Below the pieces are notes generated by a model. The model was not told the DNA's origin. It did no database searches and was given only the letters and a program-made list of their open reading frames with translations. From positions 62,001 through 126,000 of the forward strand of contig NZ_QWEZ01000002.1 in assembly GCF_003864255.1 (NCBI RefSeq): a DNA stretch of 64,000 nt. The letters run 5' to 3'. Made by a program: the position numbers and the translations under genes. Below are positions 1 through 64,000 of this stretch, piece after piece. Each line of letters opens with the position of its first letter. Position 1 is the first letter of the stretch. Source of the stretch: Aestuariirhabdus litorea. Lineage in GTDB: Bacteria > Pseudomonadota > Gammaproteobacteria > Pseudomonadales > Aestuariirhabdaceae.

Positions 1-215
1 AGGTGCACCTCGCGGTCGAAGTCGGTGCTCAGTACCCAGTCCTCGGCTTCGGTCAGGGCCGCCTCCGCGGCCTGGAAAGCCAGGTTGTTGTCCTGGTAGT
101 TTCCGGACATACGCTCCTCCAGCGCCGTCGACTGCATGCCGCGGATCCCCACCATGGTCAGGATCAGGAGAAGGATCAGGCTGATGGCCAATACACTGCC
201 ACGTTGCTTTTTCAC
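1..215 (-). CDS. pilX: Type IV pilus minor pilin PilX, N-terminal part (cut by window edge)
   Basis: The reading frame starts at GTG (213-215), four bases after the pilW stop, and runs off the left edge of the window, so only about 71 residues are visible. The product starts VKKQRGSVLAISLILLLI: a short basic leader ending in Gly, then a hydrophobic helix, as in class III prepilin signals cut by PilD. Residue +5 after the Gly is Ile, not the usual Glu. The following stretch GMQSTALEERMSGN is typical of the PilX N-terminal family. PilX is a minor pilin that helps prime pilus assembly in the inner membrane. Last visible gene of the fimU-pilV-pilW-pilX run; pilY1 and pilE would be expected beyond the edge. 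Confidence 0.85.
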   Translation of the reverse strand, partial: MKKQRGSVLAISLILLLILTMVGIRGMQSTALEERMSGNYQDNNLAFQAAEAALTEAEDWVLSTDFDREVH

Positions 216-219
216 GCAA

Positions 220-1260
220 TTATCCCCGGTTACGAATCTGTACGGTGGTCGTAAAGCGCTGGCGGAGGTAGTCCCCCTCGAAGCGCTCGATACTGCGAAC
301 ATCGAGAATCAGGCGCACGGCCACCACCATGGGCCAGTCCGACTCATCCACTTCGGTGGCCAATAGATACTGGTTAGCTACTGCGTCCAGGTCGGTATCT
401 AGGCCATACAAAACCCTCAGTCCCTCTACACCCGGCACCAGCTCCTCGGCGCTGGTCTCATTTACCCGCAACCGGTAGAGGGCGGGTGTTGAAGCATCGG
501 CCCCTGAGTTGCGAATAAAATAGGTGGATGACTCAACTGCCAACACGCTGGAGCCCGGCCCATATTGCTTGGCCTCAGCCGATCCGGAGACACAGGTAAA
601 CTCACCGCCGAGGAACTTGGTACAGTTTTCCACGGGGTTGGTACCGGTATTGTGCACAATGGTGGTTGCGTTATTGCTGTTATTGGTGGGGCCGGACATG
701 GCAAACACACCGATCTGCGAGCAATCCTCGCTGGCCATGATCATGATGGTGCCCGGCTTATAGGAGTGGGTCTGGTCGAAATGGATGGTGGCCGCATTGG
801 GATTGTGGGCGGTCACGGTCAACCCCTCACCACCGCCGACATTGTGGGCCTGGAAGGCATCGGTGCCGGGCCAGGCATCGTTGAGTATGGCGGGGTAGTC
901 ACTGACCGGGATGACATCCACCCCACGGGCCGGGTAACCATCCCCTGCTTTATCAAGGTGAAAGCCGACAATTCCCTGCTGGAACATCGCCCCCTCTCCG
1001 GAGGGGTCATCCACACTGTTGGCTATTTTGGTGGCACTGCCACAGCCACCGTAGCCCACCATGCGCAGGTCTTCGGTCATCTCATGCAGGGCGAAGCGGG
1101 CGCTCTCCTGAATGCCCTCCTGCTCTCGCTGCATCAGGTAGGTGCCTTTGTTGGCGATAAAGATCTGCACCACCCCCGCCATCAGGATCAGACCGATCGC
1201 CATGGCCACCAGCAACTCCACCAGGGAGAAGCCTCTAATCCCCTTGGACCCGTTCATCAT
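220..1260 (-). CDS. pilW: Type IV pilus minor pilin PilW
   Basis: 346 residues. The N-terminus has a prepilin leader with Gly before the cleavage point, then FSLVELLVAMAIGLILMAG with Glu at +5 and a long hydrophobic helix, the signature of PilD-processed pilins. The rest is a large, Gly/Ser/Thr-rich globular domain with several Cys, in line with PilW rather than major pilins, which are about half as long. PilW is an inner-membrane minor pilin of the priming complex at the pilus base or tip. The ATG at 1260 overlaps the pilV stop by four bases, so translation is probably coupled. Confidence 0.88.
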   Translation of the reverse strand: MMNGSKGIRGFSLVELLVAMAIGLILMAGVVQIFIANKGTYLMQREQEGIQESARFALHEMTEDLRMVGYGGCGSATKIANSVDDPSGEGAMFQQGIVGFHLDKAGDGYPARGVDVIPVSDYPAILNDAWPGTDAFQAHNVGGGEGLTVTAHNPNAATIHFDQTHSYKPGTIMIMASEDCSQIGVFAMSGPTNNSNNATTIVHNTGTNPVENCTKFLGGEFTCVSGSAEAKQYGPGSSVLAVESSTYFIRNSGADASTPALYRLRVNETSAEELVPGVEGLRVLYGLDTDLDAVANQYLLATEVDESDWPMVVAVRLILDVRSIERFEGDYLRQRFTTTVQIRNRG

Positions 1261-1721
1261 AACAGCGCCTCCACCGTTTCCGTGGCCAGGGTCTGGGCCG
1301 CCTGACCGCGGCTCTCATCCCACTGCACGGTGACCGTTACCCGACCGCCCGCAACCGACACGGTGCCATCCCCCTTGGGCAGCTGGGACTGCAACAGGAA
1401 CAGCCACTGCTGCTTGTCGTAGGTGGCCAGCGTGGCAGTATTGCAGGCAGCCGCTTCGCAGGTATCCACATCACTGCCGCTATCGCCGATAGCGATATCA
1501 TAGCCACCACCCTGGGCTACCGTTGGGTTGGCCCTGATGCGGTCGATAATGTCGTAAGCGAGGACACTGGCCTGGGTGCGCACGTAGGCGGAGTGACCCA
1601 ACCGCAGCGCGTTGGCCTGCAGCGCTGCCATACCCAGAAAGCCAACCGCAAGGATCAGCAGGGTGACCAGGATTTCGATCAGGCCCACACCGGCCTGCTT
1701 GCGGGGAAATGAACTCAACAT
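1257..1721 (-). CDS. pilV: Type IV pilus minor pilin PilV
   Basis: 154 residues. Leader MLSSFPRKQAG, then VGLIEILVTLLILAVGFLG with Glu at +5, a standard prepilin N-terminus. The segment LRLGHSAYVRTQASVLAYD followed by DRIRANP is characteristic of the PilV family. PilV is a minor pilin used for pilus biogenesis and, in some species, adhesion. It overlaps fimU by seven bases at its start and pilW by four at its end, so the four pilin genes look like one transcript. The alternative GspI-like name is less likely given the neighbours. Confidence 0.87.
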   Translation of the reverse strand: MLSSFPRKQAGVGLIEILVTLLILAVGFLGMAALQANALRLGHSAYVRTQASVLAYDIIDRIRANPTVAQGGGYDIAIGDSGSDVDTCEAAACNTATLATYDKQQWLFLLQSQLPKGDGTVSVAGGRVTVTVQWDESRGQAAQTLATETVEALL

Positions 1722-2260
1722 GCCAACGCCCCCCCGTTCACTGTTTTTTCCGAGCGCCGCACCCGCCCGGTATTGGTCACCGTGACGGACTTTGCGTACA
1801 CCAGACTGGCGTCGTCGTCACACAGAGTGAAGGTACCGGTAACCGAGGTGAAGCCCTGGTTGTTGTATACCAGGCTGCCGCCGCTACTCCAGGACAGTGT
1901 TGCCCCGGTCAGCGCGCTGCGGACCCTCAGGGCCTGTTCACCGGCGTCCAGGGTGCCATTGGCGTTGGCGTCCTCAAACACGATCCAGCCGCTACTCCAG
2001 TCAACCACTCCGGCGCCGCCGCTGCAGCTGGTTTGATTGGCGCTGACACAGAGGCTCACCGGTAACGAGCGGTTGACCGCTTCGGAACGGGCAAAGATCA
2101 ATGCGCTAAACAGCTCGTCCTGCGCCATCGCCACCCGGTTGCGCTTTATGGAGTCACGAAACGTTGGCATGGCCAGGCTGACCAACACCCCTGCTATCGC
2201 CACCGCGATCATCAGTTCCATGATGGTAAAACCTTTTTCCCTGTACTTCTGAGGCATCAT
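1715..2260 (-). CDS. fimU: GspH/FimT-family minor pilin (FimU/FimT)
   Basis: 181 residues. Leader MMPQKYREKG and then FTIMELMIAVAIAGVLVSLA, with Glu at +5, followed by a Pro, as in the GspH/FimT family. The stretch DELFSALIFARSEAVNRSLP is the family's most conserved part. It is the first gene of the minor pilin run, the place of fimU in Pseudomonas; FimT and FimU cannot be told apart with certainty here. The 255 bases upstream (2261-2515) are noticeably A+T-richer than the flanking genes and should hold the operon promoter, but I could not pick one convincing -35/-10 pair. Confidence 0.82.
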   Translation of the reverse strand: MMPQKYREKGFTIMELMIAVAIAGVLVSLAMPTFRDSIKRNRVAMAQDELFSALIFARSEAVNRSLPVSLCVSANQTSCSGGAGVVDWSSGWIVFEDANANGTLDAGEQALRVRSALTGATLSWSSGGSLVYNNQGFTSVTGTFTLCDDDASLVYAKSVTVTNTGRVRRSEKTVNGGALAC

Positions 2261-2515
2261 TGACCATCCTGCAGTTTGGCATTCAGAACGCCAGTCAAAC
2301 TTAAATCCACCCGATCAAAATACTCCAATTTCGATGCGCGGTATTACCAGTAACCTACAGCATTTAACACTTTTATCTTACCCCGAGCTTTATCTATATC
2401 CTGCATAATAATCCACTTTTACGCCAATTTGTTGACGCGAAACACGTTTCCAAGGATGACCCTGTGTATATCTCATTGAATTGACGGGCTATTGAATGCA
2501 GTGCCATCCAGCCCC

Positions 2516-3277
2516 CTAACTTTTGAGGCGATAACCGGTATAAAAAATCCGACCGACGACCCCCAGACAGAGCAGCAAGAACAGCAGCGTCATCCCCAGG
2601 CTGAGGGCCAGGTTGACGTCGGCGACCCCGTAAAAGGCCCAGCGGAAACCGCTAATCAGGTAAACCACCGGGTTGAACAGGGTCAGTGTCTGCCAGGGCT
2701 CGGGCAACATGCTGATGGAGTAGAAGGCACCGCCGAGGAAGGTAAGGGGGGTGATCACCATCAAGGGGATGATCTGCAGCTTCTGGAAATCATCCGCCCA
2801 GATGCCGATCACGAAGCCAAACAGGCTGAAGGTAACGGCCGTCAGCACCAGGAAAGTCAGCATCCACAGCGGGTGCTGGATCTCGTAGTCCACAAACAGC
2901 CGGGCCGTCAGCAGGATCAGCAGCCCCAACAGAATTGACTTGGTGGCCGCCGCCCCCACGTAGCCCAATACGATCTCGAAGGGGGAGACCGGCGCCGATA
3001 ACACCTCATAGATGGTGCCGGAAAACTTGGGGAAAAATATCCCGAACGAAGCGTTGGAGATACTCTCCCCCAGCAGCGATAGCATCACCAGCCCGGGGAT
3101 AATGAAGGCTCCGTAGCTGATCCCCTCGATATTACCCATGCGATCGCCAATGGCGGTGCCGAACACCACAAAATAGAGGGTGGTGGAGAGCACCGGCGAA
3201 GCGATGCTCTGCATCAGGGTGCGCCAGGCCCTTGCCATCTCAAAGGTATAAATGGCTCGTATTCCGTACAGGTTCAT
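2516..3277 (-). CDS. yadH: ABC-2 type transporter permease (YadH-like)
   Basis: 253 residues starting [18 protein letters not shown], with about six membrane helices and the ABC-2 permease core ([20 protein letters not shown]). Length matches E. coli YadH (about 256). The ATG at 3277 follows the ATPase stop by one base, so the pair is translationally coupled; an open frame extends further upstream but reads as out-of-frame ATPase sequence. It forms the membrane half of an inner-membrane exporter with the upstream ATPase. The substrate is unknown. A related pair in other bacteria exports polysaccharide or drugs, but nothing here decides that. Confidence 0.85.
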
Positions 3278-3278
3278 C

Positions 3279-4202
3279 TCAGGGCTCCCGCACCAGGCTG
3301 ACGAAGATCTCTTCCAGCGAGCTTTCACTGGAGTGGAGATCACGCACTTCCAGGCCCGCTTCGTTGAGGCTACGCAAAAGGTCGGCGATGCCGTTCTCCG
3401 AGCGCTGGGTATCGTAACCGTACACCAGCACGCAGCCATCTTCCTCAACCCCCAGCTTATAGGTTGCCAGGGCGGTAGGCATTTGCTCCAGCGGGCGTTG
3501 CAGGGTAACCCGCAGCTCTTTCTTACCCAGTTTGGCCATCAGCTGCCGCTTCTCCTCTACCAGAATCAGCCGCCCCTTGTTGATCACCCCGATCCGGTCG
3601 GCCATCTCTTCCGCCTCCTCGATGTAGTGGGTGGTAAGAATAATGGTGACCCCCCGGTCCCGCAGCTGACGCACCATCTCCCACATATCCCGGCGCAGCT
3701 CAACATCCACCCCCGCCGTGGGTTCGTCGAGGAACAGGATGTCGGGCTCATGGGAGAGCGCCTTGGCGATCATCACCCGCCGCTTCATCCCCCCGGAAAG
3801 CTCCCTGAGCTGGGCGTGCCGCTTATCCCACAGCGAAAGCTGGCGCAGTACCTGCTCGATATAGGCCGCATTGGGCGCCTTACCGAACAGACCGCGACTG
3901 AAGGTCACCGTAGCCCACACGCTTTCGAAGGAGTCGGTGCAGAGCTCCTGGGGCACCAGCCCGATCTTGCGACGGGCCGCGCGGTAGTCGCGCAGGATAT
4001 CGTGACCGTCGGCCAGCACCCGCCCCTTGGAGGGGTTGACGATGCCGCAAACGATGCTGATAAGGGTGGTCTTACCGGCACCATTAGGCCCCAATAGCGC
4101 GAAAATCTCGCCGCGTCGGATCTCCAGGTCGATCCCCCTGAGGGCGACAAAACCGGAGCCGTAGGTCTTACCGAGGCCGGTGACTGAAATGATGGGATCC
4201 AC
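3279..4202 (-). CDS. yadG: ABC transporter ATP-binding protein (YadG-like)
   Basis: 307 residues. Walker [10 protein letters not shown], signature [15 protein letters not shown], Walker [13 protein letters not shown] and the switch histidine in [11 protein letters not shown] are all intact. I chose the GTG at 4202 because AGGAGG lies four bases before it and the length then matches E. coli YadG (308); an upstream ATG at 4256 adds 18 residues with no homology signal. The C-terminal third (about 220-307) is the variable domain seen in ABC-2 ATPases. It powers the YadH-like permease encoded one base downstream. Confidence 0.88.
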
Positions 4203-4603
4203 TGCGCCTCCTGCGGGGAATAGATCGACTGGGGCCCATACCCTGAGCTTCAACACGCCGCTCGGCCCGAGCGTTCATTGCCCCACCCATAACGTTGTGA
4301 CGGGTGGCTATGGTACTCTATATGCCTCAGGTTGCCGACTCCTGCACTGCTTAGGCACGCGGGATATGGCCAGTCTGAATCAGGCCGTTCCATCCACCAG
4401 TGCAGCAGAAAAGGACCCCATGTCCACGGCCATCCACCTGCAGCACACCCCTGCGTCGACGATCGGGGAGCACCGCCAGCGCCGCCGAGACAGCGAGGCG
4501 CATACTGTTTGAGCACATCCGCCGCAGCGTAGAAGTAGCGTTCAGACCCCTTCGGTCGAAGTCCCCTCCGTAACCGCTTCTCGCCTGTCGCCCGCGGATT
4601 CGG
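4203..4603. other. 401-bp gap without a recognisable gene
   Basis: No open frame here has a convincing ribosome site or protein-like composition. A short perfect inverted repeat (CGCTCG-GCC-CGAGCG) sits at 4259-4273 without a T run, so it is not a clear terminator. The yadG promoter should lie in this stretch, but I see no strong -10/-35 pair on the minus strand. Confidence 0.5.
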
Positions 4604-5386
4604 TTACAGCTCGACACTCACCTCGCCCACGCCGGGAAAGCAAACCCTGACCGAACTGCCCGGAGGCACAAACTCCATGCCGGTCCAGGTACCGGTGGTC
4701 ACGTGGTCACCCGCCCGCAGCCCACCCTGGCGACCGGTGCAATGGTTGACCAGCCAGGGGATCAGGCAGAGGGGGTCCCCCAGGGGGTGCGACCCCGTGC
4801 GGGCGATCACCCGCTTGCCATTGAGCCACTGCTCCGCCGCCTGACGGGAATTGTCGACCCCCTGCCAGTCGTCGATGCCCGAGCCCAGCACTAGGCCGCC
4901 GTTGACCTGGTTATCCGCCAGTTTCCACCAGGGCCCCGCCTCGTCCCAGCGTTCAAGCCGGGTATCGACGATCTCGATGGCGGCGCAGACGCCGTCGATC
5001 CCCTCCCACACCTCCTCAGGGGTATACGCCTCAGACCGGGCAGGAAAGTCGCGACAAAAGCGGTAGGCAAGCTCCGCCTCGATGCCGATGACATAGAACC
5101 CGGCACCCTCAAGCCGTGCTCCGTCAGGGTGGACCAGGGCGTCTGCAATCGGCGCCGCGATCGGGGTGGCCTCCCGCGAGGGGGCCCCCACCTTCCAGGC
5201 ACTGACCCGTTGCTGACGCCCAGCAGCCAGGCGGGCCAGTACTGCCTCCTGTATCCAGTACGCCTCCTCCTCCGTGGCAGGCCCCCTGACAGCGGCCAGT
5301 TGCGACAGACTCAGGGGGCGTTGCTGCTCTCGGGCCTGACACAACAGCTCGACCGCCGGCGCCAGGTGGTTGTTATTACTGGGCAT
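4604..5386 (-). CDS. 2-keto-4-pentenoate hydratase / fumarylacetoacetase-family protein
   Basis: 260 residues from MPSNNNHLAP; GAGGAG stands nine bases before this ATG, which supports it over an upstream start at 5437. The core has WKVGAPS, the acidic pair in GIEAELAYRF, and DTRLERW...ADNQVNGGLVLG, as in MhpD/DmpE-type hydratases and 4-oxalocrotonate decarboxylases, which bind Mg2+ through these acidic residues. Family members hydrate 2-hydroxypenta-2,4-dienoate in meta-cleavage pathways. No other catabolic gene is nearby, so the physiological substrate is open. It appears to be transcribed alone, from a promoter around 5450. Confidence 0.75.
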   Translation of the reverse strand: MPSNNNHLAPAVELLCQAREQQRPLSLSQLAAVRGPATEEEAYWIQEAVLARLAAGRQQRVSAWKVGAPSREATPIAAPIADALVHPDGARLEGAGFYVIGIEAELAYRFCRDFPARSEAYTPEEVWEGIDGVCAAIEIVDTRLERWDEAGPWWKLADNQVNGGLVLGSGIDDWQGVDNSRQAAEQWLNGKRVIARTGSHPLGDPLCLIPWLVNHCTGRQGGLRAGDHVTTGTWTGMEFVPPGSSVRVCFPGVGEVSVEL

Positions 5387-5449
5387 AAATGCACTCCTCG
5401 TCGGTGATCTGCCTCCACGGTCTCCCGGGGCCAGCATATAGAATATGTA

Positions 5450-5455
5450 ATTATA
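5450..5455 (-). promoter_or_regulatory. Putative -10 box for the hydratase gene
   Basis: Minus strand reads TATAAT, a perfect sigma-70 -10 hexamer, 63 bases before the ATG at 5386. The -35 at 16-18 bases upstream is poor, so an activator may be needed or the match may be chance. Confidence 0.4.
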
Positions 5456-5525
5456 TCTGCTTCACCACAAGCTCCCATCGAGCTACAGCAAGTATCTCGC
5501 CCACCCTTCACTTTGGGCTCCCGGC

Positions 5526-5552
5526 AAAAAAAAACCACACCCAAAGGTGTGG
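5526..5552 (-). terminator. Intrinsic terminator after the Na+:alanine symporter gene
   Basis: Minus strand CCACACC-TTTG-GGTGTGG followed by nine T. It sits 21 bases past the symporter stop (5574) and isolates that gene from the hydratase gene. Confidence 0.88.
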
Positions 5553-5573
5553 CTTTTTGTCGGGAGCAAAGCC

Positions 5574-7058
5574 CTACTTCTTGGCGTTACGCTTGACCCA
5601 GAAGTCGGCGTTCTTGATCCCCAGCTTCTCGGGATCGAAGCTGTAACGCTCTACCCCCTCTTTCTGCTGACGCTCGTAGTCCTTGAGGGCCTTCATCGCC
5701 GGACGGGCCATAAAGAAGATGATCAGGATTCCGATGATGTTAAGCCAGGCCATCAGACCCACACCCACATCGCCCAGGCCCCAGGCCAGATCCGCAGTTC
5801 GCACAGCTCCGTAGAAGGTGGACGCCATCAGTGCGATCTTCAGGGCGAAGATCAGCCCCGGGATGTGCAGCGTACGTTTGATGTAAGCCACATTGGTCTC
5901 GGCAATATAGTAGTAGGCCAGAATGGTGGTGAAAGAGAAGAAGAACAACGCCAGCGCTACAAACGGCTTGCCCACACCCGGCAGCACCGACTCCACCGCG
6001 GTCTGGGTAAAGGCAGGGCTGTTGGCCGCCACGTTGGCCGCGAGGTTTTGCACCAGGAAGGCATCGCCGGCACCGTGCACATTGTAGGCACCGGTGATCA
6101 GGATCATAAAGGCGGTGGCGGAGCAGACAAACAGGGTGTCTACATACACGGAAAACGCCTGCACCAGACCCTGTTGGGCAGGATGCTGCACTTCAGCGGC
6201 GGCCGCCGCGTGGGGACCGGTGCCCTGGCCCGCTTCGTTGGAGTAAACCCCGCGTTTCACACCCCAGCCGATCGCCGCACCCACTCCCGCCATGGGGGTG
6301 AAGGCATCGCTGAGGATCATGCCGATGATGCCGGGGATCTCGCTAATATTGAGGGCGATGATCACGCAGGCAAGGATGATGTAGGAGAGCGCCATAAAGG
6401 GCACCACAACCTGGGTAAAATGGGCGATCCGCTTCACACCTCCGAAGATGATGAAGCCCAGCACCAGCACCACAATGGTGCCACTGAGGATCTTGGCAAA
6501 GCTCAGCTGGCCCATAGCGGTATCAATCATGGCGCCACTACCGAAGGCCAGCTCGACCGCATTACCGATACTGTTGGACTGAACCCCCGGGAGCAGCACA
6601 CCCACGGCAAAGATGGTGGCGATGGCAAAGATCCAGGCGTACCACTTCTGTCCCATCGCTTTTTCGATGTAGTAGGCGGGGCCCCCACGGTACTCACCCT
6701 CCTGCTCCTCTTTATAGATCTGCGCCAGGGTGGACTCAATGTACGCCGTGGCCGCCCCTAGAAAAGCCACCATCCACATCCAGAAAACCGCACCGGGTCC
6801 GCCGAAGCCGATGGCTGCCGCAACACCGGCAATGTTACCCGTGCCCACGCGACCGGAAAGAGAAACCGCCAGCGCCTGGAAGGAGGAGATCCCCTTCTCG
6901 GACTCCTTGCCGGAGAACAGCAGGCGCCACATCTCACGAAAATGCCGTACCTGCACAAAACGGGTGACGATAGAGAAAAAGAGACCGGTTCCCAGGCACA
7001 GGTAGATCAGTGCCGGGCTCCAGATAAAACCGTTGAGAGTATCAACCAGGTCTTGCAT
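5574..7058 (-). CDS. alsT: Sodium:alanine symporter family protein (AGCS, AlsT/DagA-like)
   Basis: 494 residues, about ten membrane helices. The family signature is seen near residues 68-100 (SLSGRVGTGNIAGVAAAIGF and GGPGAVFWMWMVAF) and again in VYSNEAGQGTGPHAAAAA. AGCS carriers import alanine, glycine or D-alanine with Na+ across the inner membrane. GGAG lies seven bases before the ATG at 7058; a GTG one codon earlier is also possible. The C-terminus is short and charged (DFWVKRNAKK). It stands alone between its own promoter (about 7127) and terminator (about 5526). Confidence 0.92.
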   Translation of the reverse strand: MQDLVDTLNGFIWSPALIYLCLGTGLFFSIVTRFVQVRHFREMWRLLFSGKESEKGISSFQALAVSLSGRVGTGNIAGVAAAIGFGGPGAVFWMWMVAFLGAATAYIESTLAQIYKEEQEGEYRGGPAYYIEKAMGQKWYAWIFAIATIFAVGVLLPGVQSNSIGNAVELAFGSGAMIDTAMGQLSFAKILSGTIVVLVLGFIIFGGVKRIAHFTQVVVPFMALSYIILACVIIALNISEIPGIIGMILSDAFTPMAGVGAAIGWGVKRGVYSNEAGQGTGPHAAAAAEVQHPAQQGLVQAFSVYVDTLFVCSATAFMILITGAYNVHGAGDAFLVQNLAANVAANSPAFTQTAVESVLPGVGKPFVALALFFFSFTTILAYYYIAETNVAYIKRTLHIPGLIFALKIALMASTFYGAVRTADLAWGLGDVGVGLMAWLNIIGILIIFFMARPAMKALKDYERQQKEGVERYSFDPEKLGIKNADFWVKRNAKK

Positions 7059-7126
7059 CACAAGGCTCCATAGATGGCTATTTATTAGATTGCTGTCGAT
7101 GTGGACAGAGGGTCAGAAAGGCGGCG

Positions 7127-7132
7127 ATTATA
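7127..7132 (-). promoter_or_regulatory. Putative -10 box for alsT
   Basis: Minus strand TATAAT, 69 bases before the symporter ATG. Only a poor -35 (TTGGTA with a 14-base spacer, or weaker hexamers at 17) precedes it. Confidence 0.4.
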
Positions 7133-7246
7133 CGTAAAAGCCGAAATACCAACTGTCGTAATTGAGACATCAAATATCGAAAGTGCGCACTGCCCGGTTT
7201 GACCGACATAGCCCTGCAGGCAGGCTTGGGCGTATGATGCAGCCCC

Positions 7247-8461
7247 ATGCCGCTTCCCTGCCCCCCCCCACCCAGCGACCTCTGCGCACAGTTTCAACAG
7301 CTGGACCGTCTTCTGCTCGCACTGCGTCCCTACTGGCAGCTGCGCCCTTTTGCCGAACTGCAACTCCCCTGGGAGAACAACCCCGACCTGCAGGCATTCC
7401 TGGCTCGCCTTAGCGATGAGCAGCTGGACCGGCTGGAGGCGAATATGCAGTCACGCACCGCAGCCCTCGCCCCTTTTATCCCCGAAGTCGACACCCTGAT
7501 GGCGCTGAGCCAGGCCCAACCGCTGCCCCTGCAGCGGGCTCCATTGCAGGATGCCGCCTTGAGCTTCGGTGTCCCCGGGCGCAAGTGGCAGCAGGTCACC
7601 GCTTTCTGTGCGACCCTGCCACAGGAGTCACTCCCCTTTCTGGAGTGGTGTGCCGGCAAGGGGCATCTGGGCCGGGTCCTGCACCGAGTACATGGCCACC
7701 CCGTGACCAGCCTCGAGCTGCAAACGGAGCTCTGCCACGCCGGTGACCGACTGACCCAGCGCCACGGCAGCAACTGCCGCATGCAAGCCTGTGATGTACT
7801 GTCAGATGAGGTACTTCAGCACCTCCAGCCCGGGCAGCATGCAGTGGCTCTGCATGCCTGCGGCCAGTTGCACCTGCAGCTACTGCAGCAGGCCAGCCGC
7901 CAGCAAGTGCAACGAGTGAGCCTCTCCCCCTGCTGCTACCACCTGATTGCAGCGGACCGCTATCAGCCCCTGAGTGAGCATGCCCAGGCCAGCCCCCTGC
8001 GCCTGAGCCGTCATGACCTGCGGCTGGCGGTGCAGGAGACCGTCACCGCCGGCGCCCGCGAACGACGCCACCGCGACCGTGAGTTTCACTGGCGACTCAG
8101 CTTCGACCTGTTGCAACGAATCCTGCGGGGGAAGAACAGCTACCTCAACTGTCCCGCGGTTCCCCGCAGCCTGTTAGGGAAGAGGTTTCGCGATTTCTGC
8201 GCGTATATGGCCCAGCATAAAGGGCTAACCCTGGATCCAGCTCTGGACTACGACCGGTTCGAGCGGGAGGGGCTGGCCCGAACGGCGATTGTCTCGCGCA
8301 TTGAGCTGGTTCGACACCTGTTCCGGCGCCCCCTGGAGCTGTGGCTGGTGCTGGACCGGGCGCTCTATCTGCAGCAGCAGGGCTACCGGGTCACAGTCGG
8401 TGAGTTCTGCGACTACCGCCTGACGCCGAGAAACCTGCTGATCCTGGCGTCCCGCACCTGA
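7247..8461 (+). CDS. SAM-dependent methyltransferase-like protein (METTL25/GSTCD type)
   Basis: 404 residues. SAM-binding motif I is WCAGKGHLG (134-142). Later motifs ALHACGQL (201-208) and SPCCYH (227-232) are typical of the Methyltransf_32 group, which includes eukaryotic METTL25 and GSTCD. No membrane segments. Substrate not known from sequence; the Cys-rich SPCC motif and the relation to METTL25 suggest RNA or protein as target, which is inference. The assigned ATG at 7247 has no clear Shine-Dalgarno site, and codons 5-8 contain a run of nine C. The gene stands alone; the next gene is convergent and ends 19 bases away. Confidence 0.72.
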   Translation: MPLPCPPPPSDLCAQFQQLDRLLLALRPYWQLRPFAELQLPWENNPDLQAFLARLSDEQLDRLEANMQSRTAALAPFIPEVDTLMALSQAQPLPLQRAPLQDAALSFGVPGRKWQQVTAFCATLPQESLPFLEWCAGKGHLGRVLHRVHGHPVTSLELQTELCHAGDRLTQRHGSNCRMQACDVLSDEVLQHLQPGQHAVALHACGQLHLQLLQQASRQQVQRVSLSPCCYHLIAADRYQPLSEHAQASPLRLSRHDLRLAVQETVTAGARERRHRDREFHWRLSFDLLQRILRGKNSYLNCPAVPRSLLGKRFRDFCAYMAQHKGLTLDPALDYDRFEREGLARTAIVSRIELVRHLFRRPLELWLVLDRALYLQQQGYRVTVGEFCDYRLTPRNLLILASRT

Positions 8462-8480
8462 CTCCTTCCGGGATAAATGG

Positions 8481-10415
8481 CTACTCGGCGATGCGATAGC
8501 CTTTTTTCCCGGTCTCCTTTACCAGGTACATCGCCCGGTCCGCCGAGCGCGTCAGAGCGTCGCAGTCTTCACCATGGTCGGGATAGAGGCTGACCCCCAC
8601 GGAGGCCCCAATCTGGGCGTCCCCCCCGGAGGGCAGGGGTATCGGCCGCGTCACCGACTGTACAATCTTGTCGGCAATATCGGTAATGGTGGCCATATCG
8701 CCGCAGTCCTCCAGTAGCACGACGAACTCATCGCCCCCGTGACGGGCCAGGATGTCGGTACTGCGAATACAACCTCGGATACGAGCAACCGTCACCTGCA
8801 ATACCGAATCCCCTGATTCGTGGCCAAAACGGTCGTTGACCGCTTTAAAGTCATCCAGATCAACAAACATCAGCGCCAGCCGTGCCCGCCTTCTGGCCGC
8901 CAGTTTGATGGTCCGTTCAAACTGGTCGTAAAACAGTGTTCGGTTGGCCACCCCGGTGAGGAGATCCGTATGGACCAGCTCCTTCAAGCGGTTTTCCATC
9001 CGCTTGCGGTCTGTGATATCAATGGCCATCGACACCACCATGCGCCCCCGTCCCCGCACCGCGGGCAATACCACATTGCGCCAATCGCAGAGAATCTTGC
9101 GTCCGCTTTTGGTCAGGTTCCAGTTTTCATGCTGCTGTACCGAGCGCTGCTCCAATAGATTGAACAGGTTGCCCACTGCCTGTATCTCCTCGGGCGGAAC
9201 CATAAAGTCGTTGATCGAACGACCCAGCACCTCATCACGCCGCCAGCCAAAGGTCTGCTGGGCCTGGTGACTCCAGCCCACCACCCGCCCCCCCTCATCA
9301 ATCTGCACCAGGGCGGTGGGGGCGTGATCAAACAGCATCTGCAACCAGGCTTCGCTCGAGGCCAAACGGCGACTCAGGCGAAAGAATGCCAGCGCCAGCA
9401 GCAGCGCGATAGCCGACAGCAGCAGCCATACCCACACCCAGGGCTGCCAGATCAGGGAGCCCCTCTCGTTGGGATCATAGAGGAACCCCTCCAGCTTCAG
9501 GTTGCCCGGCATCATCCCCAGCTCCCGATAAACACTGGCAATATGTTGCCAACGTCCCTCACTCATATAGCCCACATCCACCAGGTCGGGGCGCATCAGG
9601 CGCTGCATCTCCGCGGCCTCGAAGCGGAGGTGCTCGGCGCTGTGGCGAGTGCTGTATTTGCTGAGAATCAACTGCACCATCTCCTCGGGGTGGGACATGG
9701 CGTAGCGCCATCCCTTGAGGCTAGCCTCGCGAAAGGCGGCCACCACCTCCGGGGATTGCGCCACCCGCTGCTCGGTGGTGAAGAGGTTGTCGCCGTAGAA
9801 ATCGATGCCCCCCACGGAGGGCTCAAACAGCTGGTAGTTGACCCCCGCACGCTGCAAAACGAAGGGCTCGTCGGTCACATAGACCGACATGGCCGCCACT
9901 TTGCCGGAGATCAGGTCATTGGTATCAAAACTGTGGGGGACGATTTTCAGGCGTTCACTGGCGATCCCCTCATTGGCGAGGAAGCCCAGCAGCTCCGCTG
10001 AGTTGGGCTCCACCATCAGTGGCCGGTCGGCCAGATCGTGAATATTTCGCACGCTGCCGTTGCGTAGCGCCAACAGGCCCAGCGGGGAGTGTTGCATAAC
10101 CACCCCCAGCACAACCACCGGCTCCCCTCGCTGACGGAGCAGCAGCAGGTCCGAGGTTCCCACCCCGAAGTCCGCCTTTCCGTCAATGACCGCAGCAACG
10201 GTATCCTGGCCCTGCTGCGCCGGAAGCAGTTCCACCTCAAGGCCGGCCGCCCGGTAGTATCCGTGTTCAATGGCAGCGTAGTAACCGGCAAATTGGAACT
10301 GGTGTTTCCACTTCAGCTGGAGGCTGACCTTCTGCAGGGCTGAGGCCGGGGAGGCCAGCAGGCAGAGCAGTAAGCAGCCGCCAACGGCCCATCCTGGGGT
10401 ACGGTGTTTGATCAT
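8481..10415 (-). CDS. Periplasmic substrate-binding (NMT1/THI5-like) - PAS - GGDEF diguanylate cyclase
   Basis: 644 residues from MIKHRTPGWA. Signal peptide about 1-26; NMT1/THI5-like binding domain about 28-310 (LQLKWKHQFQFAGYYAA at its start); membrane helix about 323-346; PAS about 355-470; GGDEF about 475-644. The active site GGDEF (560-564) and the inhibitory site RSTD (551-554) five residues before it are both intact, so the protein should make c-di-GMP and be product-inhibited. The periplasmic part resembles ThiY/SsuA-type proteins that bind pyrimidine, riboflavin or sulfonate compounds. The likely reading is a membrane sensor that turns a small periplasmic ligand into c-di-GMP; the ligand is unknown. 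Confidence 0.85.
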   Translation of the reverse strand: MIKHRTPGWAVGGCLLLCLLASPASALQKVSLQLKWKHQFQFAGYYAAIEHGYYRAAGLEVELLPAQQGQDTVAAVIDGKADFGVGTSDLLLLRQRGEPVVVLGVVMQHSPLGLLALRNGSVRNIHDLADRPLMVEPNSAELLGFLANEGIASERLKIVPHSFDTNDLISGKVAAMSVYVTDEPFVLQRAGVNYQLFEPSVGGIDFYGDNLFTTEQRVAQSPEVVAAFREASLKGWRYAMSHPEEMVQLILSKYSTRHSAEHLRFEAAEMQRLMRPDLVDVGYMSEGRWQHIASVYRELGMMPGNLKLEGFLYDPNERGSLIWQPWVWVWLLLSAIALLLALAFFRLSRRLASSEAWLQMLFDHAPTALVQIDEGGRVVGWSHQAQQTFGWRRDEVLGRSINDFMVPPEEIQAVGNLFNLLEQRSVQQHENWNLTKSGRKILCDWRNVVLPAVRGRGRMVVSMAIDITDRKRMENRLKELVHTDLLTGVANRTLFYDQFERTIKLAARRRARLALMFVDLDDFKAVNDRFGHESGDSVLQVTVARIRGCIRSTDILARHGGDEFVVLLEDCGDMATITDIADKIVQSVTRPIPLPSGGDAQIGASVGVSLYPDHGEDCDALTRSADRAMYLVKETGKKGYRIAE

Positions 10416-10568
10416 TAATTCGCCTATCTCTATCCCTGACGGCATCGGTCCCGGTATTGTGGCCAGCGTCCTCCAGTTTTGCAATCCAGCCATCAGGCGC
10501 TGGCGATTGAGGTGATACAGGCTCTATAATTGCGCCCCTCTTCCAGCTACTCCCCACAGGAGCCCGCG

Positions 10569-11453
10569 ATGGCCTGGCTACAACTGCGCATTGATATCAC
10601 CCCGGACCAGATAGAGCGGTTCGAGGAGTTCCTGCTCGCCTTCGGCGCCCATGCCGTCACCCTCGAAGATCGTAAGAACCAGCCGCTGTTTGAGCCCACC
10701 CCGGATTACACCCCTTTTTGGGATCACACCCGGTTAACCGCGCTGTTTGACGCCGACACCGATATGGAGCCCTTGCTTGAACAGCTCAGGAGTGCTCTCG
10801 GTTACGACAGCCTGCCGCGTCACCAAGTGGAGATACTGGAAGACAAGGATTGGGTACGGGAGTGGATGAGCCACTTTGAGCCGACCCGCTTCGGCCAGCA
10901 GCTGTGGGTCTGTCCCAGCTGGAAGCCGGTACCCGATCCCGATGCTGTCAACCTGATGCTCGATCCGGGGCTGGCCTTCGGCACCGGCACCCACCCCACC
11001 ACCGCCCTGTGCCTGGAGTGGCTGGATGGCCAGCCCCTGCGCGGCCAGCAGGTCGTGGACTACGGTTGTGGCTCCGGCATCCTGGGGATTGCCGCCCTGC
11101 TGTTGGGCGCCGAGCGGGTCACAGGTGTTGACTACGACCCCCAGGCCCTGGAAGCCAGCGCCGATAACCTGCAGCGCAACCAGCTACCCGCTGACGCCAT
11201 GGCGCTCTACCTGCCGGGGGACACGCCTGAGCTCAGTGCTGACCTGGTGATCGCCAATATACTTGCCGGCCCGCTGCAGCAGCTCTACCCGACCCTCGAC
11301 GGGCTGCTCAAGCCGGGGGGGCGAATCGCCCTTTCCGGCATTCTGGTAGAGCAGGCTCCAAGCCTATTGGAGACCTACAGCGCCAGCTTCGATATGGAGC
11401 CCCCACGGGTAAAAGGTGACTGGGTTCTGCTTTACGGTCGTAAACGCGGCTGA
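10569..11453 (+). CDS. prmA: Ribosomal protein L11 methyltransferase PrmA
   Basis: 294 residues from MAWLQLRIDI, the usual length. An N-terminal L11-binding domain is followed by a class I SAM fold with VVDYGCGSGILGIAALLLGA (motif I) and the catalytic-domain motif DLVIANILAGPL. PrmA trimethylates several amino groups of ribosomal protein L11. CAGGAG lies upstream of the ATG at 10569; an earlier in-frame ATG at 10530 reads into non-homologous sequence. The order prmA-DUF3426-dusB-fis-purH-purD is the same as in Pseudomonas; accBC, which often precede prmA, are not here. Confidence 0.96.
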   Translation: MAWLQLRIDITPDQIERFEEFLLAFGAHAVTLEDRKNQPLFEPTPDYTPFWDHTRLTALFDADTDMEPLLEQLRSALGYDSLPRHQVEILEDKDWVREWMSHFEPTRFGQQLWVCPSWKPVPDPDAVNLMLDPGLAFGTGTHPTTALCLEWLDGQPLRGQQVVDYGCGSGILGIAALLLGAERVTGVDYDPQALEASADNLQRNQLPADAMALYLPGDTPELSADLVIANILAGPLQQLYPTLDGLLKPGGRIALSGILVEQAPSLLETYSASFDMEPPRVKGDWVLLYGRKRG

Positions 11454-11550
11454 TGCCCATTCCCACGACTAGCCTTGCAGGCACTATATTGGATACACTC
11501 GACAGCTCAGGAAGCAAGGGATCGCCTCCCACCACTAGAAGTCGCCACAT

Positions 11551-12693
11551 ATGAGTAAAACCTGGGTTACACGCTGCCCGCAGTGCCAGACCGCTTTTCG
11601 CCTTACCCGTGCCCAGCTGCAAGCGGCCAACGGCTCGGTGCGCTGCGGTTCCTGCCTGCATGTGTTCAAGGCGACCAACCACATCGTCGGCCAGCCCGAT
11701 TCTGCGCCTGCCCCTGCTCCGGCGGCCGCCCCCAAAACGCCTCCGCCTGCCCCGGCACGCCCGGCCACCCCGCCGGTCTCCCACCCGGAGCAACCCCGGG
11801 AAGAGTTCGAGCTAAGCGACGATTTCCAGAGCCTTGACGCCTGGACCCCGGAGCGCACCTCGACCTTCAGCCACGACAGCGACAAAGTAGGCGACGAAGC
11901 CGCCGACGAAAGCTGGGCTATGGCCATGCTGGAGGAAATGGAGAAGGAGCACCAGCCCGCGCCGCCCCAGGCGACGGCCAAGCCTGCCCCCAAACCCACC
12001 CCTGCCGCTGATGATGGCGACTGGGGACTCGACGGCGAGCCAGACTTTTCAGACAGTGACCTCTCCACCTTCGACGAGATAAACCGCATGGAGGCCTCCC
12101 ACCCGCAGAGCGCCCCGCCTGCGGATGAGATGAGTGGCCTCAGGGCAGACCGGCGGGTACTCCACGGCCTCAACGAAGAGCCGCTCAATCTCCACCTGCC
12201 CGAGCAGCCTGCTCGCTGGAAAAGGGTGCTCACCGGCCTCGCCAGCCTGCTGGCGGCGGCGGCCCTGCTGCTGCAATACGCCTGGTACGACCGCGACCGG
12301 CTGGCGCGTCAGGACAGTCTGCGACCCTATTACCAACTGGTCTGCGATCGGGCCGGCTGCTCGCTGCCCGAAAAGGTCAACATCGCCGCCATACGCGGTA
12401 CTAACCTGGTGGTGCGCAGCCATCCCCGCTTCGAGAACGCACTGATGGTCGACGCCATCATCAGCAACCAGGCCAACTACAGCCAGCCCTTCCCGGCCAT
12501 CCAGATCAGTTTTTCCGACCTCTCCGGCAACCCGGTCGCCTCGCGTCGTTTCACCCCTACCGAGTACCTGGCGGGGGAGTTAGCCGGTACCCGCGAGATG
12601 CCCAGCCACACTCCCATCCACCTGGCCCTGGAGATCGTCGACCCCGGCCAGAAGGCGGTCAACTACCACCTCGACTTCTTTCCGGCGCCCTGA
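11551..12693 (+). CDS. Zinc-ribbon and DUF3426 membrane protein
   Basis: 380 residues. An N-terminal MJ0042-type zinc ribbon has two CxxC pairs (Cys9, Cys12, Cys32, Cys35; CPQCQ and CGSC). A long low-complexity linker rich in Pro, Ala and acidic residues follows (about 50-215), then one membrane helix (about 228-248, RVLTGLASLLAAAALLLQYA) and a C-terminal DUF3426 domain with paired Cys (CDRAGCSLP). The topology puts the zinc ribbon in the cytoplasm and DUF3426 in the periplasm. The gene regularly sits between prmA and dusB in gammaproteobacteria; its function is unknown to me. Confidence 0.85.
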   Translation: MSKTWVTRCPQCQTAFRLTRAQLQAANGSVRCGSCLHVFKATNHIVGQPDSAPAPAPAAAPKTPPPAPARPATPPVSHPEQPREEFELSDDFQSLDAWTPERTSTFSHDSDKVGDEAADESWAMAMLEEMEKEHQPAPPQATAKPAPKPTPAADDGDWGLDGEPDFSDSDLSTFDEINRMEASHPQSAPPADEMSGLRADRRVLHGLNEEPLNLHLPEQPARWKRVLTGLASLLAAAALLLQYAWYDRDRLARQDSLRPYYQLVCDRAGCSLPEKVNIAAIRGTNLVVRSHPRFENALMVDAIISNQANYSQPFPAIQISFSDLSGNPVASRRFTPTEYLAGELAGTREMPSHTPIHLALEIVDPGQKAVNYHLDFFPAP

Positions 12694-12769
12694 TTCCAGG
12701 GCACCATACCGGCGTGTAAACGGCTGCCCATTTTTCCACCAAGCGGGGCAGAATTCGTCCAATTTTTCC

Positions 12770-12798
12770 TTTATCGGCCGCCACCAACAGAGTATGAT
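12770..12798 (+). promoter_or_regulatory. Putative dusB-fis promoter
   Basis: -10 TATGAT (12793-12798) with TTTATC 17 bases upstream (12770-12775). The -10 is followed by a GC-rich stretch (ACCGCCCCCTGA), the discriminator type found at stringently controlled promoters; E. coli dusB-fis is under such control. The -35 match is weak. Confidence 0.35.
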
Positions 12799-12903
12799 AC
12801 CGCCCCCTGAGCGACAGGTTTATTTTTAACCAGCCCACCCCTTGCGCTGATCCGTCGCCCACCCAACCCAAGACCCCATTACCGACGATACGACGATTGC
12901 AGC

Positions 12904-13893
12904 GTGTTTCAGATAGGCCCATACCAGATAGAGAACCCGGTGGTCCTGGCCCCCATGGCGGGCGTCACAGACCAGCCATTCCGTCTGCTGTGCCGGCGCC
13001 TTGGGGCAGGGCTGGTGGTCTCCGAGATGGTGACCTCGGACCAGCGTCTGTGGAACACCCGCAAATCGCGCCAGCGCCTTAACCACAGCGGCGAGTGCGA
13101 ACCCCGTTCAGTCCAGATCGCCGGCAACGACCCACAAATGATGGCGCAGGCGGCCCGCGAAAGCGTACGTCTGGGGGCGCAGATCGTCGATATCAACATG
13201 GGCTGCCCCGCCAAGAAAGTGTGCAACAAGGCCGCCGGTTCGGCGCTGCTGCGGGACGAGCCCCTGGTGCGCGATATCCTGCAGGCGGTGGTTGAGGCGG
13301 TCAGCGTTCCGGTCACCGTCAAGATTCGTACCGGATGGAGCCCCGAGCAGCGTAACGGAGTAACCATTGCGCGCATCGCCGAGGACTGTGGCATCCGCGC
13401 TATCGCGGTGCACGGGCGCACCCGTGCCTGCGCCTATAAAGGAGCGGTGGAGTACGACACCATCGCCCGCATTAAACAGGCGGTCGCTATTCCCGTGATC
13501 GCCAATGGAGACATCAACAGTCCGGCCGATGCCAGGGCTGTTATCGACTACACCGGTGCCGATGGTGTGATGATCGGTCGCGGAGCCCATGGCCGGCCCT
13601 GGATCTTCCGCGAGATCAACCACTACCTGCGCACCGGTTCCACCCTGTGTACCATCGACCTGCACGAGTTCCAGTCGATACTGCTCGAGCATCTGAGCAG
13701 TATTCACGCCTTCTATGGGGAATATCTGGGCGTACGGATCGCGCGCAAGCATGTTGCCTGGTACACCAATACGCAGCCAGGCGGCAGCGCGTTTCGACGC
13801 GAGTTTGTGCAACTCGAATCCGCTCAAGCCCAGTGCGCGAGCGCTCAACAGTTTTGTGAGCGCCTAATTAACAATGAGGATATTGCGGCATGA
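12904..13893 (+). CDS. dusB: tRNA-dihydrouridine synthase B
   Basis: 329 residues beginning at a GTG codon (12904). FMN-dependent TIM-barrel enzyme that reduces uridine in the tRNA D-loop. APMAGVTDQPFR near the N-terminus and the catalytic-Cys loop INMGCPAKKVCNKAAGSALL (about 97-116) are intact, as are VHGRTR and IGRGAHGRPW. The stop codon overlaps the fis ATG (ATGA), the usual dusB-fis arrangement, so Fis is likely translated from the same message. Confidence 0.95.
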   Translation: MFQIGPYQIENPVVLAPMAGVTDQPFRLLCRRLGAGLVVSEMVTSDQRLWNTRKSRQRLNHSGECEPRSVQIAGNDPQMMAQAARESVRLGAQIVDINMGCPAKKVCNKAAGSALLRDEPLVRDILQAVVEAVSVPVTVKIRTGWSPEQRNGVTIARIAEDCGIRAIAVHGRTRACAYKGAVEYDTIARIKQAVAIPVIANGDINSPADARAVIDYTGADGVMIGRGAHGRPWIFREINHYLRTGSTLCTIDLHEFQSILLEHLSSIHAFYGEYLGVRIARKHVAWYTNTQPGGSAFRREFVQLESAQAQCASAQQFCERLINNEDIAA

Positions 13894-14207
13894 CTGCACC
13901 CGAACTAGCTTCCAACGACCAGATGACTGCAGCGGATGTTACCCTGCGTCAAAACCTGACCCAGCAGCCCGTGGAGAAGGGAGAAACCCTGCGTGACTGC
14001 GTCGAGAGTGCGCTCAGCAACTATTTTGCGCACCTCGAAGGCCAGTCGGTCACCGACGTTTACCAAATGGTGCTGTCCGAGGTTGAGGCCCCCCTGCTGG
14101 ATGTGGTGATGGCCCACGTTAAGGGTAACCAGACCAAGGCGTCGATTCTGCTGGGGCTCAACCGGGGCACCCTGCGCAAGAAGCTGAAGCAGTACGGACT
14201 GCTCTAA
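13890..14207 (+). CDS. fis: DNA-binding protein Fis
   Basis: 105 residues. Nucleoid-associated factor that bends DNA and activates rRNA and other growth-related promoters. The C-terminal helix-turn-helix NQTKASILLGLNRGTLRKKL (about 80-99) is nearly identical to the enterobacterial one. The N-terminus is longer than in E. coli (98 residues) and diverged. The start overlaps the dusB stop by four bases, and a strong terminator follows at 14222. Confidence 0.96.
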   Translation: MTAPELASNDQMTAADVTLRQNLTQQPVEKGETLRDCVESALSNYFAHLEGQSVTDVYQMVLSEVEAPLLDVVMAHVKGNQTKASILLGLNRGTLRKKLKQYGLL

Positions 14208-14221
14208 GCTGACGCGACCCC

Positions 14222-14251
14222 AAAGGCGGATTGGACTCAATCCGCCTTTTT
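14222..14251 (+). terminator. Intrinsic terminator of dusB-fis
   Basis: AAAGGCGGATTG-GACT-CAATCCGCC followed by five T, 15 bases after the fis stop. Separates fis from purH. Confidence 0.9.
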
Positions 14252-14305
14252 GCATTATCCGACCCCCTTTTTCCATTCACCTCCTATCGAATCGAATCTA
14301 TCACT

Positions 14306-15886
<1,581 letters not shown>

Positions 15887-15909
15887 GCCAACCAACAGAG
15901 GGAACCGCA

Positions 15910-17196
15910 ATGAAAGTACTGGTAATTGGCAGCGGCGGGCGTGAGCACGCACTGGCCTGGAAAGCAGCGCAGGACCCCCGGGTAGAGCAGGTGTTCGTCG
16001 CCCCAGGCAATGCGGGCACCGCCATCGAGCCGGGCCTCAGCAACGTCGATATCTCCGTGGACGACCAGCAGGCACTGGCGGATTTCGCCACCGAGCAGGG
16101 CATCGACCTCACGATCGTCGGTCCCGAGGGGCCCCTGGTCGCCGGCGTTGTCGACTATTTCCAGAGCCGGCAGCTGGCCTGCTTCGGTCCCAGCAAGGGG
16201 GCGGCCCAACTGGAGGGCTCCAAAGCCTTCACCAAGGATTTCCTCCACCGCCACCGGATACCCACCGCAGCCTACCGGAACTTCACCGAAGTGGAGCCGG
16301 CGCTGGCGTACTTGCGTGAGATGGGAGCCCCCATTGTGGTCAAGGCCGATGGCCTGGCGGCGGGCAAGGGCGTTATCGTGGCTGAAACCTTGGCGCAGGC
16401 GGAAGAAGCGGTACGCGACATGCTGTCCGGCAACGCCTTCGGCGACGCCGGCTGCCGCGTTGTGATCGAGGAGTTCCTGACCGGCGAAGAGGCCAGCTTC
16501 ATCGTCATGGTCGACGGCAGCAATGTACTGGCGATGGCCACCAGCCAGGACCACAAGCGCGTGGGTGAAGGCGATACCGGCCCCAACACCGGAGGCATGG
16601 GGGCCTACTCGCCCGCACCGGTGGTGACCCCCGAGATCCACCAACGCATCATGGAGGAGGTGATCTACCCGACTGTGAAGGGGATGGCGGCCGAGGGCAA
16701 CACCTACACCGGCTTCCTCTACGCCGGCCTGATGATCGATGACTCCGGCACCCCCAAGGTGATCGAATACAACTGTCGTTTCGGCGATCCCGAGACCCAG
16801 CCCATCATGCTGCGCCTCAACTCCAGCCTGGTGGCTCTGTGTGAGGCAGCTCTCGACGGGCGCCTGGACCAGGTCAGTGCCGACTGGGACCCCCGCGCCA
16901 GTGTTGGCGTGGTGCTGGCAGCCGGCGGCTATCCCGGCGACTACGCCAAGGGAGCCCCGATCAAGGGACTCGAGGCGGCCACCAGTGAGTTCGGTAAGGT
17001 GTTCCACGCCGGCACCCGCCTTGAGCAGGACTCAGTCGTGACCAGCGGCGGGCGGGTACTCTGTGCCACCGCCCTGGGTGACAGCGTCAGCACTGCGCAA
17101 CAGGCGGCCTACCAGCTGGCCGACCGCATCAGCTGGGAGGGGATCTACCGCCGTAACGACATCGCCTGGCGGGCGATCGAGCGCGAGCAGCAGTAG
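15910..17196 (+). CDS. purD: Phosphoribosylamine-glycine ligase (GAR synthetase)
   Basis: 428 residues, a normal full-length enzyme. N-terminal MKVLVIGSGGREHALAWKA, ATP-grasp core with KADGLAAGKGV (about 141-151), and EYNCRFGDPETQ near residue 287. It joins glycine to phosphoribosylamine in the second step of purine synthesis. AGAGGG lies a few bases before the ATG. It is co-directional with purH and probably on the same transcript. A hairpin without a T run follows the stop. Confidence 0.97.
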   Translation: MKVLVIGSGGREHALAWKAAQDPRVEQVFVAPGNAGTAIEPGLSNVDISVDDQQALADFATEQGIDLTIVGPEGPLVAGVVDYFQSRQLACFGPSKGAAQLEGSKAFTKDFLHRHRIPTAAYRNFTEVEPALAYLREMGAPIVVKADGLAAGKGVIVAETLAQAEEAVRDMLSGNAFGDAGCRVVIEEFLTGEEASFIVMVDGSNVLAMATSQDHKRVGEGDTGPNTGGMGAYSPAPVVTPEIHQRIMEEVIYPTVKGMAAEGNTYTGFLYAGLMIDDSGTPKVIEYNCRFGDPETQPIMLRLNSSLVALCEAALDGRLDQVSADWDPRASVGVVLAAGGYPGDYAKGAPIKGLEAATSEFGKVFHAGTRLEQDSVVTSGGRVLCATALGDSVSTAQQAAYQLADRISWEGIYRRNDIAWRAIEREQQ

Positions 17197-17203
17197 TCTG
17201 GCC

Positions 17204-17232
17204 GGGCGCCGACACCGGACCTGCCGGCGCCC
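17204..17232 (+). terminator. GC-rich hairpin after purD (weak terminator candidate)
   Basis: GGGCGCCG at 17204-17211 pairs perfectly with CGGCGCCC at 17225-17232, with a 13-base loop. Only TT follows, so it is a poor intrinsic terminator; it may stabilise the purD 3' end. Confidence 0.4.
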
Positions 17233-17233
17233 T

Positions 17234-17261
17234 TAGACACCCCCCCCGATTTCTATATAAT
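17234..17261 (+). promoter_or_regulatory. Putative promoter of the RetS-like gene, with a C8 run in the spacer
   Basis: -35 TAGACA (17234-17239, five of six to consensus) and -10 TATAAT (17256-17261, perfect) are 16 bases apart. Eight C (17240-17247) fill half of the spacer. The gene starts 28 bases beyond the -10. Confidence 0.55.
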
Positions 17262-17288
17262 CAGGGATCAGCAGCAGGGAGGCAGACC

Positions 17289-20048
17289 GTGACCCGGTCC
17301 AGACAACAGATGAGAACCCTTCATGGACCCATGGCCAGCTGCCTGTTATGGCTGCTCGTTCTCATCGCCCCGTCCGTTTTCGCTATGGTTGAGGTGCCCA
17401 CCGGCAGCTACCATATCAACCTCACTCGCAGCCTCGACACCTATCTGGACGACAGCGGTAATCTCTCCCTTGAGGAGCTCCGCTCGGACTATTACGTCAA
17501 CCGTTTTTCCCCATCACGGCTGGAGTACCTGCAACTGGGGTCGACCGATGCTACCGTATGGATCCGCATCCGACTCAACAGTACCCAGGCCACCCTCACC
17601 CCCTACCTGATGGTGACACCTCCGGATATCGGTGAGCTGGAACTGTTTCAACGCAACCAGCAGGGTTGGACCAGCACCCTGACCGGCGCCAACCACCCCT
17701 ACCCCACGCGACCCATCGATACCCGGGACTTCATCTTTCCGCTGGCGGCCAGTGACGTGCCCCAGGAAATCTATCTGCGCCTGCGATCCGCACGCCCCCT
17801 GAACATCAGTGTCCACCTGGCCAGTGCCGACCAACTGATTGGGCATGAGCACTCGGCCCACTGGTTCAGCGGCGTGCTGTTTGGGCTATTTTTGGCCACG
17901 CTCATCTATAACCTGATCGCCTGGAGCGGCTTTAGGGACCGCAGCTTCATCTATCTCTCCCTGTTTATGCTTTGCGGGTTACTGTTCCAGGCCAGTTGGC
18001 AGGGCCTTCTTGCCGAACTACTACCGCAGTGGCCCCGTTTACAGTCCTATACCTACACCCTGTCGATACTGGCCGGCACTGCCCTGGGCTCCCAGCTGAT
18101 ACGCCGTTTTTTTTCGACCCACGAAACCCAACCCCTGATCGACCAGAGCCTGCGCCTGCTTGTGATCATCCCGCTACTAGCGAGCCTCCTGGTTCCCTTT
18201 CTGGGTGATCGGTTTCCGGTTGGTGCGGCGCTCCTTATGGGTACCCTCTCCTCTACCCTCATTTTCGCCTCAACGCTCTACTACATCCGCAAAAACTTTC
18301 CCTGCGCCATTGATCTTTTCGTTGCCCAAACCCCTTTTGCCCTCGCCGCCCTGCTCAATTTCCTGGCAGCGCTTTCCCTTGTCCGCATAGATCCCCAGGT
18401 ACTGGAGTGGGCCATCATCAGCATCGCCAGCCTGACCATGATCGGTGAGTCCTGGGCCTTCACCAAACACCACCGCCGACTGCGCCGGCAAAAAACCCAG
18501 GCGGTCGTGCAGGACCGCATCCGCACCACCTCGGCCATTGCCAAAAGTGAGCTACTTTCGAAGATCAGTCACAGCCTGCGTGGCCCGATGAACGGCATTC
18601 TGGGCATGAGCGAGCTCCTGCTAGAAAGCAGCCTGACCCCTAAGCAGAAAGATTATGTGAGTACCATACACAATTCGGGTAACGACCTGCTCAACCTGCT
18701 GAACGAAGTGCAGGACATCAGCAAGCTCGAAACCGGCAAAATGATACTCAGCGATGTGCGCTTCGAACTGCACCCCCTTATTGACTCCTGCCTCGACCTC
18801 TACAAGGTAACGGCCGAACAGCGCGGCATTGAGTTGATCAGCTACGTGCAGTTAGGCATACCCGAAACCCTCAATGGCGACCCGGTCCGTCTCAAGCACG
18901 TACTACTGGCGATGCTGGCACAATCGTTTCGCACCATCGAACAGGGTGAGGTACTGCTCTCGGTAACCCTGGTCTCCTCCAGCGAGACACCGCGCATCCT
19001 CTTTACCGTTAAAGACAGTAGCAACAGCATCAGCGAAGCGGAACGTTCCTTTCTCCTCAACACCCGCATCGACACCCACAACTTCCTCGATAGCAGCAAC
19101 ACCCAGTACTCCCTCGGACTGCTGGTATCACGCCACGTCATCAACCAGATGGGCGGCACACTGGGTATAGAGTCGACCCCCGGCGTCGGTAACCGGTACT
19201 GGTTTACCCTGCCCTACCTGCCCATCGATGAAGCCGCCTCTGATACCGGATCTTTCAATTTCTCCGGCATACGGGCTCTGGTGGTGGATGACAATGACAC
19301 CTGCCTTAAGGTGCTGACCCAGCAGTGCCTGGCACTGGGTATGGAGGTGAGCCCCTGCCTGGATGGGAAAGAGGCGCTGGCATTACTGCGTACCAAAAGC
19401 CACCTCAACAGCCCCTTTGACCTGGTAATCCTGGACCACAATATGCCGGGTATGAACGGTATGGAGCTGGCCGCCAAGATCAAGGAGGACCCGGCCTTCT
19501 CCGAGCTGGTGATCATCATGTTGACGGGCATCAGCAACACCCCCAGCCGCATCATGTCACGCAATGCCGGCATCCAGCGCATTTTGACCAAGCCGGTTGC
19601 CAACTACATGCTGCGCACCACCCTGGCGGAGGAGCTTCAAAACCACCTGCCGGCCAAGCCGGGCGGCGAGCCCGGGTCGGAAACCCTACTGGTGGTGACT
19701 CAAAACAGCGCCCTGGGGCAAGAGGTACAGCAGCTCGCCCGCCAGCGCCAGATAGAAACCAGTATCGCCATCAGCGCCAGCCAGGCACTGGACACCCTGC
19801 GCAGCGGTGACTATCGGCTGGTATTGATCGACTGCTCGAGCCGGGTCCACGATGGCTTTGAGGTCGCCCAGCGCATTCGCCGCTGGCAGGAAGCCCAGGG
19901 ACTGAGCGCGGTCCCGTTGGTGGCGATGAGTGAACAGAGCAACCCCGACTTCGATCAACAGCTGCGCCTGGTTCAGATCAACGGCCTGCTCCCCCTCCCG
20001 CTGACATCAGCCCAGCTGGACAAACAACTTGACCATTGGCTCTCCTGA
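17289..20048 (+). CDS. retS: RetS-like hybrid sensor kinase (7TMR-DISM, HisKA, degenerate ATPase, two receivers)
   Basis: 919 residues from a GTG preceded by GGGAGG. Signal peptide about 15-32; 7TMR-DISMED2 sensor about 34-175; seven-helix domain about 190-395; HisKA with His428 (SKISHSLRGPMNG); ATPase about 525-642; receivers about 661-785 and 799-918. Architecture, length and position right after purD match RetS of P. aeruginosa, which restrains GacS. The transmitter is strikingly degenerate: HSLRG replaces HExRT, the N-box Asn is Gln545, DTGxGI reads DSSNSI (576-581) and the second glycine loop reads QYSLGL (606-611). Receiver 1 is intact (Asp667/668, Asp716, Thr746, Lys768); receiver 2 keeps Asp848 but has lost its acidic pair and Lys. 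Naming rests on synteny and domains. Confidence 0.8.
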   Translation: MTRSRQQMRTLHGPMASCLLWLLVLIAPSVFAMVEVPTGSYHINLTRSLDTYLDDSGNLSLEELRSDYYVNRFSPSRLEYLQLGSTDATVWIRIRLNSTQATLTPYLMVTPPDIGELELFQRNQQGWTSTLTGANHPYPTRPIDTRDFIFPLAASDVPQEIYLRLRSARPLNISVHLASADQLIGHEHSAHWFSGVLFGLFLATLIYNLIAWSGFRDRSFIYLSLFMLCGLLFQASWQGLLAELLPQWPRLQSYTYTLSILAGTALGSQLIRRFFSTHETQPLIDQSLRLLVIIPLLASLLVPFLGDRFPVGAALLMGTLSSTLIFASTLYYIRKNFPCAIDLFVAQTPFALAALLNFLAALSLVRIDPQVLEWAIISIASLTMIGESWAFTKHHRRLRRQKTQAVVQDRIRTTSAIAKSELLSKISHSLRGPMNGILGMSELLLESSLTPKQKDYVSTIHNSGNDLLNLLNEVQDISKLETGKMILSDVRFELHPLIDSCLDLYKVTAEQRGIELISYVQLGIPETLNGDPVRLKHVLLAMLAQSFRTIEQGEVLLSVTLVSSSETPRILFTVKDSSNSISEAERSFLLNTRIDTHNFLDSSNTQYSLGLLVSRHVINQMGGTLGIESTPGVGNRYWFTLPYLPIDEAASDTGSFNFSGIRALVVDDNDTCLKVLTQQCLALGMEVSPCLDGKEALALLRTKSHLNSPFDLVILDHNMPGMNGMELAAKIKEDPAFSELVIIMLTGISNTPSRIMSRNAGIQRILTKPVANYMLRTTLAEELQNHLPAKPGGEPGSETLLVVTQNSALGQEVQQLARQRQIETSIAISASQALDTLRSGDYRLVLIDCSSRVHDGFEVAQRIRRWQEAQGLSAVPLVAMSEQSNPDFDQQLRLVQINGLLPLPLTSAQLDKQLDHWLS

Positions 20049-20051
20049 CCC

Positions 20052-20972
20052 ATGACACTGGCGGCCCTGCTGTTTGCCCTGCTGGGGGAGACGGTGCATC
20101 CCGCCCCCGCGCCGTTGGCGCTGCTCCAGAGCCTTCCGATAGAATCCAGCGACTCAGGCCTGCACCTCTCGGCCCTCAGCCTTTGCGACGGCACGCTGCT
20201 GACCCTATCCGACCGCCACGACCGGCAGGTCTATCGGCTTGAAATCGACCCCACCGCTGCACTGGCCAGGACCCAGGTCTGGCGTACCCTTTCGCCCCCG
20301 GCCCCGGCGGATTGGGGCTGGCGGCAAAGGGTCTCATCCTGGTTTGCCGGCCGCCTGTACGATTGGGAAGGGATTGCCTGCCGGGGCGATCGGCTCTACC
20401 TCCTCAGCGAGCAGCTCAACGACCTGCTCATCAGTAGCAACCGGGGTGAGTCCTGGTTGCAGCTACCCCGCCAGCAGTTTGTCAATCAAGGGGGCGTTCT
20501 GCGCTCCACCAACGCCGGTCTCGAGGGTCTCACCTTCAACGGGCAGGGGCTGGTGCTGGCGGCGGAGCGGGAGGCCCGCGGTCTGCTACAGTTCGTGCCG
20601 GAAAAGGGGGGCTGGCAGCTGCAGTGGCTCCACAGCCCGCTGCCACCGGAACCGCCGCTGGCCGGGCGCAGCCCTGACTTCTCCGGCCTCTGGTTCGAGT
20701 CGCCCTGGCTCTACACACTGGAGCGGAACCTGTTCCGTATCTGCCGCAGGGATACCCGCTTTCAGCAGCAGCGCTGCTGGAGTTACGCCGATACCGAACT
20801 CGCCCCCGAGCGGCGCTATCGCACCGAGTTCGGGGTTGCGGAGGGGATCGCCGCCGATGCGCAGCGCATCTACCTGATTACCGATAACAACGGCGATGCG
20901 CGGGTCGCGGACGCCGATGACCGGCGTCCCCAGCTATGGATTTTCGCCAAGCCGGCGGACTGGCGGGAGTAA
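20052..20972 (+). CDS. Phytase-like / esterase-like secreted protein
   Basis: 306 residues. Hydrophobic N-terminus (MTLAALLFALLGETVHPAPA) consistent with a signal peptide. The body has LSDRHDRQVYRLEI, YDWEGIAC, NAGLEGLTF and VAEGIAADAQRIYLITDNNG, the repeated 'x-EG-[IL]-x' blade pattern of the esterase-like phytase propeller family (PF13449 type). Probably periplasmic; activity unproven and family members are poorly characterised. It begins three bases after the RetS-like gene, so the two are likely cotranscribed. Its stop codon abuts the stop of convergent dnaB with no base between. Confidence 0.65.
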   Translation: MTLAALLFALLGETVHPAPAPLALLQSLPIESSDSGLHLSALSLCDGTLLTLSDRHDRQVYRLEIDPTAALARTQVWRTLSPPAPADWGWRQRVSSWFAGRLYDWEGIACRGDRLYLLSEQLNDLLISSNRGESWLQLPRQQFVNQGGVLRSTNAGLEGLTFNGQGLVLAAEREARGLLQFVPEKGGWQLQWLHSPLPPEPPLAGRSPDFSGLWFESPWLYTLERNLFRICRRDTRFQQQRCWSYADTELAPERRYRTEFGVAEGIAADAQRIYLITDNNGDARVADADDRRPQLWIFAKPADWRE

Positions 20973-22373
20973 TTATTCGAAGCCGTAGCCGTCGTAGACG
21001 CCGGGGGCCAGATTCTCGAAGCGGGTGTACTTACCGATAAAGGCCATGCGGGCGGTGCCGATCGGACCGTTCCGCTGCTTACCAATAATGATTTCGGCCA
21101 CCCCCTTGAACTCGGTATCGGGGTTGTAGACCTCGTCGCGGTAAACAAACATGATGACGTCGGCATCCTGCTCGATTGCGCCCGATTCCCGCAGATCCGA
21201 GTTGACCGGCCGCTTGTTGGGGCGGTTCTCGAGGGAGCGGTTGAGCTGTGACAGCGCCACCACCGGCACCTCGAACTCCTTGGCCAGCGCCTTGAGGGAT
21301 CGGGAGATCTCGGAGATCTCGTTAGTACGGTTCTCTCCACCGCCGGGAATCTGCATCAGCTGCAGGTAGTCGATCATGATCAGCCCCAGCTCGCCGTGCT
21401 CGCGCACCACCCGCCGCGCGCGCGAACGCATCTCGGAGGGGCTGATACCGGCGGTGTCGTCGATCAGCAGCTTCTTGTCGTTGAGCATGGTGACCGCCGA
21501 GGTCAGCTTGGGCCAATCCTCATCCTCCAGAGCCCCGGCCCGCATACGGGTGGCATCGATGCGTCCCAGGGAGGAGAGCATACGCGCCACCAGCTGGTCC
21601 GCAGGCATCTCCAGGCTGAACACCAGCATGGTCTTATCGCTGTTGAGCAGGGCGTTCTCCACCAGGTTCATGGCGAAGGTGGTCTTACCCATGGAGGGAC
21701 GCCCCGCCACAATGATCAGGTCGGAAGACTGCAGCCCAGAGGTCATCTCGTCGAGATCGGTAAAGCCGGTGGTCATACCGGTGAGGCCGCCACCACTGTT
21801 GAACAGGTGGTCGATGCGGTCGATCGCCTTGCCCAACAGGTCCTTGACCGCGACCGGGCCCCCGCTCTTGGGCCGCGACTCGGCGATCTGGAACACCTCG
21901 CGCTCCGCCTCATCGAGCAGTTCGGCGCTGGTGCGCCCCTCAGGGTTGTAGGCACGGTCGGCGATCTGGGTGCTGGCCTTGATCAGCTTACGCATCACCG
22001 AGCGCTCATAGATGATCTCGGCGTAGGCGCGAATATTGGAGATACTGGGGGTGTTCTGCACCAGCTCGGTGAGGTAGGCCAGTCCACCGATGCGCTCGAG
22101 TTCACCGTGGCTGTCGAGGCGCTCGGAGAGGGTGATGGGGTCGAAGGGTTCGCTCTGCCCCACCAGCTCACCGATCATACGGTAGAGAATACGGTGCGAC
22201 GGGTTGTAGAAATCCCCCTCCACCAGGCGATCGGAGACCGCCTCCCAGGCGTTGTTGTCCAGCAACAGCCCCCCCAGCACCGACTGCTCCGCCTCCACTG
22301 AGTGGGGCGGGGTTTTCAGGGAGATCACCTGATCGTCAAAACCGGGGAACTGTTGGGGGATAGTCTCGCTCAC
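20973..22373 (-). CDS. dnaB: Replicative DNA helicase DnaB
   Basis: 466 residues from GTG at 22373. N-terminal domain opens with PPHSVEAEQSVLGGLLLDNN; RecA-type motor has Walker A GRPSMGKT (224-231) and the C-terminal arginine-finger region. No intein. DnaB is the hexameric helicase that unwinds DNA at the fork. An in-frame ATG at 22412 would add 13 residues, but it lies just 14 bases past the rplI terminator T run and the shorter form fits family length, so I prefer the GTG; neither has a good Shine-Dalgarno site. The order rpsF-rpsR-DUF2232-rplI-dnaB is conserved in Pseudomonas. Confidence 0.95.
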   Translation of the reverse strand: MSETIPQQFPGFDDQVISLKTPPHSVEAEQSVLGGLLLDNNAWEAVSDRLVEGDFYNPSHRILYRMIGELVGQSEPFDPITLSERLDSHGELERIGGLAYLTELVQNTPSISNIRAYAEIIYERSVMRKLIKASTQIADRAYNPEGRTSAELLDEAEREVFQIAESRPKSGGPVAVKDLLGKAIDRIDHLFNSGGGLTGMTTGFTDLDEMTSGLQSSDLIIVAGRPSMGKTTFAMNLVENALLNSDKTMLVFSLEMPADQLVARMLSSLGRIDATRMRAGALEDEDWPKLTSAVTMLNDKKLLIDDTAGISPSEMRSRARRVVREHGELGLIMIDYLQLMQIPGGGENRTNEISEISRSLKALAKEFEVPVVALSQLNRSLENRPNKRPVNSDLRESGAIEQDADVIMFVYRDEVYNPDTEFKGVAEIIIGKQRNGPIGTARMAFIGKYTRFENLAPGVYDGYGFE

Positions 22374-22425
22374 ACTTACCGCACCTGTCTGGGGGAAGGG
22401 GTATTCTGGCATAGCCGGCAGAGAC

Positions 22426-22461
22426 AAAAAAGCACCTCCCGCCCAAGGCGGAGAGGTGCTT
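22426..22461 (-). terminator. Intrinsic terminator after rplI
   Basis: Minus strand AGCACCTC pairs with GAGGTGCT, extended by CCGCC/GGCGG with one bulged base, and six T follow. It ends 14 bases before the ATG alternative of dnaB. Confidence 0.85.
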
Positions 22462-22481
22462 CTCAATCAGCCAGGCTGATC

Positions 22482-22928
22482 TTAGGCGGAGGTAACGATT
22501 ACCTTAACGGTAGCGGTTACATCGCTGTGCAGCTGAAGGTCGATCTCGAACTCGCCTACCTGGCGCAGAACGCCCTCGGGCAGACGAACTTCAGACTTGT
22601 CCACTTCAACGCCGGCGGCAGTGATGGCATCCGCCAGGTCGCGGGTACCGATGGAGCCAAACAGCTTGCCCTCGTCTCCGGCCTTGGCCTCGATGGTCAC
22701 TTCCAGACCGCTCAGCTTCTCGGCACGTGCCTCTGCAGCCGCGCGCTTCTCAGCAGCGATCTTCTCCAGCTCGGCGCGACGGGCTTCAAATTCAGCCACG
22801 TTGGAAGCAGTTGCAGGAACCGCCTTGCCGAAAGGGATCAGAAAGTTACGGCCGTAGCCAGACTTTACGTTTACCTTGTCACCCAGGTTACCCAGGTTTG
22901 AAATTCTCTCGAGCAGAATAACTTCCAT
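22482..22928 (-). CDS. rplI: 50S ribosomal protein L9
   Basis: 148 residues. N-terminal RNA-binding domain [20 protein letters not shown] with [16 protein letters not shown], a long charged helix (about 42-75) and a C-terminal domain, as in all bacterial L9 proteins. Binds 23S rRNA at the base of the L1 stalk and helps keep the reading frame. Last gene of the rpsF transcription unit, closed by the terminator at 22426. Confidence 0.97.
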
Positions 22929-22967
22929 CTCGTTTACCTCTAAATCTATGTCAAGTCGTTGTCTGAC

Positions 22968-23840
22968 TCAGGCTTGCGGCTTGGCCGCGCGGCTCCGAAA
23001 ATCAAACAAACTGTCCAAAAACGCCATCAGTACGATCAGGGGATAGGCAATCTGCGTGGCAATAAAGAGCATCAGGTAGAGTCCGTAGATCCACACCCGA
23101 GACATCTTTCGTAGAGCCACCTGCCCGTGCAGCAGCGCCAGTCCGGCAACAAACAGCGGTACCGATGCAATCGGTATCATGGCTGTCACCATAGGCGGTA
23201 ACTGGGCTCCCATCAGGATCATCGCCAGCAACGCCACCGCCCAGAGGACGGGCAACCGCAGCTGGTAGAACTCCTGCTGAAAACCACCGGGGTTATAGAG
23301 CAGTGACTGCCAGTAACGCGCCAGCGCCAGGGAGGCTACTGCGAACAGCAGGTAAGCCCAGGCGATCACACCGGCCATCACAAAGGGCAAGAGCTGTTGC
23401 AGACGATCCAGCAGAGCGTCCAGCTCAGGGCTCTCGCCGACCGAGGCCAGCTGTTGCGCGATAATCTGGTGGGCCTGTGCACTCAGCTCGTTGATGGTAC
23501 CGGGTATCAATACCTGAACCATCACCACCAGTGCCGCCCCCACAATCAGGGCCAGCAGCAGGGTGGTTCGCCAGGAGACCGTGATTCGCAACAGGGCGGC
23601 CAACACCGCACCCGCGCTGATCACGAGCAGTGCCGCAGGATTTCCCTGCAGCGCCCAGTAACCCGCTGGAATCAAGGCGGCAATCAGTACCTCCAGGGCA
23701 CTGTTCCAGCCTCGACGCAGCAGCACCAGTGCCACCACCGCCGAACTCAACCAGAAAAACATCGGCACAGCCGCAGCCACCAGTGCAATTCCACCGGCCT
23801 GCAGTCGACCCTTCATGATCAGTTCAGCGAGACTACGCAT
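22968..23840 (-). CDS. DUF2232-type membrane protein between rpsR and rplI
   Basis: 290 residues with about eight hydrophobic helices and no catalytic motif that I recognise. It starts MRSLAELIMKGRLQAGGIAL and ends in a charged tail (FDFRSRAAKPQA). The same kind of protein occupies this slot between rpsR and rplI in Pseudomonas and relatives. It starts 28 bases after the rpsR stop and ends 39 before rplI, so it is expressed with ribosomal proteins. Function unknown; the first ATG lies at 23840 and a second Met is at codon 9. Confidence 0.8.
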   Translation of the reverse strand: MRSLAELIMKGRLQAGGIALVAAAVPMFFWLSSAVVALVLLRRGWNSALEVLIAALIPAGYWALQGNPAALLVISAGAVLAALLRITVSWRTTLLLALIVGAALVVMVQVLIPGTINELSAQAHQIIAQQLASVGESPELDALLDRLQQLLPFVMAGVIAWAYLLFAVASLALARYWQSLLYNPGGFQQEFYQLRLPVLWAVALLAMILMGAQLPPMVTAMIPIASVPLFVAGLALLHGQVALRKMSRVWIYGLYLMLFIATQIAYPLIVLMAFLDSLFDFRSRAAKPQA

Positions 23841-23868
23841 CGATTACTATTCCCCCAACAACCCGTAC

Positions 23869-24096
23869 TTACTCGTGGGCGTCGGTGTAAGGCAGCAGCG
23901 CAACGTAACGCGCGCGCTTGATCGCAGTAGCCAGCTGACGCTGGTACTTGGCCTTGGTGCCAGTAATACGGCTGGGTACGATCTTGCCGGTTTCGGACAC
24001 ATAAGCCTTCAGGGTAGCCAGATCCTTGTAATCGATCTCGACGGTTCCTTCAGCGGTAAAACGACAGAACTTTCTACGACGGAAAAAACGTGCCAT
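23869..24096 (-). CDS. rpsR: 30S ribosomal protein S18
   Basis: 75 residues, [17 protein letters not shown] at the start and the conserved core [20 protein letters not shown] with [20 protein letters not shown]. Forms a heterodimer with S6 on the 30S platform. GGAGA sits a few bases before the ATG. 55 bases separate it from rpsF, with which it is cotranscribed. Confidence 0.98.
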
Positions 24097-24151
24097 AGCA
24101 ACGTCTCCTTTATCTTTAACTCAATATTCGTTGGACAATCGGCAGAACCGA

Positions 24152-24601
24152 TCAGGCTTCGCTTGCAGTTTCTTCGTCAGCGGAAGTATCAGCGGGCTTT
24201 TCAGCCTTGGCTTCGCTGTTGTCACTGCGCTGGTCACGGTCACGACGATCCTCACGGTTGTCACGACGCTCGCTACGGCTCTCTTCAGCCTTGAGAATAT
24301 CGGACGGTTCGGTGACGGCGGCGTTGCGACGGATAACCATGCTACGAATAACGGCATCGTTAAAGCGGAAGTTGCTGTTCAGCTCTTCCAGAACCTCATT
24401 GCTGCACTCGATGTTCATCAGAACATAGTGAGCCTTGTGGATCTTGTTGATGGGATAAGCGAGCTGACGACGACCCCAATCCTCCAGACGGTGGATTTTG
24501 CCGTTGTCGTCTTCGATCAGCTTGGTGTAACGCTCGACCATAGCGTTAACTTGCTCGCTTTGGTCGGGGTGCACCAAGAATACAATTTCATAATGACGCA
24601 T
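24152..24601 (-). CDS. rpsF: 30S ribosomal protein S6
   Basis: 149 residues. The folded S6 domain spans about 1-95 ([38 protein letters not shown]). A long unfolded tail follows (about 105-149), first rich in Arg/Asp/Glu pairs and then in Ala/Glu/Ser. E. coli S6 also ends in an acidic tail that receives extra Glu from RimK, but this one is longer and has a mixed-charge segment. First gene of the unit; a leader structure that hides its ribosome site is at 24609-24655. Confidence 0.97.
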
Positions 24602-24608
24602 AATTGCT

Positions 24609-24655
24609 CCTTACGGGTTATAGCCTCCCGAAGCGGGACCATCCCGTCGGTAAGG
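24609..24655 (-). promoter_or_regulatory. rpsF leader structure, likely S6:S18 autoregulatory element
   Basis: On the minus strand CCTTAC (24655-24650) pairs with GTAAGG (24614-24609), and GGG (24645-24643) with CCC (24617-24615), leaving a CGAC bulge next to a CCG triplet. A small TCCCG-CTT-CGGGA hairpin (24638-24626) caps it. The 3' strand of the outer stem contains AAGG of the rpsF Shine-Dalgarno site. A CCG-bearing bulged stem in front of rpsF is what the S6:S18 complex binds in many bacteria. Folding was done by eye. Confidence 0.5.
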
Positions 24656-24747
24656 CAAGGAGAAAAACAGAGAGCGTCCAGAGATGAAGTCGCGCCAGGC
24701 GCTGGCTTCTACTGCAGTCTCTCTGGATTCCTTTCAAGGAACCGCGC

Positions 24748-24776
24748 ATTCTAGTGATTTGATCGTCAACATGCAA
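24748..24776 (-). promoter_or_regulatory. Putative rpsF operon promoter
   Basis: Minus strand TTGCAT (24776-24771), a 17-base spacer and TAGAAT (24753-24748). About 150 bases before the rpsF start, leaving room for the leader. Confidence 0.55.
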
Positions 24777-24849
24777 GCCCCTGAATCCCCCTTGAGCGCC
24801 CAGAATTCGTGGGGTTCAGGGGGATACAGAGGCAAGTGGGAGGGGTTTC

Positions 24850-25806
24850 TCACACCAGACGGTTGCGCGACTCCCCGGCCAAAAATGCCCTGAGATTGCC
24901 GGCCGCGATCTCCACCAGGCGCTGGCGCGCCTCGCGGCTGCCCCAGGCGCTGTGGGGCGTCAGGATCAGGTTGGGAATATCTTTTCCCAGCAAGGGGTTA
25001 TCGGCCCGCGGCGGCTCACTGCTTAGAACATCCACCCCGGCACCGGCCAGCTGGCCGGCGCGCAGGGCTGCAGCCAGTGCCGCCTCATCCACCAACCCGC
25101 CGCGTGCGGTGTTGATCAACAGCGCGGAAGGCTTCATCAACCCCAGGCGGCGGGCATCCACCAGGCCGAGGGTGGGTTCGGTCAGGGGGCAATGCAAGCT
25201 GATCACATCCGCCCCGGGCAAGGCCGCATCAAGATCCGGACGATCCCTGCGCTGGTTGGGTGAGCCCGGGGTGTTGGCCACCACCACCTTCATAGCGAAC
25301 GCCTCAGCGATCCGCGCCACCCCCTGCCCCAACTCACCGTAGCCCACCAGCAGCAGGGTTTTGCCCGCCAGTTCCATGATGGGGTAGTCGAGCAGGCAGA
25401 AGCTGTCGCTGACGGTCCAGCGTCCGGCGACCACATCCCGGTGGTAAAGAGACTGGCGCGTGGCCAGGGAGAGGATCAATGACCAGCAGTGCTGCACCAC
25501 ACTGGGGGCGCCATAGCCGGTGACATTGGTGACCGCCACCCCGCAAGCCTCAGCGGCCTTGAGGTCCACATTATTGGTGCCGGTGGCCAGTACCCCGATG
25601 TAGCGCAACTGCGGATTGGCCTCAATCAGCGACCGGTCAAGCACCACCTTGTTGGTGAGCACAATCTCCGCTCCTGCTATCCGCTCTGCCAACTCGCCGG
25701 TGGCGGTTTTCGGGTAGCGTTGCCAATCGGCTTCTATCGATAGCAGCCCCGAGAGATCGAGGTCCTCTGCAGCCAGGGTGGCTTCGTCGACAATCACTGC
25801 TCGCAT
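24850..25806 (-). CDS. D-2-hydroxyacid dehydrogenase (glycerate dehydrogenase / hydroxypyruvate reductase-like)
   Basis: 318 residues. Substrate-binding halves flank a Rossmann fold with LVGYGELGQGVARIA. The catalytic set is present: Arg in INTARGGLVDE, Glu in SSEPPR and His in LTPHSAWGS. The motif set and GTGTNNVDL-like LATGTNNVDLKAA fit the NAD-dependent HprA/glycerate dehydrogenase branch. Likely interconverts hydroxypyruvate or glyoxylate with the hydroxyacid; exact substrate not fixed. Its ATG shares one base with the rlmB stop, so it is translated in the rnr-rlmB direction as part of that unit. This gene is not in the matching Pseudomonas block, as far as I recall. Confidence 0.85.
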   Translation of the reverse strand: MRAVIVDEATLAAEDLDLSGLLSIEADWQRYPKTATGELAERIAGAEIVLTNKVVLDRSLIEANPQLRYIGVLATGTNNVDLKAAEACGVAVTNVTGYGAPSVVQHCWSLILSLATRQSLYHRDVVAGRWTVSDSFCLLDYPIMELAGKTLLLVGYGELGQGVARIAEAFAMKVVVANTPGSPNQRRDRPDLDAALPGADVISLHCPLTEPTLGLVDARRLGLMKPSALLINTARGGLVDEAALAAALRAGQLAGAGVDVLSSEPPRADNPLLGKDIPNLILTPHSAWGSREARQRLVEIAAGNLRAFLAGESRNRLV

Positions 25807-26558
25807 CAGGCTACCCCCCCTGGCGCTTGGCGCTGGCGCACCGCTTCAAACAGGCAGATACCGGTGGCCACTGACACGTTCAGGCTGCTGACCTCGCCCG
25901 CCATCGGCAGGTAGGCGAGGCGGTCGCAGTGTTCACGGGTCAGGCGACGCATCCCCTTGCCCTCGGCCCCCATCACCACGGCAAGCGGCCCGGTCAGGTC
26001 GAGTTGAAACAGCGATTCGGTTGCCTCACCGGCGGTACCGGTGATCCATATCCCCCGTTGCTGAAGGCCTTTCATCGTCCGAGCCAGGTTGGTCACCGCA
26101 ATATAGGGGATCACCTCGGCGGCTCCGCAGGCCACCTTACGCACCGTGGCGTTGAGGGGCGCCGAACGATCCTTGGGTGCGATCACCGCGTGCACGCCAG
26201 CGGCATCGGCGCTGCGCAGGCAGGCACCCAGGTTATGTGGGTCGGTGACGCCATCGAGGATCAACAGCAGCGGCGGCACCTCAAGCCCCTCCAGTAGCTG
26301 CTCCAGGCTTCCTTCATTCCCCGCCCGTAGCATGGCAACCCGGGCGGCGACACCCTGGTGCACCCCCTCCAGATGCTCATCCATCCAGCGCTTATCCTTG
26401 TACCCGATACGGATACCGGCGGCCTCCGCCCGCATCAGCAGTTCATCGATACGTCCTCCCCGTTTGCCGCGCTGGAGAATCAGCTCCTGCACCTGGTCGG
26501 GGTGGTTATCCAGCAGGGAGGCTACCGCGTGCACCCCGAAACTGATTTCGCTACTCAC
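25806..26558 (-). CDS. rlmB: 23S rRNA (guanosine-2'-O-)-methyltransferase RlmB
   Basis: 250 residues, SpoU (SPOUT) family. N-terminal L30e-like domain (FGVHAVASLLDNHPDQVQEL) and knotted catalytic domain with DGVTDPHNLGACLRSADAAG (motif 1), VMGAEGKGMRRL (motif 2) and SLNVSVATGICLFEA (motif 3). Methylates G2251 in the peptidyl-transferase loop of 23S rRNA. It lies 68 bases after rnr, a common pairing. Confidence 0.95.
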   Translation of the reverse strand: MSSEISFGVHAVASLLDNHPDQVQELILQRGKRGGRIDELLMRAEAAGIRIGYKDKRWMDEHLEGVHQGVAARVAMLRAGNEGSLEQLLEGLEVPPLLLILDGVTDPHNLGACLRSADAAGVHAVIAPKDRSAPLNATVRKVACGAAEVIPYIAVTNLARTMKGLQQRGIWITGTAGEATESLFQLDLTGPLAVVMGAEGKGMRRLTREHCDRLAYLPMAGEVSSLNVSVATGICLFEAVRQRQAPGGVA

Positions 26559-26626
26559 TACATCTCCTTACTGTTTGCACCCAACCCATTGACCAGGCCG
26601 GACATGGTCTCTGCGAGCGGCCGCGA

Positions 26627-29152
26627 CTAGCGGTCCGCCGGCTTGCGACGGGACGAGCGCCGCTTGCGGCTCTTGCTCTTGCCTTTGTTCTTGTCACCCG
26701 ACTGGGCCGCCTCGGCCGCTTTTTTTACCAGTTCTTCCCGCGCTCCGCTCTTTTTCTGGCCAGTGCGCGCCGATGAGCGGCCCGAACTCGTCCCCTTGGC
26801 GGAGCGGCGACCACCCCCGCCTTTGGCGCGCTTCGGCGGGCGGCTGTCGGCCAGCTCGAAATCGATCTTCTTCTCGTCGAGATCGACCCGTACCACCTTG
26901 ACCATCAACTCATCACCCAGCCGATAGCTGACCCGACTGCGCTCGCCCTGAAGCCGCTGGTGGACCGGATCAAAACTGAAGTAGTCGCTGCCCAGGCCGG
27001 TGACATGGACCAACCCCTCAACAAAGATCTCCTCCAACTCGACAAAGAGCCCAAAGCCGGTCACTGCGGTGACTACCCCCGGGTAGGTTTCGCCGATATG
27101 ACCCTGCATATATTCGCACTTGAGCCAGGACTCCACATCCCTGACCGCCTCGTCCGCCCGTCGCTCGGCCATGGAGCAGTGCTCGCCCAGAGTCAGCATA
27201 CGGGCCAGGTCATAGGGGTAGATCTCTTCCCTCTTCAGCAGCCCGGCGCCCTTTACGCGCCCCATGACAGCACTGTCCCCCCGGGGACGAATGGTATCCT
27301 TGATGCGCGACAGCACGCCGGTACGACGCGTGCCACCCTCCGTTGCCCCTTGGGCACTGGAGCGGATCATGTAACGGATTGCCCGGTGAACCAGCAGGTC
27401 CGGATAGCGACGAATGGGGGAGGTGAAGTGGGCGTAGGCGCTGTACGCCAGGCCGAAGTGGCCATCGTTATCCGGGGTATAAACCGCCTGCCCAAGGGAC
27501 CGCAGCATCATCGACTGGATCATATGGGCATCGGGGCGATCCTTGACCCGCTCCAGCAACTGCTGGTAGTCCCGTGGTTCAGGCTTGTCACGCCCGGGCA
27601 GGCTCAAACCCAGCTCGCCGAGAAACTTGTGCAGATTCTCCAGCTTTTCCTGCTTGGGCCCGGGGTGTACCCGGTAGAGCGCCGGCACATCGAGTTTTTC
27701 CAGGAAGCGCGCGGTGGCCACATTGGCGCACAGCATGCACTCCTCGATCAGTTTGTGGGCTTCGTTGCGCACGGTCGGGACAATGCGCTCGATCTTGCGC
27801 TCTTCCCCGAACAGGATGCGGGTTTCGACGGTTTCGAAATCGATCGCGCCGCGCTGTTCACGACTCTTGCGTAACACCTTGTAGAGGGCAAACAGCTCCT
27901 GAAGGTGCGGCACCAGCGGATCCAGTTGACGGATCAGCTGCTTGCCCGCACGGGACTCGGGATGCTCAAGCAGCGTGCCGACCTGAGTGTAGGTGAGGCG
28001 GGCGTGGGAGCAGATCACCGCCTCATAGAATCGATAACCGCTCAGCTTGCCACTGGCACTGATGGTCATCTCACAGACCATCGCCAGGCGATCCACTTCG
28101 GGATTCAACGAGCAGAGACCGTTGGAGAGCACCTCCGGCAGCATGGGAATAACCTGGCCGGGAAAATAGACGGAGGTGGCCCGGTTCAACGCTTCCTCAT
28201 CCAGCGCGGTGCCCACTTTTACGTAATGGGAGACATCAGCGATCGCCACATAGAGGCGCCAGCCGCCCCCGCGCTTGGCTTCGCAGTAGACCGCATCGTC
28301 GAAGTCCCGGGCATCTTCACCATCGATGGTCACCAGAGGCAGTTGACGCAGGTCGACCCGCGCCTGCTTGTCGGCCTCCGTAACCCGCTCGCTGAAGTCT
28401 CGAATCTGGCGAAGCACTGCATCGGGCCAGCTGTGGGGGAGCTGGTGGGAACGCACCGCCACATCGATCTCCATACCCGGCGCCATGTGATCTCCCAGCA
28501 CCTCCTTGACGATCCCCTGGGCGGCGCTGTGCTTTCCGGGCTGGGCGGTGATCTCGACCACAACAAACTGACCCTGGCGTACTTTGAGGGAGGAGCCACT
28601 GATCTGCACATCCTGTCCCAGGCGGGCGTTGTCGGGCACGACGAAGGCGTGACCGTTCTCCTCGAAGTAGCGCCCTACCAGGCTATGGGTATTACGTTCG
28701 AGTACCTCCACCAGAACCCCTTCACGGCGCCCGCGTCGATCAACCCCCCCAACACGCACCAGCGCACGGTCACCATCAAACAGCCGGCGCATCTGCCCCT
28801 GACTCAGGAACAGATCATCCCCCCCCGCATCGGGCACAAGGAAGCCATAACCATCCTTGTGCCCCTGCACGCGCCCGGGGATCAGGTTCATTTTACTCAT
28901 CGGGCCATAGCACTCGTTGCGGTGGGTGTAGACCAGCTGCCCATCGCGGCACATGGCACGCAGGCGAAACTGCAGGGCTTCCTGTTCGCCGGTCTGTTCC
29001 AGCCCCAACTCCTTGCACAGCTTGGCATGGTTGGCGGGTGCCCCCCGCTGTTCCAGGTGCTGCAGAATCAGCTCCCGGCTGGGAATCGGGTTATCGTAAT
29101 TGCGCGCCTCTCGCTCGGCGTGGGGGTCTTTTCGACTCCATTTCTTGCTCAT
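26627..29152 (-). CDS. rnr: Ribonuclease R
   Basis: 841 residues from MSKKWSRKDPHAE; GGAG six bases before this ATG favours it over an ATG four codons earlier. Order: N-terminal helix-turn-helix, two cold-shock domains, RNB catalytic domain with IDGEDARDFDDAVY (Asp cluster, about 275-290), S1 domain, and a Lys/Arg/Ser/Gly-rich tail (about 775-841). RNase R degrades structured RNA 3' to 5' and helps rescue stalled ribosomes with tmRNA; the basic tail is needed for that in E. coli. Followed by rlmB. Confidence 0.96.
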   Translation of the reverse strand: MSKKWSRKDPHAEREARNYDNPIPSRELILQHLEQRGAPANHAKLCKELGLEQTGEQEALQFRLRAMCRDGQLVYTHRNECYGPMSKMNLIPGRVQGHKDGYGFLVPDAGGDDLFLSQGQMRRLFDGDRALVRVGGVDRRGRREGVLVEVLERNTHSLVGRYFEENGHAFVVPDNARLGQDVQISGSSLKVRQGQFVVVEITAQPGKHSAAQGIVKEVLGDHMAPGMEIDVAVRSHQLPHSWPDAVLRQIRDFSERVTEADKQARVDLRQLPLVTIDGEDARDFDDAVYCEAKRGGGWRLYVAIADVSHYVKVGTALDEEALNRATSVYFPGQVIPMLPEVLSNGLCSLNPEVDRLAMVCEMTISASGKLSGYRFYEAVICSHARLTYTQVGTLLEHPESRAGKQLIRQLDPLVPHLQELFALYKVLRKSREQRGAIDFETVETRILFGEERKIERIVPTVRNEAHKLIEECMLCANVATARFLEKLDVPALYRVHPGPKQEKLENLHKFLGELGLSLPGRDKPEPRDYQQLLERVKDRPDAHMIQSMMLRSLGQAVYTPDNDGHFGLAYSAYAHFTSPIRRYPDLLVHRAIRYMIRSSAQGATEGGTRRTGVLSRIKDTIRPRGDSAVMGRVKGAGLLKREEIYPYDLARMLTLGEHCSMAERRADEAVRDVESWLKCEYMQGHIGETYPGVVTAVTGFGLFVELEEIFVEGLVHVTGLGSDYFSFDPVHQRLQGERSRVSYRLGDELMVKVVRVDLDEKKIDFELADSRPPKRAKGGGGRRSAKGTSSGRSSARTGQKKSGAREELVKKAAEAAQSGDKNKGKSKSRKRRSSRRKPADR

Positions 29153-29187
29153 GGGGTTCTCCATTGGAGCGGGACAGGGCTAAAGGC

Positions 29188-29193
29188 AGTATA
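29188..29193 (-). promoter_or_regulatory. Putative -10 box for rnr
   Basis: Minus strand TATACT, 36 bases before the rnr ATG and downstream of the purA terminator. No good -35 at 16-18 bases. Confidence 0.35.
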
Positions 29194-29234
29194 GAGTAGC
29201 CGAATCAGTGGGGTTTAGGGGAATATCCCCGGGG

Positions 29235-29266
29235 AAAATAAAAAGAGGGGCCCAGGCCCCTCTTTT
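29235..29266 (-). terminator. Intrinsic terminator of purA
   Basis: Minus strand AAAAGAGGGGCC-TGGG-CCCCTCTTTTT with a T-rich tail, 17 bases past the purA stop. The symmetric A/T flanks allow function in both directions. Confidence 0.88.
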
Positions 29267-29282
29267 GTCCAGCGCGAAGCGG

Positions 29283-30602
<1,320 letters not shown>

Positions 30603-30624
30603 CTAGATTAATCTGCCGGCGAGA

Positions 30625-31809
30625 CTACTGCTCGACAGGCTCGATCTGCCAACCACCGGCGGTCTCCACCAGGCGACGATTGCAACCCAACTCAGCCGCT
30701 CCCTGCGACTGTCCCGGTAACTCATAAATAACCCGCTCGCCCTGGGCCCGCAGCCCCTGCACCAGCTCCGCACTGGCCCCCTGGGGGGCGAAAATGGCGG
30801 AGCGGGGGGCGGTTTCCTGCACCATTAACCCCAGTAGCAACTTGAGGTCGGTACTGAAGCCGGTGGCCGGTCGTGCCCGACCGAAGGCCGCACCAATGCC
30901 GTCATAGCGACCGCCCTTGGCGATCGCCTGCCCGCTACCGGGCAGATAGGCCGCAAACACAACCCCTGTATGGTAGTTGTAGTTGTAGCCGCTGAGCTCG
31001 CTCAAGTCGAAGTAGAGCGACACCTCAGGAAATGCTTGCTGAACCCCGGCGGCAATCTGCTCCAGCAGAACCAGCGCCGCGCGCACATCGGCCGGAGCCC
31101 CCGCGAGCCGCTTGCCCGCGTCGGCCAGAATGGAGATATCCCCATTAAGATGGGGGAGCAGGCACAGCATCTCGGCGATAGCCGGATCATTGACCCCCTC
31201 CGCCACCAGCGCCTGCACCTCGGGATTGGCCTTGCGCTGGAGGGCATCGAACAGCCGCTCCTGCTGGTCGGCATCCAGCCCGGACTCACGCATCAGGCCG
31301 CGAAAAATACCGGCGTGCCCGATATCCACATTGATCTGCTGCTGGCCCACATGCTTGAGGGTGGTGAGCATCAGGGAGATCACCTCCACATCGCTCTCGA
31401 ACCCGGCATGGCCGTAAAGCTCCGCTCCCAACTGGATCGGGCTGCGCGATGCCGAGGAGGCGCTCGCCTTGGTATGAAACACGCTACCGCAATAGCAGAG
31501 GCGAACCGGCCCCTCGCGCCGCAGGGTGTGGGCGTCGATGCGAGCCACCGAGGGGGTAGTATCGGCCCGTAGCCCCATCATGCGCCCGGTCAGCTGGTCA
31601 ACGACCTTGAAGGTTTGCAGGTCCAGGTCATGGCCCGCTCCCGCCTGCAGGGACTCGAGGTATTCAATGTGCGGCGGAATCACCAGCTCGTAGCCCCAGC
31701 TGGAGTAAAGATCCAGAAGCTCACGCCGCAAACGTTCCACCTGCTGCGCCGCAGCGGGCAACACCTCGTCGATTCCATCCGGCAGCAGCCAGCGGTCAGC
31801 TATCGTCAT
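30625..31809 (-). CDS. hisZ: ATP phosphoribosyltransferase regulatory subunit HisZ
   Basis: 394 residues, similar to histidyl-tRNA synthetase catalytic core but without the anticodon domain. N-terminal [19 protein letters not shown], motif 2-like [20 protein letters not shown], and the C-terminal [20 protein letters not shown]. HisZ lacks synthetase activity and forms a complex with short-form HisG, carrying the histidine-feedback site. hisG is not in this window. Starts 16 bases after the DUF2065 gene. Confidence 0.94.
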
Positions 31810-31825
31810 TCGTCAACGCCTGTTG

Positions 31826-32017
31826 TTAATTCACCAGGTAGAGCAGCCCAGTGCCACACAGCATGGTAACCAGCCCCATTATCCTCAATGTGCGATCGTC
31901 GGTGGCGGCCAGTTGCGCGACCAGCACCCGCCAGCGGCGAGGATACAGAAAGGGGATGATTCCCTCCAGCACCAGCATCAGACAAAACGCCACCAGCAAC
32001 TGGTGCCAAATATCCAT
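31826..32017 (-). CDS. DUF2065 small membrane protein (YjeT-like)
   Basis: 63 residues with two membrane helices (about 5-24 and 45-61) joined by PRRWRVLVAQLAATDDRTLR. This is the DUF2065 pattern, with a small protein found between hflC and hisZ/purA in Pseudomonas and after hflC (yjeT) in E. coli. Function unknown; the placement suggests a link with the HflKC membrane complex. The terminator after hflC ends only 32 bases before its ATG. Confidence 0.85.
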   Translation of the reverse strand: MDIWHQLLVAFCLMLVLEGIIPFLYPRRWRVLVAQLAATDDRTLRIMGLVTMLCGTGLLYLVN

Positions 32018-32048
32018 TCGCAGCCCTGCCCGTTTAAATCGGGGTCAT

Positions 32049-32073
32049 AAAAAAACCGGGTGGGACCCGGTTT
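32049..32073 (-). terminator. Intrinsic terminator after hflC
   Basis: Minus strand AAACCGGGT-CCC-ACCCGGTTT followed by four more T, 66 bases past the hflC stop. Confidence 0.88.
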
Positions 32074-32138
32074 GAACAATATTAACACAATACTGTTGGG
32101 AGGCAGAAGTACTCTGCGCTCCCATTTACAGTGCGGTG

Positions 32139-33011
32139 CTATTTGACTTCGGACTGCTTGAGATAACGGAAGAAATCGCTCTCCGGATCAAGCACCATGA
32201 TGTCACCTTGCTTGCGGAAGGTCTCCTTATAGGCCTGCATACTGCGGTAGAAGGAGAAGAACTCCGTGTCAGCGTTGTAGGCCTGGGCATAGATGGCAGC
32301 GGACTGAGCGTCACCATCACCGCGCAGCTTTTCAGCATCACGATAGGCCTCGGCCAGCAGTACCCGCTTCTGGCGATCTGCATCGGCACGGATCACCTCC
32401 GCCTGCTCGTTACCCTGAGAGCGAATCTCCTGGGCTTCCTTGTCTCGCTCCGTGCGCATCCGCTCGAAGACCGAGTCGCTTACCTGGGGGGGCAGGTCGA
32501 TTCGCTTGACCCGCACATCCACCACCTCTACACCCAGCTCCTTACGGGCAATGTTGTTGAGGCTGAGGGTAATCGCTTGCATCAGCTCGTCACGCTCACC
32601 GGACACCACCTCCTGCAGCGACTTACCACCCACGATATTACGCAGGCGGGATTCAACCCGCTGGGAGAGCAGCTGGTTGGCACGGCGAATATCACCGGAG
32701 GTCGCGGTGTAGAAGGTTTCAACGTTATCGATCCGCCACTTGACGAAGGAGTCGACAATCAGCGCCTTCTTTTCCTGGGTCAGGAAACGCTCCGGCGGGG
32801 AATCGAGGGTCAGCAGACGGCCATCAAAAATTCGTACCTTGTCGATAAAGGGCGCTTTGAGGTGTAAACCCGGCTGCACGTTCGGCTCGATCAGCTCACC
32901 GAAGCGCAACACCACGGCCCGCTCACGTTCGCTAACAACGTAGAGACTTTCAATCCCCACCAGCACCGCCAGGGCCAGCACGATAACGCCTAACATACTT
33001 TTCGGACTCAT
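32139..33011 (-). CDS. hflC: FtsH protease modulator HflC
   Basis: 290 residues. N-terminal membrane helix (about 5-22, LGVIVLALAVLVGIESLYVV), then the SPFH/band 7 domain (SERERAVVLRFGELIEPNVQ, GLHLKAPFIDKVRIFDGRLL) and a coiled-coil region (DKEAQEIRSQGNEQAEVIRA). With HflK it forms the large periplasmic cage around FtsH in the inner membrane. Its start overlaps the hflK stop by four bases. Confidence 0.96.
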   Translation of the reverse strand: MSPKSMLGVIVLALAVLVGIESLYVVSERERAVVLRFGELIEPNVQPGLHLKAPFIDKVRIFDGRLLTLDSPPERFLTQEKKALIVDSFVKWRIDNVETFYTATSGDIRRANQLLSQRVESRLRNIVGGKSLQEVVSGERDELMQAITLSLNNIARKELGVEVVDVRVKRIDLPPQVSDSVFERMRTERDKEAQEIRSQGNEQAEVIRADADRQKRVLLAEAYRDAEKLRGDGDAQSAAIYAQAYNADTEFFSFYRSMQAYKETFRKQGDIMVLDPESDFFRYLKQSEVK

Positions 33012-34168
33012 TGTGCGCTCCTCCCGCTACGGCTGCTGGTACTACTGCGCGAGCGCAGGTCCTCGGCCACCTGGTTAGCCAGTTCGCGAATCTGCTGTGC
33101 ATCCAGCTCAACGCGACCGCTGGAGGTGGCTCCTCCCCTTTCCTGCATAATCTTATCGAGCGGCAGGTACATCATATTGTTACCCCCATCCACATCGACC
33201 AGCACCTTATTGCTCTGGCCCAGGACCTCCTGCAGGGTATCCAGGTAGATACGCTGACGGGTCACTTCGGGCGCTTTCCTGTACTCGGTCAGCAGCTGGG
33301 TAAAGCGGTTCGCCTCACCCTCTGCCCGGGCGATCACCTCCTGGCGATAACCCTCGGCTTCTTCCAGCAGGCGCTGGGCTTCACCGCGAGCCTCAGGAAC
33401 AATAGCGTTGGCGTAGGACTGTGCCCGGTTCTGGGAACGCTCCTTATCCTCCCGCGCACGAATCACATCGTCAAACGCAGGCTGGACCTCCTGGGGCGCC
33501 GAGGTACTTTCGACGTTGATCTTGCCCACATTGATGCCGGAGCCGTAGTTATTGATGTAGCTTTGCAGGCGCTCGCGCACTTCATCGGCCATCGCCTCAC
33601 GCCCCTCGGTCAGCACCTGGTGCATCTCCGAACCACCGACCACATGGCGCAGCGCACTCTGGGTCGCCTGTTCGAGACTGCTCTCAGGATTTTCGACATT
33701 GAGGATAAAGTCCTTGAGGTCGGAGATGTTGTACTGCACCGACATAGCCACCTCGACGATATTTTCATCTTCGGTCAGCATCTGCTGGCGCAGGTTGTAG
33801 GTACGAAACTCCGTCACGTTCTCCTGGTATTTGCTGTCGATCGGGGGAAAATAGATATGCAGGCCGGGAGTCACCGTTTCCAGGTACTCACCAAAGCGCA
33901 GCACCACCGCCCGCTCTTTCTGGTCAACGATATAGACCGCATTCCAGATATAGGCAGCAAAGGCCACCAGCAGTGCAACTACAAAAACACCGCCACCGCC
34001 ACTAGAGGAGGAAGAGCCCCCTCCCTTGCCGCCGAAGATACCGTTCAGTTTCTCCTGCAGTTTGCGAAACGCCTCATCCAGATCAGGCGGTCCTTGATTA
34101 CCACCTCGATTACCACCCCCCCAGGGGTCCTGATCTTTACCGTTACCACCCGGTTCATTCCAGGCCAT
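33008..34168 (-). CDS. hflK: FtsH protease modulator HflK
   Basis: 386 residues from MAWNEPGGNGKDQDPWGGG; GGAGAGG just upstream favours this ATG over one four codons earlier. Gly-rich cytoplasmic N-terminus, membrane helix (about 67-88), SPFH domain (DQKERAVVLRFGEYLETVTP) and coiled coil with ARGEAQRLLEEAEGYRQEVI. Partner of HflC in the cage that limits FtsH access to membrane substrates. Order hfq-hflX-hflK-hflC as in E. coli. Confidence 0.96.
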   Translation of the reverse strand: MAWNEPGGNGKDQDPWGGGNRGGNQGPPDLDEAFRKLQEKLNGIFGGKGGGSSSSSGGGGVFVVALLVAFAAYIWNAVYIVDQKERAVVLRFGEYLETVTPGLHIYFPPIDSKYQENVTEFRTYNLRQQMLTEDENIVEVAMSVQYNISDLKDFILNVENPESSLEQATQSALRHVVGGSEMHQVLTEGREAMADEVRERLQSYINNYGSGINVGKINVESTSAPQEVQPAFDDVIRAREDKERSQNRAQSYANAIVPEARGEAQRLLEEAEGYRQEVIARAEGEANRFTQLLTEYRKAPEVTRQRIYLDTLQEVLGQSNKVLVDVDGGNNMMYLPLDKIMQERGGATSSGRVELDAQQIRELANQVAEDLRSRSSTSSRSGRSAQ

Positions 34169-34255
34169 AGACCTCTCCATTTATTACGTGAAATCAATTT
34201 GGTCGACGGGATAACCTGCCAACCCTGCGTTTAACTGTTTACGATTACAACGATT

Positions 34256-35584
34256 CTAGGGAGCCTCCTCCCCCGCTGCAAGCCTGTCCAGGTACTCCTC
34301 TTCAGGAACCGGTAACGGATCAAGACCGGCCTCTTTCATCAAGCGAGACAAATCCTGCCGAGGCATCCTCACCTCAACCCTCATCTCCCCAGACTCGTCG
34401 CAATGCTCAGCCACTACCCCGCCCAGGGCATAAAGACGGGCCCGAAAGCGCCCCTGACTGTGGTCGAGCGGCAACTCCATGTGCACCATATCGTTACCCA
34501 GGCGTTCACCAATAGCCTGCAACAACAGGTCGATCCCTTCACCCGTTGCCGCCGAACACCAGACCCGCTCAATCTCGCCTGCCTCGTTGCGCTGGATAGA
34601 GGGAGCAACGGACTCCATCAGGTCGATCTTGTTGTAGACCTGAAGCACCGGCAGCTCGCCCGCACCGATCTCGTCCAATACCTGCTCAACCTGGAGGATA
34701 TTATCGTCACGCTCGGTATCTGCGGCATCCACGATGTGCAGCAGCAGGTCGGACTGAACAGACTCCTCCAGCGTGGCCCTGAACGCTTCCACCAGCCGGT
34801 GCGGAAGGTGGCGGATAAAGCCTACGGTATCCGCCAGCACCACAGGCCCCAGCTCATCCACATCGATACGACGCAGGGTCGGATCCAGGGTCGCAAACAG
34901 CTGGTCTGCGGCGTACACATCCGAGTCGGTTAGCCGGTTAAACAGCGTCGACTTACCGGCATTGGTATACCCCACCAAAGAGATATTGGGGATTTGCGCC
35001 CGACGTCGTGAGCGACGCCCCTGGTCACGCTGCTTGCGCACCCGCTCCAGCCGCTTCATGATCGCTTTAATACGCGCCCGCAGCAGGCGCCGGTCGGTTT
35101 CCAGCTGAGTTTCACCCGGACCACGCAGGCCGATCCCCCCTTTTTGACGCTCAAGGTGGGTCCAGCCCCGTATCAGACGTGTGCTCATGTAGTGCAACTG
35201 GGCAAGCTCTACCTGCAGCTTACCCTCATGGGTACGCGCGCGCTGGGCAAAGATATCGAGAATCAGCCCGGTGCGATCCAGAACCCTGCACTGCAACGCC
35301 CGCTCCAGGTTACGCTCCTGGGAGGGGGTCAGCGAGTGGTTGAAGATCACAACTTCAGCCTGGTGGGCGACCACCAGCTGACGAATCTCCTCCACCTTGC
35401 CGGTACCCACAAAAAAACGGGCACTGGGCTGCAGTCGAGACACCGAGATAAAGGCCACCGCAAGGGCGCCGGCCGAACTGACCAGCTCCTCAAACTCCCG
35501 GGGGTCCTCGCGCTCACTGTCTTCTGAAAACTCGGGATGAACCAGTATCGCGTGCTCACCGCCTTCATGGCGCTCAAAAAACAA
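34256..35584 (-). CDS. hflX: GTPase HflX
   Basis: 442 residues. N-terminal HflX domain (GTGKVEEIRQLV, NHSLTPSQERNLE), a coiled linker with GPGETQLETDRRLLRARI, and a Ras-like G domain: G1 GYTNAGKST, G3 DTVGF, G4 NKID. HflX binds the 50S subunit and splits stalled or heat-damaged ribosomes. It follows hfq by 25 bases, and probably shares its promoter. Confidence 0.96.
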   Translation of the reverse strand: MFFERHEGGEHAILVHPEFSEDSEREDPREFEELVSSAGALAVAFISVSRLQPSARFFVGTGKVEEIRQLVVAHQAEVVIFNHSLTPSQERNLERALQCRVLDRTGLILDIFAQRARTHEGKLQVELAQLHYMSTRLIRGWTHLERQKGGIGLRGPGETQLETDRRLLRARIKAIMKRLERVRKQRDQGRRSRRRAQIPNISLVGYTNAGKSTLFNRLTDSDVYAADQLFATLDPTLRRIDVDELGPVVLADTVGFIRHLPHRLVEAFRATLEESVQSDLLLHIVDAADTERDDNILQVEQVLDEIGAGELPVLQVYNKIDLMESVAPSIQRNEAGEIERVWCSAATGEGIDLLLQAIGERLGNDMVHMELPLDHSQGRFRARLYALGGVVAEHCDESGEMRVEVRMPRQDLSRLMKEAGLDPLPVPEEEYLDRLAAGEEAP

Positions 35585-35609
35585 TGAGGTACTCCAATCT
35601 AGCTAATAA

Positions 35610-35861
35610 TTAGACGTTGTCCGCCTCACCCTGCTCGGATGCAGGAACCGGCATACGCACCGGACGACTTGGAACAACCGTTGAGATAGCGTGCTTGTAC
35701 ACCATCTGGCTGACGGTGTTTTTCAGCAGAATGACAAACTGATCGAATGACTCGACCTGGCCCTGCAGCTTGATGCCGTTTACCAGATAGATGGAAACGG
35801 GAATGCGTTCCTTGCGCAATACGTTCAGATAAGGGTCTTGTAGGGTATGCCCTTTTGACAT
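35610..35861 (-). CDS. hfq: RNA chaperone Hfq
   Basis: 83 residues from [20 protein letters not shown], with AAGGAG ahead of the ATG at 35861. The Sm1 ([20 protein letters not shown]) and Sm2 ([12 protein letters not shown]) motifs are intact; the C-terminal tail is short, as in Pseudomonas (82 residues), unlike the 102 of E. coli. The hexamer pairs small RNAs with mRNAs. Any Rsm/Gac small-RNA output downstream of the RetS-like kinase would act in the same regulatory layer, but those genes are not here. Confidence 0.98.
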
Positions 35862-35978
35862 GGTTCTACTCCTTAAGTAGGTAAAAAATGGTGACCAGGT
35901 GTATGAAAAAATCAGCTTGGATAACAGGCGGCGCCTACTGTTACAGCACCTCAAGAACCCGTCACCCTATGCCCCCGA

Positions 35979-35992
35979 ATTATAGACGTCAA
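35979..35992 (-). promoter_or_regulatory. Putative hfq promoter element
   Basis: Minus strand TTGACG (35992-35987) is followed after two bases by a perfect TATAAT (35984-35979), 118 bases before the hfq ATG. The two cannot be a -35/-10 pair with each other; TATAAT is the better core, with a poor -35 at 17 bases. Confidence 0.35.
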
Positions 35993-36036
35993 TACCGATA
36001 AGCCGCTATAAAAACCAGTTTACGTCTTCGAACGCT

Positions 36037-36993
36037 TTATATGAGGTCGGCTGGCAGCTGTTTCAAGGCCTGCGCCAACAGATTTGGCGCCAGACTGTCC
36101 AGCCAACACAGCTCCCCCCAACCCCGCAACCAGGTGTACTGTCGCTTGGCCAATTGCCGAGTTGCGATGATGCCTTTTTCGACCATCGCCTCGCGGCCTA
36201 GTTCCCCGCTCAGGTACTCCCACACCTGGCGGTAGCCCACCGAGCGGATGGAGGGAAGCTTGAGGCTCAGGTCACCCCGCCGATAGAGCGCCTCTACCTC
36301 CTCGATCAACCCCTGCTCAAGCATCAGACCGAAACGCTGGGCAATACGGCCGTGCAATACCGAGCGCTCGGCCGGTGCGACCGCCAGCGAGAGCAGGCGA
36401 AACGGGAAAGGTTCTGTGGTGGACGCTTTCTGCTCCTCTCGCAGTTCAGTAATGGTCTTACCAGTCAGCTCGCAAAGCTCCAGCGCGCGCTGCAGTCGCT
36501 GGGGGTCGTTTGGATGAATCCGTGCCGCCGACTCGGGGTCCAGCACCGCCAGGCGGCGATGCAGAGCCGGCCACCCCAACTCGGCCGCTTCATCCAGCAG
36601 GCGCTGGCGAATCTGCTCATCCGCACCGGGCATCTCCGCCAGGCCATCGCGCAGCGCTTTGTAATAGAGCATGGTCCCCCCCACCAGCAGGGGCACACGT
36701 CCGGCGTCGTGGCTGCGCCGCATGGCGGCCAGGGCGTCCCGGGAGAACTCGGCGGCAGAGTAGGGTTCGGCCGGGTCACGAATATCAATCAGCTGGTGGG
36801 GAGCCCGCGCCAGCAGCTCGGCGTCCGGCTTGGCGGTGCCAATATCCATCTGCCGGTAAACCATGGCCGAGTCCACACTGATCAGGTCGCAGGGTAAGCG
36901 CTCGTGCAGGGCCACCGCCAGGTCAGTTTTACCCGCTGCGGTTGGCCCCATGAGAAAGATCGCCCAGGGACGCTGATCCGGTTCGGTGACCAC
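36037..36993 (-). CDS. miaA: tRNA dimethylallyltransferase MiaA
   Basis: 318 residues. P-loop [11 protein letters not shown] (16-26), [16 protein letters not shown] (about 41-56) and [17 protein letters not shown]. Adds dimethylallyl to A37 of tRNAs that read UNN codons. Starts three bases after mutL, so coupled translation is likely; hfq follows after about 175 bases with its own promoter region, the classic mutL-miaA-hfq-hflX cluster. Confidence 0.97.
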
Positions 36994-36996
36994 CCC

Positions 36997-38850
36997 CTAG
37001 CGCCCCCGTAAGAACAGCTTGTCCAGCTCACCCATGTCGAGCTGGGTCCAGGTGGGGCGACCATGGTTGCACTGGCCACTGCGCTCAGTCACCTCCATAT
37101 CCCGCAACAGGGCGTTCATCTCGGGCAGGGTCAGGCGCCGGTTAGCCCGTACCGACCCATGACAGGCCATGGTGGCCAGGATCTCATGCTGACGAGCCTC
37201 CAGCAGATCGCTGCTACCCTGTTCCATCAAGTCCGCCAACAGGTCCCGCAGCAACTGCTCCACATCGGCGTTGCGCAGTAACGCAGGCAACTGGCGGACC
37301 GTCAGGGTCTCTGGGCCCATCCTTTCCACCTGCATGCCCAGTTGCGCTAACAGCGCCTGCTGCTGCTCAGCGCAATCGGCCTCACGCTGACTCACCGCCA
37401 CTGACACCGGCACCAGCAACGGCTGGCTGGTAATACCCCGGTCCGCCCAGGTCAGCTTCAGCCGTTCGTAGGTGATCCGTTCATGGGCCGCGTGCATATC
37501 CACCAGAATCAGCCCCTGTTGGTTCTCGGCCAGGATATAAACCCCTTTGAGCTGGGCCAGCGCATAACCCAGCGGCGGTACCTCTTCATCGGCCGGCTCC
37601 GACTCCGCCGGTTTAGCGATGCCCCCTGCTGCACCGTTGGTCAGCAGCTGGTCGACGGCCGCATGCATACTGCGGTAGGTGGCCAGCTGATCACTGACCC
37701 TTCCCGCCGGCGGGCGCTCGCTCCAACCACTGGAGGATGCCTGCAGCGCCATGGGCTGCTGCCCCCCAAACTCCCCGGCCGCCAATCCACTGGCCCTAGG
37801 CGCTGGCGATTCGGACAATGGCGACCGCTCCTGGACCTGGTCCTGGGGGCGGACTTCCGCTAACACCCGGTGCAGGGTGCTGAACAGAAAACTGTGTACA
37901 TTGCGCCCATCCCGAAACCGCACCTCGTGCTTGGTGGGGTGCACGTTGACATCCACACCGGTGGGGTCAAGTTCGAGGAAAAGTACAAAGGTGGGGTGGC
38001 GACCGTTATACAACACATCGCGGTACGCCTGGCGCACCGCGTGGGCCACCAGCTTGTCGCGAATGACCCGACCGTTGACGTAAAAATATTGCATATCCGC
38101 CTGGCTGCGGGAGAAGGTGGGTAAACCGACCCACCCCCAAAGACGCAGTCCCGAGGCCTCCACATCGACGCAGACCGCGTTGTCGATAAAGGCGGGACCA
38201 CAGAGCATGGCGATACGACGTTCGCGCTCCAGTTGTGACTCGGCCGGTTTCAATTGATGAACGGTGCGCTGGTTATGGCGCAGGTGGAAGCCCACATCAA
38301 AGCGACTCAACGCCAGCCGCTTGATCACCTCTTCAAGGTGACCAAACTCAGTTTTTTCGGTGCGCAGAAATTTGCGCCGGGCGGGCGTGTTGAAAAACAG
38401 GTCGCGGACCTCAACCGTGGTGCCGCGGGGGTGCGCCGCCGGGAACAACTGGGCTTCCATATCCCGCCCCTCGGTCTGCACCCGCCACCCTTGCTCCTGG
38501 CCTTCCGCCGACGAAGTGAGTGATAACTTACTTACCGAGCTAATACTGGCCAGTGCCTCACCGCGGAAACCGAGACTGCCGACTGCTTCCAGATCCTCCA
38601 GCTCACTGATTTTGCTGGTTGCGTGTCGACTCAGGGCCAGCGGCAACTGATCTTCGGGAATGCCCCAACCGTCGTCGCGGATACGGATCAGTTTGACCCC
38701 GCCCTGCTCAACGTCGATATCGATGCGACGGGCACCGGCATCGAGGCAGTTTTCCAGCAACTCCTTAACCACCGAGGAGGGGCGTTCCACCACCTCTCCC
38801 GCCGCAATCTGGTTCGCCAGGCGAGGGGGCAACAACTGAATCTTTTTCAT
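36997..38850 (-). CDS. mutL: DNA mismatch repair protein MutL (with endonuclease motif)
   Basis: 617 residues. GHKL ATPase at the N-terminus ([48 protein letters not shown]), a Pro/Ser/Ala-rich linker (about 335-425) and a C-terminal dimerisation domain. Residues 451-462 read [12 protein letters not shown], which fits the DxHAxxExxxxE nuclease motif of MutL proteins from MutH-less bacteria; ACHGSVRA and CNHGRPTW near the end complete the usual nuclease-type signature. This implies MutL itself nicks the new strand, unlike E. coli. Confidence 0.97.
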
Positions 38851-38925
38851 AGGGGATATACAGGTAAGCAGAACAACAGGGGCCAGTGTACCTGAGCAGG
38901 GGCCGCCCCAACAGGGGCAGCGCTC

Positions 38926-40242
38926 TCAGGGGATCTGTATCACCTGGCCAATGCGCAGGAGATCCGCGTCAAGCTTGTTGTGCTGGCGCAGGCTGGCGAC
39001 CGACACGCGATAGCGCGACGCGATGGAGGAGAGGGTGTCACCCCGCGCGATCACATGGTGCTGCTGGTTGCCCCGCTTATGGCCGGCCAGGTAGGTTCCC
39101 GGGGGAGGGGTTCGGGTAAAGTAGCGCTTGACCCCGTTGAAGATCGAGCGGGCCAGGCGCTTCTGGTGGGCGTCACTGGCCAGGTTCTTGCCATCGGTCG
39201 GGTTGGTGATAAAGCCGGTCTCCACCAGAATCGACGGAATATCGGGCGACTTCAATACCACAAAGGCAGCCTGCTCCACCCGCCGCTTGTGGAGGCGGTT
39301 GACTTGCCCCACCTCCTTCAGCACTTCGGACCCGGCGTCCAGGCTTGCGGAGAGGCTCGCGGTCATCGACAGGTCCAGCAGCACTCCCGCCAGTACCGAG
39401 TCCTTGTCATCCAGGCTCACGCCGCCCACGCCCCCGATCAGGTCCGAACTGTTCTCGCTGCTGGCTAACCAGCGAGCGGTCTCCGAGGTTGCGCCGCGCT
39501 GCGAGATGGCAAACACCGAAGCGCCGTTGGCCTTGCGGTCCTTGAAGGCGTCCGCGTGGATGGAGACCAGCAGGTCCGCATTGGCCTCACGGGCACGCTG
39601 GGTTCGCTTGCGCAACCCGACGTAATAGTCCCCGGTGCGAACCAACACCGGCTTGAAGCCGGGCTCAGCCTCCAGCAGCTTGGCCAGTTCACGGGCGATC
39701 TTGAGTACCACCTCCTTCTCTTTGAGCCCCCGATAGCCGATCGCACCCGGGTCCTCTCCCCCGTGGCCTGCATCGATCGCGATGATCACATCCGCTGATC
39801 GGGAGGCGCCGGGCGCCACCACCTCCTCGACGGTTTTGACCGAGGATCTCTGCTGGTCATCCAGGTCCAGCACCAGGCGGTGACCATAGGAGGCGTTTGG
39901 CTTCAGCAGAAAGCTACGGGGCTTAACGCTGGCGTTGAGGTCCAATACGATGCGCAGGTCCTTGCCGTTACGGGGCGCCCAGCGCAGCTGCTTCACCGGG
40001 GTATTGTCGGTCGCCAGCTTGCTCACCGCAGACGACATTTCAGCGCCGCTGAGATCAATAACCAGCCGGTCCGGGTTCTTGAGGGGAAACAGGCTGTGCT
40101 CAACCGGAGCGCTGAGGTCGAACACCAGGCGGGTACTGTCGGGTGCCCGCCAGATACGCATACTTTCCACGCTTGCCCCCCAGGCAAGGCTGGACAGCAT
40201 CAGCTGAATCCACAGGACAGATCCCCATCCGAGCCATCTCAT
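38926..40242 (-). CDS. amiB: N-acetylmuramoyl-L-alanine amidase (AmiB/AmiC type) with AMIN and LysM domains
   Basis: 438 residues from MRWLGWGSVLWIQ; its ATG overlaps the tsaE stop by one base. Signal peptide about 1-23; AMIN domain about 25-130; zinc amidase domain about 150-375 with IAIDAGHGGEDPGA, the Glu in LKEKEVVL, VSIHADAF and LVETGFITNP; one LysM at the C-terminus (HVIARGDTLSSIASRYRVSV). It cuts stem peptides off glycan strands at the septum during daughter cell separation. The LysM at the end resembles E. coli AmiB rather than AmiC. No autoinhibition helix was examined in detail. Confidence 0.94.
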   Translation of the reverse strand: MRWLGWGSVLWIQLMLSSLAWGASVESMRIWRAPDSTRLVFDLSAPVEHSLFPLKNPDRLVIDLSGAEMSSAVSKLATDNTPVKQLRWAPRNGKDLRIVLDLNASVKPRSFLLKPNASYGHRLVLDLDDQQRSSVKTVEEVVAPGASRSADVIIAIDAGHGGEDPGAIGYRGLKEKEVVLKIARELAKLLEAEPGFKPVLVRTGDYYVGLRKRTQRAREANADLLVSIHADAFKDRKANGASVFAISQRGATSETARWLASSENSSDLIGGVGGVSLDDKDSVLAGVLLDLSMTASLSASLDAGSEVLKEVGQVNRLHKRRVEQAAFVVLKSPDIPSILVETGFITNPTDGKNLASDAHQKRLARSIFNGVKRYFTRTPPPGTYLAGHKRGNQQHHVIARGDTLSSIASRYRVSVASLRQHNKLDADLLRIGQVIQIP

Positions 40243-40724
40243 CACACCTGGCCTCCCCAATGCGCTTGTACCGCTTCCAGCATCTGCTCCCCTCGGGGGC
40301 TATTGGCCAGCAGCTGCAGCTGCCGCCCCGGCGAGCTGACTTCAATCCGCACCTCAAGATCCGCTGCGGGCAACCAGCCCTCCCCCCGCTGAGGCCACTC
40401 GATCAGGCAGAGTGCGCCGCCGGAGAGATAGTCCCGCACCCCCAGAAACTCGAGCTCTTCAGGGTCGGCAAGGCGATAAAGATCAAAATGGTAGATCGCT
40501 CCACGCTCCAGTTCGTAAGGTTCCACCAGGGTGTAGGTCGGGCTCTTGACGGCGCCTGTATAGCCCAGAGACCGCACCAACCCCCGACTCAGGGTGGTTT
40601 TACCGGCCCCCAGGTCGCCTTGCAGGTAGATCACCCCCTCGAGCCCGCTGGAATCCGCCAGTACAGCGCCCAGCTCAATCATCTGCTGCTCATCGGAAAT
40701 ATATAGATTCAAGGAGTTAGGCAT
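40242..40724 (-). CDS. tsaE: tRNA threonylcarbamoyladenosine biosynthesis ATPase TsaE
   Basis: 160 residues. Walker A LQGDLGAGKTTLSRGLVR (about 36-53), the switch-like SPTYTLVEPY, and IEWPQRGEGWLP. Helper ATPase for the TsaB-TsaD complex that makes t6A37 in ANN-reading tRNAs. Placed between nnr (5 bases upstream) and amiB, the conserved nnr-tsaE-amiB-mutL order. Confidence 0.96.
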   Translation of the reverse strand: MPNSLNLYISDEQQMIELGAVLADSSGLEGVIYLQGDLGAGKTTLSRGLVRSLGYTGAVKSPTYTLVEPYELERGAIYHFDLYRLADPEELEFLGVRDYLSGGALCLIEWPQRGEGWLPAADLEVRIEVSSPGRQLQLLANSPRGEQMLEAVQAHWGGQV

Positions 40725-40729
40725 GCAAT

Positions 40730-42235
40730 CTAACCAACACCATTAACGTATTTGCGTATTTGTACCAGTAAATCGGTCGCCAGCAAACCTCTCACCCCCT
40801 GCTCAAGGGCAACCCGGTCCGCCGCTGCACTGTGCAACCAGCATCCCAACAGGGCCGCTTCCAGTGTCGCCACCCCCTGCGCCAGCAACGATCCGATCAC
40901 CCCCGACAACAGGTCCCCCATCCCCCCGACTGCCATGGCGGGATTACCTGCGCGACATAGCTGCGCCGTTCCCTGGGGGCCCGCCACCAGGGAGCCAGCC
41001 CCTTTGAGCACCACCACGTCCCCCCACTGCTTCTGCAGCCGGGCCACCGCCGCAAAGCGATCCCGCTGCACCTCGTGACTGCTGCAGGCCAGCAGCCTGG
41101 CCGCCTCTCCCGGATGCGGTGTAAGCACACACTCGCTCTCCAGACCATTGAGTAACTGGGGCTGATCCGCCAACAGATTGAGGGCATCGGCATCAAGCAA
41201 CAGCGGTAACCCGCTGGCCAGTGCGCACTCCAACAAGTTAACCGCCCAATCGTCCTGCCCCAAACCCGGTCCCACCACCAGCGCACTCTTACCGACAAGC
41301 AGCGACTGTAGCTGATCGGCATCCTCAACCCCTCGCGCCATCAACTCGGGCCGACGCGCGAGCATGGCCGCAATGTGTTCAGCGCGGGTCGCGACCGATA
41401 CCAGCCCGCTGCCGGCATAGAGTGCCGCCTCGGCAGCCAGGATGGCGGCCCCACCCATACCGTGATTTCCCCCTACGACCAGCAGGTGCCCATGGCGCCC
41501 CTTATGGGCATCGGGCCGACGCCGGGGAAGGTTCGCCAATAGCGGCGCCGGATCAATCGCCTGCAGGTCGGCGGGTAATTGGCGAAATAACTGGGAAGGG
41601 ACGTCGAGGTCATCGTACAGCAGCTCACCGCAGCAGAGGGGACCAGCGGCGGTGAACAGCCCACGCTTGAGGGCGATAAAGGTTACTGTCAGGTCAGCCC
41701 GCACGGCACAACCGAGTTCGGCTCCGCTATCGGCACTCAAACCCGAGGGGATATCCACCGCCAGCACAGGCGAAGCAGACGCATTGATCGCCTCGATGGC
41801 CGCGCGGTAATCCCCCTGCACCTCACCCTTAAGGCCCGTTCCCAGCAGGGCGTCCACCAGCAGCCCCTCCTCCGGCAATTCGAGATCCCGCTGCCAGGGC
41901 TGCATGGGCACCCCCTGCTCAGAGGCCAGCTGCCAGGAACGCTGCGCATCCCCTCGCAGTCTGGCGGGATCGCCCACACTCACTACCGACACCTGCAACC
42001 CGGCCTGGCGGGCCAGCGCCGCCAGCAGGTAACCGTCACCAGCGTTGTTACCCGACCCACAGAGGACACAGAGTGAGGATTCCCCACCATAGTGCTCCAG
42101 CAGGCTGTCCAGGCAGCTTTGCGCTGCCCGGCGCATCAAGTCAAAGCCGGAGATGCCATGACCCTCAATGGCCAGCCGATCCAGTTCCCTGACTTGCTCC
42201 GCTCGATAAAGCCCCTGTGGTAGACTGCGCTTCAT
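40730..42235 (-). CDS. nnr: Bifunctional NAD(P)H-hydrate epimerase / dehydratase
   Basis: 501 residues. N-terminal YjeF epimerase (about 1-215; CGSGNNAGDGYLLAALA, VDALLGTGLKGEV, VDIPSGLSADSG) fused to the C-terminal ADP-dependent dehydratase of the ribokinase fold (about 230-501; GGNHGMGGAAILAAEAAL, GPGLGQDDW, LTPHPGEAARLL, GGMGDLLSGVIGSLLAQG). The pair repairs NADHX and NADPHX. Divergent from queG with 65 bases between start codons. Confidence 0.96.
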   Translation of the reverse strand: MKRSLPQGLYRAEQVRELDRLAIEGHGISGFDLMRRAAQSCLDSLLEHYGGESSLCVLCGSGNNAGDGYLLAALARQAGLQVSVVSVGDPARLRGDAQRSWQLASEQGVPMQPWQRDLELPEEGLLVDALLGTGLKGEVQGDYRAAIEAINASASPVLAVDIPSGLSADSGAELGCAVRADLTVTFIALKRGLFTAAGPLCCGELLYDDLDVPSQLFRQLPADLQAIDPAPLLANLPRRRPDAHKGRHGHLLVVGGNHGMGGAAILAAEAALYAGSGLVSVATRAEHIAAMLARRPELMARGVEDADQLQSLLVGKSALVVGPGLGQDDWAVNLLECALASGLPLLLDADALNLLADQPQLLNGLESECVLTPHPGEAARLLACSSHEVQRDRFAAVARLQKQWGDVVVLKGAGSLVAGPQGTAQLCRAGNPAMAVGGMGDLLSGVIGSLLAQGVATLEAALLGCWLHSAAADRVALEQGVRGLLATDLLVQIRKYVNGVG

Positions 42236-42300
42236 CCGTCACCCCGGCCTCGCTGTTATTCGCTGCAGTATGCCAGAAACCGACCACCCTCATCGACCCC

Positions 42301-43374
42301 ATGCCCAACAAACCCGATATCGATTACCAACAGCTCGCCGCGGACATCCATCGCTGGGGCAGAGAGCTGGGTTTCCAGCAGATCGGCATCGGCCCTGTCG
42401 AGCTGGATGAGCATGAACAGCACCTGCAACACTGGCTGGAGCAGGGTTACCACGGAGAGATGGACTATCTGGCACGACACGGAAACCTGCGCAGTCGACC
42501 GGCGGAGCTGTTACCCGGCACGCTGAGGGTAATCAGCGCCCGTATCGATTACCTGCCCCCGGAGACCGACTGCATCCGCATCCTCAACAACCCCGAAAAA
42601 GCCTACCTGTCGCGCTACGCCCTTGGACGCGACTATCACAAGCTGGTACGCAAACGCCTGACCCAGCTCGGTAAACAGATTGAGGCGGTGGTCGGGCAGC
42701 ACGGTTACCGCGCCTTCGTCGATAGTGCGCCGGTGCTGGAACGTGCCCTCGGCAGCCGTAGCGGGCTGGGGTGGATCGGCAAAAACACCATGCTCATCAA
42801 CCGGCAGGCCGGTTCCTGGTTTTTCCTCGGGGAGCTGTTTACCGACCTTCCGCTGCCCCTGGACAGCGCCGACGATGCTGACCATTGCGGCCGCTGCTCT
42901 CGCTGCCTTGAGGTGTGCCCTACCCGGGCGTTTGTAAATGCCCACCAGCTCGACGCCCGGCGCTGTATCTCCTACCTGACCATCGAACTCAAGGGAGCCA
43001 TCCCCATGGAGTTGCGCGAAGCGATGGGAAACCGGGTGTTTGGGTGCGACGACTGCCAGTTGGTGTGTCCCTGGAACCGGTTTGCCAAGGCCAGTCCAGA
43101 AAGCGATTTTCGCCCGCGTCACCAACTCGACAGCAGCGACCTGGCCGACCTCTTCGGGTGGAGCGAGACCGAGTTCCTGGATCGGACCGCCGGGTCCCCC
43201 ATCCGCCGCAGTGGCTACAGCGGCTGGCTACGCAACCTGGCCGTCGGGTTGGGCAACGCCCCCTCTTCACCGCGTGTGATCGAGGCGCTGCGTGCGCGAC
43301 GCCACTATCCCGAGCCGATGGTTCGCGAGCATATCCAGTGGGCGCTGGCGCGCCACGGCATCACTCCAGATTGA
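42301..43374 (+). CDS. queG: Epoxyqueuosine reductase QueG
   Basis: 357 residues from [14 protein letters not shown]-terminal cobalamin-binding part ([43 protein letters not shown]), then ferredoxin-like clusters [13 protein letters not shown] and [13 protein letters not shown] for two [4Fe-4S] centres. Last step of queuosine synthesis in tRNA. The open frame extends 28 codons upstream into the divergent nnr gene, but homology starts at 42301; no good Shine-Dalgarno site. Its 3' end overlaps the convergent orn gene by 14 bases. Confidence 0.95.
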
Positions 43375-43906
43375 GGAAGTGTTCGCGGTAGTAGCGCAGC
43401 TCTTCGATCGATTCCCGAATATCGTCAAGGGCCAGGTGGGTCGCCTTCTTGGTGAGGCCGTTGAGGATCTGTGGCTTCCAGCGCCGTGCCAGCTCCTTGA
43501 GGGTGCTGACATCAAGGTAGCGGTAGTGGAAATAGGCCTCCAGCTCCGGCATATAACGCTCCAGGAAGCGACGGTCCTGGCCGATGGTATTGCCGCAGAT
43601 GGGCGAACTCTTGGGGTCGGTGTGCTGGCGCAAAAACTCGAGGGTGATCTGCTCGGCCTCGGCCTCGCTGATGGTGCTGTCGATCACCCGCTGGGTCAGG
43701 CCACTGGCACCGTGGGTACGGGTACACCACTCATCCATGGCCTCAATCAACGCCGGCGGCTGGTGAACTGCCATCACCGGGCCTTCGGCGATCACGTTCA
43801 GCTGGGGGTCGGTCACAATGGTGGCGATCTCGATGATACGATCCGCCTCCGGGTCAAGGCCGGTCATCTCGAGATCGATCCAGATCAGGTTTTCCGCTTT
43901 AGACAT
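43361..43906 (-). CDS. orn: Oligoribonuclease
   Basis: 181 residues, DEDDh exonuclease. [20 protein letters not shown] holds the first Asp and Glu; the conserved His and last Asp lie in [20 protein letters not shown]. Degrades 2-5 nt RNAs, including pGpG, the linear product of c-di-GMP breakdown, so it also serves the GGDEF/EAL proteins found in this window. 41 bases separate it from divergent rsgA. Confidence 0.97.
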
Positions 43907-43947
43907 CCACAGCTCTCCGGTTGATAACGCGCAAAAGCTCCATAATA

Positions 43948-45000
43948 ATGCCCAAGGCGCCCAGCCGTAAACGAAACAAGGACACTCCCCTGAGCAAAAG
44001 ACGTCTTAACCGCCGGCAGAACTGGCGTATCCAGAAGATCCAGCAGGAACGCACCAAACGAGCCGAGGCGCGGGAGGACAGGGTCCAGGAACAACTCCAG
44101 GCCGGTGAACTGGGGGGCGAACAGATGGGTACCGTGATCGCCCACTACGGCAGCCAGCTGGATATTGAACCGGCCGACCAACCCGACACCCTGTATCGAT
44201 GCCACCTGCGAGCCAACCTGCCGCCACTGGTGACCGGTGACCGAGTCATCTGGCGCGCGGGCAGCGACCTGAGCGGCGTCGTGGTGGCGGTACAGGAGCG
44301 CGACTCGGAGCTCTGCCGCCCCGACAGCCGCGGGCAGCTGAAGCCGGTGGCCGCCAACATCGATTACATCGTGCAGGTCATTGCCCCCCTGCCGACACCC
44401 CACCCCAACCTGATCGACCGCTATCTGGTCGCCGCTGAAGCGGTCGGCATCGAGCCTGTGATCCTGTTCAACAAGATCGACCTGCTGAACGACAGCAATC
44501 GAGACCACTTTGATCAGCTGCTGGATCGATACCAATCGATCGGCTACCGGGTCATTCACGCTTCGACCCACTCCAGCACCGGACTCGAGGAGATCAAGGG
44601 GCTACTAAAAGGGCACACCAGCGTTTTCGTGGGCCAGTCAGGGGTAGGCAAGTCCTCACTGATCAACGCCCTGCTGCCGGGGGTCGATATCCGTGTCGGC
44701 GCCCTGTCGGAACAGACTGGCAAGGGCACTCACACCACCACCGCCGCCCGCCTGTTTCACTTCCCGGCCGGAGGCAACCTGATTGACTCCCCCGGCATCC
44801 GCGAATTTGGCCTCGGTCATATCGACCAGGCGACCCTGATTGAGGGTTTTCGGGAATTTCGCCCCTTCCTGGGCTACTGCCGCTTCCGCGACTGCCAACA
44901 TGAGCAGGAACCTGGCTGCGCATTGCTGGAGGCGCTGGCGGAGGGCAAGATCAGCCAGAAGCGGCTCGACAGCTATCGCCATATCCTTTCCGGAAACTGA
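43948..45000 (+). CDS. rsgA: Small-subunit ribosome biogenesis GTPase RsgA
   Basis: 350 residues from [13 protein letters not shown]. Basic N-terminus, OB fold ([14 protein letters not shown]), then a circularly permuted G domain with NKID (G4) before [14 protein letters not shown] (G1) and DSPGIREFG (G3). C-terminal zinc finger: [15 protein letters not shown]. Late-stage 30S maturation factor. An upstream in-frame TTG at 43921 exists but the family start fits 43948. Next gene, motB, is convergent, 30 bases away. Confidence 0.96.
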
Positions 45001-45030
45001 CTTCAGGGCAGGGCCCTGCGAGATTCCAGG

Positions 45031-45987
45031 CTAAAAGTTCTGGTCGGGCGGCAACTGATTCTGCTCGGCGCGCTGGCGGGCATCAAACAGGTTGCTGCGC
45101 TCCTGTTGACGCACCTCGGGCGCCTTTCCGGCACGTTTTTCCAAGCCACCGGCCATACGCTCGATGTTGTTCTGGGTGCGTTTGCTCATGATCAGGATGT
45201 CGATACGCCGGTTGACCGGGTTGGTCGGGTTGGCGGTATCGAACAGGATGGACTCGCCATAGCCCACCACCTGGGCAATCTGGGCATCCCTAATACCGCC
45301 AAACAGCAGGGTGCGGCGGGCCGTGTTGGCACGAGCCGCCGACAGCTCCCAGTTACCCACCCCTTCATCATTCATGAAGGGGGTGGCATCGGTGTGGCCA
45401 CTGATGCTGATCTTGTTGGGTACCGAGCCAATCAGGGGGGCAATCTCCAGCAGGATATCCTCGAAATAGTACTTCAGAGTCGAACTGCCGCTGTCAAACA
45501 TCGGCCGCTGGCTGTCGTCGACCACCTGAATACGCAAGCCATCGGGGGTGATCTCCATGATCAGCTGATCCTTAAAGCGACGCAGCATCTCATTTTCTTC
45601 CACCTTCGCCTGCAATTCGCTCAGCAACGACTCCAGCCGGGTCTCCTCAATCTGGTCAGCAATTGAGGTGATCTCCTCCGCGTCCAGCCGCTTGGCATCC
45701 TCCTCATCCATGGGGGCACCTATTCCCTCCCCCTTGGTCACGGCCGCCGAGCCCCCCAGATCGATCACGTAGGGGCTGGCACTCTTGCTGAAGCCGGCAG
45801 GATCATGAAAGAAGCCGGCAATGGCCATCTTCTGCTCGGGTGTGGTTTGCGAGGTCAGCCAGAGCACCAGAAAGAACGCCATCATCGCCGTAGCAAAGTC
45901 GGCAAAAGCGATCTTCCAGGAGCCTCCGTGGTGCTTATGGCGCCCCTTGCGAACCCGCTTGATGATGATGGATTGGTCTTTATCCAA
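45031..45987 (-). CDS. motB: Flagellar stator protein MotB
   Basis: 318 residues. Basic N-terminus (KRVRKGRHKHHGGSWKIA), a single membrane helix starting at FADFATAMMAFFLVLWLTSQ with the proton-carrying Asp30, a plug/linker region, and the OmpA-like peptidoglycan-binding domain (ISISGHTDATPF, NWELSAARANTARR, NRRIDILIMSK). Anchors the stator to the cell wall. It follows motA after two bases. The basic motif and Asp match proton-driven rather than PomB-type sodium stators, which is inference. Confidence 0.96.
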   Translation of the reverse strand: MDKDQSIIIKRVRKGRHKHHGGSWKIAFADFATAMMAFFLVLWLTSQTTPEQKMAIAGFFHDPAGFSKSASPYVIDLGGSAAVTKGEGIGAPMDEEDAKRLDAEEITSIADQIEETRLESLLSELQAKVEENEMLRRFKDQLIMEITPDGLRIQVVDDSQRPMFDSGSSTLKYYFEDILLEIAPLIGSVPNKISISGHTDATPFMNDEGVGNWELSAARANTARRTLLFGGIRDAQIAQVVGYGESILFDTANPTNPVNRRIDILIMSKRTQNNIERMAGGLEKRAGKAPEVRQQERSNLFDARQRAEQNQLPPDQNF

Positions 45988-45989
45988 GA

Positions 45990-46841
45990 TTATCGACCCC
46001 GGACATGGTTCTCCAGCTCGGTAAAGCTGGGGCGAGAATCGCTATAGATCGCCTTACGCCCAAATTCCACCGCCAACGCGGGCGGCATACCACCCAGCGA
46101 GGAGACCAGGCAGGCCTTGACGGTTTCATACCCGTTCAGTTCCTCCTGCGCCCCCTGCTCCAGGGCAGTACCCAGCGGGCCGACAAAACCATAGGCGGCC
46201 AAAATACCAATAAAGGTTCCCACCAGGGCAGCTGCGACGTGGGCTCCCAACTCCTCGGGAGGGCCGGCAATCCCCTCCATGGAGATCACAATACCCAGCA
46301 CCGCCGCCACGATACCAAAGCCGGGCAAGGCATCGGCTACCTTAATGACGGCCGAGCCAGGGCGCTCCAGCTCCTCAAGACGGGTCTCAATCTCCATATC
46401 GAAGAGCGACTCCAGCTCGTGGGGCGCCATGTTGCCCGACGACATCAATCTCAGGTAGTCGGCAATGAAATCGGTCAGCTGCCTGTCTTTCAAAATCGCG
46501 GGATAACGGGTAAACACTGCGCTGGAATCCGGGTCGTCGACATCGGCCTCAATTGACATCATGCCGTCGCGCCGACTCTTATTGAGGAGATCGTACAGCA
46601 GCCCGAGCAGGTCCATATAGAAAGCACGATTGAAGCGGCTACCGAAAAACAGGTTGGGCAAGCGCTTGAGTACGGATAACTGCACACTCCAGGGGTTGGA
46701 GATCATAAAACCGCCCAACGCAGCCCCACCGATAATCAGCAGCTCGAAGGGTTGCCAAAGCGCCAGCAGCTTACCGTGGGACAGCACAAAGCCCCCCAGC
46801 ACACTCGCTATGACAATCAGTATCCCAAGCAGCTTGAGCAT
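45990..46841 (-). CDS. motA: Flagellar stator protein MotA
   Basis: 283 residues, four membrane helices (MLKLLGILIVIASVLGGFVL; LLIIGGAALGGFMI; two more after residue 165) with the Pro-rich loop LPGFGIVAAVLGIVISMEGI. Cytoplasmic loop about 70-165 contains the charged residues that act on FliG. Forms the proton channel with MotB. Likely sigma-70 promoter at 46894-46922, overlapping that of the divergent HDOD gene. Confidence 0.96.
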   Translation of the reverse strand: MLKLLGILIVIASVLGGFVLSHGKLLALWQPFELLIIGGAALGGFMISNPWSVQLSVLKRLPNLFFGSRFNRAFYMDLLGLLYDLLNKSRRDGMMSIEADVDDPDSSAVFTRYPAILKDRQLTDFIADYLRLMSSGNMAPHELESLFDMEIETRLEELERPGSAVIKVADALPGFGIVAAVLGIVISMEGIAGPPEELGAHVAAALVGTFIGILAAYGFVGPLGTALEQGAQEELNGYETVKACLVSSLGGMPPALAVEFGRKAIYSDSRPSFTELENHVRGR

Positions 46842-46893
46842 ATATTCTTCCTGCCCTCAAAAGCGCTCCAGCGCCTGTTGTTACGGGAAAATA

Positions 46894-46922
46894 ACCATAT
46901 AATGAGTTAACCCTTTAATCAA
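46894..46922 (-). promoter_or_regulatory. Putative motAB promoter
   Basis: Minus strand TTGATT (46922-46917), a 17-base spacer and TATGGT (46899-46894); 52 bases before the motA ATG. No sigma-28 (TAAA-N15-GCCGATAA) match is visible. Confidence 0.5.
46898..46903 (+). promoter_or_regulatory. Putative -10 box of the HDOD gene, overlapping the motA -10
   Basis: Plus strand TATAAT, sharing two bases with the minus-strand TATGGT of motA. The -35 (CTGTTG, 17 bases upstream) is weak. 51 bases before the HDOD gene's ATG. Confidence 0.4.
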
Positions 46923-46953
46923 CGACCGGCGCACAGCGACAACGAACCCCTCA

Positions 46954-48576
46954 ATGAGCAGCGATCATACCACGTACAGCATGGAACATTGGCAACAGCT
47001 GCTGACCCAGAACCCCCTGCCGGTGATGGCGCGCTCACACGCCGACGTTTGCGATGCCCTAAAAAATGAGGATGTATCTCTTTACCGGCTCGCCCAACTG
47101 ATTAGACCCTGCCCGGTGATCTGCCTGCATGTGTTTGCGGCCGTGAACCGGCAACGTAAGCCGGGCGCACCCCGGGTCAACAACCTTGAACACGCGCTCT
47201 CCCTGATGGGTCTGACACCCCTCGAGCAGCTGATGGCCTCCCTCGAGCCCATTCATCCACTGCGAGACCTGGCGAGCCAGCGCTACTCCCAAGCCATAAC
47301 CGCCAGCTACCACGCCGCCCGGCAGGCGCTTTGCTGGTACGAATACCTCAACCGGGAAGCCAGTGAAGGCGTCTTCTGGTCCACCCTCTTTGCCCAAATG
47401 ATCCGCTGGCCCCTCTGGCTCTATGCTCCTGACGCCATGCAACGCCTTCAGGATCGGCAGGCACAGGGTGGAGACCCCTCCCAGAATGAGGCCGATGTGC
47501 TGGGAGGCACCATTGACGAGCTGGCACTGATGATGGACAGCCACTGGCCCCTTCCCCGTATCGATGCCCATGATCTTGAGCTAATGCAATCGGTCTCAGG
47601 CTCAACCTGGTTACAGCTCTCGAGGGTGGCCACTAAACCCAGCGCCCAGCGTTACACGCACGCCCCCCTATATGACCGCTACCTGCGCCTGCTCCACGAA
47701 GACCGCGCCATCAAGTTAATCAGGAACGGCCACTGCGGGGCGGTTATGCTTGCCAACCGCATCGCACAGGAAGCAACTCACAGCTGGTACAGCAAAGGCA
47801 TGCGCCGCCTGCTGCGCCTGCTGGCGCTGTTCACCAGCAGCGACCTGGAAAAAGCGGCCGAGCTAAGCCATCAGGCCGCGATCAATACCTCTCGGGAGCA
47901 GCGAGACTGGCTCATGCCGGCACCCGCCGCCGCCCTGTTATGGCCCACCCCCCTGCATGAACCGAAGATCAAGCCCACTGAAGCGGTGCCAGCATCCGCC
48001 CAGGACAGCATCCAGCCAGCCCCCCCCCAGCGGCCACCGGCCCGAAAAGCGAACCCGGCTCGCTTCAAGGAGATCTACCAACAGCTGACCAGCGCTCCAC
48101 AAGAGATCAAGGATCTCCCCCAACTGGTGGATCTGCTGGGCGAAGCCCTCTTCGAGGGCATGGGGTTCGACCGAGTAGTGATCGCGCTCCCCAACAAAGA
48201 GCGTTCCAGCCTGATTTCGTTTCGCCGTTATGGCGATGACAGCCTCAGGTTCGCACTGGACCTCACCCCGGCATCACTTCTGCGCAGCATGATGCAAAAG
48301 CCCGCGGCCATCTGGATCAAAGGGCCCTCACAACAAGCGATCTGGAGCCAGATACCCGCCCCCTTCAAAAAGCTGGTCAACCACGACCAGTTTTTCCTGC
48401 GCTCGCTGTTTGCAGGCTCACGCAGCGCAGCACTGCTGTTTGTGGATATGGGGGTCAGCAAGCGCCCGCTGAGCGACAAGCACTACCAGTACTTCCAGAC
48501 CCTCTGTAAAGCGGCAGGCCCCGCGCTCACACACTTAGCCCAGGGCACCAAAACCAGCCGCCAGGGCAGCGCCTGA
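46954..48576 (+). CDS. HDOD-domain protein with GAF-like C-terminal domain
   Basis: 540 residues. HDOD domain about 15-220: LPVMARSHADVCDAL, LAQLIRPCPVICLHVFAAVN and NNLEHALSLMGLTPLEQLM are its signature helices. HDOD proteins resemble HD phosphodiesterases but lack their metal-binding His-Asp and act in signalling. A Pro/Ala/Gln linker (about 340-370, DNA with nine C at 48020-48028) leads to a domain of about 170 residues that looks GAF-like (LVDLLGEALFEGMGFDRVVI, RSAALLFVDMGVSKRPL). Divergent from motAB with overlapping promoters, in the same slot as in Pseudomonas. Role unknown; a link to motility control is inference. Confidence 0.75.
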   Translation: MSSDHTTYSMEHWQQLLTQNPLPVMARSHADVCDALKNEDVSLYRLAQLIRPCPVICLHVFAAVNRQRKPGAPRVNNLEHALSLMGLTPLEQLMASLEPIHPLRDLASQRYSQAITASYHAARQALCWYEYLNREASEGVFWSTLFAQMIRWPLWLYAPDAMQRLQDRQAQGGDPSQNEADVLGGTIDELALMMDSHWPLPRIDAHDLELMQSVSGSTWLQLSRVATKPSAQRYTHAPLYDRYLRLLHEDRAIKLIRNGHCGAVMLANRIAQEATHSWYSKGMRRLLRLLALFTSSDLEKAAELSHQAAINTSREQRDWLMPAPAAALLWPTPLHEPKIKPTEAVPASAQDSIQPAPPQRPPARKANPARFKEIYQQLTSAPQEIKDLPQLVDLLGEALFEGMGFDRVVIALPNKERSSLISFRRYGDDSLRFALDLTPASLLRSMMQKPAAIWIKGPSQQAIWSQIPAPFKKLVNHDQFFLRSLFAGSRSAALLFVDMGVSKRPLSDKHYQYFQTLCKAAGPALTHLAQGTKTSRQGSA

Positions 48577-48644
48577 GCGGCTCTGGAATTATTGGCCGGT
48601 TGGGGTACAATCGGGCGTTTACTTCGCAGTAGCAGAACTTCACC

Positions 48645-49460
48645 ATGACCCAATTGCGCCACCTACCGCTGATCCTTGAGCCGGATGAGCTCCTCCCCCT
48701 GTTAGGTCACCCCGAACTCTTGATTCTGGACCTGTGCCGCGGCGATCTCTATCAGCGCACCCATATTCCCGGCGCCGTGCACGTCGAGCCCTCCTGGCTG
48801 ATGCGCCGCGAGGGTACCGCCATGGGCAAATGCCCCAGCGAGGAGCAGTTACGCGAGCTGTTCAGCGCCCTGGGTTACACCGGACGCGAGCACATCGTCG
48901 TCTACGACGACGAGGGCGGCGGCTGGGCCGGGCGCATGATCTGGACTCTTGACCTGATCCAACACCCCAGTTACTCCTACCTCAACGGCGGCATGCTGGC
49001 CTGGCTGGAGAGCGACCTGCCGACCGAACAGCAGCCCAACCTCCCTACCCCGTGCGAGGTTGAGCTGAACTTTGACTTCAGCCCCTTGATCACCCGCGAG
49101 GAGCTGCAAGCGCAGCTGGGTGCCGACGATCTGGTAATCTGGGATGCGCGCTCAGCCGAGGAGTATCGGGGCGAGCGCCTGATGGCTCAACGGGGAGGAC
49201 ACATCCCCGGCGCTATCAATTTTGAGTGGACCCGGGCGATGGATCGCAGCAAACAGCTGCGCATTCGCGAAGACCTCTTGCCCGAGCTGGAGTCCCTCGG
49301 TATCTGCCGCAATAAACGTATCGTGACCCACTGCCAGTCGCACCATCGCTCAGGCTTTACCTACCTGCTGGGAAAAGCGCTGGGCTTTGAGTCGGTGCAA
49401 GCCTATGCAGGCTCCTGGTCCGAGTGGGGCAACCTGCCCGACACCCCTATTGAAAGCTAG
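48645..49460 (+). CDS. rhdA: Thiosulfate sulfurtransferase (rhodanese) RhdA
   Basis: 271 residues, two rhodanese domains. The first (about 10-130) lacks the catalytic Cys; the second carries Cys230 in HCQSHHRSG, close to the active-site loop of RhdA from Azotobacter and Pseudomonas rather than the CRxGxR loop of mitochondrial-type enzymes. Transfers sulfur from thiosulfate or another donor to a thiophilic acceptor. It precedes psd by 21 bases, the same pairing as in Pseudomonas. Confidence 0.9.
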   Translation: MTQLRHLPLILEPDELLPLLGHPELLILDLCRGDLYQRTHIPGAVHVEPSWLMRREGTAMGKCPSEEQLRELFSALGYTGREHIVVYDDEGGGWAGRMIWTLDLIQHPSYSYLNGGMLAWLESDLPTEQQPNLPTPCEVELNFDFSPLITREELQAQLGADDLVIWDARSAEEYRGERLMAQRGGHIPGAINFEWTRAMDRSKQLRIREDLLPELESLGICRNKRIVTHCQSHHRSGFTYLLGKALGFESVQAYAGSWSEWGNLPDTPIES

Positions 49461-49481
49461 TTTGTCCAAGAGAACCCCTAC

Positions 49482-50354
49482 GTGAATCCTAAACTCTTCG
49501 CTCTACTCCAGTACCTTGTACCCCAGCATCTCCTCTCCCGCGCAGCGGGCTGGGTTGCCGAGTGCCGCTGGCCCTGGTTCAAAAACCGTTTTATCAGCCT
49601 GTTCGTCAACCACTACCAGGTCGATATGAGCCAGGCCCTGGAGGAGGACCCCAAGGCCTACGAGCACTTCAACGCCTTTTTCACCCGGGCCTTGAAGCCC
49701 GGCGCCCGCATCCTGGCTCCCGACCCCAGGCAATTGATCTGCCCCGCTGATGGCCAGATTAGCCAGATCGGCCAGATTGAGTACGGTCGTATCTTTCAGG
49801 CCAAGGGCCACGACTTCAGCCTGACCGAACTGGTGGGCGGTGATACCTCACTGGCTGACGAGTTCATGAACGGTTCCTTCGCCACCATCTACCTCTCCCC
49901 CCGCGACTACCACCGGGTCCACATGCCGGTCGAAGGCACCCTGCGCACCATGGTCCACGTGCCCGGCAAGCTGTTCTCGGTTAACCAGGCCACTGCCGAA
50001 AACATACCCGGACTCTTTGCCCGTAACGAGCGGGTGGTGGCCATTTTTGATACCGCCCAAGGCCCCATGGCGATGATCCTGGTGGGAGCGATGATCGTCG
50101 CCAGCATCGAAACCGTTTGGGCGGGCCTGGTAGCTCCCCCGCGCCGGGAGCCTAAACGCACCGACTACAACGCGGCAGCTCGCCAGCCTGTCACCCTCGG
50201 ACGAGGCGAGGAGATGGGGCGATTCAAACTGGGCTCCACTGTGATCCTGCTCTACCCGCAGCAGAGTATGCGCTGGCTTGAATCGATGCGGGCTGGCAAC
50301 AGCGTCCGCATGGGGGAGGCCCTGGGAACGATCTGCGAAAAAGCCGCTCTTTAG
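49482..50354 (+). CDS. psd: Phosphatidylserine decarboxylase proenzyme
   Basis: 290 residues from a GTG at 49482. The self-cleavage motif LGST lies at 250-253, where Ser252 becomes the pyruvoyl group; the catalytic Asp/His set is in SPRDYHRVHMPVEG and the FNAFFTRALKPGARIL region is conserved. Inner-membrane enzyme that makes phosphatidylethanolamine. Its last four bases overlap the 3' end of convergent epmA. Confidence 0.96.
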   Translation: MNPKLFALLQYLVPQHLLSRAAGWVAECRWPWFKNRFISLFVNHYQVDMSQALEEDPKAYEHFNAFFTRALKPGARILAPDPRQLICPADGQISQIGQIEYGRIFQAKGHDFSLTELVGGDTSLADEFMNGSFATIYLSPRDYHRVHMPVEGTLRTMVHVPGKLFSVNQATAENIPGLFARNERVVAIFDTAQGPMAMILVGAMIVASIETVWAGLVAPPRREPKRTDYNAAARQPVTLGRGEEMGRFKLGSTVILLYPQQSMRWLESMRAGNSVRMGEALGTICEKAAL

Positions 50355-51337
50355 GCGCGCTCGAAATCGAAGGCCAGCACATCGGCAATGCGCCGGGTGC
50401 CGGCCATCAACATCAACACCCGATCAAGACCGATCGCGACCCCGGCACAATCCGGCAGGCCAGCTTCCAGCGCCTGCAACAAACGGTGATCATGGGGAAA
50501 CTCCCGCCGCCCCAGATCCGCCCGTGCACGGTCATCCGCTTCAAAGCGCTGGCGCTGCTCCTCGGGGTCACTCAGCTCGTGGTAGCCGTTGGCCAGCTCC
50601 AGGCCATCGACAAAGAGCTCAAAACGGCGAGCCACCCAATCACCGGCCTCCTGCTCGATGCGCGCCAGCGCGGCCATGGAGGCAGGGTAGTCATACACAT
50701 AAACCCCCGCCAGCACACCCTCACCGGCCACCCCGAGCTGGGGCTCAATCCGCTGCGAAAACAGCAGGTCCAGGCACTCATTGCGTGACAGCCCCTGCAA
50801 CTGGGGATCCACTTTGTCCGCCACCAGGTGCCGCAACTGATCCTCCTCGACCCGATGGGGGTTGATCCCGAAATGATCCTCAAACAGGCGCCTGTAGCTC
50901 ACCCGCCGCAACTCCCGAAAGCCGGCGGCGGTGGCCAGCATACCGGTCATATCGGTCATCAACTGCTGCTGGTCCATCCCCAGCCGGTACCACTCCAGCA
51001 GGGTGAACTCCGGATTATGGCGCCCGCCTACCTCACCGTTACGAAACACCCGGCAGATCTGGTAGATATCACCACTGCCCGCTGCCAGCAGGCGTTTCAT
51101 GGGAAACTCCGGCGAAGTATGCAGGTACCGTGTCAGGTTGCGCCCGCCGCCCGAGGGCAGGAAGCGGGTACCAAAACTGTCGATATTGAGGTCGGTCACC
51201 GCGGCGCAGGAGAGCATGGGGGTTTCCACCTCCAGCACCTGCTGCTGCTCGAAATAGTGACGAATCTGGCTGAGCAGCTGCGCACGGCGCTTGAGCTCGG
51301 GGAGGGCGGCACTGGGTCGCCAGCTGGCATCGGTCAT
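50351..51337 (-). CDS. epmA: Elongation factor P-(R)-beta-lysine ligase EpmA
   Basis: 328 residues from MTDASWRPSAALPE; GGAG precedes this ATG. Class II lysyl-tRNA-synthetase-like catalytic core without the anticodon domain: VLEVETPMLS (motif 1 area), CRVFRNGEVGGRHNPEFTLLEWYR split around motif 2, and GVAIGLDRVLML (motif 3). It attaches (R)-beta-lysine to Lys34 of EF-P. Downstream of efp, beyond the efp terminator. Confidence 0.95.
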   Translation of the reverse strand: MTDASWRPSAALPELKRRAQLLSQIRHYFEQQQVLEVETPMLSCAAVTDLNIDSFGTRFLPSGGGRNLTRYLHTSPEFPMKRLLAAGSGDIYQICRVFRNGEVGGRHNPEFTLLEWYRLGMDQQQLMTDMTGMLATAAGFRELRRVSYRRLFEDHFGINPHRVEEDQLRHLVADKVDPQLQGLSRNECLDLLFSQRIEPQLGVAGEGVLAGVYVYDYPASMAALARIEQEAGDWVARRFELFVDGLELANGYHELSDPEEQRQRFEADDRARADLGRREFPHDHRLLQALEAGLPDCAGVAIGLDRVLMLMAGTRRIADVLAFDFERA

Positions 51338-51365
51338 AAGGGCTCCGCAAAACAACCGTTGACGC

Positions 51366-51388
51366 AAAAAGGGCACCGGATGGTGCCC
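51366..51388 (-). terminator. Intrinsic terminator after efp
   Basis: Minus strand GGGCACC-ATCC-GGTGCCC followed by five T, 9 bases past the efp stop and 29 before the epmA ATG. Confidence 0.85.
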
Positions 51389-51396
51389 CCTGGAAA

Positions 51397-51969
51397 CTAG
51401 CTCTTGGCGCGACTCATGTATTCGCCCGTACGGGTATCAATTCTGAGCACTTCACCAATGTTAATAAACAGTGGCACTTTAACCACCGCGCCGGTGGTCA
51501 GGGTGGCTGGCTTGGAACCGCCCTGGGCCGTGTCACCCTTAAGCCCGGGGTCGGTTTCCACCACTTCAAGGTCGACGAAGTTGGGGGCCGTCACACTCAG
51601 GGGAGCACCGTTGTAGAGAGTCACTTCGTACTTCTCCTGCTCCTTGAGCCAATTGACGGTATCGCCAACCGCCTTGGCATCGGCGGCGTATTGCTCGAAG
51701 GTGCCGTCCGTCAGCATGAAGTGCCAGAACTCACCGTCGGTATAAAGGTATTCCATCTCCAGGTCCATCACATCGGCCCCTTCGAGGGATTCACCGGACT
51801 TGAAGGTGCGCTCCCACACGCGGCCGGTCTTCAGGTTACGGAACTTGACCCGATTAAACGCCTGACCCTTTCCCGGCTTAACGAATTCGTTCTCCAGAAT
51901 AGAACAGGGGTCTCCGTCCACCATCAATTTAAGACCCGACTTGAATTCGTTGGTAGAATAGTTAGCCAT
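51397..51969 (-). CDS. efp: Elongation factor P
   Basis: 190 residues, three beta-barrel domains. Lys34 in the loop KPGKGQAF is the site beta-lysylated by EpmA; the Pseudomonas EF-P has Arg at this place and is rhamnosylated instead. C-terminal domain has [19 protein letters not shown]. Relieves ribosome stalling at polyproline stretches. The start codon stands 29 bases from that of divergent epmB and has no clear Shine-Dalgarno site. Confidence 0.97.
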
Positions 51970-51998
51970 TTTATTTACACCATTCGATTAAAACGTCC

Positions 51999-53006
51999 AT
52001 GATAGCGCGAACCACCCCTTCTGTGCAGACCGAGAGTTGGCAACAGCTGCTCCGCAACGCAATTCGTGACCCCAAAGAGCTTTTCAGGGCGTTGGACCTC
52101 CCCTGGCAGACCGATTTGAGCCCTGCCCTGGCCCACCAGCAGTTTCCCGTCGTGGTCCCGACGCCCTACCTCTCACGCATCCGCAAAGGGGATCCCAACG
52201 ACCCGCTCCTGCTTCAGGTGCTGCCCAGCGCTCCCGAACTGCTCACGGTCGAAGGCTTCACCCAGGACCCTTTGGAGGAGGCCGCCTCCAACCCCCTGCC
52301 GGGATTGATTCATAAATATGGCAACCGTGTACTGCTCACGGTCGCGGGGCACTGCGCCATTAACTGTCGATACTGTTTCCGACGCCACTTCCCCTATGAC
52401 AGCAACACACCGGGACGCGAGCACTGGCAAAAGGTGCTGGACTACATCGCCCTGCGTCCGGAGATCGAAGAGGTGATCTACAGTGGCGGAGAACCCCTTG
52501 CCGTCAACGACCAACGCCTGGGCTGGCTCAGCGCGGAGCTGGAGCAGATCTCCCACCTTAAACGCCTGCGCATCCATACCCGAATGCCGGTAGCGATTCC
52601 GCAACGGGTCGACGACGGCCTGCTCTCCTGGTTAGGGCGGGGGCGCCTCAAAAGCGTATTGGTGATCCATTGCAACCACCCGCGGGAGATCGACCTCGAA
52701 GTGCGAAACGCCTTGCAACTCCTGCACGCAAACGGAGTCTTATTACTCAACCAGTCCGTTCTTCTGCGAGGGGTCAACGATTGCGTCGACACGCTGGAGA
52801 GACTTAGCCAGGCGCTTATTGATGCGTCCGTGCAGCCTTATTACCTGCATCTGCTCGACCGTGTAGCGGGTGCTGCCCACTTTGAAGTGGCTGAAGAGCG
52901 GGCACTGGAGCTGATGCGCCTTTTGCGAGAGCGGTGCAGTGGCTACATGGTTCCCTCCCTGGTTCGGGAATGCGCCGGCGCCCGCTCCAAAACGATCATT
53001 GGATAG
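51999..53006 (+). CDS. epmB: EF-P beta-lysylation protein EpmB (lysine 2,3-aminomutase family)
   Basis: 335 residues. Radical-SAM motif CAINCRYCFRRHFPY (CxxxCxxC) near residue 119, GGEPL (SGGEPLAVND), and the PLP-binding C-terminal part (PYYLHLLDRVAGAAHFEV). It turns L-lysine into (R)-beta-lysine, the substrate EpmA uses on EF-P. Divergent from efp. No epmC hydroxylase gene is in the window. Confidence 0.95.
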   Translation: MIARTTPSVQTESWQQLLRNAIRDPKELFRALDLPWQTDLSPALAHQQFPVVVPTPYLSRIRKGDPNDPLLLQVLPSAPELLTVEGFTQDPLEEAASNPLPGLIHKYGNRVLLTVAGHCAINCRYCFRRHFPYDSNTPGREHWQKVLDYIALRPEIEEVIYSGGEPLAVNDQRLGWLSAELEQISHLKRLRIHTRMPVAIPQRVDDGLLSWLGRGRLKSVLVIHCNHPREIDLEVRNALQLLHANGVLLLNQSVLLRGVNDCVDTLERLSQALIDASVQPYYLHLLDRVAGAAHFEVAEERALELMRLLRERCSGYMVPSLVRECAGARSKTIIG

Positions 53007-53166
53007 GTTTTACCCGTTTCGAGGAAACCGCACTTTATTATTAATATTTAAAGGTTTTATTGACTAAGCTATAGTGCAAAAGAGCATACTTGTATCATTG
53101 GATATATTTACTTTCGGAGAGTATCGAGCCGGAACCGCATAATAAGGGTGGAGCAACACCAGGTAA

Positions 53167-54939
53167 ATGGATAACGATATTTCACATCTTCAGCTGAGGG
53201 TGCCCCAGCGGACGCAGAGCGAGCTCAGTTTCTGCCTGCCTACCCCCTCAGCCCTGGAAAGCTGGCTGAGCGGCCTGCCAAAGGCCAATCTTGGCGAAAT
53301 TTCACGCCTGCTTTACAGCGCCCTGGTCGAGTTGAACAAGCTCAACACCAAGCCCCAGCTTCGCTTTCAGTTACTTGAACTGCTCCGCCCCACCATCTAT
53401 TACACCCTGAGCGCCCTGAGCAAACACTATCTGGGGCAAAGCGTCATTCTCAACGAGCAGCAGAAAAAAGTGGCCAACCTGGCCCAGGCGCTGCAGACCA
53501 ACCTCGCGACAGGCTACAAGCACATCATTCTCGACTGCCACGCCCTGGAGGATGAGCGCCAGCTGTGTTGCAATGCGATTCACCGCGCCATCACGGAGCT
53601 GTCACGAGCCCAGCTTCGTGCTTACCAACTCTATTGCCCGCCACCCCGTTATCTGTGGCTTGAGCTCGGCCAGCTCTTCCAGGCTGCGGAGCATCTTCAC
53701 CTTCTGGACCAGGAGGTTGCTGACACGCAGAACGCCTTTATCACGGCCAGCTCCGCCCGCACCCTGTTCACCCGTATCCTGCTACTGAGCTGCAGCCGCC
53801 CTAACCAGCTACGCCAGGCTGACCTCAGCCAGGTGTTCGATGTGCTGGAGCTTTGGGCACCCAGGGCATCGGTGCAGGTGATTGGGCGTCATGATCCTAC
53901 CTTTATCATCAACCTCGAGGCGGACCATCCCCCCAGCTATTTTGCCCTGACCCGGGAGCCGGTCACCATCGCGTCCCGGGGACTGGACAGCGTACCCCTG
54001 ATGCAAGCGCTTATGGTGGCGCAGAAGCGTCCCGCGCTGTCGACAGACCAGCAGCCGATCACCATCCCCAAGTCAATGTCGCCCGAACTGATCAAGCACC
54101 TGATCCAGGCCTGGGGTCCCCTGAAAGAGCGCGCATTCAAACGCATCAACGCCAACGGTGCACTGCAGATCACCGTTGGCCTCTCCGCTACCCACTACTT
54201 CCTCAGCGGTGAAAAGGATTTCAATGAGCAGCTTATCGCCTACAGCGCGGCCTCCCGCAAGGCGCGCTTTATGGCTGGCGGCTTGGGATCCGACGCCTGG
54301 TCCAACGCCTTCGATGCCGATACCTCTGACCTGAAGCTACACTCCCCGTTACGGGATGGCGAGGAGATCGCTTTCAAGCACAGCAGCGACAAGACGGTTA
54401 CCCACTACCAGATCCATGAGACCCATCTGCTCGATACCAGCCCGGGTGGCTACTGTGTTGTCTGGCCGGGCAACCTGCCCCCCCAGACCCAGTCGGGAGA
54501 GCTGATCGGCGTACGTGAGAGTGAAACCGACCAATGGTGCCTGGCTGTCATTCGCTGGATCAAGGTGGAGTCCCCGGAGCGCGCCCTGATGGGTATTGAA
54601 CTGTTGACTCCCAACGCCCAGCCCTGCGCGCTTTCGCTGCTGCGCAAATCCAGCGACGCCAGCCTGGCAATGCGAGCCTTCCTGCTGCCGGAGATCATGG
54701 CGATCGCACAGCCAGCTACCCTGATCACCCCCCTGCGCCCCTTCGAGGAGGGCAGCAAGGTTCTACTCAACCAGAGGGGCAAGGAGAGCAAGGGGCAGTT
54801 GACCCATAAACTGATGGGCACCCGCAGCTTTTCCCAGTTTGAGTTCAAGTTTCTCCAACAGCTTCTCGGCACAGAGTCGGATCAGGGCGGTGGGGCCGAT
54901 GACGAGGAAGACTTCACCTCGGTCTGGAAACTGCTTTGA
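53167..54939 (+). CDS. Uncharacterised protein with PilZ-like C-terminal region, upstream of fimX
   Basis: 590 residues, soluble, mostly helical up to about 400. I do not recognise the N-terminal two thirds. Residues about 405-490 look PilZ-like: DTSPGG at 423-428 matches the [DN]xSxxG motif, followed by a beta-rich run (LIGVRESETDQWCLAVIRWI, ERALMGIELL). The RxxxR pair that normally holds c-di-GMP is not visible ahead of it, so binding is doubtful. The C-terminus has an acidic patch (GGGADDEEDFTS). A gene of this kind precedes fimX in Pseudomonas too (PA4958 slot), which suggests a FimX-related role; that is inference. The ATG at 53167 is preceded by GGTGGAG. Confidence 0.65.
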   Translation: MDNDISHLQLRVPQRTQSELSFCLPTPSALESWLSGLPKANLGEISRLLYSALVELNKLNTKPQLRFQLLELLRPTIYYTLSALSKHYLGQSVILNEQQKKVANLAQALQTNLATGYKHIILDCHALEDERQLCCNAIHRAITELSRAQLRAYQLYCPPPRYLWLELGQLFQAAEHLHLLDQEVADTQNAFITASSARTLFTRILLLSCSRPNQLRQADLSQVFDVLELWAPRASVQVIGRHDPTFIINLEADHPPSYFALTREPVTIASRGLDSVPLMQALMVAQKRPALSTDQQPITIPKSMSPELIKHLIQAWGPLKERAFKRINANGALQITVGLSATHYFLSGEKDFNEQLIAYSAASRKARFMAGGLGSDAWSNAFDADTSDLKLHSPLRDGEEIAFKHSSDKTVTHYQIHETHLLDTSPGGYCVVWPGNLPPQTQSGELIGVRESETDQWCLAVIRWIKVESPERALMGIELLTPNAQPCALSLLRKSSDASLAMRAFLLPEIMAIAQPATLITPLRPFEEGSKVLLNQRGKESKGQLTHKLMGTRSFSQFEFKFLQQLLGTESDQGGGADDEEDFTSVWKLL

Positions 54940-55098
54940 ACCATTCGGCAGATTTCGTCACCTCTACGACCTGTCCACACTTTTCAATCGTGCCCTGATT
55001 GAACTGTGGTACGATATCGGCACACAGGGCTCCACGCCCACCCTTGCTCAGATAAGAGCCAACCCACCGGTAATTGAAGATCAACGATTCGTCGCACT

Positions 55099-57177
55099 AT
55101 GGCCAAGGAAAAAAAGACTCTACGCCTTCTGATCATCGAAGAATCTCAAAACGATGCCGAACAGCTCGTTAATGTCTTTCGTAATTCAGGCCACGCCACC
55201 CGAGCCCATAGAACGATCTCTGCCGAGGCGCTGGAAGAGGAGCTGCAAAGCCAAACCTGGGACCTGCTGCTGGCCAGCGAGGCCAGTGATGAGATAAGCG
55301 CCGACCAGGCGCTGGATATCGTTAACTCCCTCCATAAGGATATTCCGGTTCTGTTAATGTTGCCGGAGCCCAGCAGTGAGCAGATCACCGAGGCCCTGCA
55401 GAAAGGGTACCGCGACGTTATCCCTTACGACGAAGACAAACGGCTGGTACTGGTGGCCAACCGCGAGCTCGCGCAGCTCGAAGAGCGCCGTCGCCGGCGC
55501 CAGCTCGAGGTAAGCCTGAAAGAGACCGAAAAGCGCTGCCAGCTTCTGCTCGATAGCTCGGTCGATGCCATCGCCTACATTCATGACGGCATGCACATCT
55601 ATGCCAACCGCGCCTACGTAGAACTGTTCGGGTATGAGGATGCTGACGATCTGGCGGGAATGCCCATCATCGACATGGTGGCCCCGGAGAATCAGGCCGA
55701 AATCAAAAAGGTGTTGAAAGAGTTTCACAACCAGGGAAGCGGCGAGGGCAAACTCACCTGCTCCGGCCAGCGCCAGGATGAGAGCCAGTTCCAGGCCAAT
55801 ATGGAGTTCTCACCCGCCATCTACGACGGCGAGCCCTGCGAACAGGTGGTGATCCGGGTTGACACCGGCAACCCGGAGCTGGAGGAGAAACTCAAGGAGA
55901 TCAGCACCCAGGACCTTGTCACCGGGTTGTTCAACCGGGACTACTTCTCCCAGCAACTCGATGCAGCCATCGAAAAGGCGGTCGGGGGCAAGCAGAACAG
56001 CGCCGTGTTTTATATCTCACTCGATAACTTTGGTGAGATTCGAGACAAGGCAGGCATTTCGGGCACCGACCTGGTACTGACCGATGTGGGTTCCCTACTG
56101 AAAGAGAACGTTCCCAGCCCCAATGTGCTGGCCCGCTACGGCGATGACATCTTCCTGGCCCTGGTGGCCCACGACCAACTGGACAAGCTCAAGGCGATTG
56201 CCGACAAGATTTGCGCTGAGGTTGCCGAGCACATGTCCGATGTCTCCGGTGTCACCGTACAGACCACCTGCAGCATCGGTATCGCCATTGTCAACGAAAC
56301 CACCAGCTCAGCTGATGGCATCATGGACCGCGCCCAGCGCGCCGCGAGTCGTGCACAGGCGGGCGGCGGCAGCCGCTGTCACCTGCACAACCCCAAAGAT
56401 GACATTGAAGCCCAGGCCAACAAGGGCGATGTCGGCGCCATGATTCAGCAGGCACTGGATAACAACAGCTTCAAGCTGTTGTTCCAACCCATCATCAGCC
56501 TGCGGGGTGACACCCACGAGCACTACGAGGTGCTGTTGCGACTGATCGACGCCGACGGTAAAGAGGTCAGCCCCAAGGAATTTATGAGCGTTGCCCGCGA
56601 AACCGGGCTAAGCACCAAGATCGACCGCTGGGCGATCCTGCAGTCGATCAAACTGCTGGCGGCGCACCGGGCCAACAACCACGACACACGCCTGTTCATC
56701 CACCTGAGCGGCGACTCCATCATGGACCCAACTCTTCCACCCTGGCTCAGCGTGGCCCTCAAGGCTGCTCGCCTGCCCAGCGATGCGATCATCTTCGAAA
56801 TCTCCGAGACCGACGCCACCACCCACCTCAAGCAGGCCAAGGTGCTGACCAAGGCGATCAACGAGCTTCACTGCCGCGTGGCCCTGGGTCATTTTGGGGG
56901 CTCCCTTAACCCCTTCAACAATCTCAAGCACCTGGATGTTGCCTTCGTTAAACTGGACGGTTCCTTCTCCGAGGATATCGATAACAGCGACACCTTCGAG
57001 AGCATGAAGAACATGATCAGCTCGCTGCAAAGCCAGGGCAAGCTCACCATCGTCCCCATGGTCGAAAGCGCTTCCATGCTCTCCGTCCTGTGGCAGGCGG
57101 GGGTTAACTACATTCAGGGCTACTACCTGCAGGGCCCTACGGAGCATATGGATTACGACTTCTCCAACGACATGTAG
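55099..57177 (+). CDS. fimX: FimX-type c-di-GMP effector (REC-like, PAS, degenerate GGDEF and EAL)
   Basis: 692 residues. Receiver-like domain about 8-125 without the acidic pair or phospho-Asp (LIIEES, LLLASE); PAS about 140-255; GGDEF about 270-430 with GDDIF (348-352) in place of GGDEF; EAL about 445-685 with EVLLR (477-481) in place of EALLR and GHFGGSLNP where active enzymes have DDFGTG. P. aeruginosa FimX shows the same kind of decay, is catalytically poor, binds c-di-GMP through its EAL domain and positions type IV pilus assembly at the pole. Located upstream of serB as in Pseudomonas. Fits with the minor pilins at the left end. Confidence 0.9.
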   Translation: MAKEKKTLRLLIIEESQNDAEQLVNVFRNSGHATRAHRTISAEALEEELQSQTWDLLLASEASDEISADQALDIVNSLHKDIPVLLMLPEPSSEQITEALQKGYRDVIPYDEDKRLVLVANRELAQLEERRRRRQLEVSLKETEKRCQLLLDSSVDAIAYIHDGMHIYANRAYVELFGYEDADDLAGMPIIDMVAPENQAEIKKVLKEFHNQGSGEGKLTCSGQRQDESQFQANMEFSPAIYDGEPCEQVVIRVDTGNPELEEKLKEISTQDLVTGLFNRDYFSQQLDAAIEKAVGGKQNSAVFYISLDNFGEIRDKAGISGTDLVLTDVGSLLKENVPSPNVLARYGDDIFLALVAHDQLDKLKAIADKICAEVAEHMSDVSGVTVQTTCSIGIAIVNETTSSADGIMDRAQRAASRAQAGGGSRCHLHNPKDDIEAQANKGDVGAMIQQALDNNSFKLLFQPIISLRGDTHEHYEVLLRLIDADGKEVSPKEFMSVARETGLSTKIDRWAILQSIKLLAAHRANNHDTRLFIHLSGDSIMDPTLPPWLSVALKAARLPSDAIIFEISETDATTHLKQAKVLTKAINELHCRVALGHFGGSLNPFNNLKHLDVAFVKLDGSFSEDIDNSDTFESMKNMISSLQSQGKLTIVPMVESASMLSVLWQAGVNYIQGYYLQGPTEHMDYDFSNDM

Positions 57178-57202
57178 GCCTTAAGCCTCCACGCAGGGCA
57201 AT

Positions 57203-57232
57203 AAAAAGGGCAGCTCACCGGCTGCCCTTTTT
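57203..57232. terminator. Bidirectional intrinsic terminator between fimX and serB
   Basis: AAAAAGGGCAGC-TCACCG-GCTGCCCTTTTT, symmetric with T runs on both strands, lying between the convergent fimX and serB stops. Confidence 0.9.
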
Positions 57233-57261
57233 ATTGCGCTTGAGATATCAGGGGTGCCTCA

Positions 57262-58473
57262 TTACACCTGGTCGCGGTCCCGGAAGCCGATCAGGTAGAG
57301 GATGGCATCCAGCCCCAGAGTAGAGATCGACTGTTTAGCGCTCTCCTTGACGATGGGCTTGGCGCGGAAGGCGACCCCCAGCCCTGCAACGCTGAGCATG
57401 GGTAGGTCGTTGGCACCATCCCCCACAGCGATCACCTGCTCAAGACGAATCCCCTCCTGCGCCGCGATCTGCTGCAGCAGCTCCGCCTTGCGCTGGCCAT
57501 CCACTACGGTCCCCGTTACCCGCCCGGTTACCTTGCCCTCCTCAATCTCCAGCTCATTGGCGTGAACATAATCGATCCCCAGCCGCTGCTGAAGGTGCTT
57601 CGCAAAAAAGGTGAAGCCGCCCGAGAGGATGGCGGTCTTATAACCCAATCCCTTGAGGGTGGCGATCAGTGTCTCGGCGCCCTCGGTCATGCGCAGCTGG
57701 CCGGCGATGGTGGCCAGTGTTGACTCCTCCAACCCTTTCAGCAAGGCAACTCGTCGGCTGAAGCTTTCGGTGAAATCGATCTCACCACGCATCGCTTGCT
57801 CAGTAATCTCGGACACCTGTTCGCCAACGCCCGCAGCCTTGGCCAGCTCGTCAATCACTTCCGCCTCGATCAGGGTCGAATCCATATCGAACACCACCAG
57901 GCGGCGGTTACGCCGGAAGATGCTGTCCTCCTGAAACGCGATATCCACCTCCAACTCGCTGGAGATATGCAGGAAATCAGCCTTCAACGCCTCCAGGTCC
58001 GGCACTGAGCCGCGGACCGAGAATTCCAGGCAAGCCTTATTCTGCGGAGTCGGGTGCTCCAGCGAAACCCGGCTCGAGAGGCGGTTGATGCTATCAATAT
58101 TGAGGCCATGGTTGGCCGTGATCCCTGACACACGTGCAATCTGGTCAGCACTGATTGAACGTGACAGCAGGGTAACGATGTAGCGCGCCTTACCCTTGCC
58201 GCTGACCCACTGCTCGTACTCCTCGGCGGAGACCGCATCGAAGCGGACCTGCAGTCCCAGCTCGTGCATATGAAACAGCAGGTCCTTGAGCAGCGGCGAT
58301 GACTCCTTCTCAGAGGGAATCTGCACCAGGATGCCCCAGGTCAGGTGGTCGTGAATAACCGCCTGCCCAATATCCAGAATGGTCAGGTTAAACTGCGCCA
58401 TGATACCGGTGATCGAGGAGGTCAGGCCCGGCTTGTCCTGCCCCGACACATTGATAAGGATGATCTTGCTCAC
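57262..58473 (-). CDS. serB: Phosphoserine phosphatase SerB
   Basis: 403 residues. Two ACT-like domains at about 1-175 (INVSGQDKPGLTSSITGI at the start), then a HAD phosphatase with VVFDMDSTLIEAEVIDELAK (catalytic Asp pair), SGGFTFFAKHL and VGDGANDLPMLSVAG. Last step of serine synthesis. The long form with two ACT domains is like the Pseudomonas enzyme; E. coli SerB (322 residues) is shorter. Confidence 0.97.
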   Translation of the reverse strand: MSKIILINVSGQDKPGLTSSITGIMAQFNLTILDIGQAVIHDHLTWGILVQIPSEKESSPLLKDLLFHMHELGLQVRFDAVSAEEYEQWVSGKGKARYIVTLLSRSISADQIARVSGITANHGLNIDSINRLSSRVSLEHPTPQNKACLEFSVRGSVPDLEALKADFLHISSELEVDIAFQEDSIFRRNRRLVVFDMDSTLIEAEVIDELAKAAGVGEQVSEITEQAMRGEIDFTESFSRRVALLKGLEESTLATIAGQLRMTEGAETLIATLKGLGYKTAILSGGFTFFAKHLQQRLGIDYVHANELEIEEGKVTGRVTGTVVDGQRKAELLQQIAAQEGIRLEQVIAVGDGANDLPMLSVAGLGVAFRAKPIVKESAKQSISTLGLDAILYLIGFRDRDQV

Positions 58474-58625
58474 TGGAGTTGATCCGCTGAATGAACTGGT
58501 TCGCTATTGTAACCGAGAGCTTTTGCAGATGCTTCAGTGAGGGACAGAATCCTCTATTCAAGTTACAATGACGGCGCAGTCACCGACTGCTTCTCCCCCT
58601 CTGTAACCCTGACCGGACATCCTCC

Positions 58626-59804
58626 GTGCCCGATACGCTGAAAACATTGGCCCGCCAGCACACCGGCCCGCTCCTGATGCTTTTTTATGCCGCCAGCCTG
58701 GCTCTCTTCTGCCTGATCGCCTACCAACAAATCCGCTTCACCAGCGAAACCCAGGCCTATGTTTTCGGTGATACCCTGGCCTCCCAAACCGCCAGCCAGG
58801 CGACTGAGCTGCTGGTCAGCAATGACATCCTCAGCCTCAACGTGATGCTCAACCAGCTCAGCGAAAACCCCTACATCGCCGCCATCAATATCTACAGCAT
58901 TGATAACCAGCTGCTGGCGGGGCGTGATTTTGACCACAACGCCGCGGGGCGCCTCTTTACGGCTCCGGTGCACTATCAGGAGGTGATTGCCGGTTACGTG
59001 CGTGTTCGCCTCAATGACCGGTACATCCGCCAACCGGCCCGCGATGCCATCACCCTGATCCTGCTCTCCGCACTCCTGCTATCGGTGATCGCCTTTCTCA
59101 TCCTCCGTCACCTGCCCGTCCATCAAGGAGAGCGCTTCCCCCTCACTGCGCCGGCTCCCAGCGCCTCCAGGCAGGACGAAGCTGCCGCCGATCCCCTCCA
59201 GGGGGTGGAGCCAGAGGAGGAGGAACCCTATATCGACAGTGACGCCAGCGCCCTGCTCTGCATCCGCTTCAACAACCAGCCAACCCTGCAGCAGTGCATG
59301 AACCCCGGCGACTTCAAGCAACTACTGGAACAGCAGACCCGCGCATTACGCCATGCCGCTCGCCTCTACAACGGTGAGTTAAGCTACTCCGCGGAGGGAC
59401 AGGCCTATCTCAGGTTTCCCGAGCGGTTTAACGAAGACTACCTGTTCAGCGCCCTCTGCTGCGGACTGCTACTGGAGCGGCTCAGCCAGCTCCGCAAGCA
59501 ACAGCAGCAGCCCCGCTTCAGCCTGGGCCTCGGCATGAGCCACCAGCACGAGGGGGAGGCGGTAGATGAACACCCGCTGCGGCGACCTACGGCGCCCTCC
59601 ATCGCCTTCCAACTGGCGACCGCCGAGCTGCGCAGCGGAATCACGGTCTGCCCTGAAATAGCCGACATCCTGCAGGATGAAAGCCGGGTCGAGATCGAAG
59701 CGCAAGGCCCCCATGCCGGCCCCCGGGTCACCTCGGTTCACAGCAGCTACCAGCACCTCCTGGAGCAGCAGTGCCAGCAGATGGCCGCCCACGCACTGGG
59801 CTGA
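58626..59804 (+). CDS. AhpA/YtjB-like (SMP_2) membrane protein
   Basis: 392 residues from a GTG at 58626. Membrane helices at about 14-33 and 140-160 enclose a periplasmic domain (SQTASQATELLVSNDILSLN, NPYIAAINIYSIDNQLLAG) typical of the SMP_2/AhpA family, known in E. coli as YtjB (Smp) next to serB. The cytoplasmic part has an acidic linker (GVEPEEEEPYIDSD) and a region of about 170 residues resembling a nucleotide-cyclase-like or GGDEF-like fold without catalytic motifs; that is a guess. Divergent from serB, as in E. coli and Pseudomonas; function unclear. Confidence 0.75.
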   Translation: MPDTLKTLARQHTGPLLMLFYAASLALFCLIAYQQIRFTSETQAYVFGDTLASQTASQATELLVSNDILSLNVMLNQLSENPYIAAINIYSIDNQLLAGRDFDHNAAGRLFTAPVHYQEVIAGYVRVRLNDRYIRQPARDAITLILLSALLLSVIAFLILRHLPVHQGERFPLTAPAPSASRQDEAAADPLQGVEPEEEEPYIDSDASALLCIRFNNQPTLQQCMNPGDFKQLLEQQTRALRHAARLYNGELSYSAEGQAYLRFPERFNEDYLFSALCCGLLLERLSQLRKQQQQPRFSLGLGMSHQHEGEAVDEHPLRRPTAPSIAFQLATAELRSGITVCPEIADILQDESRVEIEAQGPHAGPRVTSVHSSYQHLLEQQCQQMAAHALG

Positions 59805-59820
59805 CCACGGAGGGCTGTGA

Positions 59821-62073
59821 TCAGCCCTCGGCCTCTATCCGATCCACCTTCTGAAAACCACGCGGCAACTTGTTACCCCTGCGCCCCCGCTCCCCGCGGT
59901 AGTGCTCAAGATCCGAAGGGCGCAGGTTAAGGTGACGCTTGCCGGCATAAAGCACCAGCGTCTGGGTGGGTGATAGCACCGTCAGGTCGATCACGAACTC
60001 CTCCCGCGACGCCACCCGTGCCGAGGCAATATTGATGATCTTGTTGCCCTTGCCGCGGGCCAGCTGGGGCAGGTCCGCTACCGGGAACAGCAGCAGGCGA
60101 CCCTCGTTGGTGACCGCCGCCACCAGCTCCTGTGAGAGGTCGGTGATCGCCACCGGCGGCAACACCCTCGCCCCCTTGGGCAGGCTGAGTGCAGCCTTAC
60201 CGGAGCGATTTTTGCTTTGCAGCTCGCCGAGGGTGGTGACGAATCCATAGCCGGCATCGGAAGCCATCAACAGGGTCTGGCGCTCCTCACCGATCAGCAT
60301 CCCCTCAAAACTGGCGCCGGAGGGCACGTTCAGCCGACCCGTCAGGGGTTCACCCTGGCCCCGGGCAGAGGGGAGACTATGGGTAGTGACGCTGTAGCTG
60401 CGCCCGGTGGAGTCGATCACCACAGTAGGCTGGTTGCTGCGCCCCTTCACCGACAACTGATACTCATCCCCCGACTTGTAGCTGAGGGCCGCCGGATCAA
60501 CATCGTGCCCCTTGGCCGAGCGGATCCAGCCTTTTTTCGACAGCACTACGGTCACCGGCTCCGCCGCCATCAGTTCGGTTTCATCCAGTGCACGGGCCTC
60601 ACCACGCTCCACGATGGGTGAGCGACGCTCATCCCCATAGCTCTCGGCGTCGGCAATAATCTCTTTTTTGATCAGGGTCTTAAGGCGAGCCTCGGAGCCC
60701 AGGATCTTCTCCAGTTTCTCACGCTCCTGCTCGAGCTCCGACTGCTCGGTGCGGATCTTCATCTCCTCCAGGCGCGCCAGCTGGCGCAAGCGGGTATCGA
60801 GGATGTAATCGGCCTGCACCTCGGTGAGCCCGAAGCGCTCCATCAATACCGGCTTGGGCTCATCCTCGGTGCGGATGATATGGATTACCTCATCCAGGTT
60901 GAGGAAAGCGATCAACAAACCATCGAGCAGGTGCAGGCGCTTGTTGACCTTGTCGAGCCGATACTGCAAACGCCGGCGCACGGTTTCGGTTCGATAGCTC
61001 AGCCACTCCCGCAGCAGCTGGTCGAGCGCCTTCACCTGGGGACGGCCGTCGATGCCGATCAGATTGAGGTTTACCCGGTAGGTGCGCTCCAGATCGGTGG
61101 TGGCGAACAGGTGGTTCATCAGCTGTTCGGTGTCGATGCGGTTGGAACGCGGTACGATCACCAGGCGTGTCGGGTTCTCGTGGTCGGATTCATCCCTGAG
61201 GTCGGCCACCATCGGCAGCTTCTTTTTCTGCATCTGGTCGGCAATCTGCTCCAGCACCTTGGCGCCGGACACCTGGTGGGGCAGCGCCGTGATCACCAGA
61301 TCGCCATTCTCACGCTGGTAGACCGCCCGCATCCGCAGGCTGCCGCGACCGCTCTGGTACATCTTCAGCAGTTCGGCCCTGGGGGTGATCAGCTCAGCTT
61401 CGGTCGGGAAGTCGGGCCCCTTGATATGCTCGCACAGCTGCTCCAGGGTCGCCTTCGGCTCCTCCAGCAGGCGCACGCAAGCCGCCGCTACCTCCCGCAG
61501 GTTGTGGGGTGGTATATCGGTGGCCATGCCGACCGCAATACCGGTACCGCCGTTAAGCAGCACATTGGGCAGGCGCGCCGGCAGGGTGGCGGGTTCATCG
61601 AGGGTGCCATCGAAGTTGGGGACCCAGTCCACGGTCCCCTGCCCCAGCTCCCCGAGCAACACCTCGGAGTAGGTGGAGAGCTTGGCCTCGGTATAACGCA
61701 TCGCCGCAAAGGACTTGGGGTCATCGGGTGAGCCCCAGTTACCCTGCCCCTCGACCAGCGTATATCGGTAGGAGAAGGGCTGAGCCATCAACACCATCGC
61801 CTCGTAGCAGGCGCTGTCGCCGTGGGGGTGAAACTTACCCAGCACGTCACCAATGGTACGCGCCGACTTCTTGTATTTGGCGCTATTTTTCAGCCCCAGC
61901 TCACTCATGGCGTAGACAATACGCCGCTGCACCGGTTTGAGGCCGTCCCCCACGTGGGGTAGTGCACGGTCGAGAATGACGTACATCGAGTAGTTGAGGT
62001 AGGCGTTTCGGGTGTAATCCCTGAGGCTTTGGCGTTCGACGCCATCGTCGCCAATAATAATCTGGTCTGTCAT
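59821..62073 (-). CDS. parC: DNA topoisomerase IV subunit A
   Basis: 750 residues from [20 protein letters not shown]; an open frame extends 49 codons upstream but overlaps parE and lacks homology. Catalytic Tyr in [11 protein letters not shown]. The quinolone-resistance region reads [13 protein letters not shown], with Ser and Glu at the positions of E. coli Ser80 and Glu84, so wild type there. C-terminal beta-pinwheel from about 500. Forms ParC2E2 with ParE, which is 37 bases upstream. Confidence 0.97.
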
Positions 62074-62110
62074 ACGACTGCTGTTCTCTAAATCGGTTCG
62101 GGAGGTGGGG

Positions 62111-64000
<1,890 letters not shown>

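Follow-up and report, generated by a model that had tools for sequence, protein, structure and literature searches.

RetS, a membrane sensor that curbs the master regulator GacS, is a model for the control of one sensor kinase by another. DivL of Caulobacter promotes the kinase activity of CckA and listens to DivK; its sensor and locus are other than those of RetS. What DivL has in common with RetS is that it works on another histidine kinase (CckA) and needs no kinase activity of its own to do so (cited in PMC9491836). In P. aeruginosa, the HATPase domain of RetS is degenerate and RetS is unable to autophosphorylate (Francis et al., PMC5992135). The same work described three mechanisms of action on GacS. 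In mechanism 1, GacS phosphorylates receiver 2 of RetS (at D858) and not receiver 1 (D713); in mechanism 2, the RetS transmitter acts as a phosphatase, for which T428 of the HExxT motif is needed; mechanism 3 is contact between RetS and GacS (PMC5992135). According to Francis et al. (PMC5992135), mechanism 3 does not reach the GacS-P that LadS produces. A heterodimer of the RetS and GacS DHp domains has been crystallized (PMC12148439), and in P. brassicacearum, receiver 1 does not fall within the GacS receiver cluster (PMC8175716). The PAO1 mutant retS(T428A,HDA), which has mechanism 3 only, showed increased biofilm formation, no swarming and severe attenuation in Galleria, a deletion-like phenotype (PMC5992135).

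The window, i.e. the whole stretch of 64,000 nucleotides that was analyzed, carries at 17289..20048 an open reading frame of 919 aa with a GTG start, coding for a hybrid pseudo-histidine kinase (+ strand, as are all the features given below). The gene is a true ortholog of retS, and the identification made in the preliminary description was borne out by synteny, structure matches and phylogeny. The gene is located directly downstream of purD (15910..17196), which marks retS loci by synteny, with a gap of 92 bases. The purD-retS order is common to f34, the sister family, and to nearly all Pseudomonadaceae loci sampled, those of Pseudomonas included; the exceptions were L045, with no purD in its 1.5 kb flank, and L048, where the flank cut off all but the end of purD. 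In a PDB search, the closest solved structures were those of P. aeruginosa RetS (6dk8 and 7n0e, E about 4e-63), and the AlphaFold model of the transmitter matched P. aeruginosa RetS chains, 7n0e_B of the RetS-GacS complex among them, with a TM score of 0.81-0.83 of the target. We built the tree by a quick method from an alignment of the transmitter and receiver 1 without the catalytic columns, using GacS as the outgroup. The clade of f20, f34, f7 and f1, which unites the window protein with Pseudomonas and Halopseudomonas RetS, had an SH-aLRT value of 99, while the grouping of the window protein with f34 and f7 was weaker (90). The family of the window was represented by three species, all of one genus. 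Tree, synteny and structure rule out an unrelated kinase family. A LadS identity, that is, a single-receiver 7TMR kinase feeding GacS, is ruled out by the two receivers and the position in the RetS clade. The NCBIfam matches of the window protein (TorS, BarA, ArcB) were all far below the cut-off.

The domain architecture is that of RetS. Pfam matches were found in the order 7TMR-DISMED2 (residues 47-178), 7TM (193-381), HisKA (418-483), a weak HATPase_c (530-643, 41 bits) and two receivers, the second degenerate yet alignable. We placed the periplasmic 7TMR-DISMED2 sensor at aa 40-178 (17406..17822; PF07696, E 1.5e-22), the 7TM membrane domain at aa 190-385 (17856..18443; PF07695), the DHp/HisKA domain at aa 418-484 (18540..18740) and the catalytically degenerate HATPase (CA) domain at aa 485-645 (18741..19223). 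These are followed by receiver 1 at aa 658-782 (19260..19634) and receiver 2 at aa 798-919 (19680..20045). The AlphaFold model had a mean pLDDT of 82 and a pTM of 0.47, with low pLDDT around residues 590-610, the region of the G2 box.

Alignment with RetS and GacS agreed with what had been read from the transmitter before. The phospho-His, H428, is kept within an H-box that reads HSLRG (aa 428-432, 18570..18584), where the Glu and the Thr of HExxT are both gone. The N-box has Gln545 instead of Asn (18921..18923), the G1 box is DSSNSI (aa 576-581, 19014..19031), and the G2 box is QYSLGL instead of GTGLGL (aa 606-611, 19104..19121); the N, G1 and G2 boxes for Mg-ATP binding are thus lacking. Each of these columns matched the canonical RetS/GacS position, and no displaced catalytic residues were found elsewhere in the domain. 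Conserved neighbors anchor every column, which rules out misread or shifted motifs. The transmitter therefore has neither the kinase signatures nor the HExxT phosphatase motif, as had been proposed. The active site of receiver 1 is complete (D667/D668/D716/T746/K768), again as described earlier. The statement that receiver 2 keeps only Asp848 needs a correction. D848 is present, and the metal-binding acids (replaced by T804/Q805) and the Lys (replaced by Leu903) are lost; however, Ser881 is also kept, at the Thr/Ser position. Thus, the set of D/E, D, D858, T/S and K that makes a complete receiver-2 active site reads TQDSL here. Such a domain resembles the pseudo-receivers of Bourret et al. 2025 (PMC12632262) in its missing active-site residues and differs from them in that the phosphorylatable Asp is retained.

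The preliminary description regarded the protein as a naturally stripped-down pseudokinase. This holds for the loss of the HExxT motif, but the dead ATPase is no specialty of this protein, being typical of RetS and already published (PMC5992135). P. aeruginosa RetS (PA4856; PDB 6dk7/6dk8/7n0e) shares with the window protein the order 7TMR-DISMED2/7TM/HisKA/HATPase/REC1/REC2, the degenerate ATPase, the phospho-His and about 46% identity over the transmitter. Among the Pseudomonadaceae RetS, the N-box Asn was present in 42 of 43 and the G1 box was mostly like DSGRPL or DSGLPM. The novelty lies in the phosphatase motif and the receiver-2 active site, which have both been lost. P. aeruginosa RetS has HExxT with T428 and a receiver 2 phosphorylated at D858 (PMC5992135), compared to HSLRG and a pseudo-receiver 2 in the window protein. 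All 43 Pseudomonadaceae RetS had the H, E and T of HExxT, where the window protein has S for E and G for T, and all 43 had EDDTK in receiver 2, compared to TQDSL. The losses recur in the genus-mates (HNLRG and AQSF in G001, HSLRG and SQAF in G002, with TQ or TP plus Leu in receiver 2), so the genus has N as well as S in place of the Glu, and sequencing error or damage in one strain is ruled out. RetS of the sister family (L034-L038) also lacks the HExxT Thr (HELRG or HQLRS, with the Glu lost too in one genus) and the N-box Asn, and has a G1 box of DTSEGM or DSSAGI; on the other hand, its receiver-2 active site is complete. Since the sister family lost the Thr and kept receiver 2, the losses look stepwise.

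Both gacS and gacA were found in the genome of the window. GacS has the cache, HAMP, HisKA, HATPase, receiver and Hpt domains, gacA is located beside uvrC, and CsrA is present as well. In 24 of the 25 genomes searched, those with degenerate RetS included, GacS was found and aligned, and its kinase, receiver and Hpt motifs were intact except for minor substitutions; the one genome with no GacS match at the threshold was G094. We also observed that the GacS protein L228 has a degenerate receiver-like stretch at aa about 535-650, between the HATPase and the true receiver. No LadS-type kinase turned up in the genome of the window: RetS is its sole DISMED2 histidine kinase, and its other DISMED2 proteins are either GGDEF-type or have no HisKA. 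The genomes of the sister family have RetS only, while those of Pseudomonadaceae have further DISMED2 kinases. In the genus-mate G001, a 1002-aa 7TMR hybrid kinase encoded on contig 2 (L282) ends in an AraC-like helix-turn-helix stretch; this DISMED2 protein has no counterpart in the genome of the window.

Of the 47 families of the order that we examined, roughly 18 had RetS-type kinases linked to purD. Among 45 scored proteins, HExxT (with E or D allowed) was present in 30, the receiver-2 active site in 32, the N-box Asn in 20 and the receiver-1 active site in 41. The fewest state changes on the tree were 8, 7, 7 and 3, respectively, although with long branches the deep joins of the order tree are unsure and the outer families are perhaps not all RetS in function. 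HExxT and the receiver-2 site are both missing also in L170, L171 (f5), L206 (f38) and L222 (f23); the double-loss state is therefore not unique in the order, but within the strict RetS clade it occurs only in f1. Several proteins at these loci depart further from the RetS plan. For example, L155 and L175 (f7) have HELRT and receiver 1 and no receiver 2 at all, and L155 has no HATPase Pfam match whatever. L162, L218 (f30) and L195 (f26) are purD-adjacent 7TMR-type proteins without the phospho-His, L195 being also without a recognizable receiver active site.

The reading that we favor, at about even confidence, is that the window RetS would be a contact-only antagonist of GacS, with mechanisms 1 and 2 lost in its lineage. 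The 7TMR sensor would determine which state the transmitter adopts, and RetS would pair through its DHp helices with the DHp of GacS, replacing the GacS homodimer; this pairing would block the trans-autophosphorylation of GacS (mechanism 3). The phosphatase action that depends on the HExxT Thr and the receiver-2 phosphate sink would both be gone. Mechanism 3 is a candidate on account of the DHp domain, conserved within the genus at 97% and 90%, and the presence of GacS. We infer the binding to GacS, the loss of each activity and the sign of regulation from sequence. As the PAO1 mutant with mechanism 3 only behaved much like a deletion, contact would have to weigh more in the window RetS than it does in PAO1.

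The preliminary description also kept phosphate siphoning among the possible actions. This claim is weakened, because the sink of P. aeruginosa RetS is receiver 2 (PMC5992135), the domain that here lacks two metal-binding acids and the Lys; siphoning was thus probably lost too. To persist, it would need re-routing to receiver 1, with D716 phosphorylated by GacS or by an Hpt protein. We think this unlikely, even though receiver 1 is catalytically complete, evolves slowly and, of all catalytic elements of the locus, is the one most often retained across the order: GacS of P. aeruginosa does not use receiver 1 (PMC5992135), receiver 1 of P. brassicacearum is outside the GacS cluster (PMC8175716), and receiver 1 is equally conserved alongside an intact receiver 2, so that conservation need not mean a take-over. 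A window RetS that no longer takes part in the GacS network and uses receiver 1 to pass its own signal on to another partner would fit the conservation of receiver 1 and DHp next to a decaying GacS-facing receiver 2. However, DHp, through which RetS binds GacS in P. aeruginosa, is conserved best of all the domains, and GacS/GacA are retained; we consider such an exit quite unlikely. The sign of the action could also be reversed, with the RetS-GacS pairing mainly blocking the phosphatase side of GacS and RetS acting as a positive regulator, as was proposed for Azotobacter vinelandii RetS (PMC11330419). With negative regulation the documented rule in P. aeruginosa, we regard this as improbable.

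The many missing catalytic residues might suggest a retS that is decaying and functionless, a view to which we give very little credence given the constraint within the genus. Within-genus identities were 97% and 90% in DHp, 83% and 71% in CA, 87% and 84% in receiver 1, 60% and 61% in receiver 2, and 59% and 42% in the sensor. The NG86 dN/dS values in CA and receiver 1 were about 0.05-0.07, ratios that are rough with dS near saturation. The frame is open throughout the genus (in G002 as two contig pieces). The constraint on DHp, on the catalytically dead CA domain and on receiver 1, together with the intact partner GacS, leads us to reject a pseudogene. In relative rate comparisons of the window's family with f34 (Pseudomonadaceae outgroup; 16 triplets, which are not independent), receiver 2 had 33-44 unique changes in the window's family and 8-15 in f34 (p from 8e-3 to 4e-7). 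No rate difference between the two families was found for DHp and receiver 1, and for CA, 7TM and the sensor a difference appeared in isolated triplets only. The conserved CA and the accelerated receiver 2 show that selection continues to act on the dead ATPase domain and has relaxed on receiver 2. The slow evolution of receiver 1 points to a further job, beyond what contact-only antagonism of GacS would cover. Attention is thereby drawn to receiver 1, the best preserved active site of the locus, which is not known to act in GacS control.

For the order as a whole, we tentatively suggest that the pseudo-histidine kinases encoded by purD-linked retS may form a series that is still evolving. The phosphatase motif and the sink would have disappeared time and again in separate lineages, with GacS remaining catalytically intact. 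The conserved core would consist of contact through DHp and a complete receiver 1, and the genus of the window would be the contact-only endpoint. In the closest lineages, the losses track the absence of LadS-type kinases, which would explain why dephosphorylation of GacS-P became dispensable. As GacS-P from LadS escapes mechanism 3, mechanisms 1 and 2 would be less needed without LadS; our hypothesis is that the absence of LadS made them so, with very few independent events behind it. The loci would amount to a natural separation-of-function series, with the window RetS apparently short of two of the three mechanisms, the sister family short of one and other families short of only the other, which makes them a test series for the sufficiency of contact.

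Immediately 3' of retS, starting 3 bases past its stop, is a gene for a perhaps exported protein with a phytase-like esterase domain (20052-20972, + strand; PF13449, E 3e-11). Within the genus, each of the three species has it at this position (55% and 47% identity), and it was not found beside retS in the f34 or Pseudomonadaceae loci. It may be co-transcribed with retS in the genus of the window only.
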